Part shown: positions 1-64,000 of the stretch, one piece after another
How the letters are laid out: each line of letters opens with the position of its first letter
Numbering within the stretch: position 1 is the stretch's first letter
Assembly (NCBI RefSeq): GCF_947499215.1
Contig: NZ_CANMNI010000003.1
Span: forward strand, 682,001 to 746,000
DNA from: an uncultured Pontibacter sp.
GTDB lineage: Bacteria > Bacteroidota > Bacteroidia > Cytophagales > Hymenobacteraceae
Length of the DNA stretch: 64,000 bases
Direction: 5' to 3'
Notes under the pieces: generated by a model
Database searches by the model: none
What the model saw: the letters and a program-made list of their open reading frames with translations, nothing else
What the model was told of the DNA's origin: nothing
Made by a program: the position numbers and the translations under genes

Positions 1-521
1 TCTTTGGTCTGGATGATGATGTAGTCCTTCAAGCCCTCGATCCAGAGGATATCGGCAAAGTCGACACGAACGGTTTTGTAGTCAGCCTTTACGAACATGA
101 AATCCTGCTCCGTGGCAGGTGGGGCAGAAGCGGCGGCTGGGGCTTCGGGTGCTTTTTGGCTGCGCTGCAGACGTTCTTGCGCTTTGGTGACGGCTTTCAG
201 GAAGCGATCGTAGGGGATGGGCTTGAGGAGGTAGTCTACGGCGTCGTGATTGAAGCCCTCGAGTGCATAGTTGGGGTAGGCCGTAGTGAAAATGACCAAT
301 GGTTGATGTTTGAGAATGTTCAGAAACTGTATACCCGTGAGCTCGGGCATTTCAATGTCCAGAAACATCAGGTCGATCTGCTCTTCCTGTAATACCTGCA
401 TGGCCTCCGTGGCGCTTGAACATGTTTTCACAAGATGGAGAAAAGGCAGTTTGCTCACATAGCTCTCAATAATATCGAGGGCAAGCGGTTCGTCGTCAAC
501 GGCAAGGCAGCGGATGGTCAT
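1..521 (-). CDS. LytTR-family response regulator (3' end cut by window edge)
   Basis: Cytoplasmic response regulator of a LytS/LytR-type two-component system. The 173 visible residues begin with a receiver domain: acidic pair D9/D10 in AVDDEP, probable phosphoacceptor D55 in MFLDIEMPE, and the conserved Lys100 in DYLLKP. An Ala/Pro-rich linker (about residues 118-133) leads into the start of a LytTR DNA-binding domain (FVKADYKTVRVDF, then WIEGLKDYIIIQT). The C-terminal half of LytTR lies outside the window. The histidine kinase gene ends 4 bases upstream of this ATG, so the two are surely one operon with the kinase first. The domain assignment is firm; the signal sensed and the target genes are unknown. 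Confidence 0.93.
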   Translation of the reverse strand, partial: MTIRCLAVDDEPLALDIIESYVSKLPFLHLVKTCSSATEAMQVLQEEQIDLMFLDIEMPELTGIQFLNILKHQPLVIFTTAYPNYALEGFNHDAVDYLLKPIPYDRFLKAVTKAQERLQRSQKAPEAPAAASAPPATEQDFMFVKADYKTVRVDFADILWIEGLKDYIIIQTK

Positions 522-525
522 AGGT

Positions 526-1539
526 CTATTTTTTTGTTTGGAAGTACAGTTTCAGCGAAGCGAAAAATGTATGGTCTTTTTCTTCTAAATACAGTTCGTG
601 TCGGTGAGGGTAGAGCAAGTTAAGGCGTTGCTTTAGATTTTGCAAACCAATGCCGCCAAAGTCCTTTTTTTTGTGGCTGCTGCTGTTGTTTACGGTCGAG
701 AATTGCAGCCAATCCTCCGTCACCACGAGGTTGAGCGTAATGCCCACCTCGTTGCGGCTCACCAGTCCGTGCTTAAAAGCATTTTCAACAAGCGTCATCA
801 GGAGCATGGGGGCGATCTGTTTTCCGGACGGGTCGCCTTCCACGTTCAGGCGGATACTGGTCTGCTCGCGCAGGCGCAGCTTCTGCAGGTCAATGAAATT
901 CTGAATGTGCTCCACCTCCTTCTCCAGACTCACCAGCGTGTCGTTGCTCTCGTAGAGCATGTAGCGCATCAGGAGTGAGAGTTTCATGATGGCGTCTGGC
1001 GTTTCAGGGGACTGTTTGTAGGCCAGTGAGTAGATGTTGTTGAGTGTGTTAAAAAGAAAGTGGGGGTTCACCTGCGACTTCAGGAAGTTTAGCTCGGCGG
1101 CCAGTTTCTGGTTTTCAAGCTCCTTGTTGCGCCGCTCGTTGCGGATGTAATTACCGGTTACTTTTAAAGCTGAACTGATAAACACCACAATCAAACCGGC
1201 CAGCACATAGTTAAGAATACGATCGGAGGAGTAGAGCACCGTCATACCCGGATTAAACTCCCGGAACACGTAGAAGTCAAGCGGAGAGCGTACCAGCGCA
1301 ACGGCCGTAAGGGTGAGCAAAACGACGCCGAGGTACCCAAAAATCTGGTTTCTGGCCAGAAACCGGGGGATCAGCACATACCAGTTGAGGTAGAAGATCA
1401 TCATGGCGAAGCTGAGGCCTATTAGTGAGTCGACTGCCTTGTTAAAGGTAAGGCCGCGCTGAAACTGAATGTAGAAGATCCAAGCTCCAAAAAATGCCCA
1501 AGCTGCCACGTGTATGGCTAATTTGTACCGCTTCTTCAT
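526..1539 (-). CDS. LytS-like sensor histidine kinase
   Basis: Membrane sensor kinase of the His_kinase (LytS/YehU) family. With the start at MKKRYKLAIH it is 337 residues; an in-frame ATG ten codons earlier (1569) is possible but adds a non-membrane stub. Four hydrophobic segments fill roughly residues 8-130, followed by a short coiled coil and the H-box QVNPHFLFNTLNN with phospho-His near residue 160. The N-box ENAFKHGL lies near 252-259, and a GIGLQNLKQRL G-box follows. There is no periplasmic sensing domain, as usual in this family, so the stimulus is probably membrane-borne. It is followed by its LytTR regulator after 4 bases. Confidence 0.92.
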   Translation of the reverse strand: MKKRYKLAIHVAAWAFFGAWIFYIQFQRGLTFNKAVDSLIGLSFAMMIFYLNWYVLIPRFLARNQIFGYLGVVLLTLTAVALVRSPLDFYVFREFNPGMTVLYSSDRILNYVLAGLIVVFISSALKVTGNYIRNERRNKELENQKLAAELNFLKSQVNPHFLFNTLNNIYSLAYKQSPETPDAIMKLSLLMRYMLYESNDTLVSLEKEVEHIQNFIDLQKLRLREQTSIRLNVEGDPSGKQIAPMLLMTLVENAFKHGLVSRNEVGITLNLVVTEDWLQFSTVNNSSSHKKKDFGGIGLQNLKQRLNLLYPHRHELYLEEKDHTFFASLKLYFQTKK

Positions 1540-1569
1540 GCTAAATGGTGGTAGGGCTATCAAGTTCAA

Positions 1570-1953
1570 GGCCGTATTTGGGAATGGGTGATAAAGCTAT
1601 TTAAATATCAGTCTTTTACTGAAGTTAAGCAATATTACGACGCTTCCATTTAAACGCAGCCCTATACTATACAGAAAGGCAAACCTGCCCTATTAAATCG
1701 TTTTTTTATAAGATCAAACCTGAAAAGGGCGTAAACGGTTGTTTGTATATCCTTTTCGGCTGTTCGTCTATTTCATTTTTATTTGTCCACTCAAATGCCT
1801 CCATTTGTAGCATGCTTCCCGGCTTCATGCTGTGGCGGGAGGACAGGCTTCGCGGCCTGAATTAGAGTTTAAATGTTTTTATTGTTTGTTTGTAAATCAA
1901 TAAACGCCGGCCTCTTGTAGACCGGCGCTTATTTTTTGTAAGTATGTTATAAA
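1570..1953. other. Intergenic region without a gene
   Basis: This 384-base gap lies between ligA (end) and the kinase gene (start), both on the minus strand. Apart from the hairpin at 1905-1927 I see no ORF with coding character. It should hold the promoter of the kinase/regulator operon, but I see no convincing TTG/TAnnTTTG pair on the minus strand. Confidence 0.6.
1905..1927 (-). terminator. Hairpin downstream of ligA
   Basis: CGCCGG and CCGGCG (1905-1910 and 1922-1927) form a GC-rich stem with an 11-base loop, 27 bases beyond the ligA stop. The T-tract is better in the plus direction than in the minus direction, so it may be only a weak terminator for ligA. Confidence 0.5.
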
Positions 1954-4044
<2,091 letters not shown>

Positions 4045-4092
4045 TTAGAAAGAACAATCGCCAAGGCTTAAGGTATCAGCAAAGTATAAAAA

Positions 4093-4120
4093 AAGCGGCT
4101 GCCCTTTCGAACAGCCGCTT
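4093..4120 (-). terminator. Rho-independent terminator of the DUF4920 gene
   Basis: Nine-base stem AAGCGGCTG (4093-4101) with CAGCCGCTT (4112-4120), followed on the minus strand by seven T. It lies 20 bases after the stop of the DUF4920 lipoprotein gene. Confidence 0.9.
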
Positions 4121-4139
4121 GGTAGGTATAGCGATTGAT

Positions 4140-4631
4140 TTACTTCAATTTCACGCCGTCGGCCACGAAGCGCAGCTCTTCTCTTGATTGCGTAATGGCG
4201 GCAATCTCTTCTACTGACTTACCGGCATCCTCGGCAAAGTGACGCTGGTCCTCCACAGAAATCACCTCATGCTTGGCCGTGCCGGTCATCACGACTTGGC
4301 GACCCGACAGATCCTCGACAGGCACAAAGAAACCATAGTCACGGAAGGTCACCTTCATCGTGCTGCCATCCTGCAGTTTCACATCCATCCAGCATCCTTT
4401 GGACTGGCAGCTCTCTACGATCTCGGCAGTGACGGTAGCCTGAACAGAATCCTGATCACCAATAGCCTCTTGTAATTGAGCTGTGGATATAATGTTCTCT
4501 TCTGCAAACGCAGCGCCGTAGGTGTTTTCTGTCTGAAAGGCGGCTTCTGCTTCGTTTTCCGTTTCGGGTTTGGTCTGTGAGCAAGCCTGAAGGGTAGCGG
4601 CTGCCAGCAGCAAGACAAATAAGTTTCTCAT
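4140..4631 (-). CDS. DUF4920 lipoprotein
   Basis: A 163-residue protein of the DUF4920 family, found in Bacteroidota and of unknown function. The N-terminus is a lipoprotein signal with lipobox LQAC (cleavage before Cys17), so it should be anchored in the envelope facing the periplasm. The conserved core includes ESCQSKGCWMDV, with two cysteines four residues apart that could form a disulfide or bind metal, then the FRDYGFFVP segment. Single-gene unit with its own terminator. The family call is fairly sure; the function is open. Confidence 0.85.
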   Translation of the reverse strand: MRNLFVLLLAAATLQACSQTKPETENEAEAAFQTENTYGAAFAEENIISTAQLQEAIGDQDSVQATVTAEIVESCQSKGCWMDVKLQDGSTMKVTFRDYGFFVPVEDLSGRQVVMTGTAKHEVISVEDQRHFAEDAGKSVEEIAAITQSREELRFVADGVKLK

Positions 4632-4759
4632 ATGGGTGTGCGGTTGGTTGGTTACGCCAAATATAGCGATTTGAACAGATACTGAAAATCAGGGAGAAAT
4701 CTTATTTACAGCTGTGCTGAACCTACCAGCTAAGGCTGTTATAAAAGGTATAGCCCATG

Positions 4760-7084
4760 CTAGTCCAGTGCTCTATTCTGAAAGAGAAGGAACCCGAGAT
4801 GAAACAATACGCCCCACTCTTTGGTCTTGTCGTTGTAGTAATTGAGGCTCAGAGCGGCCGGCCCCAGTATGCCGTGGTACACCACAGCTGCCGTGGCCGC
4901 CACGCCCGTGCCTGTGAACCTTTTGCCATAGTAGGCCTGCTGTCTGTCATCTTGCAAAATCGGGCGGTAGGGCTGAAACAAATAACCCTCTGTGCGGGCC
5001 TCGAGCCGTGGCGTGATCAGGTATACGTATTGTAGACCTCCTGCTGCAAACTGATGTGCCCTAAAACGGTCTAGAAACAAAGTGCGGCTGTCAGCCAGCG
5101 GGTGGAAGGCCGGCGCAATGGTCAGGGTAGAGCGGTAGTTGTTATAGAAAGGCTGCGTGGAGAGCACGCCCTCCAGTCTGTAGCCTATCCGGTGGTTGCC
5201 AATGCCTATGTAATCCTCAAAGCTCAGGCGGCCATAGAACCAGTTATGCTCCCCTGACAGGCTTAGCGATTCGTTAGCCGTAGAGCCGGGAGTATACTTT
5301 TCGGTAGCGCTGACCAAGCGACCCGTGGCCGTGAACATGCGCCCGTTGGAAGGGTACTGCTTGTGATTGAGCGCGCCGCGTCTGAAAGCGGCACTAACCG
5401 TGTACGCGCCGGTGGCTGTGCGGTCAAGCGTATCGGATCGCTGTATCTCGAGTCGGTTACTATACTTGTCAATATGTTGTACGTAGGCACCACTGAGCAC
5501 CAGTTTGCCCTTGTATGTATTGGTAAAGCCAAGATTAAGGGCAAAATTACGATCAGTCTGTTCCAACAGCGGCAGGTTGTTACGCTCCAGCAGCAAACCG
5601 GTCGTAGAAAGGAAATTCCAGTGGTTGTATGTAAAGGCGGGTTCTATATAGTAGGGCAGGCTGGCCGGTACATCGATGCGCGTACGCAGCTGAGCGCCTT
5701 GGTAAAACCTGCCGGTCTGAATACTGCCTGCGAAGGTATAGAGCTGTCGACCTAGCACGCTGTACTCCAGCCCGGCGTAGATGTTGTCGATCGGGCGGGA
5801 GGCAAGGACCCCTCCCAAGGCGATCTTCAGGCCGTCCTCCTTCTTCACATTCAACTGAAAATCGTAAGCTTTGGCTTGCGGGTCGTAGCGCATGGTCGGG
5901 TACAGGCTCCTGAAATTTTCAATGGCCGCCAGACGGTAGTAGCCTTTTTTTACCTCTTGCATGGTATAGCCCTCCTCGAGAGAGCTTTTGAAGAAACGGG
6001 ACACGAAACTTTGCTGGTTCCGTTCTAAGCCCTGAATTTGTATCTTTTGAAAGGAATGGGGCTGGAACCCGCTTCTGAACTTCTCCCGTTTTGCTACCAA
6101 GGTCTCTGCACCTACCCTGCGTTTTATCTTGGAGCGTATGTAGTCCATTTTTTGGTTCGCCTCTTCGTACCCAGCCGCGAAAAAATCCTCCACATTTTTA
6201 AAGTCTAGGGAGGTAAGGTTGCCAAGGTCAGGCTGCAGGTAGATGTCTCTCTCGCTGAGTGCAGTGGAGTCAGAGTTCGACATCATGGCATAGAGCAAGG
6301 TATAGGCCAAGTCAAAATCATCATTTTCATAGGGGTACTCGCTATAGGTCTTAGACGAAACATTCACCCCGATGATGATGTCAGGCTTAAAGTCGTTTCG
6401 GGCCACATCCACAGGAAAGTTATTGTACAGGCCTCCGTCAAACAGCAGACGTTTTTCAATCCGGATGGGCTTGTAGAACAGCGGTACTGTAAGTGTGGCC
6501 CTAACGGCATCGGCCAACTGCCCTTTACGCAAAATTACTTGCTGCTGCGTAAAGATATCGGCGGCGACGCAGCGGTAGGGCACCATTAGTTTGTCGAAGT
6601 CGTAGCCTGCGCGGGCTGCGGGTTGGGAGAGGAGTTGGGCCAATGCGAAATTGAGCGAGGCGTCATTCACCAGATTGGAGGTAAGCTTGGCCTGAAAAGC
6701 CGAGTCGATCGCCACGTGCAGCTTCAGTAGGGCCGGATTGGGGTCGGGCGAAGCGAAGTTGTAGGTATAGTTCTGCTCCGGTTTGCCGGTAGCCCAAGCC
6801 TGAAATGCCTCTGTGTGGACCAAGTACTCGATCTCGGCAGGGGAATAGCCTGCCGCGTACAGCGCCCCCACGATGCCGCCCATGGAGGTGCCCACAATGT
6901 AGTCGATCGGGATGTTGTTTTCCTCCAATGCCTTCAGGACGCCCACATGCGCTAAACCCTTGGCACCGCCGCCGCTTAGCACGAGGGCCACTTTCTGGGC
7001 ATGGCTCGCCGTGGCAGTCGCAAGTAGGAGGAGAAAGGCAAATAGCAGATGCAAAATAATTCGGCTAGTTGCCTGTTGGCACAT
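4760..7084 (-). CDS. Patatin-like phospholipase fused to POTRA and outer-membrane barrel
   Basis: A predicted type Vd-like (PlpD/FplA type) protein: an exported patatin lipase joined to an Omp85-type barrel. With the start at MCQQATSRII it has 774 residues and a signal peptide ending near SHAQ; an ATG at 7117 is the alternative. The oxyanion motif GGGAKGLAHVG, nucleophile elbow GTSMGG (Ser67) and DGG motif (Asp216) give a complete Ser-Asp dyad. A POTRA-like stretch (IQIQGLERNQQSF onward) is followed by repeated amphipathic strands up to the end. It most likely acts at the outer membrane on phospholipids. It follows the YceI-like gene after 46 bases (13 if the longer start is used), suggesting co-transcription. 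Confidence 0.9.
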   Translation of the reverse strand: MCQQATSRIILHLLFAFLLLLATATASHAQKVALVLSGGGAKGLAHVGVLKALEENNIPIDYIVGTSMGGIVGALYAAGYSPAEIEYLVHTEAFQAWATGKPEQNYTYNFASPDPNPALLKLHVAIDSAFQAKLTSNLVNDASLNFALAQLLSQPAARAGYDFDKLMVPYRCVAADIFTQQQVILRKGQLADAVRATLTVPLFYKPIRIEKRLLFDGGLYNNFPVDVARNDFKPDIIIGVNVSSKTYSEYPYENDDFDLAYTLLYAMMSNSDSTALSERDIYLQPDLGNLTSLDFKNVEDFFAAGYEEANQKMDYIRSKIKRRVGAETLVAKREKFRSGFQPHSFQKIQIQGLERNQQSFVSRFFKSSLEEGYTMQEVKKGYYRLAAIENFRSLYPTMRYDPQAKAYDFQLNVKKEDGLKIALGGVLASRPIDNIYAGLEYSVLGRQLYTFAGSIQTGRFYQGAQLRTRIDVPASLPYYIEPAFTYNHWNFLSTTGLLLERNNLPLLEQTDRNFALNLGFTNTYKGKLVLSGAYVQHIDKYSNRLEIQRSDTLDRTATGAYTVSAAFRRGALNHKQYPSNGRMFTATGRLVSATEKYTPGSTANESLSLSGEHNWFYGRLSFEDYIGIGNHRIGYRLEGVLSTQPFYNNYRSTLTIAPAFHPLADSRTLFLDRFRAHQFAAGGLQYVYLITPRLEARTEGYLFQPYRPILQDDRQQAYYGKRFTGTGVAATAAVVYHGILGPAALSLNYYNDKTKEWGVLFHLGFLLFQNRALD

Positions 7085-7130
7085 GTATAGGCTATTGAAA
7101 GCCAGCGGGTGAAACATGTTATAGCTTCGG

Positions 7131-7697
7131 TTATCGGTTTCTCAGATCGGCCCAGCGGGCACTGTGTATGGTAAACAGGATACGGCCTGTTAAAATGGGG
7201 GTATAGCGTGCAGGCACTTTCAGTCGCATACTCTGTAGCATCAGCTCAAAACTGGTGCTGAAAGTGATCATGTTGCGATCAGGCGTGAAGGTTACCGGCA
7301 CCACCGTCTCTTTGATGATACCCTGTATATTGATAAAAATACGGCTGTTCAGCGTTTGTCGATTACGGTTGCCTGCGTTTATCTGTTCTACGGGTGCCTC
7401 TATTTCGAAGTAAATATCCGGAAAGCGGGAAGAGAAAAATACATCCTGTGCCATGGCAACGGGTGTAGAATCGTTGGCCGGCAACAGCATGGCGATCGGA
7501 AGCAGACACTCTAACCGACGGGTGTTCTCATTGTAGCGCACAAGCATTTTGTTCGAGGCAAAGTCATAGGTGCTGCGCTCGCCCTCCAGCGAAACAAAGA
7601 TGCTGTTGTTGGAGGTATAGGGTATGCGATGTTGCTGTGCCCGCACCGATACCATTGTCAGTAAAATAAGAAGTACAGGCAGTAAGTGTTTTGTCAT
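7131..7697 (-). CDS. Exported YceI-like protein
   Basis: A small secreted protein, 188 residues from MTKHLLPVLL (an ATG at 7715 is also in frame). A signal peptide ends near SVRAQ. The remainder is beta-rich, with FFSSRFPDIYFEIEA, INIQGIIKE and a C-terminal ILFTIHSARW strand, a pattern resembling YceI/lipocalin-like periplasmic proteins that bind lipophilic molecules. I call this family with only moderate confidence. It is directly upstream of, and probably in one transcript with, the patatin-barrel gene, which would make a lipid-related role plausible (inference). Confidence 0.6.
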   Translation of the reverse strand: MTKHLLPVLLILLTMVSVRAQQHRIPYTSNNSIFVSLEGERSTYDFASNKMLVRYNENTRRLECLLPIAMLLPANDSTPVAMAQDVFFSSRFPDIYFEIEAPVEQINAGNRNRQTLNSRIFINIQGIIKETVVPVTFTPDRNMITFSTSFELMLQSMRLKVPARYTPILTGRILFTIHSARWADLRNR

Positions 7698-7988
7698 AGT
7701 ATGGCCAAGTGACATGTACTCCTGCTAACGCAAAAGGAACAGGAAAGATAATGTGGAGGTCTTCTTTTTAAGGTTTGCACGAAATCAGATATACCCACTT
7801 GCCGCCATCTTGTGATCGTATGGCGAAAATAAAGCAGAATTTAACCAGCAAATCATATTTTTTGTGACGCATTTATAAAACTATAAACAGGCTGTACTGG
7901 TATATAGAAAGAGAAAAACTATCCTTAATCCTATTAGTGAGGTATGTCCTTAGCGAATGGCTGGGAATGCTTGGGGAGAGGGCTCAAC

Positions 7989-8615
7989 ATGAATCAGGAC
8001 AGAAAGAATAAAGTAGACGCGCGCCAAGGTTCAGCCTTTGGTAAAATTGAGCACATGCACCCTATTCGGATGCTGCTCTACCTGTCTATGATCGGAATTG
8101 GCGTTCTTTTCTTCGTGCTGATCGTGGCCTTTGTCAGAACCGGTGGTTTTGGCAGTGAGCAATTTACGCTACCAAAGTTTTTCAGTGTCAGCACGCTACT
8201 ACTGCTCTTTAGCAGCTACACCATCAACAAAATACCCCGCATTTATAAAAAAGACAAGCTCCGCAAAATGACCCGCTATCTGGCGATCACGTTTTTGCTG
8301 GCCGCCGCCTTTATTGGGGCGCAAGTGCTGGGCTGGCGTGAGCTTACTGTCTCTGGGGCCTATTTCTCAGGCAAGGCCTCAGGTAGTTACCTATACCTGA
8401 TCACGGCACTGCATTTACTGCACTTATTGGGCGGTTTAATCTTTCTGGCCTTCCTGTTGTTTAAAACGGCACATATGGCCAGCGACGGGGTGCGCAGCCT
8501 AATTTTTATCCGAGATCCCTACCGCCGCCTGCAGCTTTCCATGCTCTGCACCTACTGGCATTTTCTGGGCCTGCTTTGGCTCAGCCTCTATCTTGTCATC
8601 CTCTTCATGGCCTAG
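7989..8615 (+). CDS. Heme-copper oxidase subunit III-family protein
   Basis: An integral membrane protein of 208 residues from MNQDRKNKVD; an upstream in-frame ATG at 7944 would add 15 residues with no family resemblance. About five hydrophobic helices and the loop ITALHLLHLLGGLIFL plus CTYWHFLGLLWLSLYLVIL match cytochrome c oxidase subunit III (CtaE/CyoC). No subunit I or II gene is adjacent, so it is an orphan subunit III, as often seen in Bacteroidota. Its stop overlaps the stop of the convergent CHU_C gene by four bases. Confidence 0.82.
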   Translation: MNQDRKNKVDARQGSAFGKIEHMHPIRMLLYLSMIGIGVLFFVLIVAFVRTGGFGSEQFTLPKFFSVSTLLLLFSSYTINKIPRIYKKDKLRKMTRYLAITFLLAAAFIGAQVLGWRELTVSGAYFSGKASGSYLYLITALHLLHLLGGLIFLAFLLFKTAHMASDGVRSLIFIRDPYRRLQLSMLCTYWHFLGLLWLSLYLVILFMA

Positions 8616-10801
8616 CGCACCAGCGTAACGGAGCCCTTGAATTTGTCAGCCCCTAAGTCAATCACGTAGAAATATACTCCGTCGTTCACGCCCTTTCCGT
8701 CCCATTTAAAGTTATGCTCGGTACTGGAGAACACCTCTTTGCCCCAGCGGTTATAGATGCGGATGTGCTGGAAAGCACTCGTGCACGCATCAGCCGGCAT
8801 ACCCGGTATCTCAAAAAAGTCGTTTAGTCCGTCCTCATTCGGGGTAAAGATGTTTGGCGGAACAAAGGAGCGGTATTCAGGTGCCTTTACGCGGAACTCC
8901 ATCACGATTGTCTGATCAGGGGAGGGCGAGCAGGCGTCCTCGCTCAAGCTGAAGGTGACACGGCTTACCCCCTGTGTAAAGGCATCGCAAGTCGCCACCC
9001 AGTTGAATTTACCTTCAGCGGTTCCAAATCCCCCGGTAGAGGTAAAGGTCATACCCAAGTCGGCTAAGTTAAAACCATCTCCAACCGCCCGCATACTCAG
9101 GAGGTGCTTGTCAAGGTCCGTTCCATTAAACAAAGCCTCAAAAGGCTCATTTAGGTCAACCTCAAAAACGAGCGTCTGCTTGTCTGTGGTGAGCACGGGC
9201 ACTTGGTTCGGGTAGTCGGTGCGTACCTCTATGCGTTCGGTGCGGGACACAGCTTCGCCGCAGACCATGGAGGTAGCCGTAAAATCAATCAGATAGGAGG
9301 GCTGCCGCAGTGCCTCACAGTCAATAAGCCATGAAAAAGGAGACATGACCTGACCTATTCCGGTTCGATTTTCGAAATTGATCGGTACGGTACCTAGGTT
9401 AAAGTTTACGCCCGTAGCCGTAATGGAAACTTCCTCATCGTCGGGGTCAAAGCCCAACACATTGAAGTCAATAAGATCGTTTTCACGGACAATGAAGACC
9501 CGATCTGGCTTGGAAATTTCAATGGATGGTGGCTCATTAGGTATAGGCTCGATGATGAAGCTGACCTCCAGCGTATCTTGCCGGGGCAGACTGCAGCCAT
9601 TGTCCTTAACGATCAGGTTCATTTTATATACCTTTCCCTCAGTGTCAAAACATTCGTCGAAACACAGCGTGGCCTTTAAGGAGTCGGTACCCGCTGTGCT
9701 GTTTACGATGCCTGTCGTGGCTCCTGAGAAAGAGTATAAGTCGCTTGTAAAGTTGACAGGCCGCGCATAGAGCGTAAGCGCAGAATTGGGGTCAGGGTCT
9801 GTAAAAACCACATTCAGACAACGGGCATCGGTAGGGCTGATGCGAATCACATCCCCTTTCTTGTAAAAGTCAGTTTGTCCATTCGCTCGGGCCTGTACCA
9901 CAGGACTGTCGTTCCGCGGGCAGTCTTTTACAAGCAGCTGAAAATCACGTCGCACTTCTCCAATCTTCACGCCGTCGCGATACTCTTGCGCCCGCACGCC
10001 AAACACATACAGACCCGCGCTTGCAGGGCGCACGGTCAGGCGTCCGGTTTGTGACTCTATCGTGATGGGAGGTGAGCCCAGTATCTGACTGGTGCGGCTA
10101 TAGCCGGGTCGCCACGTAATTTCTGGGTAGGGCGCTGGGCTCGGTGGTGGTGCCGCATTGTACGGGTCAGGAGTACTGTAGCCATTTAGAGGGGTAACCA
10201 TATCATACACAAGCGAGTCGCCGTCAGCATCTGTCCCACTAAAATCGTAATAAAAGAGATCATTGGCACAGGCATAATCGCTCAGCGGCGGGAAAAGCCT
10301 TGGTGAAGAGTTTACAAACGGTGCATTGTTTTTGGTGACAGGCGGAAACTCCATGTAGAAAGCCTGCGCGGCGTCTTCTGGCCGCACAATGTTATTGATG
10401 GTGCGGTTGCGGCAACAGCGTTCCCAGACAACATAATACCCCTGTGGACCGCTAAAGGACTGAGGGGAGAGAAACACGTCCTGATAATAGATCAGCCTTC
10501 TGGTGCGCAACTCCCCGATGGTGCAGGCTATATCAGTATAATTTACAAATGTATTGCTGCGCAGCGGCATGTACACATCCATTTTGAAAGCATTGGTCTG
10601 CTTGTCAAATATCCGGACTCTTACCTGCTGGTCCAGCGCACCCGGATCCCCGTTCACATCGTCAAAATAGAGGTTGAGGGTGAGGCGGTAGTAATACCCT
10701 TCCCGATGCTGCAGCTCAAACTCTCCGCCTACGATGTGGGTGGCCGCCGCCTGCAGGCTTAGCATAAACAGACTAAGTAAGAGGAGTAGAAGCTGCTTCA
10801 T
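8612..10801 (-). CDS. Gliding motility-associated C-terminal domain (CHU_C) surface protein
   Basis: A 729-residue exported protein. The signal peptide (MKQLLLLLLSLFMLSLQAAA) is followed by a domain beginning THIVGGEFEL, and then Ig/cadherin-like beta repeats with several DPD and DADGD acidic turns, probably calcium-binding. The last 85 or so residues start FVPPNIFTPNEDGLND and contain IYNRWGKEVF and DGKGVNDGVYFYVI. That is the CHU_C signature, a type B sorting signal for the type IX secretion system. It is expected to be exported across the outer membrane and displayed or released. The substrate or adhesive role cannot be read from sequence. Tail-to-tail overlap of four bases with the oxidase subunit gene. 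Confidence 0.92.
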   Translation of the reverse strand: MKQLLLLLLSLFMLSLQAAATHIVGGEFELQHREGYYYRLTLNLYFDDVNGDPGALDQQVRVRIFDKQTNAFKMDVYMPLRSNTFVNYTDIACTIGELRTRRLIYYQDVFLSPQSFSGPQGYYVVWERCCRNRTINNIVRPEDAAQAFYMEFPPVTKNNAPFVNSSPRLFPPLSDYACANDLFYYDFSGTDADGDSLVYDMVTPLNGYSTPDPYNAAPPPSPAPYPEITWRPGYSRTSQILGSPPITIESQTGRLTVRPASAGLYVFGVRAQEYRDGVKIGEVRRDFQLLVKDCPRNDSPVVQARANGQTDFYKKGDVIRISPTDARCLNVVFTDPDPNSALTLYARPVNFTSDLYSFSGATTGIVNSTAGTDSLKATLCFDECFDTEGKVYKMNLIVKDNGCSLPRQDTLEVSFIIEPIPNEPPSIEISKPDRVFIVRENDLIDFNVLGFDPDDEEVSITATGVNFNLGTVPINFENRTGIGQVMSPFSWLIDCEALRQPSYLIDFTATSMVCGEAVSRTERIEVRTDYPNQVPVLTTDKQTLVFEVDLNEPFEALFNGTDLDKHLLSMRAVGDGFNLADLGMTFTSTGGFGTAEGKFNWVATCDAFTQGVSRVTFSLSEDACSPSPDQTIVMEFRVKAPEYRSFVPPNIFTPNEDGLNDFFEIPGMPADACTSAFQHIRIYNRWGKEVFSSTEHNFKWDGKGVNDGVYFYVIDLGADKFKGSVTLVR

Positions 10802-11116
10802 GAATTAGGGATTACTAATATTACGAATACTTGTAGAGGCAGTAGCAAGTGCTAGCTGTCTTCACGGTTTTTAAGTTACATTAAAACACGTAATTTACCT
10901 ATCTGCCCCAAAATATTTATTGTTACATAACCCAACATTCAGGTAACATTTTCGTTATAGTGCTTCTGGGAATCTTCTTAAAACTGCAATTAAGAACCGA
11001 AATAATACTGTTTATACGCTGTTAAAACAAATCCAGCGAAGCAGGGTTAAGTATCAAGCATCTGTTAAGATGCTGTTTGTCAAATTGATCGTTTACCGAC
11101 TAATGTATATACCATC
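10802..11116. promoter_or_regulatory. Divergent intergenic region
   Basis: 315 AT-rich bases between the divergent CHU_C gene and the GreA-like gene. It must hold promoters in both directions. I see no ORF, no strong hairpin and no clear -7/-33 pair that I could assign with confidence. Confidence 0.4.
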
Positions 11117-11581
11117 ATGACGTTAACACAAGAACTTGAACTGAAGAAAAAGTTGCTGCAAGAGTCCAACAAGATACTGAGTGGGCAGATACAGGCGGCT
11201 AAAGAAGCCATGGACGAAGCGCAGGAGAGTGCCAATGAGCACCATGGCGCCATCGAAGATAAGTTTGAATCGTTTAGGGAGGCCTGCCAGATACAGCGTG
11301 ACATGTACGCTAGGCAGCTCGATGAACTGATCACGACCATGGGCCTGCTCAAACGGGTTAATGCCACGAAGGAGAACAAAGAGGTCTCATTTGGTGCCGT
11401 AGTCATGACGGAACTGCAAAACTACTTTATTGGGGTGAGTCTAGGTGAGTTGAAGCTCGAAGGGGAGTCCTTTTACGCAATTTCGAGTATGTCGCCACTG
11501 TACAAAGCCATGGCTGGCAAGATGAGCGGGGAGACCTTTGTCTTCCGTGACAAGGAGTACAAAGTGCTGCAGGTATTTTAG
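11117..11581 (+). CDS. GreA/GreB C-terminal-domain-like coiled-coil protein
   Basis: A 154-residue cytoplasmic protein. Residues 1-80 form a charged helical coiled coil (TLTQELELKKKLLQESNKIL onward). Residues 95-154 (GAVVMTELQNYFIGVSLG to DKEYKVLQVF) look like the FKBP-like C-terminal domain of GreA/GreB factors. Homologues in Bacteroidota are often mis-named 3-oxoacyl-ACP synthase. By analogy it may contact RNA polymerase through the secondary channel, but the acidic tip residues of GreA are not obvious, so a cleavage activity is doubtful. It stands alone and ends at a bidirectional terminator. Confidence 0.65.
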   Translation: MTLTQELELKKKLLQESNKILSGQIQAAKEAMDEAQESANEHHGAIEDKFESFREACQIQRDMYARQLDELITTMGLLKRVNATKENKEVSFGAVVMTELQNYFIGVSLGELKLEGESFYAISSMSPLYKAMAGKMSGETFVFRDKEYKVLQVF

Positions 11582-11660
11582 TTATATGCCGTATGTGGGC
11601 GACACTGCCAACCTTTTGTGCAAAAATGAGTTTAACTAGATAGTAAAGGGTTGAAAATGG

Positions 11661-11688
11661 AAAAGGTTGGCTTTCGGGCCAACCTTTT
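11661..11688. terminator. Bidirectional terminator
   Basis: AAAAGGTTGG (11661-11670) pairs perfectly with CCAACCTTTT (11679-11688) around an eight-base loop. It lies between the convergent GreA-like and DUF2147 genes and gives a U-tract in both directions. Confidence 0.9.
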
Positions 11689-11713
11689 CTGCTTTATACT
11701 TAAACGGAATCGC

Positions 11714-12145
11714 TTATTCTACGCGTGTCCAGTTCTGGGTTCTTCCTATCAGCGAGATACCAATATAGCCTTTCACTTCCATTTTGTCTTTGCCCGTCAT
11801 TTTCATGTAGCAGGAGTAGGTCTTGCCGCTCTCTGGGTCATAGATCGTGCCATCGTCCCACTTGTTATCGCCATCATATTCAAAGTTCTTCATGAACACG
11901 AGGCCTTTGAGCGGACGATTGCGCAGCTTCTTATCAGGGTTATTGTCGTCCATCTTCGGTTTTCCATTGCGAAGGGGCTCTTTCAGTTCGATAATCTTGC
12001 CATGCAGCTTGTTACCTGACTGGTAGATTTCGAAACGGGCTTTGCCTTCTTCATTGGTCCAAACGCCAATCGGGGAAAGTTTCTGTGCCCAAGCTACAGT
12101 TGAGAATAGCATGAGGACAACAAGGGTTAGTAGGTGCTTTTTCAT
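11714..12145 (-). CDS. DUF2147 exported protein
   Basis: 143 residues with a signal peptide (MKKHLLTLVVLMLFSTVAWAQ). The mature part matches DUF2147: SPIGVWTNEEGKARFEIY near the start, then GLVFMKNFEYDGDNKWDDG, IYDPESGKTYSCYM and a C-terminal GYIGISLIGRTQNWTRV. The family forms a lipocalin-like periplasmic beta-barrel of unknown role. Length and conserved blocks are normal. It is a single gene with a shared terminator downstream and a long non-coding region upstream. Confidence 0.9.
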   Translation of the reverse strand: MKKHLLTLVVLMLFSTVAWAQKLSPIGVWTNEEGKARFEIYQSGNKLHGKIIELKEPLRNGKPKMDDNNPDKKLRNRPLKGLVFMKNFEYDGDNKWDDGTIYDPESGKTYSCYMKMTGKDKMEVKGYIGISLIGRTQNWTRVE

Positions 12146-12459
12146 GATTTGCTAGTTGTTTGATAAGATTAGTAACGAAATATAGACAAAATAATTCATT
12201 TTTCAACTAATACACACCGTTGGTCGATTTTTACGCTAGTGCAGTATTTAGTCTTTATTCATTTTCAAGATAATCTACAGGCATTGTTAATTTTTCATGA
12301 ACCAGATAGCAGGCCATTCAGATTTTGCACAGTATTCATTTTGAGTGACTTAAAAACATAGTATGCAATTTATAGGCCAGTGTGCCTTGAGCGCAAAGAA
12401 AATATGACAAAATAAGTGCTAAACCTTGTGAACTTATCAGCGTTATTTTAACTTTATAC
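12146..12459. other. AT-rich intergenic region upstream of the candidate small RNA
   Basis: About 310 bases without a recognisable gene. It contains the promoter region of the DUF2147 gene (minus) and presumably that of the RNA gene (plus). TTTATACTAT at 12453-12462 could be a -10/-7-like element for the RNA. Confidence 0.35.
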
Positions 12460-12551
12460 TATCAGTTAAGCGGCGAGTGCTGCGGCTTTGCGTATGACTG
12501 CCTCGGGCAGCGACGCATGGTTTATGTCGGACTAAAGAGAAAGGAGGTGCT

Positions 12552-12620
12552 ATGTCTAATCCATCAGTCGTCTTAGTAAGCCTTGGTAATAGTGTTCACC
12601 TTAACGGTGAACTGGCTTAG
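12552..12620 (+). CDS. Possible 22-residue peptide inside the structured RNA
   Basis: ATG at 12552 opens a 22-codon frame (begins MSNPSVVLVSLG, ends HLNGELA) closed by TAG. It is preceded by AGAAAGGAGGTG (12538-12549), a 12-base perfect complement of the 16S rRNA 3' end, with a short spacing of 4 bases after GGAGG. The frame overlaps the hairpins of the RNA, so translation would unfold them. It may be a real leader or dual-function peptide, or chance. Evidence is limited to the start context. Confidence 0.3.
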   Translation: MSNPSVVLVSLGNSVHLNGELA

Positions 12621-12726
12621 TAAGCAGTGAGTATCTACTGCTTGCGCAGTAAATATTACCTTTGGTCTTGAGTGATGGTGCCGCTGCAAAACAGGGCGCC
12701 GCTTGTTAAGATTTGAAGGATTCTTA

Positions 12727-12775
12727 AAAGCGCTTGATGTAACTTGACGGGCTACATCAGGCGCTTTTTCTTTTT
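12727..12775 (+). terminator. Terminator of the candidate small RNA
   Basis: A 15-pair stem (12727-12741 with 12753-12767, including one G-U pair), an 11-base loop, then TTTTTCTTTTT context. The plus orientation has no protein gene upstream, so it implies a plus-strand RNA transcript. Confidence 0.88.
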
Positions 12776-12782
12776 ACCCCGC

Positions 12783-13157
12783 CTATAGATCATCTTTGTA
12801 AATGGTGTTGTTACCCAATCTGCGTTCCCGCAGGAAGGAAGCGACATAGGAAAACACCGCCAAAAAGCAGCTAATTCCCATCACAAGCAACAAAGTGTTT
12901 TTGACGTCCCATTCAAAATTCTCCGGATCGATGCGCAGGATGAGCAGGAAGCCTGCCAGCAGCGTAAGCGCCGTAACCGTGTTGAATACGAAACGGTTGT
13001 GGCGGCGCAGGTGGTAAGTCGTGGCTAGCAGCAGGATGCCGAAAGCCGGTGCCGCCAAAGCCAGCAAGGGGCGGGAGGGTATCAGGAAATAGGCTGCCAG
13101 TCCCGCAAGGATTAGCACAAGCGCATTAATGGTATTGGCTACGTAAGGATGCACCAT
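12783..13157 (-). CDS. Small four-helix membrane protein
   Basis: 124 residues with four hydrophobic segments (about 9-26, 30-48, 57-74 and 87-107) and a basic-then-acidic cytoplasmic tail (RERRLGNNTIYKDDL). I do not recognise the family. Cytoplasmic loops are Arg/His-rich (LRRHNRF). It begins about 100 bases after the end of the NlpC/P60 gene on the same strand, so co-transcription is possible but not shown. Its stop lies 15 bases beyond the small RNA terminator, convergent with it. Confidence 0.7.
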   Translation of the reverse strand: MVHPYVANTINALVLILAGLAAYFLIPSRPLLALAAPAFGILLLATTYHLRRHNRFVFNTVTALTLLAGFLLILRIDPENFEWDVKNTLLLVMGISCFLAVFSYVASFLRERRLGNNTIYKDDL

Positions 13158-13259
13158 GTTCTCTCAGGTTTAAATGAAATGCCACCGGACAGGCAAATAC
13201 CTGTCCGGCTATATAGAATCTCATACGTAACAAGGGAGGTAAGGTGTTTGGCGGGCGTA

Positions 13260-13886
13260 TTATATAACGCGTCGAATGCCGAGAAAGCGTATTTCATAAC
13301 CGGTACCTTCTACTTGGCTCACTTTAACGCCGCCGTTAGAAGAGGAGTGTACAAAGGAAATCACGTCACCGGGCTCTGAAATTACAATGCCCACATGGCC
13401 AGGTTCCCGCACATCCGGGTTTGTGCCTGTAAACACCACTAGGTCACCCGGACGGGCCTCTTCACGATCAACTGGTATACCATCTTGTGACTGAGTGGTT
13501 GAAGAACGTGTGATGGGAACATCAAACTCTTGAAACACGTGGGAGGTAAAGCCGGAACAGTCAAAACCACCGCTGGTAGTACCGCCATATACATAAGGGG
13601 TGCCGATGAGTGAAAGCGCGTAGGCGATAAGCGTATCAGACGGAGCGGTGCCAGTGGCATCATACCAAGTAGTTTCGGTAGGCTCTGTGCTTCGCTTAGC
13701 CTTAGAGCTTTTCGGTGTGATTTTCTCTTCTATAGAGGCAAGACCTTGGGTACGTTCGGTTTTATTTACTGCAAAATGCACCGGGGTAATCTCTGTTGCA
13801 GTTGTTGTAGTATCGTCCTCCATGAAAAACACGATGAAAAGCAGTAAAACAACGGGTGCGGCAATCAATGCAAAAATCTTTTTCAT
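13260..13886 (-). CDS. NlpC/P60 (C40) cell-wall peptidase
   Basis: A peptidoglycan endopeptidase, 208 residues from MKKIFALIAAPVVLL; ATGs up to 14024 are in frame but precede a clean signal anchor. One N-terminal hydrophobic segment, a Thr/Ser-rich linker, then the NlpC/P60 domain from about residue 95. It has YVYGGTTSGGFDCSGFTSHVF (catalytic Cys in DCSGF), PGDLVVF, the catalytic His in EPGHVGIVI and a further polar residue in FVHSSSNGG. It is expected to cut D-Glu/diaminopimelate-type bonds in the periplasm. The catalytic set is complete. Confidence 0.92.
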   Translation of the reverse strand: MKKIFALIAAPVVLLLFIVFFMEDDTTTTATEITPVHFAVNKTERTQGLASIEEKITPKSSKAKRSTEPTETTWYDATGTAPSDTLIAYALSLIGTPYVYGGTTSGGFDCSGFTSHVFQEFDVPITRSSTTQSQDGIPVDREEARPGDLVVFTGTNPDVREPGHVGIVISEPGDVISFVHSSSNGGVKVSQVEGTGYEIRFLGIRRVI

Positions 13887-14112
13887 AGCTATATGGGTCA
13901 TGGTTTGTAACACATAGTATGGAAATATCGTGCCAGAATACCTACCACATCCAAATAGAGTAGGCAAAGGACGCTTCATAAATTGACTCAGCATATCTTT
14001 TATTCGCATAGCATTAACATCCATTCATCAGCTTTTTAAGGCTATTCATCTAGAATCTACCATTTAAGAAATTAATATGGTATAATAATGTTATAAATTA
14101 GTATAAAATACA

Positions 14113-14120
14113 TAATTTTG
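14113..14120 (+). promoter_or_regulatory. -7 element TAATTTTG before the first STAS-like gene
   Basis: Matches the Bacteroidota TAnnTTTG element and ends 9 bases before the ATG at 14130, which would give a nearly leaderless mRNA. No good -33 TTG is visible, so this is tentative. Confidence 0.4.
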
Positions 14121-14129
14121 TGGTGTTAA

Positions 14130-14558
14130 ATGACAATTTCTCGAATGGAGCTTTACAAATCAGAAACATGTGCAGTTGAATTCACTGATAATCGCTTGGT
14201 GTTTCTTTGTCATGGTAAGTTGGAGTCTCAGCAATTCAGAGAAGCCCTGATGAAAGCGCTGCGTTTCGCTAGGGAGCATCACGTTAAGCAATGGCTGCTC
14301 GACCTGCGTGAAATCGGCAAACTGAGCGAAGAAGAGGAAGCTTGGGTACAGGTGCAGTTGTTTCCCCAAATTATGATGCATTTAGGAACGGACAACCATC
14401 TGGCAGTAGTAGTGGATGAACGGTGTTATGATGATATGTTAAGCGAATCCGGGTTGTTGGGGCTACGCAGCTACAATTCATTTATTGTCATTAACACATT
14501 CTGTCAACTGCCTGAGGCCATCGCTTGGCTAGACAAAGGGCAGTCTAAATGTGCCTAA
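14130..14558 (+). CDS. STAS-like protein, paralogue 1 of 3
   Basis: 142 residues, cytoplasmic, no signal peptide. The pattern of alternating strands and helices (KQWLLDLREIGKLSEEEEAWVQ, FPQIMMHLG, HLAVVVDE, FIVINTF, PEAIAWL) resembles the STAS/SpoIIAA-like fold. Two clear paralogues lie at 16840-17283 and 19020-19547 and share a W/Y-xxDL/DI, acidic-residues-then-W and FPxV/YPQV framework. Such proteins are usually regulators or protein-protein switches; there is no kinase or sigma-factor partner next to it. The gene is AT-rich in its upstream region and monocistronic. Confidence 0.6.
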   Translation: MTISRMELYKSETCAVEFTDNRLVFLCHGKLESQQFREALMKALRFAREHHVKQWLLDLREIGKLSEEEEAWVQVQLFPQIMMHLGTDNHLAVVVDERCYDDMLSESGLLGLRSYNSFIVINTFCQLPEAIAWLDKGQSKCA

Positions 14559-14657
14559 TCAACTCGCTTTAGTGCCCAGTCAGGTATAGGGAATTTTGAA
14601 AAGCAGGCATTTTGTCGTAAAATGCCGGAAGCTTTCATTCAAATTCACTTATACAGC

Positions 14658-16466
14658 ATGTTGCAAAAAAGGCAAACACTACAATTTCTACTTCTTTCTT
14701 TCTGTTTATTTATTCTGACGGCACACGCCACACTCGCCGCAGACCTTCGTTACAACCTGTCCATGCCGGAACCCCACACCCACTACTTTGAGGTAGAGGT
14801 GGAGCTTACCGGAGCACGCAAACCCTATATCGACTACAAAATGCCTGTCTGGGCGCCCGGCTCCTACCTAGTGCGTGAATTCGCCAAAAACGTGGAGGGC
14901 TTCAGTGCCACCGACAAGTCGGGAAAGGCACTACGGCATGAGAAGATCGATAAAAACACGTGGCGGGTATACAGCAACAAAGCAGACAATGTGCGGGTGC
15001 GTTACAAGGTATACGCTTATGAAATGAGCGTGCGCACCAGCTTTCTGGATGCATCGCATGGCTATGTGAACGGGACCAGCGTGTTTATGTATCCACAGGG
15101 TTACCAGAACGAACAAGGCACACTGGTGGTGAAGCCTTTTAAAGACTGGAAAACTGTTTCGACTGGCCTTAAGAGCATGGGGAATTTCAGCTATACCTTC
15201 CCCAACTATGATATTCTGGCTGACTCGCCTCTAGAGATCGGAAACCACGAGGTCCTGCGTTTCGAGGCCGGCGGCGTACCGCATGAGGTGGCCATGTACG
15301 GCGAGGGCAATTACGAGCCCAAGCGCTTACTAGCCGATATGAAAAAGATCGTGGAGGAGTGCATCAGCCTGATGGGCAAGCTCCCCGTGGACCGCTACGT
15401 GTTTATCGTGCACAACCTGCACAAAGGCGGAGGCGGACTGGAGCATTTAAACTCCACCACGCTGCAGACCAGCCGCTGGAACTACGGCACCGAGCAAGGC
15501 TATACCGGTTTTATGGGGCTGGTGGCGCACGAGTACTTTCACCTCTGGAATGTGAAGCGCCTGCGTCCGGCCCCGCTTGGGCCTTTCGACTATGACAAAG
15601 AGAACTATACCCGACTGCTGTGGGTATCAGAGGGTATCACGAGCTACTACGATGATCTGATCACACAGCGCGCCGGATTGATGAGCACTCAGCGCTATTT
15701 AGACGTAGTGGCTGGCAGCATCAGCTCTGTGGAGAACACACCCGGAAACAAGGTGCAGGCAGTCAGCGAGTCCAGCTTCGATGCATGGATCAAATACTAC
15801 CGACGCAATGAGAACAGCAACAATGCGGAGGTATCATACTACACCAAAGGCGGTGTGTTGGGGCAGCTGCTGAACATGGAGATCATGAAGGCGACGAAGG
15901 GGGACAAGAGTCTAGATGATGTGATGCGCTATATGTATGGGCGCTATTACGAAAAGCTTGACCGCGGTTTTACGGAACAGGAGTTCAAAGATGCCCTCGA
16001 GCGCTTTGCAGGCCGCAAACTGGACGACTTCTTCCGCGACTTTGTTCATGGCACCGAGACGCCGGATTACAACAGCTATTTTGAAGCGGCCGGTTTGCGA
16101 CTGGTAAACACGAACGAGGGTGTGCTAAACCTGAACTGGGGCGCTGGAACTGCTGTGGAGAATGGCAAAACTGTTGTGAAGAGTGTGGCGCGTGGCAGCA
16201 GCACCTGGGAGGGCGGCTTAAATGTGAACGACGAACTGATAGCCATTGACGGTTTCCGCGTAGATGGCGATGTCTCCGCCTTGATCAGTGGTCGCGCTAT
16301 CGGGGAAACGATGCCGGTAACGGTGGCGCGCGATGGCAAACTGCTAACACTGGAGGTGCCGATCGTGCAGGACGAAAGCGTGCGCTACCGATTTGAGCGG
16401 GTAGAGAAACCAACGGCTCTGCAGCAGAAGATTTACAGTAACTGGCTCAAACAGACAGGTTCCTAA
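14658..16466 (+). CDS. M61-family metallopeptidase with PDZ domain
   Basis: An exported zinc aminopeptidase-like protein, 602 residues from MLQKRQTLQFL (an ATG at 14622 adds 12 residues before the signal peptide). The signal peptide ends near ATLAA. The N-terminal beta domain (PEPHTHYFEVEVEL, MPVWAPGSYLVREFAKNVEGF) is typical of M61 proteins. The zinc motif is HEYFH with its first His at residue 291, followed by NVKRLRP and the downstream Glu in WVSEGITSYYDDL. A C-terminal PDZ domain spans about residues 490-575 (VARGSSTWEGGLNVNDELIAI). The domain set is complete. It has its own terminator after 28 bases. Confidence 0.94.
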   Translation: MLQKRQTLQFLLLSFCLFILTAHATLAADLRYNLSMPEPHTHYFEVEVELTGARKPYIDYKMPVWAPGSYLVREFAKNVEGFSATDKSGKALRHEKIDKNTWRVYSNKADNVRVRYKVYAYEMSVRTSFLDASHGYVNGTSVFMYPQGYQNEQGTLVVKPFKDWKTVSTGLKSMGNFSYTFPNYDILADSPLEIGNHEVLRFEAGGVPHEVAMYGEGNYEPKRLLADMKKIVEECISLMGKLPVDRYVFIVHNLHKGGGGLEHLNSTTLQTSRWNYGTEQGYTGFMGLVAHEYFHLWNVKRLRPAPLGPFDYDKENYTRLLWVSEGITSYYDDLITQRAGLMSTQRYLDVVAGSISSVENTPGNKVQAVSESSFDAWIKYYRRNENSNNAEVSYYTKGGVLGQLLNMEIMKATKGDKSLDDVMRYMYGRYYEKLDRGFTEQEFKDALERFAGRKLDDFFRDFVHGTETPDYNSYFEAAGLRLVNTNEGVLNLNWGAGTAVENGKTVVKSVARGSSTWEGGLNVNDELIAIDGFRVDGDVSALISGRAIGETMPVTVARDGKLLTLEVPIVQDESVRYRFERVEKPTALQQKIYSNWLKQTGS

Positions 16467-16839
16467 GTCCTGTTCTCTGCGAGCTTTAAAGGAGGGCGGC
16501 ATTCATGATGAGTGCCGCCTTTTTTATGCAAAGCAGTGGCATGAGCCCAAGCATGCCGGCGGATGTAACAGTGGCTGTTTGTTTCCTATAACATGACAGA
16601 CGCAATATAGAACTCAGCTTAAGTAGTTATTGACACGGATTTTTGTTCAAGATTTTGTGTGTAGAGCGATGTTGTTGTCAAATTATTTATTGCAATTGCT
16701 TAGAATAACGGTGTTTTGGACGGAGTTTCTTTTACATAAATTGCACCGTTAGAAGCACTTATTGTAATGAACGAATTTGCAGTTTTTGAAAAAATATTTT
16801 ATATTTCGCATATTATATTAAGGATCAAGTGCTCTGCTT
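16467..16839. other. Intergenic region with terminator and AT-rich promoter zone
   Basis: 373 bases. It holds the M61 terminator near its start; the rest becomes very AT-rich towards the next STAS-like gene and should contain that gene's promoter. No ORF or RNA gene is evident. Confidence 0.5.
16495..16525 (+). terminator. Terminator of the M61 peptidase gene
   Basis: GGCGGCA (16495-16501) pairs with TGCCGCC (16513-16519) and is followed by six T. Confidence 0.88.
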
Positions 16840-17283
16840 ATGGTGATTAGCGATTCTAAACTTGCCCATATCTCTTTCTCGGAAAGCTTTGATATTCTTT
16901 CTATCAGGTGGAAAGCAAACCCTGATATGGAGCAGTTTAAAAATTTGTATTGGCAGGTACTGCAGTTTGTGAAGACGCAAAAGAAAATTTGCTACTATAG
17001 CACTGATATCTCACAGATAGGACCTTTTAACACAGATCAAGAGGCTTGGCTTAGCCGGGAGTATTACCCTCAGGTATCTAATATAATAGGGGAGAACATT
17101 TACGCAGCAGTTATATTTTCAGAGGGGCACTTTAAAGCGCTCGTGAATAATTACGTGGCTTCAGACCCGCTGCCATTAAATGATTTTATCCATTTCAACT
17201 ACTTTACGGATGTAGAGGAGGCTGCCGACTGGCTCAAGCTTATGCAAAAAGGTCAGGATGTTGCTTTTGCAGCTACATCCTGA
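16840..17283 (+). CDS. STAS-like protein, paralogue 2 of 3
   Basis: 147 residues, no signal peptide, clearly related to the proteins at 14130 and 19020. Shared landmarks: ISFSESFDILSIRWKA at the N-terminus, YSTDISQIGPFNTDQEAWLS (equivalent to LLDLREIG...EEEAWV), YYPQVSNIIG, YAAVIFSE and EEAADWL. It lacks obvious catalytic residues. An unusual point: its last codons form one arm of the transcription terminator of the convergent glutamate dehydrogenase gene. Function unknown; a regulatory switch role is only inferred from fold resemblance. Confidence 0.6.
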   Translation: MVISDSKLAHISFSESFDILSIRWKANPDMEQFKNLYWQVLQFVKTQKKICYYSTDISQIGPFNTDQEAWLSREYYPQVSNIIGENIYAAVIFSEGHFKALVNNYVASDPLPLNDFIHFNYFTDVEEAADWLKLMQKGQDVAFAATS

Positions 17284-17287
17284 CCTT
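17249..17287 (-). terminator. Terminator of glutamate dehydrogenase, embedded in the neighbouring CDS end
   Basis: AAGGTCAGGATGT (17249-17261) pairs perfectly with ACATCCTGACCTT (17275-17287), and on the minus strand it is followed by a T-run. It lies mostly within the final codons of the convergent STAS-like gene (stop at 17281-17283). Confidence 0.85.
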
Positions 17288-17316
17288 CTCAAATGCCCTT
17301 TGCTGTGCGGGCTATA

Positions 17317-18741
17317 TCAAGGGAATATGCCCAGCGCCTCATAGCTCACCCCAATCTTCTCAATCGCAGACAGGAAGGCGGCCGTACGCATGTCATGTAT
17401 ATCCTTTCTGTTCATAACCCCCCTTATTTCATGGTAGGCGTTGATCATGGTGTCCTCCAGCCCGGATCGCACCAAACTGATCTCATCAGCACCCTGAATG
17501 AGCAGGCTGCGCTCGTGTGTTGTGAGGCTTTTACCCGATGAACTTTCAATGGCGTTCACCAGTCTTCTATGGCTGGCTTCCTCTGCTCGTTTCCCCATAC
17601 GCCCAAAGCGAACATTAGAGAGGTTCTTCAGCCATTCGAAATACGAGACTGTCACACCACCCGCGTTAATGTATAGGTCCGGTATTATGATAATACCTTT
17701 TCCGAGCAGCACCTTCTCCGCATCACGCGTAACAGGGCCATTGGCGCCTTCCGCTATGATTTTGGCTTTTATGCGGTCGGCATTGCCGGCGTGGATCTGG
17801 TTTTCAAGAGCAGCCGGTATGAGGATGTCGCATTCCTCTTCGAGCAATTCTAAGGAGTTCTCAAAGTTCTTACACTTCCCAAGGCTCAGGATTGAACCCG
17901 TCTCGCTACGGTGTTTAAAGGCCTCTTCCACATCAATGCCATTCGCATTGTAAATGCCACCCTCACGTTCTGCTATACCTATGATGATGGCACCGTCCTG
18001 CTGGCAAAACTGGGCTGCGTTGTAGCCCACATTGCCGAGACCCTGCACAATAATGCGCTTGCCTTCCATGGTGTTCCCCTCGATCCCGGTTTTCTTCATA
18101 AGGTCTGTATCGCCAAGCGCCTCCCGTATGCCGTAGAACACACCCAAACCGGTAGCCTCTGCTCTTCCTCGTATACCTCCCTGTCCAACCGGCTTGCCCG
18201 TTACACAACCCAGTGCGTTGGTTTCGCCATACTTCAAGGCTTGGTAGGTGTCGGCAATCCAAGCCATTTCACGGCTGCCTGTACCATAGTCAGGTGCAGG
18301 CACATCCATACCCGGGCCGATCAGGTTTTTCTTGATCAGTTCAGCGGCATAGCGTCGGGTTACTTTTTCCAGTGTTTTAACGGAGCTGGTGCGTGGGTTT
18401 ATTTTCACGCCTCCCTTCGCGCCACCAAACGGCACGTCAACCACGGCGCACTTAAATGTCATCAGCGTGGCAAGGGCCTTCACCTCATCCTCGTCTACTT
18501 GCATGCTGAAACGGATGCCCCCTTTGGAAGGAAGCTTATGATGGCTATGCTGCACTCTGATCCCTTCAACTACCTCTACGCGGCCATCAATCTCAATTGG
18601 GAAAGACACTTTGTATACGCTATTGCAGGTTTTGATCTGTGCCAGAATGCCTGGGTCAAGTCTGGAATAACTGGCGGCGTGATCGAAGAACTGATGCACA
18701 CTCTCCAGAAATTTCTTGCCTTCATTTTGGGTGTTTGCCAT
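17317..18741 (-). CDS. Glu/Leu/Phe/Val dehydrogenase (glutamate dehydrogenase)
   Basis: Oxidatively deaminates glutamate to 2-oxoglutarate, or the reverse, linking amino-acid and central carbon metabolism in the cytoplasm. 474 residues. The substrate domain has GGIRFSMQVDEDEVKALATLM, Lys97 in MTFKCAVVDVPFGG and catalytic Lys109 in GGAKGGVKINP. The Rossmann motif is VQGLGNVGYNAAQF. The C-terminal part contains the conserved IIAEGANGP and LYINAGGVTVSYFEW. The sequence supports a glutamate-type enzyme, but leucine or related specificity cannot be fully excluded. Monocistronic, with a terminator embedded in the convergent gene. Confidence 0.93.
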   Translation of the reverse strand: MANTQNEGKKFLESVHQFFDHAASYSRLDPGILAQIKTCNSVYKVSFPIEIDGRVEVVEGIRVQHSHHKLPSKGGIRFSMQVDEDEVKALATLMTFKCAVVDVPFGGAKGGVKINPRTSSVKTLEKVTRRYAAELIKKNLIGPGMDVPAPDYGTGSREMAWIADTYQALKYGETNALGCVTGKPVGQGGIRGRAEATGLGVFYGIREALGDTDLMKKTGIEGNTMEGKRIIVQGLGNVGYNAAQFCQQDGAIIIGIAEREGGIYNANGIDVEEAFKHRSETGSILSLGKCKNFENSLELLEEECDILIPAALENQIHAGNADRIKAKIIAEGANGPVTRDAEKVLLGKGIIIIPDLYINAGGVTVSYFEWLKNLSNVRFGRMGKRAEEASHRRLVNAIESSSGKSLTTHERSLLIQGADEISLVRSGLEDTMINAYHEIRGVMNRKDIHDMRTAAFLSAIEKIGVSYEALGIFP

Positions 18742-19019
18742 ACGAGTTTAGTTTTTTGTTGAACTCATTAATTGTGTTTTGAACGTCTACCGGGCCATTT
18801 TGTTTGCAAACGCACCGTAGCCTCGGAAACCGACTTAAGTTAGTCATTTTTTATTTGGACCGATACAGAGTTGTCACTTAACCACTTAACTGTTTTTTGT
18901 ATATGAAACCAATAAAATATTTGACTATTTCTTGTTAATAATATATAAATATTACATCTTTGTTTATAACTGAAACGTAGATTACTGCATTCTTAGTTAA
19001 TTTCAAACATTATTACCTA
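18742..19019. promoter_or_regulatory. Divergent promoter region
   Basis: 278 bases between divergent glutamate dehydrogenase and the third STAS-like gene. The right half is very AT-rich. No ORF is seen. Confidence 0.4.
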
Positions 19020-19547
19020 ATGGCTTTAGGCCGCGTAACTGATACGTCCATGTATACAGACAATTTAATGGGTGCCAATGCTTTTGGTAAGCATTTTTCG
19101 ATCGGCGACAAAGAGCGGCAGGTTTTGCATGAGCGTTTGTGCCTGAATTACAACTACGAAGAGGAAACGCTTTATATCAAGTGGGATGGGGCTGTGAACT
19201 CTACGGAATTGCGGCAGGGGTATGCCCATATCATGGATATGGTGTTTACCTATAAACCACAGAAATGGATACTGGACCTGCAAAACCGAGTGTCAATTGA
19301 AAAGGATGACCAGCAGTGGGTGTTTAAATACATCTTTCCGGAGGTGTTGCGGGCTGTAAACAAAAATGTGTTTGTGGCTGTCGTTATGCCGGTGTTTGCC
19401 TACAACAGTTTAGTGAATGAAATAGACGGTGATGAACTGATGGATGGCGACAACTTCATGATCATACACCACTGCCTGTACCAAGAGGAAAGCCGCCGCT
19501 GGCTTAGCGAAATGGCCCGAACCGACATGAAAGTAGCAGGGGTGTAA
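19020..19547 (+). CDS. STAS-like protein, paralogue 3 of 3
   Basis: 175 residues; the paralogous core starts near residue 38 (LHERLCLNYNYEEETLYIKW), so this copy has an N-terminal extension of about 35 residues, or a later start. Shared features: KWILDLQNRVSIEKDDQQWV, IFPEVLRAVNKNVFVAVVMP, NFMIIHHCLY and SRRWLSEM. No catalytic motif. It is convergent with the FKBP gene across a 16-pair bidirectional terminator. Function unknown. Confidence 0.6.
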   Translation: MALGRVTDTSMYTDNLMGANAFGKHFSIGDKERQVLHERLCLNYNYEEETLYIKWDGAVNSTELRQGYAHIMDMVFTYKPQKWILDLQNRVSIEKDDQQWVFKYIFPEVLRAVNKNVFVAVVMPVFAYNSLVNEIDGDELMDGDNFMIIHHCLYQEESRRWLSEMARTDMKVAGV

Positions 19548-19566
19548 ACTAAGCTGAAGCTTAAAT

Positions 19567-19615
19567 AAAAAGGACCGGCAGGAGAGGTGCTACACCAACC
19601 CTGCCGGTCCTTTTT
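19567..19615. terminator. Strong bidirectional terminator
   Basis: A perfect 16-pair stem, 19567-19582 with 19600-19615 (AAAAAGGACC... with ...GGTCCTTTTT), between the convergent STAS-like and FKBP genes. Confidence 0.95.
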
Positions 19616-19632
19616 ATTTGCCTGTCTTCGTA

Positions 19633-20232
19633 CTAGTGTACAGAGATCAGCTCTACATCAAAAATGAGTGTCGTGTTTGGTCCGATTACGTCACCGGCGC
19701 CCTGAGAGCCGTAAGCCAGATTAGCCGGGATGAACAGTCTCCACTTAGCGCCTTCTTTCATCAACTGCAAGGCCTCTGTCCAACCGGCGATCACGCCGTT
19801 TACCGGGAAAGTGGCGGGCTGTCCGCGCTCGTAGCTAGAGTCGAACACCGTTCCGTCGATTAGTGTGCCGTGGTAGTGGGTTGTTACTTTGTCAGAGGCT
19901 GCTGGTGATTTGCCCGTGCCTTCTTGCAACACTTGGTACTGCAGGCCGCTTGGCAGTGTTTTCACACCCTCTTTGTTTTTATTTTCATCCAAAAAAGCTT
20001 CTCCTGCCTTCTGGTTTTCGCCACCTTTTGCACCCTGCTTTTCTTGCATTTCCTGCTGTAGCGCCATCATGGCCGACTGCACGTCCTGCTGAGAAAGCGA
20101 GGAAGGCTGACCTGCAATCACTTCTTTCAATCCTTTCACAAATGACTCGGCCTCAATGTCAATGCCTTGTTTTTTGAGATTGGTGGCCATGTCGCGACCA
20201 ATAATGTAGCTTATTTTTTCCTGTAGTGTCAT
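19633..20232 (-). CDS. FKBP-type peptidyl-prolyl isomerase
   Basis: Cis-trans prolyl isomerase/chaperone, 199 residues, FklB/FkpA-like. An N-terminal dimerisation helix region (KISYIIGRDMATNLKKQGID, VKGLKEVIAG) and a Gln-rich helix precede the FKBP domain from about residue 92. The domain has THYHGTLIDGTVFDSSYERG, FPVNGVIAGWTEALQLMKEG, IPANLAYGSQGAGDVIGPNTTLIFDVEL. No signal peptide or lipobox is present at this start, so it is predicted cytoplasmic. The active-site aromatic set looks intact. Confidence 0.93.
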   Translation of the reverse strand: MTLQEKISYIIGRDMATNLKKQGIDIEAESFVKGLKEVIAGQPSSLSQQDVQSAMMALQQEMQEKQGAKGGENQKAGEAFLDENKNKEGVKTLPSGLQYQVLQEGTGKSPAASDKVTTHYHGTLIDGTVFDSSYERGQPATFPVNGVIAGWTEALQLMKEGAKWRLFIPANLAYGSQGAGDVIGPNTTLIFDVELISVH

Positions 20233-20321
20233 GTGTAGCTATATGATGAATAATGAATTTACAAGGTATAAAGGTACAGTTTAAGGGGGGATTAACCTAA
20301 GAGGGAGGGCTTAAACAGAAA

Positions 20322-20352
20322 AAAGCAGACCGGAGGGGCCCGCTTTCTTAAC
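20322..20352 (-). terminator. Terminator of the 43-residue membrane protein gene
   Basis: A ten-pair stem with two G-U pairs, 20322-20331 with 20337-20346, followed on the minus strand by six T. It lies just after the stop of the small gene at 20370-20501 and supports that gene being transcribed. Confidence 0.75.
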
Positions 20353-20369
20353 CTAAACAAGTGGCAAAC

Positions 20370-20501
20370 TTAGAGATACAAGTGTATGTCTTCGTCGTGG
20401 AGGTCCATGTGTAGTTGCTCCGGCGTTACCCAGCCTTTCATGAGATAGCCGAATGTGGTGCCCAGCAGCAAAAGTGATGAAATAGTAGTGATACGCAACA
20501 T
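20370..20501 (-). CDS. Small membrane protein with DLHDEDI tail (43 residues)
   Basis: A short gene, ATG at 20499-20501, TAA at 20370-20372. The N-terminal half is one hydrophobic helix (ITTISSLLLLGTTFGYLM); the C-terminal half is acidic and contains MDLHDEDIHLYL. A second small gene at 22969-23130 ends with a matching DLWDEDI motif. A convincing terminator follows it. The family is not recognised; a single-pass inner-membrane peptide is the simplest reading. Confidence 0.6.
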   Translation of the reverse strand: MLRITTISSLLLLGTTFGYLMKGWVTPEQLHMDLHDEDIHLYL

Positions 20502-20902
20502 ATAAATAGCTTGAAGAGTTAAACCTACTTTTTAAACGCTATATAGCGATCAAGGTTGTTGCAAAATTCACCTAATCGGCTGACTGCTAGAGCGGCTATA
20601 TTATTATGATTTGTCAATTTCTTTCCCTTACCTTTGCAGTATCAATTTTTAAGGCATGAGACCATTTGGCATTTATTCTCCTTTGCTGTTGACAACCCGC
20701 ATATCGGGTTTGGTTGCCGCCTCTCATCACGTTTCTCTAAGTGATGAGCTGAACGGGTATTGCCTGCACTTCTTTACCTCTCCCAAGGCCTTTAACAAGT
20801 AAGCCGGAGCTTTCTGCTCTGGCGCTCCGTACCTGAGACTGTCGATTACAGATTAAGGTTCTACAATTTTCTTTATCAATTTCATCTTTTTGGTTTTTCA
20901 TC
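20502..20902. promoter_or_regulatory. Leader region upstream of the FMN-type glutamate synthase gene
   Basis: 401 bases. A -7 element TACCTTTG sits at 20629-20636, with a TTTG at 20610-20613 as a possible -33 element. Downstream is a 48-codon frame (ATG at 20656, stop at 20800-20802). It is immediately followed by a hairpin, GCCGGAGC (20803-20810) with GCTCTGGC (20816-20823). The arrangement resembles an attenuation leader, but the frame has no clear coding signature and I do not call it a gene. Confidence 0.45.
20629..20636 (+). promoter_or_regulatory. -7 element TACCTTTG
   Basis: A perfect match to the Bacteroidota TAnnTTTG element, about 270 bases upstream of the glutamate synthase-like gene, implying a long 5' leader. 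The spacing to the upstream TTTG (20610-20613) is slightly short. Confidence 0.5.
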
Positions 20903-22459
20903 ATGGCAAGTAAAGTCAGTGTGAGGCAATCCATGGGGTACGCCTTTGTAGCGGCTTATTTGATTACGCTATTTTTCTCCGTGTTTGAGCGGCCATACCT
21001 GTGGCTGCTATTGGTCATCGTGCCCTTGCACCTCATTTACCTGAGAAACGTCCGGCAGGGCAAACATTCTATTTTGCGCAACTACCCGCTTGTAGGCTAC
21101 ATGCGTTATTTTTTCGAGAGTATCCGCCCGGAACTACGGCAGTACTTCTTCGAGTCTGATCTAGATGGCAAGCCTTTCAGCCGCCGCCAGCGCTCCATTG
21201 TCTACCAGCGTGCCAAAAATGTGCGCGAAACGGTGCCTTTCGGCATGCAGGCTAATAGTCAGGAACCCGGTTTTGAATGGATCGCGCATACCATGTTCCC
21301 AGTGCATGTGCAGGCCAAGGACCTGCGCGTGACGGTAGGGGGTAGCCGCTGCAAGCAGCCGTACAGCGCCAGCATTTACAACATCTCGGCCATGAGCTAC
21401 GGCTCCTTGAGCAAAACCGCCGTTACAGCTCTGAGCGCCGGCGCCAAACTCGGGGGTTTTGCCCACAACACCGGTGAGGGCGGCGTGAGCCCCTTCCACA
21501 TCGAGGGTGGTGGCGACCTGATCTGGCAGATCGGCACAGGCTACTTTGGCTGCCGCGACAAAGACGGTAACTTCTCTGAGAAGCTTTTCAAAGAACAGGT
21601 AGCACATCCGCATATCAAAATGGTGGAGATCAAGCTATCGCAGGGGGCTAAGCCGGGACATGGCGGTATACTACCGGCTGCTAAGAACACGCCGGAGATT
21701 GCGGCTATACGTAAAGTGGAGCCCTATACGACAGTGGCCTCGCCTCCGGCGCACGCTGCTTTTAACGACCAGTTCACCATGCTGCTTTTTATTGAGAAAC
21801 TGCGTGTGCTATCAGAAGGCAAGCCCGTAGGTATAAAGCTCTGCATCGGTAACAAACAGGAGTTTGAACTCTTGTGCAAGGAGATGATGCACAACCGCAT
21901 CTATCCGGACTTCATCACGATTGATGGGGCAGAGGGCGGTACCGGTGCGGCACCGCTTGAATTTACCGACAGCTTAGGTATGCCGCTTTACGATGCCTTG
22001 GCCTATGTGCAGCACATGCTGGAGCAGTACGGTCTGCGCGACGAGATCAAGCTTATCGCGGCGGGTAAAATCATCACCGGTGTCGACATCATCAAAGCCA
22101 TCTCGCTGGGAGCTGATATATGCTACAGCGCAAGGGGCATGATGTTCGCGCTGGGCTGTATACAGGCCCTGCAGTGTGACTCCGGACGCTGCCCGGTAGG
22201 TATAGCCACACAAGACAAAAACCTGTACAAAGGTTTGGACGTGGCCGACAAGCGTGTGCGTGTAGCCAACTTCCATGGCAATACCATCAAGTCGACCATC
22301 GAGGTGATGGAGGCCTGCGGGTTTGCTTTCTTGGAAGGTATCACACCAGACAAAATATTCAGACGGGTGGAGCAGGGACAGACGAAGAGCTTCAAGGACA
22401 TCTATTTTCCGAAAAAGCCTTCCCCCAGCTCTATCAGCAAAAATTATGTGCTTAATTGA
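20903..22459 (+). CDS. FMN-binding glutamate synthase-family protein
   Basis: 518 residues; two N-terminal membrane helices (about residues 12-44) precede a GltB2-like synthase domain. The family binds FMN and a 3Fe-4S cluster; the cysteines are in GCIQALQCDSGRCPVGIATQ (C-x5-C-x4-C). Other landmarks: YNISAMSYGSLSKTAV, NTGEGGVSPFH, KLSQGAKPGHGGILPAAK, TIDGAEGGTGAAPLEF and LIAAGKIITGVDI. It lacks the glutaminase domain of full GltB, so the physiological reaction is uncertain despite the name. The Rnk-like gene starts one base after its stop, so they are one operon. Confidence 0.92.
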   Translation: MASKVSVRQSMGYAFVAAYLITLFFSVFERPYLWLLLVIVPLHLIYLRNVRQGKHSILRNYPLVGYMRYFFESIRPELRQYFFESDLDGKPFSRRQRSIVYQRAKNVRETVPFGMQANSQEPGFEWIAHTMFPVHVQAKDLRVTVGGSRCKQPYSASIYNISAMSYGSLSKTAVTALSAGAKLGGFAHNTGEGGVSPFHIEGGGDLIWQIGTGYFGCRDKDGNFSEKLFKEQVAHPHIKMVEIKLSQGAKPGHGGILPAAKNTPEIAAIRKVEPYTTVASPPAHAAFNDQFTMLLFIEKLRVLSEGKPVGIKLCIGNKQEFELLCKEMMHNRIYPDFITIDGAEGGTGAAPLEFTDSLGMPLYDALAYVQHMLEQYGLRDEIKLIAAGKIITGVDIIKAISLGADICYSARGMMFALGCIQALQCDSGRCPVGIATQDKNLYKGLDVADKRVRVANFHGNTIKSTIEVMEACGFAFLEGITPDKIFRRVEQGQTKSFKDIYFPKKPSPSSISKNYVLN

Positions 22460-22460
22460 T

Positions 22461-22871
22461 ATGGAAAATGTAATCTATCTGACCGAGCAGGACTACAAGC
22501 GCCTTGTGGATCTGGTGCAGCAGCAACGACAGGGTGCTGGCGCACATGCCAACATTGCCAAGCTAGGAGAAGAACTGAAGCGGGCCAAAAGAGTCGCTTC
22601 GGAAGAGATTCCGGCTGAGGTCGTGACAATGAACTCAAGCGTTCTGCTGCGGGACCTGAAGAGCGGCAATGCCATGGAAATCACGTTGGTATACCCCAAG
22701 GATGCCGATGTAAGTGCCCGAAAGATATCCATTCTCGCACCGGTGGGCACGGCCATTATCGGCTGCAAAGAAGGGGACAAGGTAGAGTGGCCGGTACCAT
22801 CGGGTACCATTAACTATAAAATAGAGAAGGTGACGTTTCAACCGGAGGCTTCCGGCAACTTCTCACTTTAG
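22461..22871 (+). CDS. GreA/GreB-family (Rnk-like) factor
   Basis: 136 residues. The start MENVIYLTEQDY is chosen because the frame upstream overlaps the previous gene and only this part is conserved. A short N-terminal helical region is followed by the GreA/GreB C-terminal FKBP-like domain (EVVTMNSSVLLRDLKSGNAM, ITLVYPKDADVSARKISILAPVG, TAIIGCKEGDKVEW). The short N-terminus matches Rnk, a regulator of nucleoside diphosphate kinase that binds RNA polymerase, rather than GreA. It lies one base after the glutamate synthase-like gene. Confidence 0.88.
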   Translation: MENVIYLTEQDYKRLVDLVQQQRQGAGAHANIAKLGEELKRAKRVASEEIPAEVVTMNSSVLLRDLKSGNAMEITLVYPKDADVSARKISILAPVGTAIIGCKEGDKVEWPVPSGTINYKIEKVTFQPEASGNFSL

Positions 22872-22880
22872 GTATAGGAT

Positions 22881-22940
22881 TAAACCCAAAAAGCCAGTTC
22901 GCAACCTTAGAAGGTATAGCGGACTGGCTTTTTGGGTTTA
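22881..22940. terminator. Long bidirectional terminator
   Basis: A perfect 18-pair stem, 22881-22898 with 22923-22940 (TAAACCCAAAAAGCCAGT arm), between the convergent Rnk-like gene and the small membrane protein gene. Confidence 0.95.
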
Positions 22941-22968
22941 AATTTAATAGATCTATACCTGTGCCTAA

Positions 22969-23130
22969 TCAAGCGTAATCACTGATGTCTTCATCCCACA
23001 GGTCAAAATCGATATCTTCCTCCTCAATTCTAGTGCTTAAGTATACATAAGTTGCCAAACCTAAGAATAGGAGCGTAGTGCCAATCAGTACAAATGGAAA
23101 ATCTTCCCTGTCTTTATTTTTAGTTTTCAT
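22969..23130 (-). CDS. Small membrane protein with DLWDEDI tail (53 residues)
   Basis: ATG at 23128-23130, TGA at 22969-22971. A charged N-terminus (MKTKNKDRED) is followed by a hydrophobic helix (FPFVLIGTTLLFLGLATYVYL) and an acidic C-terminus EEEDIDFDLWDEDISDYA. The DLxDEDI motif is shared with the 43-residue protein at 20370-20501. It has a strong shared terminator downstream. Unrecognised family; probably a single-pass membrane peptide with a cytoplasmic acidic tail. Confidence 0.6.
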   Translation of the reverse strand: MKTKNKDREDFPFVLIGTTLLFLGLATYVYLSTRIEEEDIDFDLWDEDISDYA

Positions 23131-23212
23131 AAACCCAATATTTCATGTTGCCTTATACCTGTCTATGGTGCAATATGTTTTTAATGATTTGACTGTCAGT
23201 AGGTACAAAAAA

Positions 23213-23236
23213 GAAGGCCGGACATTTGTCCGGCCT
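23213..23236 (-). terminator. Terminator of icmF
   Basis: AAGGCCGGACA (23213-23223) pairs with TGTCCGGCCTT (23226-23236), with six T on the minus strand afterwards; it lies 45 bases past the icmF stop. Confidence 0.9.
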
Positions 23237-23281
23237 TTGCTTCTAATAACGCCAGCTAGTGCCGGCATCGTATAAACGTGC

Positions 23282-26200
23282 TTACATATTTCTGCGGTAC
23301 TGTCCGCCTACCTCGAACAGGGCATTGGTGATCTGGCCCAGCGAGCAATACTTCACGGTCTCCATCATCTCTTCGAAGATATTTCCATTGTTGATCGCCA
23401 CCTGCTGGATGCGCTTCAACATCTCCTCAGACTTATCAGCATTGCGCTGGTGCAAGCCCTGCAGCATGGAAATCTGGTACTGCTTTTCTTCTTCTGTGGC
23501 TCGGATAACCTCTGTTGGAAGTACCGTTGGAGAGCCAGTAGAAGAAAGGAAGGTATTTACTCCGATGATCGGATACTCACCTGTGTGCTTGAGTGTTTCA
23601 TAGTACAAGCTTTCCTCCTGAATCTTGCCGCGCTGGTACATGGTTTCCATGGCACCCAGCACACCGCCACGCTCTGTGATGCGGTCGAACTCCGTGAGTA
23701 CAGCCTCTTCCACCAGATCCGTCAGCTCTTCGATGATGAACGAACCCTGCAGTGGATTCTCATTTTTGGCAAGACCCAGCTCACGGTTGATGATCAGCTG
23801 AATCGCCATGGCACGACGCACGGAAGCTTCGGTTGGCGTGGTGATGGCCTCGTCGTAAGCGTTCGTGTGCAGCGAGTTACAGTTGTCGTATATTGCGTAA
23901 AGCGCCTGCAGCGTGGTGCGGATGTCGTTGAAGTCGATTTCCTGTGCGTGCAATGAACGGCCGGAGGTCTGGATGTGATACTTCAACATCTGCGAGCGGG
24001 CATCGGCGCCGTACTTGTGCTTCATCGCCTTCGCCCAAATCTTGCGTGCTACACGACCAATCACCGCATACTCCGGATCGATGCCGTTGGAGAAGAAGAA
24101 GCTCAGGTTCGGCGCAAACTTGTTTATGTCCATGCCGCGGCTCACATAGTACTCCACAAACGTGAAGCCGTTGGCCAGCGTAAAGGCAAGCTGCGAGATA
24201 GGGTTGGCACCCGCCTCAGCAATATGGTAACCCGAGATAGATACCGAGTAGAAGTTGCGCACGTTCTTGTCGATGAAGTAAGCCTGTACGTCACCCATCA
24301 ATCGCAGCGAGAACTCCGTCGAGAAAATACAGGTATTCTGTGCCTGATCTTCTTTCAGGATATCCGCCTGCACGGTTCCGCGCACAGCTGCCAAAGTACG
24401 GGTCTTGATCGGCTCGTATACCTCAGCCGGCAGCACTTGGTCACCGGTTACGCCGAGGAGCATCAGTCCTAATCCATCATTGCCTTTTGGTAGCTCGCCT
24501 TGGTACTGAGGGCGTGTTATACCTTTCTCTTTGTAAATAGCGTCAATCTTCTGGTTGATTTCCTCTTCCAGTCCGTTTTCTTTGATGTACAATTCACACT
24601 GCTGGTCGATGGCGGCATTCATAAAAAAGCCTGTCAGGATCGCAGCAGGACCGTTGATCGTCATGGAAACCGACGTCATCGGATCTGCCAAATTAAAGCC
24701 GGAGTACAGTTTCTTGGCATCGTCGAGGCAGCAGATGCTTACACCTGAGTTACCAATTTTGCCGTAGATGTCCGGTCTGAAATCAGGGTCTTCGCCGTAA
24801 AGTGTTACCGAGTCGAAAGCAGTAGACAGTCGCTTGGCTGGCATCCCTAAACTCACGTAGTGGAAGCGGCGGTTCGTACGCTCCGGTCCGCCTTCGCCGG
24901 CAAACATACGGGTAGGGTCTTCGCCTTCGCGCTTGAACGGGAACACACCCGCTGTGTATGGGAATTCGCCCGGCACGTTCTCCTGCAGGTTCCACTTGAG
25001 TAAATCACCCCACGCTTCGTAGCGCGGCGTCGAAACCTTCGGGATCTGCAGGTGAGAAAGTGACTCGGTATGCGTCTTGATCTTCAGTTCTTTGTCACGC
25101 ACCTTGAACACGTAGAACTCATTCTTGTAGGCCTGTACTTTGTCTTTCCAGTTCTCGAGAATTTTCTTGTTCTGTCCGTCCAGACTCAGCTCCACTTCGG
25201 CGTAAGCCTGCTCGAGTTGCTTTACCAAACGGTCCTTATCTTCCACCTCTATACCTTGCACCGCCTCAATCGACTTCTTGATGCCGTAGAGTTTCTGGGC
25301 AACCTCGGCCTGATCCTTCGTCCACTTGTCGTAGCTGCGGATGGTTTCGGATATCTCAGAAAGGTAGCGAGTGCGGGCAGGAGGGATGATGAACACCTTC
25401 TCCGACATTTCCTTGGAAGTCTGCAGGTTGGAGTCGAACTCAACACCTGTTTTTTCCGACAGCTTGGCCATTACGGCACGGTACAGTTGGTTCATGCCCG
25501 GGTCGTTGAACTGCGAAGCGATGGTGCCGAACACCGGAATCTCGTCATCGCTCACGTCCCACAGCTGGTGGTTGCGCTTGTATTGTTTCTTCACGTCGCG
25601 CAGTGCGTCAAGGGCTCCGCGCTTGTCAAATTTGTTCAGGGCGATCACGTCGGCGAAGTCGAGCATGTCGATCTTCTCGAGCTGCGTGGCGGCACCGTAT
25701 TCCGGCGTCATCACATACAAACTCATATCCGAGTGCTCGATGATCTCGGTGTCGGATTGGCCTATACCTGAGGTCTCGAGAATGATCATATCAAAATCAG
25801 CCGCCTTCACGATGTCCACCGCGTCCTGCACATACTTGCTTAGGGCCAAGTTGCTCTGGCGGGTGGCCAGTGAGCGCATGTATACCCGCTCATTCGAGAT
25901 CGAGTTCATGCGGATGCGGTCACCCAACAGGGCACCGCCCGTTTTGCGCTTCGATGGGTCCACCGAAATGATGGCGATTTTCTTTTCCGGAAAGTCTATC
26001 AGGAAGCGGCGCACCAGTTCATCCACCAATGACGACTTTCCGGCACCACCCGTACCGGTTATACCTAGCACCGGAGTTTTTACTTCTTTGGCCTGCTCTC
26101 TTACTTCGTTCAGGATGCTGCGTGCCTCTTCTGGGAAGTTCTCTGCAGCCGAGATCAGGCGAGCGATGGATTTCGGATCCTTGTCACGCAGGTGCTTGGC

Positions 26201-26668
26201 CTCACCGTTCAGGTCTTTGCCTGTTGGGAAGTCGCATTTCTCCAGCATGTCGTTGATCATACCTTGCAGACCCATAGCGCGTCCATCGTCAGGGGAGTAG
26301 ATGCGGGCAATGCCGTACTCATGCAGTTCCTCAATCTCAGTCGGAAGGATAACGCCGCCACCTCCACCGAAGATGCGGATATGGCCGCAGCCACGCTCGT
26401 TGAGCAGGTCGTACATGTATTTGAAGTACTCCAAGTGACCGCCTTGGTAGGAGGTGATGGCGATGGCCTGAGCGTCTTCCTGCACAGCGCAATCCACTAT
26501 TTCCTGTACCGAACGGTTGTGGCCTAGGTGAATTACCTCGGCTCCTGATGCCTGAATGATACGGCGCATGATGTTGATCGAGGCGTCGTGTCCATCAAAC
26601 AAGGACGCAGCCGTCACGATCCGGATATGGTTGACCGGCTTATATGGTTCTACTTTAGTAAGTTGCAT
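23282..26668 (-). CDS. icmF: Fused isobutyryl-CoA mutase IcmF (B12-dependent)
   Basis: An 1128-residue fusion of three parts that are separate in methylmalonyl-CoA mutase systems. Residues 1-140 form the B12-binding domain with the DGHDAS motif (His27 as lower cobalt ligand). About 195-420 is a MeaB-type G-protein chaperone with P-loop GTGGAGKSS (205-213) and a NKFDKRGA nucleotide motif. About 560-1128 is the acyl-CoA mutase barrel ([38 protein letters not shown]). This order is diagnostic of IcmF, which interconverts isobutyryl-CoA and butyryl-CoA; some relatives also handle pivalyl-CoA or isovaleryl-CoA. Alone on the minus strand with its own terminator. Confidence 0.94.
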
Positions 26669-26942
26669 AATTTACTAGCAAGTAATTTTTCAAATTTGAT
26701 GCGAATATAGTCAATTTTACGCAGGATTGACAGGCTCATCCCGATTCAGAAAAGCAAGGAAACAGGTCAGCCATGTCCAAAGCCGCATTAAGGTATACGG
26801 TGAAGCCGCTCATAAAAATAAGAAAGCACTCAGGAGAAGGTATGCGCATGTAAAACCGGAGCTAGTGCTGTTTTGGAGCTAACCGGCTTTATAATTTGGG
26901 GATTGTTCTAAGCTTGAGGGGAATGTTAGAAAGCGCTGCACC

Positions 26943-27644
26943 TTAGCCTAATCCAGCCTCCTTGCCCAGCGATACAAGGTCAGCCACGTTATTTGTGCCC
27001 ATTTTTTTCTGGATGCTCTTCCGGTGCGTGCTGACGGTATTGGGGCTGATGAAGAGCCGCTCAGCAATCTCCTTCGTGCTGCAACCTTGGCAGATGAGTC
27101 CGAGGATTTCGATCTCGCGTTTGCGCAAGCTTCTCACAAGGAGCCGGTTCTTTTGCTTCAGATTTTCTTTAAGCGCCTGCACCAACTGGTCTTCCGTATT
27201 CATGCGCGGGCTCATGTCCACATCGACACAGATCAATTCTTTCACCTCGCCCTCTGTGTTTTTGCTAAAAGCTTTTGCCCAGCCCATAAACCATTTATAC
27301 TGGTCTTCTTCTTTGTGCCTTGCCCGGAACAGGCCCCCGAACTCAGCTCCATTAAAGTGCTGGTAATGATTGATGCTGTCCTCTGGTATATTTTGGTCAT
27401 CCGGGTGCACAATAGCCTGCATATACGCCATACCGCCCATTTCGTGTATCTCCGCTAAGGTATAGCCAAGGGTTTCCTCATTTGTGCGGTTACACCACAC
27501 CACACCCTCATCCAGATTGGAGATGTAAACATTGGCGGGTACTTCATGGATGACTTTTTCCAAGAACTCGCATTTCTCCCTTAGTTTCTGAATTTCCTGC
27601 TCAAGTTCGGTGATTTTATCGACTCTAGAAGTCTTCTCTAGCAT
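26943..27644 (-). CDS. PAS-domain LuxR-type transcription factor
   Basis: 233 residues from MLEKTSRVDKI; an ATG at 27728 lies in a poorly coding stretch. A short N-terminal coiled coil (ITELEQEIQKLREKCEFLEK) is followed by a PAS domain (about 35-150: VPANVYISNLDEGVVWCNRTNEE, HPDDQ, YKWFMGWAKAFS). A C-terminal LuxR/GerE helix-turn-helix (about 175-233) has LRKREIEILGLICQGCSTKE and ISPNTVSTHRKSIQKKMG. It is likely a soluble one-component regulator sensing a small ligand or redox cue. The target is unknown; it stands between icmF and lepA without operon partners. Confidence 0.9.
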   Translation of the reverse strand: MLEKTSRVDKITELEQEIQKLREKCEFLEKVIHEVPANVYISNLDEGVVWCNRTNEETLGYTLAEIHEMGGMAYMQAIVHPDDQNIPEDSINHYQHFNGAEFGGLFRARHKEEDQYKWFMGWAKAFSKNTEGEVKELICVDVDMSPRMNTEDQLVQALKENLKQKNRLLVRSLRKREIEILGLICQGCSTKEIAERLFISPNTVSTHRKSIQKKMGTNNVADLVSLGKEAGLG

Positions 27645-27804
27645 AGTAGGGGGCTTGGTCTGTTTAAAGAAAAAGAGTTTAAAATTATAAAACCTATATG
27701 GAAAATTCAATAGTATGCATGTATACATATTTTGGGGGGAGGGGAAAAGCCTACTTAATTAAAATGATTTCAGGCAGAATACAGCAACAAACCCACATTC
27801 TTAT

Positions 27805-27812
27805 TAACTTTG
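27805..27812 (+). promoter_or_regulatory. -7 element TAACTTTG before lepA
   Basis: Fits TAnnTTTG and ends 19 bases before the lepA ATG. The -33 TTG is not clear. Confidence 0.45.
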
Positions 27813-27831
27813 TTTTTCGTAATAACTATTT

Positions 27832-29616
27832 ATGAAGAATATTCGCAATTTCTGTATTATCGCTCATATCGACCATGGCAAAAGCACCTTGGCCGATCGC
27901 CTGCTGGAGTTTACCTCTACAGTGGCGGAGCGTGAGATGCAAAACCAGCTGCTGGACAACATGGATTTGGAGCGTGAGCGCGGCATTACTATCAAGAGCC
28001 ACGCCATCCAGATGAATTACCACTATAAGGGAGAGGACTACGTGTTGAACCTGATTGACACTCCAGGCCACGTCGACTTCTCTTATGAAGTGTCCCGCTC
28101 TATTGCCGCCTGCGAAGGCGCTCTCCTTATTGTAGACTCCTCACAGGGTATAGAGGCGCAGACTATCTCCAACCTATACTTGGCGATTGGCTCTGACCTT
28201 GAGATCATTCCAGTTCTAAATAAGATTGACCTGCCGCACGCCATGCCAGAGGAGGTGTCTGATCAGATCATCGACCTGATTGGCTGCGACAAAGAAGACA
28301 TTATCCTCGCTTCCGGCAAGTCCGGCATCGGTATAGAGAATATCCTGAACGCGATTTGCGACCGCATTCCTGCCCCAAAGGGAAATCCTGAAGCTCCACT
28401 GCAGGCGCTTATCTTTGACTCGGTATTCAATTCTTATAGAGGTATAGAGGTATACTTCCGTATCTACAACGGCACGCTTAAAAAAGGGGAGAAGGTGAAG
28501 TTCATCAACACCGGCAAAACCTATGAGGCGGACGAGATCGGGGTGCTGAAACTGAATCAGGAACCACGTCAAGTAATGGGAGCGGGTAACGTAGGTTATC
28601 TAATCTCCGGTATTAAAAACGCCAAAGAGGTAAAAGTAGGTGATACCATCACACACGTGGACCGTCCGGCTGAGCCTATTAAGGGCTTTGAGGATGTAAA
28701 GCCGATGGTATTTGCCGGCATCTATCCGGTGGAGACGAGCGAGTACGAAGAACTGCGCAACTCCATGGAGAAGCTGCAGCTGAACGACGCCTCGCTTGTT
28801 TGGGAGCCGGAAACTTCCGCCGCCCTTGGTTTTGGTTTCCGTTGCGGTTTCCTAGGTATGCTGCACATGGAAATCGTGCAGGAACGACTCGAGCGCGAGT
28901 TCGACATGACGGTGATCACGACTGTACCGTCCGTGCAGTTCCACGCCTATTCTACCAAGGGCGAGTTGCTCAAGGTAAACGCCCCTTCCGAAATGCCGGA
29001 ACCGAATTACATCGACCGCATCGAAGAGCCGTTCATTAAAGCGCAGATCATCTCGAAGGCAGAGTATGTGGGTCCGATCATCACGCTGTGTATGGACAAG
29101 CGCGGTATTCTGAAAAATCAGACTTACCTGACCAGCGACCGCGTGGAGCTTTCGTTTGAAATGCCGCTCGCCGAGATCGTATTCGACTTCTTTGATAAAC
29201 TGAAGACAATTTCGCGTGGCTATGCCTCCCTTGACTACGAACTGATCGGTTTCCGTCAGTCGAACATGGTGAAGTTGGACGTGATGCTGAACGGGGAGAA
29301 AGTGGACGCCCTGAGCGCCATCGTACACCGCGACAAGGCCTACGATTGGGGTAAGCGCCTCTGCGAAAAGCTCCGCGAACTGCTGCCGCGCCAGATGTTC
29401 GAGATCGCCATCCAAGCGGCTATCGGGCAGAAGATCATTGCTCGTGAAACGGTAAAGGCCCTGCGCAAAAACGTATTGGCCAAGTGCTACGGCGGTGACA
29501 TTTCACGTAAGCGCAAGCTCCTCGAAAAACAGAAGAAAGGTAAGAAACGCATGCGCCAAGTAGGCAACGTGGAGATCCCACAAGAAGCCTTCTTAGCCGT
29601 GCTTAAACTCGACTAA
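27832..29616 (+). CDS. lepA: Elongation factor 4 (LepA)
   Basis: Ribosomal back-translocase-type GTPase, 594 residues, the normal length. G1 motif [13 protein letters not shown] near residues 11-23, switch [10 protein letters not shown], and NKIDLPHA for guanine recognition. The LepA-specific C-terminal domain has [24 protein letters not shown] at the end, split here as [14 protein letters not shown] and [20 protein letters not shown]. All domains are intact. Monocistronic, with a -7 element upstream and a hairpin downstream. Confidence 0.98.
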
Positions 29617-29623
29617 CCATACC

Positions 29624-29664
29624 AAGCCCCGACGTGCCCCTGCGCGCCGGGGCTTGTCGCTTTT
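29624..29664 (+). terminator. Hairpin/terminator after lepA
   Basis: AAGCCCCG (29624-29631) pairs with CGGGGCTT (29648-29655); a T4 run follows after a few bases, so moderate strength. Confidence 0.7.
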
Positions 29665-29768
29665 ATATACTTGCAAAAGATAATCTTGACAAAGGAAGAA
29701 AAGACTTTTTAACATAAGTTCTCCTTCGTCCTTAATTGAACACATCAACATTTAACTCATAACTCGAA

Positions 29769-30650
29769 ATGATTCTGCTTGACGGTAAAAAAACATCTGA
29801 AACCATTCAGCAAGAGATCGCTGCTGAAGTTGCCGAAATCAAAGCCAATGGGGGCAAGGTCCCCCATTTGGCGGCTATACTGGTAGGCAATGACGGCGGC
29901 TCTGTAACATATGTGAACAACAAAGTGCTGGCCTGCGATCGTGTTGGTTTCGGCTCCACGCTAGTTCGCTACGAAGATGATGTAACCGAAGAAGAACTGC
30001 TTAACAAGATACAGGAGCTGAACGAGAGCGAGGAAGTGGACGGCTTTATCGTGCAACTGCCCTTGCCAAAGCACATCAACACACAGAAGGTGCTGGAGGC
30101 AGTAGATCCCAAGAAAGACGTGGATGGTTTCCATCCCGCCAACGTGGGCCGCATGGTGGCTGGGTTGACTTCCTTTCTGCCGGCAACTCCTTACGGCATC
30201 CTGCAACTGATTGAACGCTACGGCATCGAGACGAACGGCAAGCACTGTGTAGTGATCGGGCGCAGCAATATCGTAGGCTCACCCATGAGCATCCTGATGG
30301 CCAAAGCGGCCTATCCGGGCAACGCCACTGTCACTTTGTGCCACCGCAATACCGTCGACCTGTCTTACTATACCCGTCAGGCCGATATCATCATAGCTGC
30401 CGTAGGCTTACCGGGACTGGTAACAGCTGACATGGTGAAAGAAGGTGCTGTGGTGATCGACGTAGGCACCACCCGTGTGCCAGATGCCACCCGCAAGTCA
30501 GGCTACCGTTTGCGCGGTGATGTGGACTTCGACAATGTGGCACCGAAATGCAGCTACATCACACCGGTTCCGGGTGGTGTAGGTCCGCTGACTATTGCTA
30601 TGCTGCTGAAGAATACGCTGAGGGCGGCTAGGAAAGAGGTGTACGCGTAG
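29769..30650 (+). CDS. folD: Methylenetetrahydrofolate dehydrogenase/cyclohydrolase FolD
   Basis: A bifunctional one-carbon enzyme that makes 10-formyl-THF from 5,10-methylene-THF via the methenyl form, in the cytoplasm. 293 residues, the usual length. Signatures: the [17 protein letters not shown] stretch (catalytic Lys in the YVNNK position), [29 protein letters not shown], and the nucleotide-binding [17 protein letters not shown]. The C-terminal signature [16 protein letters not shown] is intact. Followed by a strong terminator. Confidence 0.97.
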
Positions 30651-30679
30651 GCCTCTCCATACTTTAAACCTCCCCCTAA

Positions 30680-30712
30680 CCCCCTCCTAAAAACAGGAGG
30701 GGGATTTTTTTT
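30680..30712 (+). terminator. Terminator of folD
   Basis: CCCCCTCCT (30680-30688) with AGGAGGGGG (30695-30703), followed by A and nine T. Confidence 0.92.
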
Positions 30713-30819
30713 TGTGATTTTCCGTCAATCCTTCATAGCGAGAGGCTATGACCCCATTCCGATAACTTAAGCTTTTTGTCATTTCGACCTTCGGGAGAAA
30801 TCTGCTTGATTTGGACAAT

Positions 30820-30905
30820 TATGCCTGTGCACGATTAACCTGCCCCTTCAAGGAGTGGATTCTCTTTCACAATCCTGACAGGACGCGACCTGTTCCTACG
30901 AGAGG
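30820..30905. repeat. Dispersed intergenic repeat, copy A
   Basis: Matches, in the opposite orientation and with substitutions, the sequence around 40163-40218. Shared parts are GAGTGGATTCT, a CAC-AT spacer, and GACAGG-CGCGACCTGT followed by CCTAC. The palindromic core is imperfect here (one substitution on each side). Confidence 0.6.
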
Positions 30906-30979
30906 TTAATTTCACGAATTTAATTTCCGCTCATTCAGAACGGAACATAAGTTGATCTCTACCTTGTTGCAAATTTGAC

Positions 30980-30987
30980 TAACTTTG
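30980..30987 (+). promoter_or_regulatory. -7 element TAACTTTG before queE
   Basis: Fits TAnnTTTG; it lies about 100 bases before the queE start and just upstream of two palindromes that would overlap the early transcript. Confidence 0.45.
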
Positions 30988-31005
30988 TAAGTTAATCAGG
31001 GCTTA

Positions 31006-31070
31006 TACCTGTTGCAGGTAATTGGCCAACAAAAATTTGACGGGCCTATACCTGTAATTCAGGTATAGGC
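31006..31070. promoter_or_regulatory. Paired palindromes upstream of queE
   Basis: Site 1: TACCTG-TTG-CAGGTA (31006-31020). Site 2: GCCTATACCTG-taatt-CAGGTATAGGC (31044-31070), a perfect 11-base inverted repeat. The two share the TACCTG/CAGGTA core and lie between the -7 element and the start codon. They could be a dimeric repressor operator or an mRNA hairpin. Confidence 0.5.
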
Positions 31071-31084
31071 AAAGGAATACAGAT

Positions 31085-31738
31085 TTGGAATCGACAAAAG
31101 CATACAAAACCGCCTCTATCCATACGGTGCCGAAAGACGGCAGCGAACTCCCGCTGATGGAGGCATTCTATACTATCCAAGGAGAAGGAGGCAATACAGG
31201 CACGGCTGCTTACTTTATCAGACTGGGAGGCTGCGATGTGGGCTGCCACTGGTGCGATGTGAAAGAAAGTTGGGACGCCGAGCTGCATCCGCTTACGCCT
31301 GTGCAGGAGATCGTAGATACTGCAAAAACTTTTCCCGGCAAAACCGTAGTAGTTACTGGTGGCGAACCGCTTTTATATAATCTAAACCCTCTTACTGCGC
31401 AATTGCACGATCAAGGTATCAAAACCATGATCGAAACATCGGGTGCCTATCCGATCAGTGGCCATTGGGACTGGGTCTGTTTGTCACCCAAAAAGTTTAA
31501 AGCACCGGATGCCAGCGTGTATCCTTTTGCAGATGAGCTAAAAGTCATTATATTTAACAAATCGGATTTTGCGTGGGCCGAAGAGCATGCGGCAAGGATA
31601 GGAGCCAATACTAAGCTATACCTACAGCCGGAGTGGAGCAAAGCCGGGCAGTTAATGCCGCTTATTGTTGAATACGTAAAAAATAACCCCCAATGGCGTG
31701 TGTCGCTACAGACACATAAGTACATGGATATTCCGTAA
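31085..31738 (+). CDS. queE: 7-carboxy-7-deazaguanine synthase QueE (TTG start)
   Basis: Radical SAM enzyme of queuosine/7-deazaguanine synthesis; it converts 6-carboxytetrahydropterin to 7-carboxy-7-deazaguanine. 217 residues. The cluster motif CDVGCHWC (C-x3-C-x2-C) follows YTIQGEGGNTGTAAYFIRLGG, and the glycine-rich VVVTGGEPLLY is intact. The start is TTG at 31085, the only start giving a normal N-terminus; the next ATG would begin at MEAFYTIQGEG. No other queuosine gene is in the window. The OmpA/PorE-like gene starts six bases after its stop, so they may be co-transcribed. Confidence 0.94.
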   Translation: MESTKAYKTASIHTVPKDGSELPLMEAFYTIQGEGGNTGTAAYFIRLGGCDVGCHWCDVKESWDAELHPLTPVQEIVDTAKTFPGKTVVVTGGEPLLYNLNPLTAQLHDQGIKTMIETSGAYPISGHWDWVCLSPKKFKAPDASVYPFADELKVIIFNKSDFAWAEEHAARIGANTKLYLQPEWSKAGQLMPLIVEYVKNNPQWRVSLQTHKYMDIP

Positions 31739-31744
31739 CATGCT

Positions 31745-33673
31745 ATGTTCAAGCACCTGCTTCTTTCGCTCTGCTTTGTTTTAGTTTCCGTCTCGCTTTC
31801 TGTCGCTCAATCAGTTAGGTCAAGCACCTACTCCAGAAAAGCGGTTTCGCTCTATTACAAAGCCGAAGAAGCGGCACAGGCGCGTGATTTTAACAAGGCA
31901 CTGGCCTATTTGGCAGATGCGGTGGAGCGTGACCCGAACTACGCCGACGCCTATCTCAAAATTGCCTCCCTGCACCGGGCTATGGGCAACAAACCGGAGG
32001 TGTTTGAAAACCTGCAGAAGGGACTAGCCCTCAAACCCTTCAATGCGGCGCTCATGAACAGTTATTTCGACCTCGCCGATCTGTACTTTGAACGGGGCGA
32101 CTACGAGAACGCCCGCAAAAACTTTGAACTATTTCTGAGAGGTAAGCCCCGCAGCGGAAAAATGGTGGACTTCGCTCGCCAGCAGATTCAGTCTGCCGAT
32201 TTTGCGGCTGTGGCCATGCAAAAACCCGTTAACTTCAATCCCGTTCGCCTATCAGATCAGGTAAACCGCTTTGAGTTGCAGTATTTCCCTTCTACCACGG
32301 CCGATCAGCGCAACTTAATCTTCACGGCACGTGCGGGCCATCGCCCCGATCAGGACGAAAACATTTTTGTGAGTCAGCAGCGCGATGGCAAGTGGAGCGC
32401 TCCGGCTTCGATCTCTCCTAACATCAACACGCCAGCCAACGAGGGCGCCGCCACTATTTCCGGAGATGGCAAAACACTGGTGTTCACTTCCTGCAACCGT
32501 TCCGATAGCCAAGGTGATTGCGACCTGTATATCTCTTTCCGAAGCGGTGACGAGTGGAGCAAGCCCAAAAACATGGGGCCTGTTGTCAACTCGAAGGCGT
32601 GGGACTCACAACCGAGTCTCTCAGCGGATGGCCGGACTCTCTACTTCACTTCCACACGTCCGGGAGGTGTAGGCAAGGAGGATATCTGGGTAACCTATCA
32701 GAAAGAGGATGGCTCATGGCAGAAACCGGAGAACATGGGGGAGCTAGTAAACTCAACAGGACGTGACATGGCCCCGTTCATCCACGTGAGCGGCAGTACC
32801 CTTTACTTTGTAAGCGATGGCCACCTAGGCATGGGCGGTCTCGATGTTTTCATAACGAAGCAAGGGGGAGGAGGCAAATGGGCAAAACCAGAGAACATGG
32901 GATATCCGCTTAACACGCATACCGATGAGGGCTCGCTATTTGTGACCGCTGATAACAAGAAGGGCTATTATTCCAGAAAGGAAATGACTGAGGCGGGCGC
33001 TGCCACCATTCAACTCTACGAACTCGACGTGCCTGAGAACTGGCGCAGTAAAGTGAGCAGCACCTATGCGCAGGGGCGTGTTTACAACGCCGATACGAAA
33101 AAGCCATTGGCTGCCGTGGTGCAGCTTTACGATGTGTCATCCGACTCGCTTGTGCAGCAGGTGAACTCAGACAAAATAACGGGTGAGTATACCATTGTGC
33201 TCTCAGAAGGAAAGCCGTATGCCCTGTATGTGTCGTCGCCGGGTTTCCTGATGAACAGCCTGAGCTTTGACTATACCTCGCACAAGGCGCTAAGCCCTGT
33301 TGCGCTGGACGTATACCTGAAGCCGATCAAATCTGGGGCGGCCATTGTGCTCAACAACCTGTTTTTTGACACGGGTCAGTACAAACTGGAGCGTGAGTCT
33401 AAAACGGAGCTCGATAAGCTGATTACCTTTATGCAGCAGAACCCAACAATTCGGATCGAGATATCGGGTCACACAGATGATGTCGGTTCCGATGCTAACA
33501 ATAAGCTGCTTTCCGAGCGCCGTGCAAAATCTGTGGCAGACTACCTGCGCAGCAATAGCGTTCCAAAAGACCGTATCACGTCGGTAGGGCATGGCGAAAC
33601 GAAGCCCGTTAAGCCGAACACATCCGACGAAAACCGCAGCCAGAACCGCCGCATCGAAATGCGGGTGCTATAG
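31745..33673 (+). CDS. PorE-like OmpA-family protein (TPR, propeller, regulatory domain, OmpA)
   Basis: 642 residues with a signal peptide ending near SVAQS. Domain order: TPR repeats (about 28-140), WD40/PD40-type beta-propeller (about 165-425, recurring NLIFTARAG, LVFTSCNRSDSQGDCDLY, LYFTSTRPGG, LYFVSDGHLG), a carboxypeptidase-regulatory-like beta domain (about 440-525) and an OmpA C-terminal peptidoglycan-binding domain (about 540-642; IEISGHTDDVGSD, SERRAKSVADYL). This order matches PorE, a peptidoglycan anchor of the type IX secretion machinery, but many paralogues share it, so the specific role is inferred. It fits the presence of a CHU_C cargo protein in the window. Confidence 0.88.
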   Translation: MFKHLLLSLCFVLVSVSLSVAQSVRSSTYSRKAVSLYYKAEEAAQARDFNKALAYLADAVERDPNYADAYLKIASLHRAMGNKPEVFENLQKGLALKPFNAALMNSYFDLADLYFERGDYENARKNFELFLRGKPRSGKMVDFARQQIQSADFAAVAMQKPVNFNPVRLSDQVNRFELQYFPSTTADQRNLIFTARAGHRPDQDENIFVSQQRDGKWSAPASISPNINTPANEGAATISGDGKTLVFTSCNRSDSQGDCDLYISFRSGDEWSKPKNMGPVVNSKAWDSQPSLSADGRTLYFTSTRPGGVGKEDIWVTYQKEDGSWQKPENMGELVNSTGRDMAPFIHVSGSTLYFVSDGHLGMGGLDVFITKQGGGGKWAKPENMGYPLNTHTDEGSLFVTADNKKGYYSRKEMTEAGAATIQLYELDVPENWRSKVSSTYAQGRVYNADTKKPLAAVVQLYDVSSDSLVQQVNSDKITGEYTIVLSEGKPYALYVSSPGFLMNSLSFDYTSHKALSPVALDVYLKPIKSGAAIVLNNLFFDTGQYKLERESKTELDKLITFMQQNPTIRIEISGHTDDVGSDANNKLLSERRAKSVADYLRSNSVPKDRITSVGHGETKPVKPNTSDENRSQNRRIEMRVL

Positions 33674-33965
33674 GAGGGAGGCTTCTACAATAGCAGTTTT
33701 AGAGGTATAAACAATGTAGTTACTATCACAACCCACTGGCACGCATTGCAATAGTAACTTGCACGCTTGCAATGCAACAGATTATGCTAGCCAAGTGCAT
33801 CTTTGTGACGCTCCACTGTTTGAGCGGTCAGCAAGTTTGGAGCGTCTTGATTTTTTTGCTTACTTTTTTCATCAAGGAAAAAAGTAAGGCCCGGCTGGGC
33901 AAGCCAAACTATGAAATAAAGGCAGTTGCCAACTATAACGATCGCCGTTAATACACAGCAATCAT
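33674..33965 (+). other. Intergenic region with nested inverted repeats
   Basis: Two crossing inverted repeats, GTTACTAT/ATAGTAAC (33719-33726 with 33751-33758) and GCATTGCAA/TTGCAATGC (33743-33751 with 33767-33775), have pseudoknot-like topology. They are followed by the terminator at 33807-33846 and a second AT hairpin (33859-33869 with 33878-33888). This could be the 3' UTR of the OmpA gene or a small RNA. No protein gene is seen. Confidence 0.4.
33807..33857 (+). terminator. Terminator downstream of the PorE-like gene
   Basis: GACGCTCCA (33807-33815) pairs with TGGAGCGTC (33838-33846), followed by TTGA and seven T. Confidence 0.85.
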
Positions 33966-34011
33966 AAATAGAAACGTCCCGCTACTTTGCAGCAGCGGGA
34001 CGTTTCTATTT
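33966..34011 (-). terminator. Terminator of citrate synthase gene
   Basis: An 18-pair stem, 33966-33983 with 33994-34011 (core AACGTCCCGCT/AGCGGGACGTT), directly after the gltA stop on the minus strand. Confidence 0.93.
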
Positions 34012-34026
34012 TATGATATTATGAGA

Positions 34027-35313
34027 CTATCTTTCTTCGATAGGAACATAGTTGCGCTCGGTTGCACCAGTATAGATCTGACGCGGACGGCCGATCGGCT
34101 CTTTCTGCTCGCGCATCTCTTTCCACTGTGCGATCCAACCCGGCAGACGACCAAGGGCGAACATCACCGTGAACATGTCGGTAGGGATACCGAGTGCACG
34201 GTAAATGATGCCGGAGTAGAAGTCTACGTTCGGGTATAGTTTGCGATCTACGAAATACGGATCGTTCAGCGCGGCTTCTTCCAGTTCCTTTGCAATGTTC
34301 AGGATCGGATCGTTGATACCAAGGGCAGTCAACACATCGTCAGCAGCCTTCTTGATGATCTTAGCACGCGGGTCGAAGTTTTTGTAAACACGGTGACCGA
34401 AGCCCATCAAACGGAAAGGATCGTTCTTGTCCTTCGCCTTTGCGATGAATTTCTTAGAGTCGCCACCGTCAGCTTTAATCTGCTCGAGCATTTCGATCAC
34501 AGCTTGATTGGCACCACCGTGCAGCGGGCCCCACAGGGCGCTGATACCGGCAGATACAGAAGAGTACAGGCTGGCATTGGCTGAACCTACCAGACGTACA
34601 GTCGAAGTAGAGCAGTTCTGCTCGTGGTCAGCGTGCAGGATAAGCAACTTGTTTATAGTGTCTACTACCACCGGGTTGATTTCGTAATCCTCAGTTGGGA
34701 AAGCGAACATCATGTGCAGGAAGTTAGAGCAGTAGTCCAGCTTGTTTTTCGGGTAGTTCACCGGGTGACCTACTGAGTTCTTATAAGACCAAGCAGCTAT
34801 TGTAGAGATCTTAGCCATCAAGCGGATGATAGAAAGATCCATCTCCTCTTTTGACTGGTTCGGATTGAGCGACTCTGGATAGAAAGCCGTCAGGGAGCTG
34901 ATCATGGCAGAAAGGATACCCATTGGGTGCGCTGCAGACGGGAAACCGTCCAAGATCTTGCGCATATCCTCGTTCACGAGCGTGTGCATCTTGATCTTGC
35001 CGCTGAAGTCATCCAGTTCCTGCTGGGTTGGCAGCGCGCCGTAGATCAGCAGATAAGCCACCTCTAGGAAGTTAGATTTTTCAGCCAGCTGGTCGATTGG
35101 ATAGCCTCTGTAGCTCAGGATGCCTTTTTCACCATCCAAGAAAGTGATGGCGCTGGTAGTGGCGCCTGTATTTTTATAGCCAGAGTCCAGCGTGATATAG
35201 CCTGACTCAGCGCGCAAAGAAGAAATATCAATTGCTTTTTCATCTTCAGTGCCTGTTACAACCGGAAGTTTGTAGGACTTACCCTCTAAAATTATTTCAG
35301 CGTGTTCTGACAT
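34027..35313 (-). CDS. gltA: Citrate synthase
   Basis: Condenses oxaloacetate and acetyl-CoA at the entry of the TCA cycle. 428 residues, type II (hexameric-like) length. N-terminal small beta domain (EIILEGKSYKLPVVTG), ILSYRGYPIDQLAEKSNFLEV, the catalytic His in ALWGPLHGGANQAVIEML and second His/Asp region in MGFGHRVYKNFDPRAKI, then VDFYSGIIYRALGIP and the C-terminal RPRQIYTGATERNYVP. All active-site segments are present. Monocistronic, with a strong terminator. Confidence 0.98.
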   Translation of the reverse strand: MSEHAEIILEGKSYKLPVVTGTEDEKAIDISSLRAESGYITLDSGYKNTGATTSAITFLDGEKGILSYRGYPIDQLAEKSNFLEVAYLLIYGALPTQQELDDFSGKIKMHTLVNEDMRKILDGFPSAAHPMGILSAMISSLTAFYPESLNPNQSKEEMDLSIIRLMAKISTIAAWSYKNSVGHPVNYPKNKLDYCSNFLHMMFAFPTEDYEINPVVVDTINKLLILHADHEQNCSTSTVRLVGSANASLYSSVSAGISALWGPLHGGANQAVIEMLEQIKADGGDSKKFIAKAKDKNDPFRLMGFGHRVYKNFDPRAKIIKKAADDVLTALGINDPILNIAKELEEAALNDPYFVDRKLYPNVDFYSGIIYRALGIPTDMFTVMFALGRLPGWIAQWKEMREQKEPIGRPRQIYTGATERNYVPIEER

Positions 35314-35529
35314 GCTTGTATTTTTTATATGTCCGTGATTTGTCTCTTATCGAAGCGAAATTATAGAAAAATGTAATTAAAAAGAAATGGATTCCTACGA
35401 TATATGGTAAATTAACAATGTTTTAACCCATCTCTCAAGTCAACTTTTGTATAAACGTCAATCTGTCAAAATGTTTCGCTATATAGCTATTCCTGACAAC
35501 TGTTGGGAGAGATAATTTTCGGATACAGC

Positions 35530-35859
35530 CTACCAAGGAGTTGCATCATTTTCTGGGCTCTCGGGATTTCCCCCAAACCCCCTGCGAGGATCATACGGCG
35601 TTCCCTTGCCCTCCAAATGATTCTGCATATCCATGTGCAGCTTGATGCGGTCGAGCCGGATAAACTCGGCCCAACGTGCTTGGTCCAGCTCCGACATGCG
35701 ATCGATTAAGTCACTGAGCTGTAAGCCGTCTTCCTGTTTCTGCAAATCTCGTATGTAAGGGTCCGAATCCACCATGCCCTGTATCTTCACTCTGAAGTAA
35801 GTGTTCAGTTCCATATACCTATCCTCGTCCCAATTTCCCATTTCTGGTTTCATGATCAC
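35530..35859 (-). CDS. Hypothetical protein, 109 residues
   Basis: A soluble, helical, acidic protein (MNWDEDRYMELNTYFRVKIQ region, LQLSDLIDRMSELDQARWAEF, RLDRIKLHMDMQNHLEGKG) with a proline/glycine-rich tail. I do not recognise the family. Coding character is supported by composition and length and by the absence of a better frame on the other strand. It could start at the third codon (MKPEMGNW). It is on the same strand as gltA, about 220 bases upstream. Confidence 0.55.
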   Translation of the reverse strand: MIMKPEMGNWDEDRYMELNTYFRVKIQGMVDSDPYIRDLQKQEDGLQLSDLIDRMSELDQARWAEFIRLDRIKLHMDMQNHLEGKGTPYDPRRGFGGNPESPENDATPW

Positions 35860-36840
35860 TTCTGTTTTTTTGTTTATACTGATTATTGTGCCTTAAGGCT
35901 ACCTTCTTCGTTCAGAAACCACCTAAACCCTCTGCCAAATCAGGCTCATTTCATTCTCAATTTTTCGTCATTCTATGAGTTGGAAATCCTGAACTTGTTT
36001 CGGAGGTTCTTGGTAAAGAGTGCTCTCACCCCCAACTGTTGGTGAGGTTCACATTCCCGTGTGTCGACATACGCTGGTCCGGAGACCCGCAACAGTTAAG
36101 ATTCGAATAGATATATCCGAATCAGCTTATTCGACCAAGTTTCTTAATAGAATGAGAGAAAGTTTTGGGTCTGTTTTTTTTACAACTTAACAGTCTTACC
36201 CTCATGGGGCCAGTTTGTCCTAACTGTAATTAGCTTCAATGACATTATAAGGCTTCTTTAATAATACTTTCAGGTTGGTCAGGGCTGAATTGGTAGCAAC
36301 ATGAGGTATAGGCATAGACAATTTTGTACAATATGCGTATAAACATGAAGTTATAAAATATTATCAATTTTGAATTTAATTCGAAGACCCGCTGTTTTGC
36401 AAATATAGAGGGTTCGGCACCAAACAGTTATAACAAGAAAAGTGAAAGCTTTTTTTGGACAGGAACTGCCGGATTTCGAAAACCAACGTATTAATAACAT
36501 AGGGCACAGGGGACTGTCAATTTTGTCGCCAAACCATTCTACCCCTGTTTCGGGCTACGGAAAGCAGTGCCCTGCTTTAATGTGTACGTGTACACATTTC
36601 CAGCCCCAACAACCTGCTCGGACTCACCAACCAAAAATAGCAAGCATAACCCATTGTGCCGGACAGGTTTTATTTAGTCGAAACGAAGCGGCATGCCTCA
36701 ACGGAGGGATGTAGAACATAAACGAAAAAAATATATGATGTCATCGGCTGATAGGCAGTAATAGGGTATTCATTCATGGCGCCACTGCTATTGCTCTCAG
36801 GTATAAAATGATTCTGACCCACGTTTCAAAAACACGCCCT
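35860..36840. other. Long non-coding region upstream of prkA
   Basis: About 980 bases without a supported gene. There is a hyphenated palindrome GATTCG/CGAATC at 36100-36123 and an AT-rich stretch at 36300-36430. A 90-codon frame at 36442-36714 has no coding character. It presumably contains the promoter and upstream control of the prkA cluster. Confidence 0.45.
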
Positions 36841-38769
36841 ATGAACATTTTAGAAAAGATCAAAACCAATTACAGTGCCTCCATGAACGAGATGACAGTA
36901 GCTGCCTATCTTGAGGAGTGCAAAAAAGACCCGCAGGTGTATGCCAAGCCGGCCGAGCGCATTTTGGATGCGATCGGGGAGCCGGAAATGCTCGATACCC
37001 GCCAAGACCCGAAACTAAGCCGCATTTTCTCGAATAAGAGAATTAAGATCTACCCGGCTTTCCGTGACTTCTATGGCATGGAAAGCACCATCGAGCAGAT
37101 CGTGTCTTATTTCCGGCACTCGGCACAGGGCCTCGAGGAGAAAAAGCAGATCCTATACCTGATGGGACCGGTTGGAGGCGGCAAAAGCTCCCTCGCCGAA
37201 AAACTCAAACACCTCATGCAGCAAAACCCCATCTACGTGCTCAAGGCCGGTGACCAAGTCAGTCCGGTGTTTGAGAGTCCGCTGGGGCTGTTTGCCGACT
37301 ACGCGGAGGAACTGGAACAGGAGTATGGTATACCTACTCGCTACGTGCCGGGCTGCATGAGCCCTTGGGCGACCAAGCGCCTACGAGAGTTCGACGGCGA
37401 CGTCAACCGCTTCAAAGTGATCCGGCTGTTCCCGTCCATTCAGGAGCAGATCGCCATCTCCAAGACCGAGCCGGGTGATGAAAACAATCAGGATATTTCG
37501 ACGCTGGTGGGTAAAGTGGACATCCGCAAACTGGCCGAGTACCAGCAGAGCGACCCCGATGCCTATTCCTATACCGGTGGTCTGTGCTTGGCTAACCAAG
37601 GTTTGCTGGAGTTCGTGGAGATGTTCAAAGCACCAATCAAGGTGCTGAACCCGCTGCTGACCGCCACACAGGAAAAGAACTACAAAGGTACCGAACCCAT
37701 CGGCGCCATACCTTTCGACGGCATTATTCTGGCACACTCCAATGAGTCAGAATGGGCCAAATTCCTCAACGACAAAAAGAACGAAGCCTTCCTCGACCGT
37801 ATTTACAAAGTGCAGGTGCCATACTGCCTGCGCGTGAGCGAGGAGATCAAGATCTACGAAAAGCTCATCCGAGAAAGCTCACTCAAAGAGGCGCCCTGCG
37901 CTCCGAAGACCATCGAGCTGCTGGCCGAGTTTTCTGTGATGTCGCGCCTCAAAGAGCCGGAGAATTCCAGCATCTATTCCAAGATGCGGGTATACAATGG
38001 CGAGACGCTGCGCGAAACCGATCCGAATGCAAAGTCCATACAGGAGTACCGTGATGATGCCGGTATTAATGAGGGCATGCAGGGTATTTCGACCCGTTTC
38101 GCTTTCAAGATTCTTTCTAAGGTGTTCAACTTCGACAGCGAGGAGATTGCCGCCAACCCGGTGCATTTGCTTTATGTGCTGGAGCAGGAGGTGATCAAGA
38201 TGATGCTGCCGCCGGAAACCGAAACCAAATACCTGCACCTGATCAAATCGATTCTGGCCAGCAAGTACGCTGAGTTTATCTCCGACGAAATCCAGAAGGC
38301 CTACATCGAATCGTACAGCTCCTATGGACAGAACATCTTCGAGAAGTACGTGGTATATGCCGACCACTGGATGCAGAACAACGACTACCGCGACCCGGAT
38401 TCAGGCGAGATCTTCGACCGCAGCATTTTGAATGATGAACTTGAGAAAATTGAGAAGCCCGCAGGTATAGCCAACCCGAAAGACTTCCGCTCCGAGGTAA
38501 CGAATTTCTTCCTGCGCCACAAGGCCAACCACGGCGGCAAGAGCCCGCGCTGGGACTCCTATGAAAAGATCAAGAACGTGATCGAGAAGAAGATCTTCAC
38601 CAACACCGAAGATTTGCTGCCGGTTGTTTCCTTCAATGTGAAAACCAATGAGGAAGACGAGAAGAAGCACCGCGACTTCACCCGCCGCATGCGCGACCGT
38701 GGCTATACCGACAAGCAGATCCGCATCTTGGTAGACTGGTTCATGCGGGTAAGAAAAACAATGGCCTAA
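36841..38769 (+). CDS. prkA: PrkA (YeaG)-family serine protein kinase/AAA protein
   Basis: 642 residues from MNILEKIKTNYS; the ATG at 36808 adds a non-conserved leader. An N-terminal AAA+ core has GPVGGGKSSLAEKL (residues 109-116 as Walker A) and DGIILAHSNESEW near 300. A C-terminal PrkA kinase-like domain contains SRKWDSYEK-type sequence (GGKSPRWDSYEKIKNVIEKK). The family acts in starvation and stress responses and forms a conserved trio with YeaH and SpoVR/YcgB, which follow here. Intact. Confidence 0.94.
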   Translation: MNILEKIKTNYSASMNEMTVAAYLEECKKDPQVYAKPAERILDAIGEPEMLDTRQDPKLSRIFSNKRIKIYPAFRDFYGMESTIEQIVSYFRHSAQGLEEKKQILYLMGPVGGGKSSLAEKLKHLMQQNPIYVLKAGDQVSPVFESPLGLFADYAEELEQEYGIPTRYVPGCMSPWATKRLREFDGDVNRFKVIRLFPSIQEQIAISKTEPGDENNQDISTLVGKVDIRKLAEYQQSDPDAYSYTGGLCLANQGLLEFVEMFKAPIKVLNPLLTATQEKNYKGTEPIGAIPFDGIILAHSNESEWAKFLNDKKNEAFLDRIYKVQVPYCLRVSEEIKIYEKLIRESSLKEAPCAPKTIELLAEFSVMSRLKEPENSSIYSKMRVYNGETLRETDPNAKSIQEYRDDAGINEGMQGISTRFAFKILSKVFNFDSEEIAANPVHLLYVLEQEVIKMMLPPETETKYLHLIKSILASKYAEFISDEIQKAYIESYSSYGQNIFEKYVVYADHWMQNNDYRDPDSGEIFDRSILNDELEKIEKPAGIANPKDFRSEVTNFFLRHKANHGGKSPRWDSYEKIKNVIEKKIFTNTEDLLPVVSFNVKTNEEDEKKHRDFTRRMRDRGYTDKQIRILVDWFMRVRKTMA

Positions 38770-38784
38770 TAGAGTCACGAATTC

Positions 38785-38846
38785 TGAGTCTTGAGTTCTG
38801 AGTTTTTTCAGGAAAAGTCAACTCAGGACTCAGAACTCGAGACTCA
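38785..38846. repeat. Inverted repeat between prkA and yeaH
   Basis: A 19-base arm at 38785-38803 (TGAGTCTTGAGTTCTGAGT) and its near-perfect complement at 38828-38846 (one mismatch). It could be an intra-operon hairpin or a small dispersed repeat. Confidence 0.75.
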
Positions 38847-38859
38847 TAACTTCTAAAAT

Positions 38860-40119
38860 ATGTCCCACATCATCGACAGACGGAAGAACGACAAGGGGAA
38901 GTCTACCGGTAACCGGCAGAAGTTTCTGAAGCGGGTGGAGAACCAGATCAAGAAGGCTATACCTGACATTATCTCGCAAGAGAGCATAAAGGACAGCAGT
39001 GCGGGTGGTAGTGTGAAGGTACCTGTACGCGGACTCCAGGAGCCGAGCTTCCACCACGATTCCAAATCAGGTAAAAAGCAGACGGTGCGCCCCGGCAACG
39101 ACAAATACAGCGAAGGTGACCGCGTGCCCAAACCCAAGGGCGGCGGCGGAGGAGGCGGCAAAGGCAAAGGCTCCAACAGTCCGGAGGTGACCGAGGACGA
39201 TTTTACGGTGGTGCTGTCTCGGGAGGAGTTTCTAAAATACTTTTTTGATGACTTGGAGCTTCCGAACATGGTGAAGAAGCTGATGGAGAGCACCGAGAAT
39301 TTTGAGATGAGACGTGCCGGATATACCCGCGACAGCGTTCCTTCGCGACTCAACATCAAATCCAGTTACCAACAGTCGCTTGGGCGTCGACTGGCCTTAA
39401 AAGGCGTGCTGGACAAGAAGTTGGCTTTGCTGGAGGAGCAGCTGTCGCTGGCTTCCGGTCCGGAGGAGAAGGCGATGTTGGCTGAAGAAGTCGAAAAGGT
39501 GAGGAGACAGGCCAACACACTGCCATTTTTTGAGGACATCGACCTCCGCTACAATAATTTTGAGCGCGTGCCTATACCTATCACCTCGGCTGTGATGTTC
39601 TGCATCATGGACGTGTCGGCTTCCATGGGGCAACACGAGAAAGACATTGCCAAGCGGTTTTTCACGCTACTCTACATCTTCCTGACAAGGCAGTACAAGA
39701 ACGTGGAGCTGGTCTTTATCCGGCACCACACCGAAGCCAAGGAGGTGAACGAAGAGGAGTTTTTCAACTCCCGCGAGAGTGGGGGAACAGTGGTGGCGCC
39801 TTCGCTTAAGCTGATGGAGCAGATCATGCGCACGCGCTACAACGAGAGCTGGAATGTGTACTGCTGCCAAGCCTCGGACGGTGACGTGTGGTCGAAGCAG
39901 GACGCTACAGAGTGTAAGCTGCTCGTGCTCGAAAATATCCTGCCCGCCATCCAGTACATGGCATACATCGAGATCAACAACAACCCGCGCGAAAGCGACC
40001 TGTGGCAGGCCTACAGCCGCATCAGCGACGACGATGCCTTCTCGATCCGGCAGGTGTATGAGCCTTACGAAATCTGGCCCGTTTTTCAAGGGTTGTTTAG
40101 GAAGAGGAGTGCTGTCTAG
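38860..40119 (+). CDS. yeaH: YeaH/YhbH-family (DUF444) protein
   Basis: 419 residues, second gene of the PrkA-YeaH-SpoVR trio. A charged N-terminus and Gly/Lys-rich linker (about 88-103) precede a von Willebrand A-like domain with MIDAS-type motif IMDVSASMGQHEKD near residue 248. A conserved C-terminus has EIWPVFQGLF. It is thought to partner the PrkA kinase under stress. It starts 90 bases after prkA across an inverted repeat. The domain call is firm; the molecular role is not settled in the literature I know. Confidence 0.93.
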   Translation: MSHIIDRRKNDKGKSTGNRQKFLKRVENQIKKAIPDIISQESIKDSSAGGSVKVPVRGLQEPSFHHDSKSGKKQTVRPGNDKYSEGDRVPKPKGGGGGGGKGKGSNSPEVTEDDFTVVLSREEFLKYFFDDLELPNMVKKLMESTENFEMRRAGYTRDSVPSRLNIKSSYQQSLGRRLALKGVLDKKLALLEEQLSLASGPEEKAMLAEEVEKVRRQANTLPFFEDIDLRYNNFERVPIPITSAVMFCIMDVSASMGQHEKDIAKRFFTLLYIFLTRQYKNVELVFIRHHTEAKEVNEEEFFNSRESGGTVVAPSLKLMEQIMRTRYNESWNVYCCQASDGDVWSKQDATECKLLVLENILPAIQYMAYIEINNNPRESDLWQAYSRISDDDAFSIRQVYEPYEIWPVFQGLFRKRSAV

Positions 40120-40441
40120 ATAAGGACTTGCAGGATTATAGAGAATTGTAGGGATTGATATACCTTGTAGGGACAGGTCGCGACCTGTCCGAATCGTGCA
40201 CAGAATCCACTCTGGAGCAGCAGATAAGATACAGCGAAATTCTCCCCTTGAGGACAACCTAAAGCGTGAGCTTTAGAGTTGAGAGCTAAGCTCATGAAGG
40301 GTGTTGGCGTCTAGCACAAGACTTTAGCAACTGGCCTTACACCCCTGTGGTCCCCTCAAGGGGACAGTTTCCGCCTAGCAACTCAGAAGGGTAGAGGCAG
40401 GTTCTTTATTCCTAGGCAAGCAACATCTGAATAACAATACC
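40120..40441. repeat. Repeat-rich intergenic spacer between yeaH and spoVR
   Basis: 322 bases without a gene. It contains a copy of the dispersed repeat (40163-40218), with a perfect 20-base palindrome at 40171-40190 (half-site GGACAGGTCG). It also contains a CCCCTCAAGGGG-type element at about 40344-40370. The spacer interrupts an otherwise conserved operon. Confidence 0.65.
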
Positions 40442-41953
40442 ATGACAGACAAAGAGAAATATCGGGCGATGTTTTGCAATCCCAACTGGGACTACGAAAC
40501 GCTGGAGGCGGCTGATCGGGTGATCAGTCAGATAGGGCAGGAGTACCTTCGTCTGAAGACATACCCGAACCAGATCGAGATCGTGACTTCGGAGCAGATG
40601 CTCGACGCCTATGCACTAACCGGGCTGCCAACTTCGTACCCGCACTGGAAATTTGGAAAAGACTTCGTGCTCAACCAGAACAACTACACCAAGGGCCGCA
40701 TGGGGCTGTCTTACGAATTGGTGATTAACTCCAACCCCTGCATCAGCTACAACATGGAGAACAACTCCACCTGCATGATGCTGCTCGTGATCGCCCACGC
40801 CTGCCAAGGACACAACGCCTTCTTCGCCAATAACTACATGTTTCTAGATTGGACCTCGGCCGACTCCATTGTCGACTATATGGCTTTTGCGCGGGACTAT
40901 ATAATGAAGTGCGAGGAAGAGTATGGCGAGGAAGAAGTGGAGCGCGTGCTCGATGCCGCCCACGCCCTCATGAACCACGGGGTAGATAAGTATAAAAAGC
41001 CCTCTAAACTGTCGGCCAAGGAGGAGAATGAAAGGCTTAAGAAACTTACTGCTATCAGGCATGAAAACTACAATGAGATCTGGCGCACGCTGCCGCAAGG
41101 CGCTGCCGACATCGAAACAAATACTGCAGACGACGGCCGTTTCCCAAAAGAACCGGAAGAGAACATTCTGTATTTTATAGAAAAGTATGCCCCTACCATG
41201 CCCGCTTGGAAGCGGGAGATCGTGCGGATTGTCCGCAAGGTATCGCAGTACTTTTATCCGCAGGGCGCTACCAAAGTTATGAATGAGGGCTTTGCGACTT
41301 TTGTGCACTACCACATCATCAACAAGATGTTTGAAGAAGGCTACCTCAACGACGGTTTTATGCTCGAGTTCATCAAAAGCCACAGCGGCGTGCTTTTCCA
41401 GCCGGACTACAACAGCAAGTTCTACTCCGGCCTCAATCCCTATACCTTAGGCTTCAACATTTTCATGGATATCAAGCGCATCTGCCAAGAGCCGACCGAA
41501 GAGGACAAGGCTTGGTTTCCCGACTTGATCGGGAAGGACTGGCTGGAGCAGGTAATTTATGTGATGGAGAATTTCCGGGACGATAGTTTTATTCTGCAGT
41601 ACCTCTCCCCGAAAGTCATCCGTGATATGAAGCTCTTCACCATCATCGACAACGAGGGGGAGACGGAGTATGAGATCGGCGCGATTCACAATGAGCGGGG
41701 CTACCGCCGAGTGCGCGAGCAACTGGCGGCGCAGTACGATCGCTCCAGCCTCGTGCCCAACATTCAGATCACCCGCGTGGACCGGCACCAGACCAGCAAG
41801 CTATACCTGACGCACTACATCCAGAAAGACCGCAAACTCGACATCAAAAACGCCAAAGCCACCCTCGCCCACATCCGCTATTTGTGGGGCTTCCCAGTGG
41901 AGCTGCACTCTAAAAACAAGCTGGGCATCAACGAAACCAGCTTTTCAGTCTAA
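40442..41953 (+). CDS. SpoVR-family protein
   Basis: 503 residues, third member of the prkA-yeaH-spoVR stress cluster (YcgB in enterobacteria). Soluble. Conserved blocks: MLLVIAHACQGHNAFFANNY, DYMAFARDYIMKCEEEYGEEEVE, KVMNEGFATFVHYHIINKMF and YTLGFNIFMDIKRI. Despite the spore-related name it occurs widely in non-sporulating bacteria; its activity is unknown. Followed by a bidirectional terminator. Confidence 0.94.
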   Translation: MTDKEKYRAMFCNPNWDYETLEAADRVISQIGQEYLRLKTYPNQIEIVTSEQMLDAYALTGLPTSYPHWKFGKDFVLNQNNYTKGRMGLSYELVINSNPCISYNMENNSTCMMLLVIAHACQGHNAFFANNYMFLDWTSADSIVDYMAFARDYIMKCEEEYGEEEVERVLDAAHALMNHGVDKYKKPSKLSAKEENERLKKLTAIRHENYNEIWRTLPQGAADIETNTADDGRFPKEPEENILYFIEKYAPTMPAWKREIVRIVRKVSQYFYPQGATKVMNEGFATFVHYHIINKMFEEGYLNDGFMLEFIKSHSGVLFQPDYNSKFYSGLNPYTLGFNIFMDIKRICQEPTEEDKAWFPDLIGKDWLEQVIYVMENFRDDSFILQYLSPKVIRDMKLFTIIDNEGETEYEIGAIHNERGYRRVREQLAAQYDRSSLVPNIQITRVDRHQTSKLYLTHYIQKDRKLDIKNAKATLAHIRYLWGFPVELHSKNKLGINETSFSV

Positions 41954-42035
41954 GCAGCGCCAGTCAGTCCACTCAGCTACACAGTTTTCGGCCATGTGAG
42001 AAGTGTGGAAAGGCTTACCTTTCAGCACCATCAAA

Positions 42036-42088
42036 AAAAAGCTCCCTTCGCGAAAAGGGAGCTTTTTGATATAGTCGTGTGCTATATC
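42036..42088. terminator. Bidirectional terminator plus second hairpin
   Basis: AAAAAGCTCCCTT (42036-42048) pairs with AAGGGAGCTTTTT (42055-42067). An adjacent hairpin GATATAG/CTATATC (42068-42074 with 42082-42088) follows. It separates convergent spoVR and the fasciclin gene. Confidence 0.9.
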
Positions 42089-42114
42089 AATTTATGTTGA
42101 CAATGTATTCTGGT

Positions 42115-42837
42115 TTAATCGTTGGTCGGCGTAATAACAGCGTCAATTACATGGATTCTACCGTTAGATGCTTCAATATCGCTCCTGAGAATCTGAGCTC
42201 CTCCGATACGTGTCGTACCTAAGTTATTGTCTGAATCAAGCATAATATAGCTAGTATCCGTTATGCGGATACGGTCGTTATTCTGTAGCTGCGTTGAAGC
42301 CAAGTCTGAAGACACGATGTGATTCTGCACCATTCTTGAAAGTGCCGCATAGTTATCGCCTAATAAAAGGTTCTCCAGTTCTGCTTTTGGCAGTTTTGCA
42401 AACGCTTCGTTCGTCGGAGCGAAAAGTGTCAGCCTCTCTACACGTTGAATGTCGTCTTCAAGCTGGGCCTGTTCAATAAGTTTTACGAAAGTGGAGAGGT
42501 TCGGACTTTTTCTTGCCAGTTCCATCACATCGTATCGCTCTGTGTTATCGATTCCTTCAAACATCTGGTCTATCTCTTCCGGGTTCTCCATCATCAGAGC
42601 AGTAGCGGGTAAGGTGACTATTGGCACTGTTATCTGTTCTTCTACCACCAGTACCTCATAGCCTTCCATATCAGTAACGTCTCCTGCCATCGTTTCGGTC
42701 TCACTCATGCTCGTGTCTTCCATGGTGGTATCTTCCATGGCGGTAGTCTCTTCCGAACTGGCGCAGCCAAATAGGACGAAGGTTGATAATGTCATCACTG
42801 CCAATGGTTTTAAAAAGTTCTTTTTCATAGTATTCAT
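42115..42837 (-). CDS. Fasciclin (FAS1) domain lipoprotein
   Basis: 240 residues; N-terminal lipoprotein signal with lipobox LFGC and a Met/Glu/Asp/Thr-rich linker made of short repeats (TTAMEDTTMEDTSMSETETM). The FAS1 domain spans about residues 100-238, with H1-like LTLFAPTNEAFAKLP and H2-like IEASNGRIHVIDAVITP. FAS1 domains mediate adhesion or matrix contacts; this one should sit on the envelope surface. Single gene. Confidence 0.92.
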   Translation of the reverse strand: MNTMKKNFLKPLAVMTLSTFVLFGCASSEETTAMEDTTMEDTSMSETETMAGDVTDMEGYEVLVVEEQITVPIVTLPATALMMENPEEIDQMFEGIDNTERYDVMELARKSPNLSTFVKLIEQAQLEDDIQRVERLTLFAPTNEAFAKLPKAELENLLLGDNYAALSRMVQNHIVSSDLASTQLQNNDRIRITDTSYIMLDSDNNLGTTRIGGAQILRSDIEASNGRIHVIDAVITPTND

Positions 42838-43025
42838 ATTTTAAGTTTGTTAAAAATATAGTCAGGAAATATACCTACAGTATATTTTAACTGATACAAT
42901 CTCAACTAGTTACAATTTAAGGACTTTTCTAAGGCATTAGCGCACGGATTACCGCGATAGCTGTTTTTCTCTTTGGGTGCTGAGAGCTGTTTATGGATTA
43001 TATTTATACAGTGGTAAAACCCTCC

Positions 43026-44258
43026 TTAATGCGTTTTTATAAACTCCCGCAGCCCCTGCTCAAACAGCTCCACCTCTTCCATTGTGTTGTATGGCGCTAG
43101 GCCAATGCGCACCCAGCCGCCCATCGGGTTCACGCCCAGTTTGTCGGCCATGGTGGAGGCGTAGAAGTGTCCGTCGGCGATGCACATGTTGTAATGCTCG
43201 GCAAACCAGCTTGTGACTTCGCGTGCTTTGATGCCCGGCAAGGTAAAGGCGAAGGTCGGCGTCTTGTAGATTCCTTTCGGTGCCCGGTAGAGCTTTAGTT
43301 CCGGCAGCTGCCGCAGGAAGCTGTCTAACCGTGCGGTGAGTTCCTGCTCGTGCTCCTCAATGCGCTGCATACCTGACTGCAGGCGCTCTCTTCGAGTGGC
43401 GCCTTCTCCCAACTGCTCTATAAATGTGATCGCCCCGATCAGACTGGCGATGGCCTCGTGGTTCTGTGTGCCCGTTTCGAGCTTGTCCGGTATCTGCTGC
43501 GGGGCGGGAGCCAGTTTGTATACCTGCAGTTTTTCAAAAAGGGAGGCCGCGATCACGGCCATACCGATGTGCGGACCAAAAAACTTGTAGGCCGAGCACA
43601 GCAGCACATCGCAGCCCAGTTCTTGAAAATCGATGGGCAGATGCGGCACCGCATGCACGGCGTCGATGATCACGATTGCATTCACTTCCTTTGCCCGGGC
43701 GATCACCCGCGCAACATCCGTCACAGTGCCCGTTACGTTCGAGGACATCCCCACCGCCACTAGTTTGGTTTTCTCCGTAATCAGCTCGTCCAGTTTCTCC
43801 AGATCCAAGGTATAGGTGTCAGGGTTCAGCTCAATAAACTTCACCTTGGCGGCCTTGTCCTTGGCCAGTGTCACCCAAGGGTCCACATTAGCTCGGTGGT
43901 CCATTTCGGTTACCACCACTTCGTCATCGGCCGTGATAAAGGAGCCTAGGCTGCGGGCGATGCTAAAGGCCAGCGTGGTCATGTTCTGCCCGAAAGCCAC
44001 TTCCTCTGGGGCGCAGTGCAGCAGGTCGGCAACGGCCTTTCTGCCTTCCAGCAGCAGGTTGTCGGTCCCGATGCTGGTCGGGAAGGCGCCGTGCAGGTTG
44101 GCCATACCACCCGTAATGTAGGCCATCATGCTATCAATCGCCTGTTGCGCCATCTGTGTGCCGCCGGGACCGTCGAAATAAATGTAAGGTTTGTGATCGC
44201 CGGTCTCCCGCAGGGCAGGAAAGGCAGCGCGAAGCTGTTGTACAGATAGTTTATGCAT
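43026..44258 (-). CDS. Cysteine desulfurase-like class V aminotransferase
   Basis: 410 residues from MHKLSVQQLRAAF (an ATG at 44285 adds nine). PLP enzyme; the Schiff-base lysine is in CSAYKFFGPHIGM. Other marks: DGPGGTQMAQQAIDSMM, VVTEMDHRANVDPWV and ETGTQNHEAIASLIGAI. The family is the cysteine desulfurase-like group related to SufS/CsdA, but no suf/isc partner is nearby, so the true substrate is uncertain. The active-site loop cysteine of SufS is not obvious. Single gene, divergent from the glycosyltransferase. Confidence 0.88.
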   Translation of the reverse strand: MHKLSVQQLRAAFPALRETGDHKPYIYFDGPGGTQMAQQAIDSMMAYITGGMANLHGAFPTSIGTDNLLLEGRKAVADLLHCAPEEVAFGQNMTTLAFSIARSLGSFITADDEVVVTEMDHRANVDPWVTLAKDKAAKVKFIELNPDTYTLDLEKLDELITEKTKLVAVGMSSNVTGTVTDVARVIARAKEVNAIVIIDAVHAVPHLPIDFQELGCDVLLCSAYKFFGPHIGMAVIAASLFEKLQVYKLAPAPQQIPDKLETGTQNHEAIASLIGAITFIEQLGEGATRRERLQSGMQRIEEHEQELTARLDSFLRQLPELKLYRAPKGIYKTPTFAFTLPGIKAREVTSWFAEHYNMCIADGHFYASTMADKLGVNPMGGWVRIGLAPYNTMEEVELFEQGLREFIKTH

Positions 44259-44534
44259 AGCGTATGTATACTGGCTCTGGTTCATATGGATACAAGCAAA
44301 TTAAGCACTATAGCCATTTTAACAAACCCTTTGACGCTACTAGCTGAAAAACAAGTCATTGGATGGTGCCCGTCCTTGTTCTTTTTCGTATGCTCTTATA
44401 GCCCCTCTATGGATTCTGCGGGAAGGAAGGCCCTGATAACCAACAATCAGGGCGACTTGGGTACTGATTTTAGATCAGGATATACTGATTGCTTGAGGCA
44501 CTGATGCAACCGGACCTTACTTGTTTTTTTGCCT

Positions 44535-45599
44535 ATGAGAATAGCGCAGGTAGCACCACTAACTGAAAGCGTACCCCCACAAGCCTATGGCGGCACGGAA
44601 AGAATCGTGGCTTATCTTACGAATAAGCTGGTAGATATGGGGCACGAGGTAACCCTGTTTGCCAGCGGCGATTCTGTTACAAAAGCGAAGCTGATCGCCC
44701 CGACACCTGTCGCCTTAAGACATAACCCGCACATTGTAGATGCCATTGCCCACATCATACATTTGCTCGAACTGGTGCAGCAAGTCCAGCATGAGTTCGA
44801 CATCATCCATTACCACGTAGATTATTTTCATTTCCCCTTTTCACGCCGCAGCACAACCGCCCATTGTACCACGATGCACGGGCGTCTAGATATTGAGGAC
44901 CTTAAGCCTTTGTTCAGGGAGTTCTCCGACATGCCTTTGGTTTCCATCTCAAACGCCCAGCGCAAACCCTTGGCTTTTGCCAATTTTATCAAAACCATTT
45001 ACCATGGCATACCCCAAGATCTTTTAAAGCTCCATGAAGCAAAAGGACAGTACTTAGCCTTTATCGGCAGAATTTCTCCGGAAAAGAGATTAGACAGAGC
45101 CATAGAGATTGCCACCAAAGCGGGCATCCCTTTAAAGGTCGCGGCAAAGGTGGACAAGGTGGATATTCCCTATTATGAACAGCACATCAAGTCCCTGCTG
45201 GACAATCCCTTGGTGGAGTACATAGGGGAGATCAACGATATAGAGAAGAACGATTTTTTGGGGAATGCCAGCGCCCTTCTTTTTCCGATTGACTGGCCCG
45301 AGCCCTTCGGACTGGTCATGATTGAATCGATGGCCTGCGGCACCCCGGTAATCGCCTACAAATGCGGGAGCGTGCCCGAAGTAATCGATGAGGGTCAAAC
45401 CGGTTTCATAGTAAACAGTGTGGACGAGGCCGTTGAGCGGGTAAAGCAGCTGGACAGGATAGACAGAAAAGTATGCCGGAAGGTTTTTGAGAAAAGATTC
45501 TCCGACCGGCGCATGGCTGAGGATTATGTGGCTTTATATCAGGAGCTGATTGAAGATAAGTATTTGACACAAAACCCATTGAGTTATGAGCGTTATTGA
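44535..45599 (+). CDS. Glycosyltransferase family 4 protein
   Basis: 354 residues from MRIAQVAPLTESVPP. GT-B fold: N-terminal acceptor domain (YGGTERIVAYLTNKLVDMGHEVTLFASGDS), C-terminal donor domain with AFIGRISPEKRLDRAIEIA and the E-x7-E motif in WPEPFGLVMIESMACGTPVIAY. The downstream amylo-alpha-1,6-glucosidase overlaps it by 14 bases, so the two are translationally coupled. They probably act on the same glucan or a related saccharide (inference). The donor sugar cannot be read from sequence. Confidence 0.93.
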   Translation: MRIAQVAPLTESVPPQAYGGTERIVAYLTNKLVDMGHEVTLFASGDSVTKAKLIAPTPVALRHNPHIVDAIAHIIHLLELVQQVQHEFDIIHYHVDYFHFPFSRRSTTAHCTTMHGRLDIEDLKPLFREFSDMPLVSISNAQRKPLAFANFIKTIYHGIPQDLLKLHEAKGQYLAFIGRISPEKRLDRAIEIATKAGIPLKVAAKVDKVDIPYYEQHIKSLLDNPLVEYIGEINDIEKNDFLGNASALLFPIDWPEPFGLVMIESMACGTPVIAYKCGSVPEVIDEGQTGFIVNSVDEAVERVKQLDRIDRKVCRKVFEKRFSDRRMAEDYVALYQELIEDKYLTQNPLSYERY

Positions 45600-47754
45600 A
45601 CATGAGGGCCAATACTATATTTTATCAGAATCATCGTTTGCGGATAGTAAGAACATTATTCTGAAACAGGGGGATTCCTTTGGAATCTTCGACAGGTATG
45701 GTGACATCTTCCCAATCGGGAAAAGTCATTATGGCTTATTCCATGAGGGTACACGCTTTCTGTCCCATCTGGAATTTACCATACAGGGGAAGAAGCCTTT
45801 GCTGCTGAGTGCCAACCTGCGGGAGGAGAATGAAATACTGACCGTAGACCTCACCAATCCTGATTACCATGATGACGGGCTGGATAGGATGATAGAGCAC
45901 GGAGCTATCCATATCCTGCGCAAAAAGTTTATCTACAAAGGCTATTACTTCGAGCGGTTTCATTTTCAGAATTTTCTGAACAGGACTCTGAAATACAGGG
46001 TTGGTTTTCAGTTTAACAATGATTTTGCCGATATTTTTGAAATAAGGGGGATGGAAAGAGCATCCCGTGGACAACTCTTGGGCTTTAAGAGCAATGGAGA
46101 CTTGCTCGAACTGGAATACGTCGGATTGGATGGCGTTTCCCGCAAAACAACCATCGAGATGGACTGCGACTGCCAGGTTGGTTTCGATGAGAATCAGCTG
46201 GATTTTGAGATGGAGCTTCAACCGAGAGAGCAAAAAACCTTTTATTTGAGAATAGGTTTCGTCACAGACGGGGTATATCCGACGCCCCTATCGTTTGATG
46301 AGGCACGCCCGGCCTTGTTGTCCGGAATCAGAACCCAGAAAGAATCTTCCTGCCGTTTCCATTCCAGCAACGATCAGTTCAATGCCTGGGTCAATGCCTC
46401 CATGTCGGATCTGTATACCCTGCTGACTGAAACAGAGCATGGGCTTTACCCTTATGCGGGTATTCCGTGGTATAGCACGCCCTTTGGCCGCGACGGCATC
46501 ATTACCGCCTTCATGTGCCTGTGGATGGATCCTGCCATCACCAAAGGGGTTCTGAAATTTCTGGCGGCCACACAGGCCGCTGAGTTGAATGATTTTCAGG
46601 ATGCGGAACCGGGGAAGATCTTCCATGAAATGCGGAAAGGCGAAATGGCGGCCACCAAAGAGATCCCGTTTCAGCTTTACTATGGTACTATCGACGCGAC
46701 CATGCTATTTGTGGTACTGGCCGGGGAGTATTTACAGCGAACGAACGATCAGGAAACCATCCGGAACATCTGGCCCAGCATACAGGCTGCCATCACTTGG
46801 ATAAACGAATATGGCGACTTGGACAAGGATGGGTTGGTGGAATATCAGAAAAAATCTGAGAACGGGCTGGATAACCAAGGTTGGAAAGATTCCTTTGACT
46901 CCATTTTTTACAAAGACGGAGAACTGGCAAAATTGCCCATCGCACTCTGCGAGGTGCAGGCCTATACCTACGATGCAAAAGTAAAAGCAGCCGAAATGGC
47001 CCGTGTCCTTGGGGAGGATGCTTACGCGGATCAAATGACCAAAGAGGCCCGGGACCTGAAGGCTAAATTCAACCGCCTGTTCTGGTCAGAGGAAAACGCC
47101 ACGTTTGTGATTGCGCTCGATGGTGACAAAGAGCAGTGCGATGTCAGGTCCTCTAACGCCGGACAATGCCTTTTCAGCAGAATAGCGGAACCTGAAAAAG
47201 CAAAGGCTGCCATGCAAAGTTTGCTCTCCGAGGATATGTTCAGCGGTTGGGGCATCAGGACCATCAGCAAGAACGAGAAAAACTACAACCCCATGTCGTA
47301 TCACAACGGCTCTATCTGGCCGCACGATAATGCGCTGACAGCCTTTGGAATGCACCGCTACGATAACAAGGACGGTGTAAACCGGATTTTTGAAGCGATG
47401 ATGGAGACCAGTCTGTACATGGAAAATAAGCGACTGCCCGAGCTTTTCTGCGGATTCAACAGAAGAGAATCCGAAGGGCCAACCGCTTACCCGGTTGCCT
47501 GTTCTCCCCAAGCTTGGGCAGTCGCCTCCGTGTTTATGATGATACAGTCCTGTTTGGGCATCGAGATCTATGCAAAGGAGAAATGCCTGCGTTTCAACAA
47601 TCCCTCTCTACCGGATTTTATGGACTCCATTAGGGTAACTGATCTGAGAATAAACGGGGCCAGTATCAGTTTCTTGGCTGACAAGCAACACGACTCAGTG
47701 GCCATCCAGATCTTGGAAAAAACTGGTGACTTGGATGTGATCGTGAAGTTGTGA
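45586..47754 (+). CDS. Amylo-alpha-1,6-glucosidase / glycogen debranching-type protein
   Basis: 722 residues. An N-terminal beta-sandwich (glycogen debranching N-terminal type, about 1-230: FGIFDRYGDIFPIGKSHYGLFHEGTRFLSHLE) is followed by an alpha/alpha-barrel hydrolase domain. That domain has YPYAGIPWYSTPFGRDGIIT, IEWINEYGDLDKDGLVEY-like sequence and YNPMSYHNGSIWPHDNALTA with acidic residues typical of the clan. No signal peptide, so intracellular. It overlaps the glycosyltransferase by 14 bases. It is likely to trim alpha-1,6 branches or a similar glucoside. Confidence 0.9.
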   Translation: MSVIEHEGQYYILSESSFADSKNIILKQGDSFGIFDRYGDIFPIGKSHYGLFHEGTRFLSHLEFTIQGKKPLLLSANLREENEILTVDLTNPDYHDDGLDRMIEHGAIHILRKKFIYKGYYFERFHFQNFLNRTLKYRVGFQFNNDFADIFEIRGMERASRGQLLGFKSNGDLLELEYVGLDGVSRKTTIEMDCDCQVGFDENQLDFEMELQPREQKTFYLRIGFVTDGVYPTPLSFDEARPALLSGIRTQKESSCRFHSSNDQFNAWVNASMSDLYTLLTETEHGLYPYAGIPWYSTPFGRDGIITAFMCLWMDPAITKGVLKFLAATQAAELNDFQDAEPGKIFHEMRKGEMAATKEIPFQLYYGTIDATMLFVVLAGEYLQRTNDQETIRNIWPSIQAAITWINEYGDLDKDGLVEYQKKSENGLDNQGWKDSFDSIFYKDGELAKLPIALCEVQAYTYDAKVKAAEMARVLGEDAYADQMTKEARDLKAKFNRLFWSEENATFVIALDGDKEQCDVRSSNAGQCLFSRIAEPEKAKAAMQSLLSEDMFSGWGIRTISKNEKNYNPMSYHNGSIWPHDNALTAFGMHRYDNKDGVNRIFEAMMETSLYMENKRLPELFCGFNRRESEGPTAYPVACSPQAWAVASVFMMIQSCLGIEIYAKEKCLRFNNPSLPDFMDSIRVTDLRINGASISFLADKQHDSVAIQILEKTGDLDVIVKL

Positions 47755-47780
47755 GGGTGTGGCTTTCTAGGGAGCAGAGG

Positions 47781-47939
47781 CGTTTAGTTCTAGTTTTATA
47801 GCGCGAGCGTCCTCGCTCGTGCTTAGTATGGCGGTGGCCTCTGGCCGCACTACATAAGAAAACTGGGCCAGAGGCCCCACAATAGTAGACACGAGCGAGG
47901 ACGCTCGCGCCATACATTTAGCATTCGCTAGAACTAACG
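47781..47939. repeat. MITE-like composite inverted repeat
   Basis: A perfect 21-base inverted repeat (47801-47821 with 47890-47910; core GAGCGTCCTCGCTC) encloses a second inner pair (GGCCTCTGGCC with GGCCAGAGGCC). It is flanked by an outer imperfect pair CGTTTAGTTCTAG/CTAGAACTAACG (47781-47793 and 47928-47939). No ORF inside. It looks like a non-autonomous mobile or REP-type element. Confidence 0.7.
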
Positions 47940-47981
47940 GTCCTGCCTCTTGGGAGGGGCAGGTAAGTGTATAACAGCAAA

Positions 47982-48449
47982 CTACTCATTAAAGTGATAC
48001 AAAAACGTGATCACGCCGGCATAGGCGGGCTTCTTGCTGCCTTCTATTTCGAGCATTACTTCGATCTGGGTTTTGGCAATGCCGCGTAGGTTCTTTACGG
48101 ACAATACCTTGGCGCGAAGGCGAACACGGCTGTTTACGGTCACGGCTTGGTTAAAGCGCAGGTTCTCGATCTCATAATTCACCTGCATTTTAACGTTGCC
48201 GATCGTCACGATCTTGGCCCACAAATAAGGCAGCAGCGAAACGGTCAGGTAGCCGTGCGCGATGGTGGCTCCGAAAGGCGTCTCTGTTTTGGCACGCTCC
48301 TCATCCAAGTGGATCCACTGGTAATCAAGGGTGGCGTCGGCGAATTTGTTTATCTGCTCCTGCGTGATGGTGTGGTAGTCTGACACGCCCAGTTCATTCC
48401 CCTCATATGCTTCGAGTTCCTGCAGACTGTTAATAAGAATTTGGCTCAT
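47982..48449 (-). CDS. MaoC-family dehydratase
   Basis: 155 residues, hot-dog fold. The hydratase-2 motif region is FADATLDYQWIHLDEERAKTE followed by FGATIAHGYLTVSLLPYL, giving the expected Asp and His. The family includes (R)-specific enoyl-CoA hydratases of fatty-acid and polyhydroxyalkanoate metabolism. No CoA-linked neighbour indicates the substrate. The gene stands alone, divergent from the aldo/keto reductase. Confidence 0.92.
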   Translation of the reverse strand: MSQILINSLQELEAYEGNELGVSDYHTITQEQINKFADATLDYQWIHLDEERAKTETPFGATIAHGYLTVSLLPYLWAKIVTIGNVKMQVNYEIENLRFNQAVTVNSRVRLRAKVLSVKNLRGIAKTQIEVMLEIEGSKKPAYAGVITFLYHFNE

Positions 48450-48576
48450 GGTGTTGTTTGTGATTTGTTAGGTTTAGGTGTTCGGATAACAGGTATAGCT
48501 ACTCCGATTGACAACATTAGTTTCTCTTTCAGAGTAGTCCTGAAGAGTACGTAAGGACGAATATATCAAAAATACG

Positions 48577-49473
48577 ATGAAGTATAAGCAGCTGGGAACA
48601 TCCGACTTGAAGATAAGCGAAATCGGTTTTGGGTGCATGTCGCTGGGAACGAGCCACGAAGACAATGTAAAACTCCTGCACCGGGCACTGGACCAAGGTA
48701 TAAATTTCTTTGACACAGCTGATCTGTATGACAAAGGTGCCAATGAGGAGACAGTGGGGAGGGCCTTTGCCGGTATGCGCGATAAGGTGATCATCGCGAC
48801 CAAGGTCGGCAACCAGTGGCGGCCCGATGGCAGCGGCTGGGACTGGAACCCAAGCAAGCGCTACATCCTGCAGGCTGTGGAAGCCAGTTTGAAGCGACTC
48901 CAAACCGACTACATCGACCTCTACCAGTTGCACGGCGGCACCATCGATGATCCGATCGACGAAACCATCGAGGCGTTTGAGCAGCTCAAGCAAGAGGGCA
49001 AGATCCGGCACTACGGCATCTCGTCCATCCGGCCCAACGTGATCAGGGAGTATGTGGAGCGCTCGAACATAGCCAGCGTGATGTTACAATACAGCCTTCT
49101 CGACCGACGGCCCGAGGAGGAGGTGCTGGGCCTGCTGCAGAAGCAAGGTATAGGCGTGCTGGCACGGGGCAGTCTGGCGCAGGGACTGCTGGCGGGTAAG
49201 CCGGCCAAGGCCTATCTGGGCTATACCTTAGAAGAAGTAGAAAAAGCGGCGCAAGCCGTGAAGACAGTAGCAGGGGCGAAGCGTCAAACGGCCGAAGTGG
49301 CCCTGCGCTATACCTTGCACCACTCTGCAGTCAGTATGGCGGTGTTAGGTATACGCACTAGCGAGCAGTTGGAGGAGGCGCTGCAGGCTGGTAAGAGCGC
49401 TCCACTGTCGGCTGAAGAAATAAAGGCGCTGCAGACGGTGCTGCCCGCTAACCGCTATGAGCAGCACCGCTAG
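48577..49473 (+). CDS. Aldo/keto reductase
   Basis: NADPH-dependent oxidoreductase, 298 residues. Catalytic tetrad: Asp and Tyr in FFDTADLYDKG, Lys in IIATKVGNQW, His in LYQLHGG. The C-terminal LGIRTSEQLEEALQAG is the cofactor-phosphate binding segment. The substrate is unknown. Single gene, divergent from maoC and convergent with the outer-membrane-like protein gene five bases away. Confidence 0.94.
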   Translation: MKYKQLGTSDLKISEIGFGCMSLGTSHEDNVKLLHRALDQGINFFDTADLYDKGANEETVGRAFAGMRDKVIIATKVGNQWRPDGSGWDWNPSKRYILQAVEASLKRLQTDYIDLYQLHGGTIDDPIDETIEAFEQLKQEGKIRHYGISSIRPNVIREYVERSNIASVMLQYSLLDRRPEEEVLGLLQKQGIGVLARGSLAQGLLAGKPAKAYLGYTLEEVEKAAQAVKTVAGAKRQTAEVALRYTLHHSAVSMAVLGIRTSEQLEEALQAGKSAPLSAEEIKALQTVLPANRYEQHR

Positions 49474-49478
49474 TAGTG

Positions 49479-50198
49479 CTATCTGGAAATGGGAATACCC
49501 ACAGACAGGTTAATGCGCAGACCGCTCCAGCTTGGCTGTATTGTTTCGTTGTTGCTGTTTTTTACAAGTTGCTGGTCTAGTTCGCCCGGCACATGGAACG
49601 GATAGTTGGTATCAATAAAATAGCCCAAGGACAGGGTAGTTGGCATGTTCATCAAAGGATACTGCAAACCCACGAATGGCTTCAGTCCCAGTCCATAGGA
49701 GTTAAACTTGTCTTCGCTGCTTTCGACCTCGTCTTCGATGCGGGTATAGCTTTGCAGCTTCAGGGTACTCATCAGCATATGCAGTTCTGCGCCGGCAATA
49801 TAGCTGAACTTCGTCTCTTTGATGGCTTGGTGGTGGTAAAACAAACCGCCGAAAGTATTGTAATTGACAGGCGTATCCATTCTAAACTCACCGGAATAGT
49901 CCGCATAAGCTACCCGTCCGCCGGTAGACCCGTGCTCCATAAAAAAGCCGATGCGGGACTGGTCCCCTAAATCCGATACGACATTGAATCCAAACTGAAA
50001 ATAGGAGCCAAAGGTATCGGTGGCCTTTACATTTATATCGGTATTTGCGATCACTGTCTGCTGCAGCTCCTTCATCGACTGCATGCTAAAGGTGCCGAAG
50101 CCCAAACGCGGCTCTAGATATACGGTAGACTGAGCCATGGCTGCGCTGGCAGAAAGCAGTAGACAGGCCACCAGCAGATATTTTTTGATGTATGACAT
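49479..50198 (-). CDS. Exported beta-barrel-like protein, unknown function
   Basis: 239 residues with signal peptide MSYIKKYLLVACLLLSASAA ending at MAQ. The mature part is made of alternating amphipathic strands (VYLEPRLGFGTFSM, FGSYFQFGFNVVSD, LGLKPFVGLQYPLM, LRINLSVGIPISR) and ends on a strand with an Arg, in the manner of small outer-membrane barrels. No specific family recognised. It starts four bases after the 590-residue lipoprotein gene, so the two form an operon. Confidence 0.75.
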   Translation of the reverse strand: MSYIKKYLLVACLLLSASAAMAQSTVYLEPRLGFGTFSMQSMKELQQTVIANTDINVKATDTFGSYFQFGFNVVSDLGDQSRIGFFMEHGSTGGRVAYADYSGEFRMDTPVNYNTFGGLFYHHQAIKETKFSYIAGAELHMLMSTLKLQSYTRIEDEVESSEDKFNSYGLGLKPFVGLQYPLMNMPTTLSLGYFIDTNYPFHVPGELDQQLVKNSNNETIQPSWSGLRINLSVGIPISR

Positions 50199-50202
50199 GG
50201 CC

Positions 50203-52032
50203 TTATAAGTTTAAATAGCGGTTACCTGAATAAAGCGTGTTGTTGTAAATGAAGACAGGGGTGCCATCCGACACTTCAAGTTTTCTGAGTAGTTCTCCCG
50301 TGCTGCTGTTGTAGATGTACAATTGGTTATAAAAGACGCCGTAGAGATTACCCGTCACAGGATCGGTATAAGCTTCATACAAATCCTTCTCTGTTTGAAG
50401 CGTTCTCTGGAGGGAGCCATCCGTAGTAGAGTAAAAGGATATGGTTGTCCCTGATGAAGTATAGAAAAGCGGGTTGGTAGTGTGATACTTCAGAGTGTTC
50501 GCCTCCAAATTTGGTATAGGCAGTTGCTTCCAAGTGCCATTGCTCTGCTCCACATGCACTTTGTCCGAAACGTTTATTGTTTTGCCATCCGGACTGATAG
50601 TGGAATAGCCATAATACAGGTCTGACTCCACAGCTGTAACGACCTTTTTCTGTGTCATGTCAATTACATAAGCCATGTCGACAATATCTGGGCTGCCGTC
50701 AGCGTTGCGCGCGCGCAGGATGAGTCGGTTGGTATTGCTCACCCCATCCAGCATGCTAAATTCATAAAACTCCTCTGGCAGCAATTCGTGCAGATAGTAG
50801 CTTTCCAGCGTCTGCAGCGTGACAGGGTCTAATTTGTGGATGGCAGTGTTTAGGATGCTATACATTATCTTGCCATCCTGAGATACAACGTTCTGCTTTT
50901 CGCTGCCGAATTGCTTAAACATGACATTCCGCTGCTCCACGACATGGCGCGTAGCCGCATCCACTACCTTGATGTAGTCTCTGTCGGCAAAATAGAGTCT
51001 TCCGGTTGAAGGCTTGGCGAACAGTCTCTCTACTTCCTGCGGTCCCCAAGGTGCGCCTAAGCCGGGCAGCATGGCATAGTCTACCAAATATCTTGCATTG
51101 GGTGCCGGATAGGCTTTGGGGTAGATCGCCAGTGTTGCATGCATATCCTCTCCGAACACGGTCGCAGGGATTGTCACAATAGTATCCTGTGGATTGGAAA
51201 TGGTTAGAATCGAATTGAAATTCAGGGTCAGCTCATACCTGTCGAAATTGGTGTAGAAAGGGGTTGAACTGAAAACGACTTTCAAATCATTGTCATGGGT
51301 GATGGAACTGCTCAGCACATGCGGTTTCGGGTAGAAGAATGGGACTGAATTGCTGAGCAGGTCATAGTAATACCCGTTCACACGCGTGACCACCCAGTAC
51401 AAAACCTGATCTCCCAGATAGTCTCTGTCGTACCAAGTGGTCTGGTTCTTATCCGTAATGGAGCCCACAACCACACCACTGAATTGACCCGGGTAGTGCC
51501 GCAGGATTTCATACTTAATGAAGCCGGTTCCGGTGTACTTTTTCCATTCCAGCTTCAGGCTGCCATCTTCGGCTTTTACACTGGTGAGCGTAACAGGCTT
51601 TGGGGTTGTGTTATCGATGTATACCACCCATGTCCGGTATACCTGAACCCCCTCTGCCCCCGCCTTGTCTGCCAGACTGCCTGTGCCGGAATTACCCACC
51701 ACATTCAGCTGCAGTTTGTAATAGCCATCGGCAAAGTCATAGGTCGGAAGCTGGCGCTGCCCTGTAGCTGACGTGCTAGTGCCCAGCGATTTATTCCCTA
51801 GCAGAAGTTCGATAGAATGGATGGTGCGCCCCGGGAGAGAAACGCTGTATTTCAGATTGACAGATCCGCGCAGCATCAAGGTGTCTTGCTCCAAGAAGTC
51901 ATCTAGCTGGATGTCGCCTGTTACTTCGAAGTGAGGGTCTACCTCCTCAAAATGGCTGCCCGATGGGCCGTAGTCGCAGGAAAGAAATAGGCACGGGATG
52001 ATCCCGAGCAGCAGGCGTAAAAGTTGCTTCAT
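50203..52032 (-). CDS. Large lipoprotein with propeller-like repeats, unknown function
   Basis: 609 residues from MKQLLRLLLGIIPCL, with lipobox LFLSC; an ATG at 52074 lies before the signal peptide. The N-terminal third has Ig/fibronectin-like strands (IHSIELLLGNKSLG, KPVTLTSVKAEDGSLKLEWKK). The C-terminal half shows YncE-like propeller features (RLYFADRDYIKVVDAATRHV, YSTISPDGKTINVSDKV, LYIYNSSTGELLRKL). It is probably surface- or periplasm-exposed. In an operon with the following barrel-like protein. Function unknown. Confidence 0.75.
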   Translation of the reverse strand: MKQLLRLLLGIIPCLFLSCDYGPSGSHFEEVDPHFEVTGDIQLDDFLEQDTLMLRGSVNLKYSVSLPGRTIHSIELLLGNKSLGTSTSATGQRQLPTYDFADGYYKLQLNVVGNSGTGSLADKAGAEGVQVYRTWVVYIDNTTPKPVTLTSVKAEDGSLKLEWKKYTGTGFIKYEILRHYPGQFSGVVVGSITDKNQTTWYDRDYLGDQVLYWVVTRVNGYYYDLLSNSVPFFYPKPHVLSSSITHDNDLKVVFSSTPFYTNFDRYELTLNFNSILTISNPQDTIVTIPATVFGEDMHATLAIYPKAYPAPNARYLVDYAMLPGLGAPWGPQEVERLFAKPSTGRLYFADRDYIKVVDAATRHVVEQRNVMFKQFGSEKQNVVSQDGKIMYSILNTAIHKLDPVTLQTLESYYLHELLPEEFYEFSMLDGVSNTNRLILRARNADGSPDIVDMAYVIDMTQKKVVTAVESDLYYGYSTISPDGKTINVSDKVHVEQSNGTWKQLPIPNLEANTLKYHTTNPLFYTSSGTTISFYSTTDGSLQRTLQTEKDLYEAYTDPVTGNLYGVFYNQLYIYNSSTGELLRKLEVSDGTPVFIYNNTLYSGNRYLNL

Positions 52033-52074
52033 AGGCAAAGGTTGGAAATTAACACAGGGTATAGGAAATGGCAA

Positions 52075-52527
52075 ATATACAGGACGGCTTCAAATATTAA
52101 GCATTAGAAATAAGAAATATTGTGCTTGAAACAGCATGGTACTGAAGCGACTAGGTATACCCAATGTCGTCAATGCAGAGGATTGAATGGCTCTTCGGGA
52201 TTGGGAAATCAGTAAGAGCAGTAAGACACCCCTGTGGTCCCCTCAAGGGCAGGGCCGTTTCATTCTAGCGAATTCTCCCCTTGAGGGGAGCGCAGAGGGG
52301 TGTTTACAGTTGTGGGTGAATTTAAATTTGCCACTTATTGGTAATCTAACTCCGAATCTACACCCCTATAATCCCCTCAAGGGGATAGTTTAAACAGTAC
52401 TGCCTAAGTATAGGAGGTATAAGAGAGTAGGCCCGAACCAAAACAAAAAAGCAGCAAACCGGAATGGCCTGCTGCTTTTCATTTTGCTATGTGGGCTATA
52501 CCTGCCGAAGGGGCAGGGCCGGTACAT
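52075..52527. repeat. Intergenic region with CCCCTCAAGGGG repeats
   Basis: About 450 bases without a gene. Three related elements of the type CACCCCTnTnnTCCCCTCAAGGGG occur at roughly 52228-52250, 52263-52303 (inverted orientation) and 52361-52388. Another copy lies near 40344. A terminator follows at 52447-52479. Confidence 0.65.
52447..52479 (-). terminator. Terminator of the Lys-rich small protein gene
   Basis: AAAAGCAGCA (52447-52456) pairs with TGCTGCTTTT (52470-52479), followed on the minus strand by TT. It lies downstream of the small gene at 52528-52635. Confidence 0.8.
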
Positions 52528-52635
52528 CTAATCGTAGCTTTTCTTTTTCTTGTCTAGTTTAGCCGCCTGCTTTTCCTTTGGAGTTTTGGCTGGCTTTTTC
52601 TTTACATCCTTTTTTGCGTCTTGTGACTTTGCCAT
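52528..52635 (-). CDS. Lysine-rich 35-residue protein
   Basis: ATG at 52633-52635, TAG at 52528-52530. The peptide starts MAKSQDAKKDVKKKPAKTP, and nearly half of its residues are Lys. Similar tiny Lys/Ala-rich proteins with KTPKEK are common in Bacteroidota. Composition suggests nucleic-acid binding, but that is inference. A clear terminator follows it. Confidence 0.6.
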   Translation of the reverse strand: MAKSQDAKKDVKKKPAKTPKEKQAAKLDKKKKSYD

Positions 52636-52738
52636 AGGTATAGGGATTAAGTGTATCGAAAGATACGGTTTTTCGTGAAGAAAAGTGCACCCAGTTCCTT
52701 GTTAAAAAGAAGCGTCATGCAGTCCGTTTTGGAATAAT

Positions 52739-53503
52739 TTATTGCTGATTCTCCTGAGAGATTCGGGGTTTGCCCAGTTTTTTCTGCCAAAAAGATGAAA
52801 GCGTGTTAAATGCCATCTCACTGAATATCCCTTCTGCCAGCACTTGGTTGTGTTCCACTATGCGGTAGCGGACCGGGAAAACGATCTTATCAGAAACTTT
52901 TATAAAATCATACTCATCCCCGAAGCGCTCATAGGCGCCGGTATCAGGGTTGGGGGAAGAAGACGTAATTACCTGTCCTTTTTTATTCACGAACAGGTCC
53001 AAGCGCATGGCTGGGGACTGGCTGTTATGCACCCGCACCATGTCGAGTTGCTGGCCTTTGTAAGGGTAAGTGCCCAAGTAGGTATAGCGAGCCTCCGGCG
53101 CGTTGAGCAGGTATAGAAAATGAAAGAATACAGACCTCTTGAGCGCATCATGGACCGTCTTGTTTTCCTGTTCTGATAGGGTTGGCTGCTGTATGGCTGT
53201 GCTCACCATTGTCGTGTCGGCTCCTGACACGTCCAGTCGTACGATGTGAGGTTGGCGCAGGTCCACATACCAATGCTGCCTCACCCGAACGGTATCTTGC
53301 TCCCGGTAGGCCTCCCGCGTTAAGGTATAGGTCATGAAGTCGATCTGACCTAGCGCTTTGCGGCCACCCAGTGCTTTGATCATGCGCGCTTTCACCAAGC
53401 TGGCCTTGCGCTCAGCTGTCTTCGACGGGGTAGTGCTTTGAGCAAACGAAGCAGGAGCGGAGATAACAAAGCAAAAGCCTAAGGCAGCTAACAGTTTCTT
53501 CAT
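52739..53503 (-). CDS. Exported protein, possibly LolA/outer-membrane lipoprotein-sorting-like
   Basis: 254 residues with a signal peptide ending at SFAQS. Strand-rich mature part: ALGGRKALGQIDFMTYTLTRE, YVDLRQPHIVRLDVSG, DMVRVHNSQSPAMRLDLFV, KIVFPVRYRIVEHNQVL. The order of a leading helix then strands carrying LDLFVNKKG recalls LolA-like folds seen in periplasmic proteins, but I would not name a function. It starts five bases before the end of the 107-residue gene upstream, so it is in one operon with it. Confidence 0.65.
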   Translation of the reverse strand: MKKLLAALGFCFVISAPASFAQSTTPSKTAERKASLVKARMIKALGGRKALGQIDFMTYTLTREAYREQDTVRVRQHWYVDLRQPHIVRLDVSGADTTMVSTAIQQPTLSEQENKTVHDALKRSVFFHFLYLLNAPEARYTYLGTYPYKGQQLDMVRVHNSQSPAMRLDLFVNKKGQVITSSSPNPDTGAYERFGDEYDFIKVSDKIVFPVRYRIVEHNQVLAEGIFSEMAFNTLSSFWQKKLGKPRISQENQQ

Positions 53504-53508
53504 AAAAG

Positions 53509-53832
53509 TTAAGAATAATGCACCTCCAGTTCATCTGTTTCCAAGCCGAAAGCAATGCCCCGTAGCAGAATCTTGGCGTTGGGGTGGGAGGGATCGCTCA
53601 GGTCCTGTTCTATTTCCGTGATCGAGGTTTTCATGTCGTCGCCGGCGAAGAAGCGGAACCAGAGCCGCTTGCTGCTCTCCACTTCCTCCTCGTCGTCCAC
53701 ATCCTCATCCGCCATAAGCTGCAGCTCCATCTCCCGTAGCCGCCCGATGAGCGTGTCCAAGTCTATCGCACTGTCGAGGTACTGGCCGAATAATTGGCGG
53801 GCCATGGGGGTGTAGTGAGCTTGTTTGGTCAT
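53509..53832 (-). CDS. Small acidic protein, unknown function
   Basis: 107 residues from MTKQAHYTPMARQLF; an ATG at 53904 would add 24 residues that do not look coding. Helical and acidic (LGRLREMELQLMADEDVDDEEEVESSK type stretch). No family recognised. It lies between the FUSC-like gene (76 bases upstream) and the LolA-like gene (five bases downstream). Confidence 0.55.
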   Translation of the reverse strand: MTKQAHYTPMARQLFGQYLDSAIDLDTLIGRLREMELQLMADEDVDDEEEVESSKRLWFRFFAGDDMKTSITEIEQDLSDPSHPNAKILLRGIAFGLETDELEVHYS

Positions 53833-53908
53833 GGTGTGTATCGCAAAGATTGTCGGGTGCAAGTTACGCTTTAAAGCCATTATACTTTGCCTGTTTCCTC
53901 TCAAAGGA

Positions 53909-56134
53909 TCAGGCCAGTTCCTTCACCGCTTGCTTCAGGTTGCCAGAAATGGTGTGCAGCCACTTCAGCTGATCCGAGATCAGGCGGGCCTCCTTCAGGT
54001 TTTTCAGAAAGCTGGGCTCGATGGGTTTGTAATTGGCCCCGGCCAGCTGACGGGTGCGGATGGCGACCAGCTCGTTATACCTACCCTCCAGCTGTCCGTA
54101 GGCCTCCACCAGCTCTTCCTTGGCCACTTCTTCTGCCTGTGTCTCCTGTTGCAGCGTTTGCAGGGCCTGCGCCAGATTGGCGTCTATCGATTTGATGATC
54201 AGGTCGAAGTGCTCCGAGGCGGCCTCGGCGTTGTTATCCCGGATAAAGGTGCCCAGTGCCGCCGCAGCCGCCAGAAAGGTATGGTTCAAGCCGACTATCT
54301 TGTAGATCCGCATCGGGTGCTGCTGCCTCGATTTCGGCTCCTGACTCATCCGCTGGAAAGCCGCGTTCAGGTTGCCCATCTGCAGGAAAGCCTCTTTTCG
54401 GGCGAGTTTGTAGGCTGTGGTGTTCTGCGTTTTGTGTTGGTTGTAGCGGTCAATCTCAGCCAGGTAGTTGCGGTTGGCGTGCAGGGCCTTCACAATCTGG
54501 CTCTTGATACTCAGCGACTCCCACGAGGGCCACAAAAAGGAGATGGCACCCATGGCAATGGCGGCTCCCGTCAAGGTATCGATCACCCGGTACTGGATCA
54601 CGTCGAAGGCATCCGGGGTGATGAGGGCGTAGATAAAAATGACGCCGGTGGTAACGAAGATAGAGGAGGTGCGGTAGTTTCGCTGGATAAAAGCGAAGGA
54701 GAGAACCAGCGACACAAAGGCCAGCGCGCCATATAGATAAACGTTCCGCACCGAGAGCACCACCACGGCAGCCACGGCGGCACCGATCAGGGTACCGTAG
54801 AGCCGGTGCTTCGAGCGCTCTTTGGTCAGGGTATAGCCGGGCCGCATGATCACCACAATGGTGAGCAGTATCCAGTAGGCGTTCTGGAATGGGAAGAGGA
54901 TGCCCAGCACATAGCCCAGCAGCATGGCAATGGTCACGCGGGCGGCATGCTTAAAAATGGGCGATTGGGACGTGAAGTTCTCCCGCAGGATACGGATATC
55001 GTAATCCTGCTGGGTGATAAACTGCCGGCTTTCCCTGCTTTGGATGCCAATGCTCTGCTGTCCCTCCAAATCTTGGTATACCCGCTCGATGGCCTGTATC
55101 TTTTGCAGCAGCTTTTCCTCGTAGTCCAGCAGGTTGTGGAGCAGCAGCGCACCCTCCCGCGCCTGTGGCAGTTTCAGTTCCTCCACATAGTGCCGGATGC
55201 TGTCGTGGCATTTTTCCAGCAATGGCTCCAAGTCTTTGCCCGCTGAAAGGGCAGTGCCCAGCTGCATGCTTTCGGCCAGTTCGTCCAGCTTGCGCGACAG
55301 CTCAAAAACCAGTTTGATGAAGGGCCGCAACACCCTGCCGTAGTCCCGGAACAGCTCCTTTGCCCGCTCGTAATTGGCCGGGTTGGCAAGCGACAGTTCC
55401 AGTATGTCGATCAGCTCGATGAAGATCAGGAGCTGCCTGCGGTGGTAGTTGGAGGTGCCGGTGCTTTGCCTTTCGCTCAGGAGCACCTCGCGCAAGGCCT
55501 CGTGTATCTCGTTCAGCTTCACCTGCAGGTTGTAGAGCTCCTTCTGCAGGGCCTCCGCGTCTTGGCGCTCCATCGCCAGCTTGCCGCGTAGCTGTATGTA
55601 GCGGGCCGTCTGTTGCAGACAGTCGATCAAAAGGTTTTCGGTCTGCCGCCTTTGCAGCAGCCGGTGGAAAATAACAGAGAGCAGCAGCGCCCACAGGCCG
55701 CCTGTCCCGATCAGCAGGCCGTGTATAAAAATATCGGCACCGGTATGCGCATGTACAAAGCTCAGCACAATGGCCATCAGTCCCGCAAAAGAAACCAGCG
55801 AGGCCCGGAAGCCATACACGGAAATAAAGGAAATGGAGAACACCAGCACCGCCAGTACCGGAAGCAGCAGGTAGAGACTGCCCGAGGCCAAGCCGATGGC
55901 CATACTTGCCAGCATGGCGATGGCCGCCGAAACCAGTATACCTATGGTTTTGTGTTTTCTGCTGCCCGGCACGTCGCTCCCCGAGGCCAGCACCACCCCA
56001 ATGGCCATGCTCAGGAAGTAGGTTACTTGCCCGAGCCACAGCCCCAGCAGCACCGGCACGGCGGCCCCGAACGTGATCACGAGTGCCTTTACAAAGTCGG
56101 TGCTCCGGATAAATTGTCTCAGCGCTTGCAGCAT
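53909..56134 (-). CDS. FUSC-family inner-membrane protein (YccS-like)
   Basis: 741 residues. Two blocks of about six membrane helices (about 15-155 and 395-520) flank a long soluble helical region and end in a helical cytoplasmic tail, the layout of FUSC/YccS/YhfK proteins. The second block has the FUSC-type PFQNAYWILLTIVVIMRPGY and DRLYGTLIG-like (KHRLYGTLIGAAVAAVVVL) sequence. Members are related to aromatic acid or fusaric acid efflux components. No periplasmic partner gene is adjacent, so a transport role remains inferred. Confidence 0.9.
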   Translation of the reverse strand: MLQALRQFIRSTDFVKALVITFGAAVPVLLGLWLGQVTYFLSMAIGVVLASGSDVPGSRKHKTIGILVSAAIAMLASMAIGLASGSLYLLLPVLAVLVFSISFISVYGFRASLVSFAGLMAIVLSFVHAHTGADIFIHGLLIGTGGLWALLLSVIFHRLLQRRQTENLLIDCLQQTARYIQLRGKLAMERQDAEALQKELYNLQVKLNEIHEALREVLLSERQSTGTSNYHRRQLLIFIELIDILELSLANPANYERAKELFRDYGRVLRPFIKLVFELSRKLDELAESMQLGTALSAGKDLEPLLEKCHDSIRHYVEELKLPQAREGALLLHNLLDYEEKLLQKIQAIERVYQDLEGQQSIGIQSRESRQFITQQDYDIRILRENFTSQSPIFKHAARVTIAMLLGYVLGILFPFQNAYWILLTIVVIMRPGYTLTKERSKHRLYGTLIGAAVAAVVVLSVRNVYLYGALAFVSLVLSFAFIQRNYRTSSIFVTTGVIFIYALITPDAFDVIQYRVIDTLTGAAIAMGAISFLWPSWESLSIKSQIVKALHANRNYLAEIDRYNQHKTQNTTAYKLARKEAFLQMGNLNAAFQRMSQEPKSRQQHPMRIYKIVGLNHTFLAAAAALGTFIRDNNAEAASEHFDLIIKSIDANLAQALQTLQQETQAEEVAKEELVEAYGQLEGRYNELVAIRTRQLAGANYKPIEPSFLKNLKEARLISDQLKWLHTISGNLKQAVKELA

Positions 56135-56204
56135 ACCACAAAGGTACGGGATGTGTGGGCGCGAAGTAGATTCTGGCGGGATTAAATTGAGATACCGAGC
56201 TGGG

Positions 56205-56603
56205 TTATTGAATAAGCGCCCGCTCCTTCAGCCAGTCGAAAATGATCTGGTCGACGGGCGACACGGCCGCTCTGTCCTGATAGGTCAGCCACACCACTTC
56301 TTCTATTTCGCTGGCGGCGGCGATCGTGCCCGTGTAGGCGCCGGTATAGCAGGTCATCTGCACCTGCACCTCCTCCGGATGGCTGTCGGCCTGTGCCTGA
56401 AATATACCTAGGAAGCGGGTGCTGTCCTCGATCAGGGAAACGCTGAGCTCTTCGTTAATTTCCCGCGACAACGCCTCAAAGTCGCTCTCTCCCTGTTCCC
56501 GTTTCCCGCCGGGGAAATAGTATTTGGTTCTGCCCTTGCTGCGGGTGCTCAGTATTTTGCCGTCTCGGATTTCGATCCAAGCGAGTTTGTCGATGATGTG
56601 CAT
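56205..56603 (-). CDS. Nudix hydrolase
   Basis: 132 residues from MHIIDKLAWIEIRDG. The Nudix box is complete: GGKREQGESDFEALSREINEEL, i.e. G-x5-E-x7-R-E-x2-E-E. It hydrolyses nucleoside diphosphates linked to another moiety; the specific substrate is unknown. It is the last GC-normal gene before the AT-rich island. Confidence 0.93.
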   Translation of the reverse strand: MHIIDKLAWIEIRDGKILSTRSKGRTKYYFPGGKREQGESDFEALSREINEELSVSLIEDSTRFLGIFQAQADSHPEEVQVQMTCYTGAYTGTIAAASEIEEVVWLTYQDRAAVSPVDQIIFDWLKERALIQ

Positions 56604-56612
56604 GGGAGGCAA

Positions 56613-56918
56613 AGATAGGGAAGGGGATTACAAATCTCTATAACCGCCTTTGAAGACTTCGTTTACATGCCAAGTGGTGAAATCGGGGTTAGGGTAGAAG
56701 GCTTTCTTTTGAGGAGGGTTAATGGATTTACCGTGGTGCTGGAGTAGCTATGAATTAGCATTTGTCTCCTAAATATTCAATTAAAATGTTAAAATATGAG
56801 TTAACAAGATTGGGATTAACATTACTGTATTAACGTATTTATATATTTTGTTTTGGTTATACTAAATATATGTTTTAACATTATGTTTGAAAACTAACTT
56901 ATAACTAGTGATAGATAT
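56613..56918. other. Island boundary region
   Basis: About 300 bases between the Nudix gene and the helicase gene, in which base composition falls sharply towards AT. No tRNA, integrase or obvious direct repeat is seen here. It presumably contains the promoter of the helicase operon. Confidence 0.5.
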
Positions 56919-58517
56919 ATGGATTTCCAAAAGTTAATAACACGTCTAGATGAAGAGTTTGTACAGACAATAGTAGGGAAAGATGTACTATCTATTCTTA
57001 ATATACTTGATCCAAACCTCTCAAGATTACAGAAACTACAAGAAGTATTATTAACTATTTATTCTCCTTTAGAGCTTATTCAAGATAAAGACATTAGGAA
57101 TTTATTCATTGATGTATTAAAGGTTGAGGAAATTAAAGATTTATCCAATAAACTAGGTGTTAATTTTGATGACAATGTTTACTCTAATCTGAAAAAAATA
57201 AATTATAATAAAGACTATGAGAAATCAATTCTTTATGAATTTTTAGGGATCAACTTACCAGAGAAAGAAAAACCGCTAGAATTAGAATATAAAGAAAACA
57301 TATCTTGTAACTATCCCCTTTTTCTACATCAAAGAGAAGCTTTGACAGAAGTATCAACAAAACTATACACTGATAATAGAAAAGTATTACTTCATATGCC
57401 AACTGGTTCTGGTAAAACCCGAACTGCTATGAATGCGGTATGTAATCACTTAAGATACTCTGAACCTACACTAGTTATCTGGTTTGCTAATACTGAAGAA
57501 TTATGTGGGCAAGCTTATGAAGAGTTTTCTAAAGCTTGGAAGTATTTAGGAAATAGAGAATTAAAAACTGTTAAATTTTGGGGTGCATCTAAAGAAAATA
57601 TTAGTGAGGTTAGAGATGGTGTTATAATTGCAGGCTTGGCTAAAACCTATGAGCTATTAAAATCTGATTTGTCAATATTTAGTAAATTGGCTACACGATT
57701 AACTCTGATAGTAATGGATGAAGCTCACATGTCCATTGCTCCTACATATAAATCTATATTGGAAATCCTAACCTCCTCCAATTCTAGTTTGTTAGGTCTA
57801 TCTGCAACTCCAGGACGCACTTGGAATGATCCAACAGCAGATATAGAGCTAGCAGATTTTTTTGACAGAAGAAAAGTTACATTAAAAATAGAAGGTTTTT
57901 CAAATCCAGTAGAATATTTAATTGATAGAGGTTATTTAGCCAAAATATTAAATAGGCCCTTACTCTATTCTTCTGGATTAAAATTGACTCCTAAAGATAT
58001 AGATTACCTAAAAGACTATTTACAGCTACCAGAAGATATTCTACAAAGAATTTCAGAAGATAAGCAACGAAATATCCGCATTATTCAAGAAATAGAAAAT
58101 TTAATTGAAAGGCATAAAAGGATAATACTTTTTGCAATTAACGTTGAACATTCTAATTTGCTAGCCACCATTTTGCAGGCAAGAAGTGTTAATGCCTTTT
58201 CGATTACAAGTAAAACAGATCCAGCTCAGAGGAAGGAGCTTATTAAGCTATTTAAATCTGATGATTCCCAATCATTAGTATTATGTAATTATGGTATTCT
58301 CACTACAGGATTTGATGCTCCTAAAACCAGTTGTGCTGTAATTGCTAGACCCACAGACTCTTTGGTCCTTTACAGCCAAATGGTAGGTAGGGCGATTAGA
58401 GGAACAAATGCTGGAGGTAACTCTGAAGCTGAAATAGTAACAGTTATTGATACTGCTTTACCAGGATTTGATAAAATAGAATCCGCTTTTTTCAATTGGG
58501 AGGATGTTTGGAACTAA
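56919..58517 (+). CDS. Superfamily 2 DEAH-box helicase of a putative defence operon
   Basis: 532 residues. About 130 N-terminal residues are of unknown type; the helicase core has a Q-like HQREAL (137-142), Walker A PTGSGKT (161-167), DEAH (267-270), motif III-like SATPGR (295-300) and motif VI QMVGRAIRG near the C-terminus. This resembles the helicases of restriction systems more than RecQ or UvrB. No nuclease domain is fused. It is the first gene of a three-gene operon, followed after 22 bases by a GHKL ATPase. Strongly AT-rich, unlike the flanking genome. Confidence 0.9.
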   Translation: MDFQKLITRLDEEFVQTIVGKDVLSILNILDPNLSRLQKLQEVLLTIYSPLELIQDKDIRNLFIDVLKVEEIKDLSNKLGVNFDDNVYSNLKKINYNKDYEKSILYEFLGINLPEKEKPLELEYKENISCNYPLFLHQREALTEVSTKLYTDNRKVLLHMPTGSGKTRTAMNAVCNHLRYSEPTLVIWFANTEELCGQAYEEFSKAWKYLGNRELKTVKFWGASKENISEVRDGVIIAGLAKTYELLKSDLSIFSKLATRLTLIVMDEAHMSIAPTYKSILEILTSSNSSLLGLSATPGRTWNDPTADIELADFFDRRKVTLKIEGFSNPVEYLIDRGYLAKILNRPLLYSSGLKLTPKDIDYLKDYLQLPEDILQRISEDKQRNIRIIQEIENLIERHKRIILFAINVEHSNLLATILQARSVNAFSITSKTDPAQRKELIKLFKSDDSQSLVLCNYGILTTGFDAPKTSCAVIARPTDSLVLYSQMVGRAIRGTNAGGNSEAEIVTVIDTALPGFDKIESAFFNWEDVWN

Positions 58518-58539
58518 TTTAAAGCTAACAAATAAATAG

Positions 58540-60342
58540 ATGGATAATTTAATTGTGCCTGCACACTTAGTCGTGAAGGCAATGAGAGATAATGGTTATA
58601 AAAATGCTGCTTATGCATTAGCCGAATTAATGGATAATTCAATTCAACATGGAGCTAAAAATGTTGAATTGCTATGTAGCGAAGCCGAATTTACCTATAA
58701 CTTAAGAAGCGTATTTAGAATTAATCAAATCGCTGTACTAGATGATGGTAGTGGGATGGATAGTAATATATTAAGAATTGCTCTCCAGTTTGGAAATGGT
58801 ACAAATCTAGATCCTAAAACTCAAACGGGAATTGGCAAATTCGGTATGGGATTGCCTTCATCTTCAATATCTCAGGCACAAAGAGTAGAAGTCTGGAGCT
58901 GGCAAAGTGGGGTAGAAAATTCTATTTATACTTATCTAGATATTGATGAAATTATTAACCAAAAAATGAAGGAGGTGCCTTCTCCAGTGCATAAACCTAT
59001 TCCTGATTTATGGAGAAAGGCAGGTAAAACATTTGGAGCAAGTGGTACCTTAGTTGTTTGGTCTAAAATTGATCGTTGTATCTGGAAGACGGCACAAGCT
59101 ATTATTGATAATTCAGAATTCTTGATAGGTAGGATGTATAGAAAGTTTCTCAATGAAGGAAATGCTAAGATTCGCATGGCAGCATTTAGAGAAGCAAATC
59201 CTTCTAAGCCCACCTATGAAAAACTTTCTGCCCCAAATGACCCTATATATTTAATGTCTAATACTTCTTGTCCTGCTCCTTATGACAATCAAGCTATGTT
59301 TAACAGATGGGGTGAAGAAGATTACGAGATTAAATTTGATGTTAATTACGATAATAAGAAGCATGAAGTAAAAGTCAGGTTTACTTATGCAAAAGAAGAA
59401 GCTAGACAGGGTTACAATGCGGGTAGCAAACCTCATGGAAAACATGCTTCTAAGAATATAGGTGTTTCCTTATTACGTGCTGATAGAGAACTCGATTTAG
59501 ATCAGACATGGGTTATTCAATATGATCCAAGGGAAAGATGGTGGGGAGCAGAAGTGGAATTTCCTCCCTCATTAGATGAGTTATTCGGTGTTACGAATAA
59601 TAAGCAATTTGCTAACAACTTCTCAGAGCTTGGGAAGCTAAATATTGAGGAGGTGCTTAAGGATGGGAGAACTTATAGCCAGTTTAAAGAAGAACTTATG
59701 GAGGAGAACGATCCTAAAGCTCTATTACTGGATATAGCTTACAAAATCAAAAATCAATTAAATGCTATAAGAGCAGCTATAAAAGCTCAAGCCAAAAACC
59801 TCGAGCGGAGTGATAAGGAAAGACACTCTACAGAAACTTCTCCTGAACAAGTAGCAACTGAAGCAACTGAAGAAAGAATTAAAGAAGGTCATATTGGTAC
59901 AAGTGATAAGCAAGAAGAGAAATCTGAAGACGAAAGAAAAAGAGATGTCGAAACTTCACTTGAGCAAGAAGGTGTAACAAATGCGACCGAAGTAGTTGAG
60001 CGTATGTTTACAAATAATTTAAAGTATCAGTTCGTAGATTCAGATTTTGAAAGTCATGCTTTCTTTTCTGTTAAAAGTAGAGGTGGTAAAATTCTAATTT
60101 CTCTTAACACAAACCATCCCGCATACCACAAATTAGTTGAAGTATTAGAAAAAGACTCGGAAATTGAAGGTGAAGATATTTTAAGAGATAGACTACAGAA
60201 TGCATCAGAAGGATTGAAACTTTTATTAATGGCTTGGGCAAGATATGAGGATGAACAGCCAGATGGCAGTCTGAAGAGTAGTACTCAAAATGCAAGAATG
60301 GATTGGGGTAGAGTCGCTAAAGATTTTCTGAAAGGCGATTAA
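58540..60342 (+). CDS. GHKL (MORC/HSP90-type) ATPase of the putative defence operon
   Basis: 600 residues. The Bergerat ATP-binding fold is intact: N-box ELMDNSIQHGA (E29, N33), G1 box DDGSGM (68-73) and G2 box GIGKFGMGLPSSS (97-109). The order and spacing look like MORC/MutL-type ATPases rather than histidine kinases; no H-box. A transducer-like middle part follows, then a Glu/Lys-rich low-complexity linker (about 425-485) carrying two ETSxEQ repeats. The C-terminal domain is of unknown type. It ends five bases before the PLD gene. Such ATPases are expected to clamp DNA on ATP binding (inference). Confidence 0.88.
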   Translation: MDNLIVPAHLVVKAMRDNGYKNAAYALAELMDNSIQHGAKNVELLCSEAEFTYNLRSVFRINQIAVLDDGSGMDSNILRIALQFGNGTNLDPKTQTGIGKFGMGLPSSSISQAQRVEVWSWQSGVENSIYTYLDIDEIINQKMKEVPSPVHKPIPDLWRKAGKTFGASGTLVVWSKIDRCIWKTAQAIIDNSEFLIGRMYRKFLNEGNAKIRMAAFREANPSKPTYEKLSAPNDPIYLMSNTSCPAPYDNQAMFNRWGEEDYEIKFDVNYDNKKHEVKVRFTYAKEEARQGYNAGSKPHGKHASKNIGVSLLRADRELDLDQTWVIQYDPRERWWGAEVEFPPSLDELFGVTNNKQFANNFSELGKLNIEEVLKDGRTYSQFKEELMEENDPKALLLDIAYKIKNQLNAIRAAIKAQAKNLERSDKERHSTETSPEQVATEATEERIKEGHIGTSDKQEEKSEDERKRDVETSLEQEGVTNATEVVERMFTNNLKYQFVDSDFESHAFFSVKSRGGKILISLNTNHPAYHKLVEVLEKDSEIEGEDILRDRLQNASEGLKLLLMAWARYEDEQPDGSLKSSTQNARMDWGRVAKDFLKGD

Positions 60343-60347
60343 TTTAT

Positions 60348-61301
60348 ATGTTATTTAAGAATGGCGTCAACCTAAATAAAAGCTTAGAAGAATTTGTGAA
60401 AAATTCTTCTAAGCTTTATATATATGTTCCTTATATAAAGCTAAAACCATTAAAAGAAATCTTAGCAGAGACTAAAAATGTTGAGCTCATTATCGTAAGA
60501 TGGGAACCTAAAGATTTACTATCGGGCGCTTCTGATTTAGAGGTATATCCTTTTCTGAAAGAGAGAGGAATAACACTTTATCGTAACAAACGTCTGCATA
60601 TGAAGGCTTTCTTGGATAACTATGAGCGTTGTTTGATTGGTAGTGCCAATATTTCTAGTCGTGCATTAAACATACCATTATCTCCAAATTATAATTATGA
60701 ATTAGCAACGATTGTAGGCAGTTTGTCTTTAGAAGATCGTTTGTATTTTATAAACATAGAGAAAGAAAGTTTATTAATAACTGACAATGTTTATGAACAG
60801 ATAAAAGCTCAGCTGCTAGAGAAGGATTTTGACTTTGAAATAGAGAATGATTTTCAAATCAGGTTTGAAGCTCCTGATAAAGATTTTCTGATTTCATCTC
60901 TTCCTATGAGTTTTAATGTTGCCAGTTTTTTCTCTATATACCAAAACGGGAATGCTCCGAATGAAGTAGAGCTCAATTGCTTCCTCCATGATTTAACTTT
61001 GTATGACATCCCTTTAGGATTATCACCAAATGAGCTATTCTTAAGATTACAAAGTTCTTTCTTTACGCATCCATTCATAGCTGCATTTGTAGATTTCTTA
61101 AAATTGAAAGGGGAATTAAGATTTGGAGCTGTAAAGGAATGGATTCAAAAAAGTTGCGAGGATGTTCCTATACCTAGAAGATGGGAAATAACTGAAAACA
61201 TACAGATACTTTATCGCTGGATAACTACATTAGGTGAGGGTAACTTCAGAATTTATCAACCAAATCACTCACAGGTGCTACAGTTTGTAAGTAAAGTTTG
61301 A
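60348..61301 (+). CDS. Phospholipase D-family nuclease of the putative defence operon
   Basis: 317 residues with one HKD motif: RLHMKAF (H84, K86) followed by GSANISSRAL (98-107, with the Asn). A single HKD per chain implies a dimer, as in Nuc/BfiI-type enzymes. The N-terminal part has the PLD-like strand pattern (KLYIYVPYIKLKPLKEIL, VELIIVRWEPKD). About 150 C-terminal residues are unrecognised helices. It is the last gene of the helicase-GHKL-PLD operon and the likely DNA- or RNA-cutting component. No methyltransferase is visible in the operon. Confidence 0.85.
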   Translation: MLFKNGVNLNKSLEEFVKNSSKLYIYVPYIKLKPLKEILAETKNVELIIVRWEPKDLLSGASDLEVYPFLKERGITLYRNKRLHMKAFLDNYERCLIGSANISSRALNIPLSPNYNYELATIVGSLSLEDRLYFINIEKESLLITDNVYEQIKAQLLEKDFDFEIENDFQIRFEAPDKDFLISSLPMSFNVASFFSIYQNGNAPNEVELNCFLHDLTLYDIPLGLSPNELFLRLQSSFFTHPFIAAFVDFLKLKGELRFGAVKEWIQKSCEDVPIPRRWEITENIQILYRWITTLGEGNFRIYQPNHSQVLQFVSKV

Positions 61302-61459
61302 CTTATAAATTTTATAATAGCTTAATCGATTATTTAAAAGAGTAATCTCTTATACAGTAATTTTTAACCTTTATTATTTAATATAAATAAGGTTTTGTGC
61401 AAATGTTTTAAACATCTGTTTCTTTATGCTTATAATGAAAATGCTATCTCCATGATCCG
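61302..61459. other. Convergent intergenic spacer in the island
   Basis: 158 AT-rich bases between the two facing operons. No strong terminator hairpin is seen. Confidence 0.4.
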
Positions 61460-62158
61460 TTATTGTTTGGTAACATTATCTAATGCTTTAGAAAAGTACA
61501 AAGAAAAGGGCAGTGAAATAGAAACTTTATAAAATCGGTCTCTAGTTTTTCTTAAAAAAATATAGGATAAAATCAGTATTAAGTAAAGTAAGATATATCG
61601 TGGCTGACTATTGAAAAGGCTAAGTTTTGAAAAAAATATAGTGCCAAATGTCATAATAATGCCCATAGTCCCTATAATGACAGATATGTTACCGATATGA
61701 TTAGAAAGATGTGATCTGAATGTAAAAGTATATACTTTATGATCTGCCTCTGGTACTAAGCCCATCACGATTCTTCTCTTGTCTCTAATACTAATATTCT
61801 CAAAACAGTAATTTAAACCTAGTTTGCTATATCGTTCTTTTAGAAGATCATTAACAATTAAAAAATTCTCCTCTTTTGCTATTTCTAATTCGATCCTTTT
61901 TTTATAAGATTTCTTGCCTCTAATTTTTTCTTTGAAAGTACTTAAACCATATACCGCATGCCCTATTAAGTACGAGATAATTAGCAACGTTAAAGTATAG
62001 TATTCATCGCGTTCATTATGTAAGTGAAAATTAAATAGAAAGTCTTGTTTCACACATGTTGAGATTACTATAATTAAATATGCATCAGGTAAAAAATAAC
62101 CTATTATGTCCCAGATAAATTCTTTAAATGAATTGAAAAGTGTACTTATTCCCTCCAT
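61460..62158 (-). CDS. Four-helix membrane protein, unknown function
   Basis: 232 residues with two hydrophobic pairs (about 10-32 with 50-72; about 152-170 with 185-205) separated by a charged, lysine-rich cytoplasmic region (KEKIRGKKSYKKRIELEI). No family recognised. It is the third gene of the minus-strand operon, 12 bases after the PP-loop gene, and AT-rich like its neighbours. A membrane effector of a defence module is possible but unproven. Confidence 0.7.
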   Translation of the reverse strand: MEGISTLFNSFKEFIWDIIGYFLPDAYLIIVISTCVKQDFLFNFHLHNERDEYYTLTLLIISYLIGHAVYGLSTFKEKIRGKKSYKKRIELEIAKEENFLIVNDLLKERYSKLGLNYCFENISIRDKRRIVMGLVPEADHKVYTFTFRSHLSNHIGNISVIIGTMGIIMTFGTIFFSKLSLFNSQPRYILLYLILILSYIFLRKTRDRFYKVSISLPFSLYFSKALDNVTKQ

Positions 62159-62170
62159 AGCTAAAGAAGC

Positions 62171-63277
62171 TTAAATAAAACAAGCAGCACAACCTTCACT
62201 TTCAGAATCATCTAAGATATCTAATAAGTAAGGTGATTTAATGTTTGAAGATAACCTCTCTTGTCGCTTAACATACTCTTCTTTTATTTGCTTGACCCTA
62301 TCTGGTCTAATGAGTTCTGCTAAGCTTTCTTCCTGATTCCAAGTATAGCCATCTTTCTCATACTCCATAGCTTGTTCATAAAGCTCAGGATGTTGTTCAT
62401 GTAGCCATACCCATTCAATTTTTTGCTGAAAGAAGCAGAAGTAACAGCCAGAACGGCTTCTAGAGTACTCACCTTTTTTGCCACTAGCATCAAATTCTAT
62501 TTTCTTGTAGTAAGCAGGAACACCTACACCACTTTCTTCAAGAATGCGGAAGATATCATCCCTTACAAGATTTTCTTCATTCTCAACTAAAGGAAAATCT
62601 TCTTCTTTAGCTAAGGGATAATCAGTTGACTTTAAAAATTCAAATATGAGATAATTCGTCTCTTTTGTGCCTAAGTCTAAGAGTTGGTTTAGCTTATTAT
62701 GCAAGGTAAAGCTGTAATCAAGTGGCTTAGAAAGCAACTCAACAAAGCGTGAGCTTCGAGAGCCAAGATCTACAACCTCTGTTAGCGAAATCGCTTTGTC
62801 AATATTACTAGAATTTAAAAACTTATTGACCACATCTTCGCTCCATATATTCCTTCTGAAAGGAAATATAGACTGTATGTTTGACTTTCTAGATATATAA
62901 CCTTCACGATCTTCATCACCCCTGATGCCTACATAGGATACTACTTGGTCATTGCCTATGTACTTTTCAAAAGGCTCTAGCTTTAGCTTCTTAGTACACC
63001 ATCTTGAGTTAGAAGAAGGTAGGTAACCGCCATATATTTTAAGGAAGTGGTCAAATGGATTCATGTGGCTACCATCAGCTGCATTTAGCAGATGTATCTT
63101 TTTACCAAGATACACTTCAAGATTTTCGATGAGCTTGTAAGTCTCATCTAGCTCCTTACCTGTGTCGCTAGTATAGTAATCAATATCAAGCTGCGGATAC
63201 TTGCTCTTCATGTATATAGCAAGAGCAGCACTATCTTTACCTCCAGAAATACCCAATAAATGTCTTACTTTGCTCAT
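62171..63277 (-). CDS. PP-loop (PAPS reductase/DndC-like) ATP pyrophosphatase
   Basis: 368 residues. The PP-loop motif GISGGKDSAALAIYM begins near residue 9. Four conserved blocks follow: YYTSDTGKEL, LPSSNSRWCTKKLKLEPFE, SYVGIRGDEDREGY, and a cysteine-rich pair SGCYFCFFQQKIEW and C-terminal EGCAACFI. The cysteines could hold an iron-sulfur cluster, as in DndC/PAPS-reductase proteins. The gene is shorter than a typical DndC and there is no dndB, D or E beside it. It overlaps the preceding gene by four bases (ATGA), indicating coupling. Its likely chemistry is adenylation plus sulfur or related group transfer. Confidence 0.85.
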   Translation of the reverse strand: MSKVRHLLGISGGKDSAALAIYMKSKYPQLDIDYYTSDTGKELDETYKLIENLEVYLGKKIHLLNAADGSHMNPFDHFLKIYGGYLPSSNSRWCTKKLKLEPFEKYIGNDQVVSYVGIRGDEDREGYISRKSNIQSIFPFRRNIWSEDVVNKFLNSSNIDKAISLTEVVDLGSRSSRFVELLSKPLDYSFTLHNKLNQLLDLGTKETNYLIFEFLKSTDYPLAKEEDFPLVENEENLVRDDIFRILEESGVGVPAYYKKIEFDASGKKGEYSRSRSGCYFCFFQQKIEWVWLHEQHPELYEQAMEYEKDGYTWNQEESLAELIRPDRVKQIKEEYVKRQERLSSNIKSPYLLDILDDSESEGCAACFI

Positions 63278-64000
63278 CCCTGTGTTAACTCTTTTAATAA
63301 AATTGCTAATGCTGCAATATTTAAGCTTTTGTCTTTTGACAGTGCGGCCTTGAGTGACTCCTGAATCTCATTTACCTCACCTGCTTTTTTCTTCGGTAGC
63401 CTTACTAAGCTACGCTTCGTGCCGTCAATAAATGAGTCAAATTGCAAGCTCAATACATCCTCTTTATCAGTATCAATATCAGCCGCAGAGATGGTGGTTA
63501 GATTGTCAAGTTCTAGAATTAGCGTTTTGAACTTATCACGTAATAACAATTCTTCTTCGTCTGTTATATTTTCTAGAGACTTCCCAACCACCGCTTGACT
63601 TAGTGAACTCAACCATGCTTTTCTATCGTCAAGAGCAGAATCTAGTCTTTGTACAAAGGGTCTTTGCTTAGGTAATAGTAAATGCTTCTTCAGTCCTTTG
63701 TACCTTTTCTGTAGCTTCTCTTTATATGCGACGAAATCACAGTCTTCATAAACTATTTCCTGCTGTATAAACTCTTCGAATCGCATAACTAACTCATCAT
63801 GGCTAGTTCTTATTTCTCTAATAGTAGATTGAAGGCTATTAACGTATTCATTGAGTTTTATCTTACTAGCTTCTAATTCTGAAATAGATGTACCGAGAGC
63901 GGCTGGAAGTTCTTCAAAGAAAACCCTCTCAGGGTCCTGAGAAGCTGCAATAACATCTCTTACCGCTATGGCCTCTTTAGTTAGGCGCTTCGTTTTCTTG
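63274..64000 (-). CDS. Large coiled-coil-containing protein, 5' part beyond the window
   Basis: The frame is open from the right edge to the stop at 63274, so only the C-terminal 242 residues or so are visible. An internal ATG at 63784-63786 is unlikely to be the start. Visible features: IAASQDPERVFFEELPAALG near the edge, a long helical coiled-coil stretch (SISELEASKIKLNEYVNSLQ, then TIREIRTSHDELV) and a charged helical C-terminus. No catalytic motif is in the visible part. It overlaps the PP-loop gene by four bases and is its probable partner; a large ATPase is a guess that the missing part must confirm. Confidence 0.65.
   Translation of the reverse strand, partial: KKTKRLTKEAIAVRDVIAASQDPERVFFEELPAALGTSISELEASKIKLNEYVNSLQSTIREIRTSHDELVMRFEEFIQQEIVYEDCDFVAYKEKLQKRYKGLKKHLLLPKQRPFVQRLDSALDDRKAWLSSLSQAVVGKSLENITDEEELLLRDKFKTLILELDNLTTISAADIDTDKEDVLSLQFDSFIDGTKRSLVRLPKKKAGEVNEIQESLKAALSKDKSLNIAALAILLKELTQG

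Follow-up and report, generated by a model that had tools for sequence, protein, structure and literature searches.

Three adjacent genes in the window, meaning the whole stretch of 64,000 nucleotides that was analysed, encode an SF2 helicase, a MORC-like GHKL ATPase and a PLD-type protein. This trio is likely to be the restriction arm of an Ssp-type phosphorothioate (PT) restriction-modification system and differs from SspE, SspFGH and Pbe. Comparison with related loci showed that the gene set and its order are conserved, that the genes are linked to SspBCD and that their active-site residues are retained. The earlier note had described a candidate defence operon of no named type. This description was supported by the conserved gene set and by the failure of any named-system model to fit, and the gene order was likewise conserved, whereas the idea of a stand-alone trio was abandoned, as sspBCD adjoins it. 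Because sspBCD lies beside the trio and beside most of its well-flanked relatives, an Ssp restriction arm describes these genes better than an unassigned trio.

Genes of the trio and their catalytic residues

The three open reading frames and the gaps of 22 and 5 bases between them were confirmed from the ORF list, and the proposed families (SF2 helicase, GHKL ATPase and PLD) agreed with the Pfam search. The first gene (56919..58517, plus strand) encodes a DEAH helicase of 532 aa, classed as SF2 (RadD/PbeA-like) from the ORF list, Pfam, profile searches and an alignment. Its Pfam matches were ResIII (2e-23), DEAD and Helicase_C, with about 130 N-terminal residues lying beyond the Pfam helicase match. 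RadD was its best match among solved structures (profile search, 8e-36), and PbeA was its top defence-model match (4e-29) among the best 25 of the 29 matches listed. Assignment as RadD itself was rejected, the RadD model being matched at 1.4e-28 and 99.6 bits (cut-off 720).

The second gene (58540..60342, plus strand) encodes a GHKL ATPase of 600 aa, identified from the ORF list, Pfam (HATPase_c_3, 2e-20), a PDB profile search and an alignment. All nine PDB profile matches were MORC proteins, with MORC2/3/4 as the best structure matches (7e-7). The strict S5 motif of the MORC definition of Iyer et al. 2008 (GhXhhpXXRhl) was present in 0 of 44 GHKL alignment rows, and in all 44 once position 10 was relaxed. 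Judged by its uniform PDB profile matches, the protein still stands as MORC-like despite the lack of the strict motif.

The third gene (60348..61301, plus strand) encodes a single-HKD, PLD-type protein of 317 aa that is probably a nuclease, as judged from the ORF list, Pfam, an alignment and a structure model. Its Pfam match to PLDc_2 (1e-5, 25.8 bits) fell just below the 27-bit cut-off, the NgoFVII PLD model PF09565 was absent from its Pfam matches, and its best structure match was 7clg, a 'putative helicase' (profile search, 3e-4). In the structure model, which is confident by pLDDT (mean 90.1; pTM 0.55), a mixed alpha/beta region extends up to about residue 157, and a low-confidence linker (164-175) separates it from a helical region at the C-terminal end (about 191-295). 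Single-HKD proteins of the PLD family are expected to work as dimers; since this protein has one HKD motif, a dimer is expected here as well.

For the motif alignments, only near-full-length rows were taken, with the window protein counted among them. The helicase residues K166, DEAH, R491 and R494 were kept in 35/35 rows, the GHKL residues E29, D32, N33, D68 and G72 in 44/44 rows and the PLD residues H84, K86, S99, N101 and E118 in 45/45 rows. The motifs had previously been called intact. This holds for the catalytic residues, which are invariant in all three alignments, and fails for the third letter of the HKD motif, which is displaced: the window protein carries D90, and N91 fills the column that holds D in 33 of 45 rows. 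Outside the catalytic residues, the PLD protein diverges fast (17-56% identity to the window protein).

The sspBCD operon and its recurrence with the trio

The earlier note had taken the trio to stand alone, without a modification gene, a claim that did not survive: sspD and sspC adjoin it on the opposite strand, and sspB follows just past the window. The sspD and sspC genes converge on the trio and lie 870 bases past the PLD gene. SspD (62171..63277, minus strand) is a PAPS-reductase-type protein of the phosphorothioation module (PADLOC SspD, 7e-96; PF01507, 2e-6). The ATPase SspC lies in the window with its C-terminal part (63274..64000, minus strand); on the host contig, the full gene encodes 1074 aa and reaches window-equivalent position 66498 (PADLOC SspC, E value of 0 for the full gene). 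It is followed by sspB (DUF4007, 315 aa, window-equivalent 66485-67432; PF13182, 8e-73; PADLOC SspB, 1e-103), so that the island contains a complete sspBCD operon for PT modification of DNA. A further gene (61460..62158, minus strand), which follows sspD at a distance of 12 bases in the same orientation, encodes a small accessory protein, probably a membrane protein as judged by eye from its sequence; a model built from this one sequence detected one weak relative (L102) among the loci scanned. SspA was absent from the island. Three strong Aminotran_5 genes are located elsewhere in the genome, and IscS is reported to be able to substitute for SspA (PMC8092258).

The island, taken from position 56650 to the end of sspB, has a GC content of 34.7%, compared with 52.1% in the left and 56.3% in the right flank. 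Its site is a hotspot at which sibling genomes hold other defence-like genes. Between a Nudix gene and a gene encoding 1301 aa (presumably AsmA-like), one sibling (G015) carries a C5-cytosine methylase, a different GHKL protein and an HNH protein, and another (G005) carries a helicase-PLD-DUF3427 protein among other genes. Between the FUSC gene and a gene encoding 864 aa, which we take to be PEP-carboxylase-like, a third (G014) carries PLD, MrcB-like and PD-(D/E)XK proteins. The stretch beside the FUSC gene of G021 contains ordinary genes.

To survey related loci, a species-genome collection was scanned by GHKL patterns alone and the best 80 of 259 relatives were taken; the seed alignment consisted of relatives that had been picked by similarity and were themselves mostly Ssp-linked. 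The co-occurrence of the three genes in the same order across distant genomes, a point raised in the earlier note, was borne out at these GHKL-anchored loci: a helicase gene was adjacent in 75 of the 80, a PLD gene lay just downstream in 54, and the complete order helicase-GHKL-PLD was found in 51. At least one Ssp gene was present in 65 loci and at least two in 59; 43 loci combined the full trio with two or more. At least 8 kb of sequence was available on both sides of 49 loci (31 had less than 8 kb on a side). These 49 well-flanked loci included 46 with the helicase, 36 with the PLD gene and 34 with both; 43 had at least one Ssp gene, 41 at least two, and 32 the full trio with at least two. 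Orientation was scored at the 61 loci with at least two Ssp genes (the 59 above and 2 viral ones). The Ssp genes were located upstream on the same strand in 37, within 261 bases in 18, and were convergent with the trio, as in the window, in 15.

Full trios with at least two Ssp genes were found in Bacteroidota, Cyanobacteriota, Armatimonadota, Chloroflexota, Bacillota, Actinomycetota and Pseudomonadota, and also on a Treponema plasmid (Spirochaetota, L029); the phyla were taken from the organism names of the records, many of which are metagenome bins. The PAPS reductase of L029 is BrxP-type (PADLOC BrxP, 5e-81), and a similar PAPS-reductase/ferredoxin protein accompanies the trio in L094. A tblastn search of plasmids with the GHKL protein matched 49 records, 15 of which were examined. 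In twelve of these (L018-L029), the GHKL gene adjoins a helicase gene and the stretch includes one or more Ssp genes, with a recognisable PLD gene in 10; in L025 and L026, an unrelated gene of about 359 aa occupies the place of the PLD gene. In Agrobacterium L025, helicase-GHKL also shares its island with an FtsK gene set, and an N-6 methylase is encoded near by in Pannonibacter L024. Plasmid A of Trichormus variabilis ATCC 29413 (L019) bears a cysteine desulfurase gene in addition to sspBCD and the trio. The GHKL proteins of the remaining three plasmid loci (L030-L032) are only remotely related. Near that of L031, genes for a helicase, SspC and SspD and a weak match to PLD were found, and no Ssp gene was found in the stretches of L030 and L032.

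Viral contigs yielded no relative with the single GHKL protein as query and two with the GHKL alignment, both of them with trio and Ssp genes. Two partial GHKL matches were obtained from phages, and E. coli genomes gave no match to the GHKL gene of L113, used as a single query. As a negative control, six GHKL genes that belong to other clades were taken from relatives in the genus and order; none had a helicase, PLD or Ssp gene near by.

In a 395-genome sample of the host phylum, SspD was found in 23 genomes and the GHKL protein (E value of 1e-20 or better) in 8. Seven of the eight GHKL matches adjoin Ssp genes; the eighth (G061, locus L039) is a short match close to the end of a contig, where no further gene of the set was recognised. 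Given the rarity of both genes, this adjacency is not due to chance. Conversely, the trio lies beside 7 of the 21 SspBCD loci in the sample, from which two SspD matches without SspB and SspC (L176, L177) had been left out. Among the 14 SspBCD loci without the trio, those that were typed carry FtsK (L164), SspG (L165), PglZ (L162) or PbeC/LmuB-like ATPases (L168, L170, L171), while L166, L167 and L169 encode other large proteins in which GHKL-type domains occur.

Proposed mode of action, known systems and alternative readings

We infer the following route from the gene content. SspBCD would mark host DNA with sulfur, and the role of SspA would probably fall to a cysteine desulfurase encoded elsewhere in the genome. 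The RadD/PbeA-like helicase and the GHKL ATPase would form an ATP-driven unit that engages DNA and moves on it. On DNA without the sulfur mark, this unit would pass the substrate to the PLD enzyme, probably a dimer, which would nick or cut it and thereby protect the cell from phages. The ATP-driven clamp, helicase and dimeric nuclease envisaged in the earlier note are plausible components of such a complex. By analogy, the PT mark may protect DNA, as reported for SspFGH, or activate the trio, as for SspE; either fits the sequence, and the two make opposite predictions for the toxicity of the trio without sspBCD.

The view that the trio is not assignable to a named type was upheld with defence-family and NCBIfam models. 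An SspE effector was rejected: a search of the host genome for genes of SspE-type DUF262/GmrSD proteins (GmrSD_N, PF03235) found none, while matching 8 of 14 controls. SspFGH was ruled out within the island, with no SspF, SspG or SspH among the matches listed for eight window proteins (for the helicase, the best 25 of 29), SspB and SspC; a genome search with one SspG model gave no match and left the controls unmatched as well. PbeABCD was rejected because the best PbeA stretch covered model positions 234-501 of 672 and no PbeC was among the matches listed. DISARM, which combines DrmC with DrmA/DrmB and a methylase, was rejected: no DrmC model gave a match better than 5.7e-5, the NCBIfam DrmC model reached 15.9 bits (cut-off 133), and no other Drm protein was among the matches listed. 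MZA was dismissed on the MzaB equivalog (70.9 bits against a cut-off of 850) and type 4 BREX on the absence of PglZ and BrxL from the matches listed for the window genes scanned, SspB and SspC.

Several described systems share features with the trio. SspABCD-SspFGH (PMC8092258) likewise has a three-gene restriction cassette beside sspBCD, as an alternative to SspE. It differs in that its SspF carries a Walker A motif and part of its SspH is FtsK/SpoIIIE-like, whereas the trio consists of an SF2 helicase, a GHKL ATPase and a PLD protein. SspABCD-SspE has the same modification module but relies on a DUF262-DUF1524 (GmrSD-type) protein (PMC11662687), whereas GmrSD_N matched nothing in the genome of the trio. 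DndCDEA-PbeABCD is also PT-linked, and its PbeA joins an SF2 helicase to an HKD nuclease in one protein, accompanied by a CxC ABC ATPase and a DndE-like protein (PMC6459918, PMC10853773); the trio has separate helicase and PLD proteins, a GHKL ATPase and Ssp instead of Dnd. The operons predicted to be restriction-like by Iyer et al. 2008 (PMC2292703) combine a MORC-type GHKL ATPase with an SF2 helicase, a few with HKD, but HKD is given there as the N-terminal domain of the helicase. The terms 'PAPS' and 'phosphorothio' occur 0 times in the text of that paper, whose legends name Anabaena variabilis and Nitrococcus mobilis. Both species (L019 and L113, respectively) carry the present gene set. 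The neighbourhood may therefore have been drawn in 2008, before the PT link was visible.

CglI/NgoAVII may be regarded as the nearest tested analogue of a helicase that drives a separate nuclease. Its R-protein is PLD-type. The likeness extends to a nuclease with a separate DEAD-family helicase, R2N2 in CglI, and to cleavage that needs heavy ATP use, but these systems are methyltransferase-based and their abstract names no GHKL subunit (PMC4267653).

Less probably, the trio could be an Ssp effector that does not cut unmarked DNA and is instead activated by PT, blocks phage replication or kills the infected cell. We consider this unlikely, with precedents on its side: SspE is switched on by PT (PMC11662687), and PbeABCD, whose PbeA is the top defence-model match of the helicase among those listed, halts replication without visible cleavage (PMC6459918), which also counts against a restriction arm. 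Moreover, GmrSD (SspE-like) proteins replace the PLD protein beside helicase-GHKL in three loci. The conservation of PLD H84 and K86 in all aligned rows speaks against this reading, and Pfam detected no PT-sensing domain in the trio, although such a site could escape detection. The sub-threshold PLD match and the displaced HKD aspartate weigh against the restriction-arm reading.

An independent defence system that has no more in common with Ssp than the islands in which both occur is an improbable reading of the trio, although the hotspot at this site would favour it. In its favour, ten of the 80 genomes encode helicase and GHKL but yielded no convincing Ssp module, which also counts against a restriction arm: five Chloroflexota bins plus L055, L057, L063, L067 and L069. 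Two of these (L063, L067) were searched for Ssp with DUF4007 only, and L055 and L057 have weak SspD-like matches, one of which (L180) was examined and lacks SspB and SspC. In L058, L064, L068, L088 and L098, Ssp genes are located elsewhere in the genome. A further point against the restriction-arm reading is that the helicase ORF is shorter than 480 aa in 12 of 78 loci, some at contig ends and some perhaps decayed. Tree distances were compared across the 46 loci that hold all six genes. Their correlation was 0.85-0.92 within SspB/C/D and 0.82 for helicase-GHKL, but weak (0.10-0.26) between helicase/GHKL and SspB/C/D, again counting against the restriction-arm reading; PLD gave 0.31-0.49 with helicase or GHKL and 0.32-0.36 with SspB/C/D. 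Helicase-GHKL and SspBCD are thus two stable modules that exchange partners, so that their linkage is maintained by function or selection rather than by joint descent. A similarly patchy pairing has been reported for SspE and SspFGH (PMC8092258). An independent system is at odds with the presence of two or more Ssp genes at 41 of the 49 well-flanked loci and with the operon-like arrangement in 18 of 61. A DNA repair unit of a RadD-like helicase and a MutL/MORC-like ATPase is very improbable: the RadD matches given above suggest it, but the genes are patchily distributed (8 of 395 genomes in the phylum sample), lie in an AT-rich island, have plasmid-borne relatives and are linked to Ssp.

Possible exchange of the nuclease and significance for Ssp systems

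An HNH or GmrSD gene was found within 6 kb of the GHKL gene in 12 of 26 loci without a downstream PLD gene, as compared with 5 of 54 loci with one; loci of one group are not independent in this count. GmrSD proteins occur in three PLD-less loci with full-length helicases (L049, L051, L107), in one of which (L107) the GmrSD gene directly follows the GHKL gene at the usual place of the PLD gene. HNH proteins occur in nine PLD-less loci, upstream of the helicase and all from one cyanobacterial group. All nine have a short helicase ORF (138-369 aa) and may represent a different architecture or decayed copies. Ten of the remaining 14 PLD-less loci also lack Ssp genes in the locus; in the other four (L041, L066, L073, L081), Ssp genes are present and no other nuclease was found, with L081 carrying a PLD gene on the other strand.

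This distribution hints at, and falls short of proving, a constant helicase-GHKL core with a replaceable nuclease. Helicase-GHKL may even be a general PT-restriction chassis with interchangeable nucleases (PLD, HNH or GmrSD) whose partner in at least eight phyla is SspBCD, in some variants with an SspD of BrxP type. To this tentative extension we give somewhat less than even weight, because other nucleases are also present in 5 of the 54 PLD loci and the nine HNH cases come from one group with short helicases.

In the open-access literature searched, neither a link of GHKL/MORC-type ATPases to PT defence nor an account of the pairing of the trio with Ssp was found, and no word beginning with GHKL or MORC occurs in the main text of Rakesh et al. 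2024 or of the 2026 BREX survey. The trio is thus probably a restriction arm of the Ssp system that has apparently not been described, although the gene set itself was possibly drawn earlier. In 2021, neither SspE nor SspFGH was found in 2,211 of 2,678 sspBCD loci, and further restriction partners were thought possible (PMC8092258). The trio fits as a candidate for these unknown partners of the 'orphan' majority. If the chassis reading is true, it would constitute a third class of Ssp effector and explain a sizeable share of the orphan loci. If the trio is indeed the restriction arm, a GHKL (MORC/HSP90-like) ATPase would join the proteins reading or acting on backbone sulfur, suggesting a design of restriction systems in which the motor is fixed and the nuclease can change.

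Flanks and site of the island

The island, an AT-rich stretch carrying the helicase-GHKL-PLD trio and converging sspBCD genes, is flanked by a Nudix gene (window positions 56205-56612) matching the PADLOC candidate model PDC-S07 (3e-15). Despite this match, the gene is probably housekeeping, because it is also present in the sibling genomes G015 and G005, both of which are devoid of the island. The island site differs among siblings, with defence-like genes located in the island's gap or a neighbouring one (L192, 6338-10467; L193, 4530-9479; L194, 824-3988). These comprise a C5-methylase with GHKL and HNH genes, a PLD gene with MrcB-like and PDDEXK genes, and a gene for a helicase-PLD-DUF3427 protein. 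A small membrane-type protein is encoded after sspD (61460-62158); a weak relative was observed between PLD and SspD in the Flavobacterium locus L102.

Helicase-GHKL loci lacking PLD

In two rhizobial plasmids with a diverged helicase, the PLD position is occupied by an unrelated 359-aa protein (L025, 9028-10107; L026, 16786-17865), for which a Pfam search returned no significant match. A cyanobacterial group of nine loci (L042, L043, L044, L046, L048, L052, L053, L059 and L062) has a shortened helicase and GHKL, preceded upstream by an HTH-HNH protein, with PLD absent and Ssp alongside. Five Chloroflexota bins (L084, L085, L089, L090 and L111) contain the helicase-GHKL pair without PLD or Ssp, perhaps reflecting a different use; the genes scanned around the pair in L111 were metabolic and tRNA-synthetase genes.

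Other SspBCD loci in the Bacteroidota

Two SspBCD loci encode a different, large protein of ~810 aa (L166, 12137-14590; L169, 5175-7598) that matches HATPase_c_3 weakly and is perhaps yet another GHKL-type Ssp partner. ORFs of equal size were seen in L172 and L175, the HATPase_c_3 match itself coming from L166 and L169. In three further loci (L168, 5475-7688; L170, 2291-4462; L171, 13081-15204), a PbeC- or LmuB-like ABC ATPase gene is adjoined by a gene that weakly resembles helicases; L170 and L171 also have a cysteine desulfurase close by. This arrangement is a possible Ssp-Pbe hybrid.
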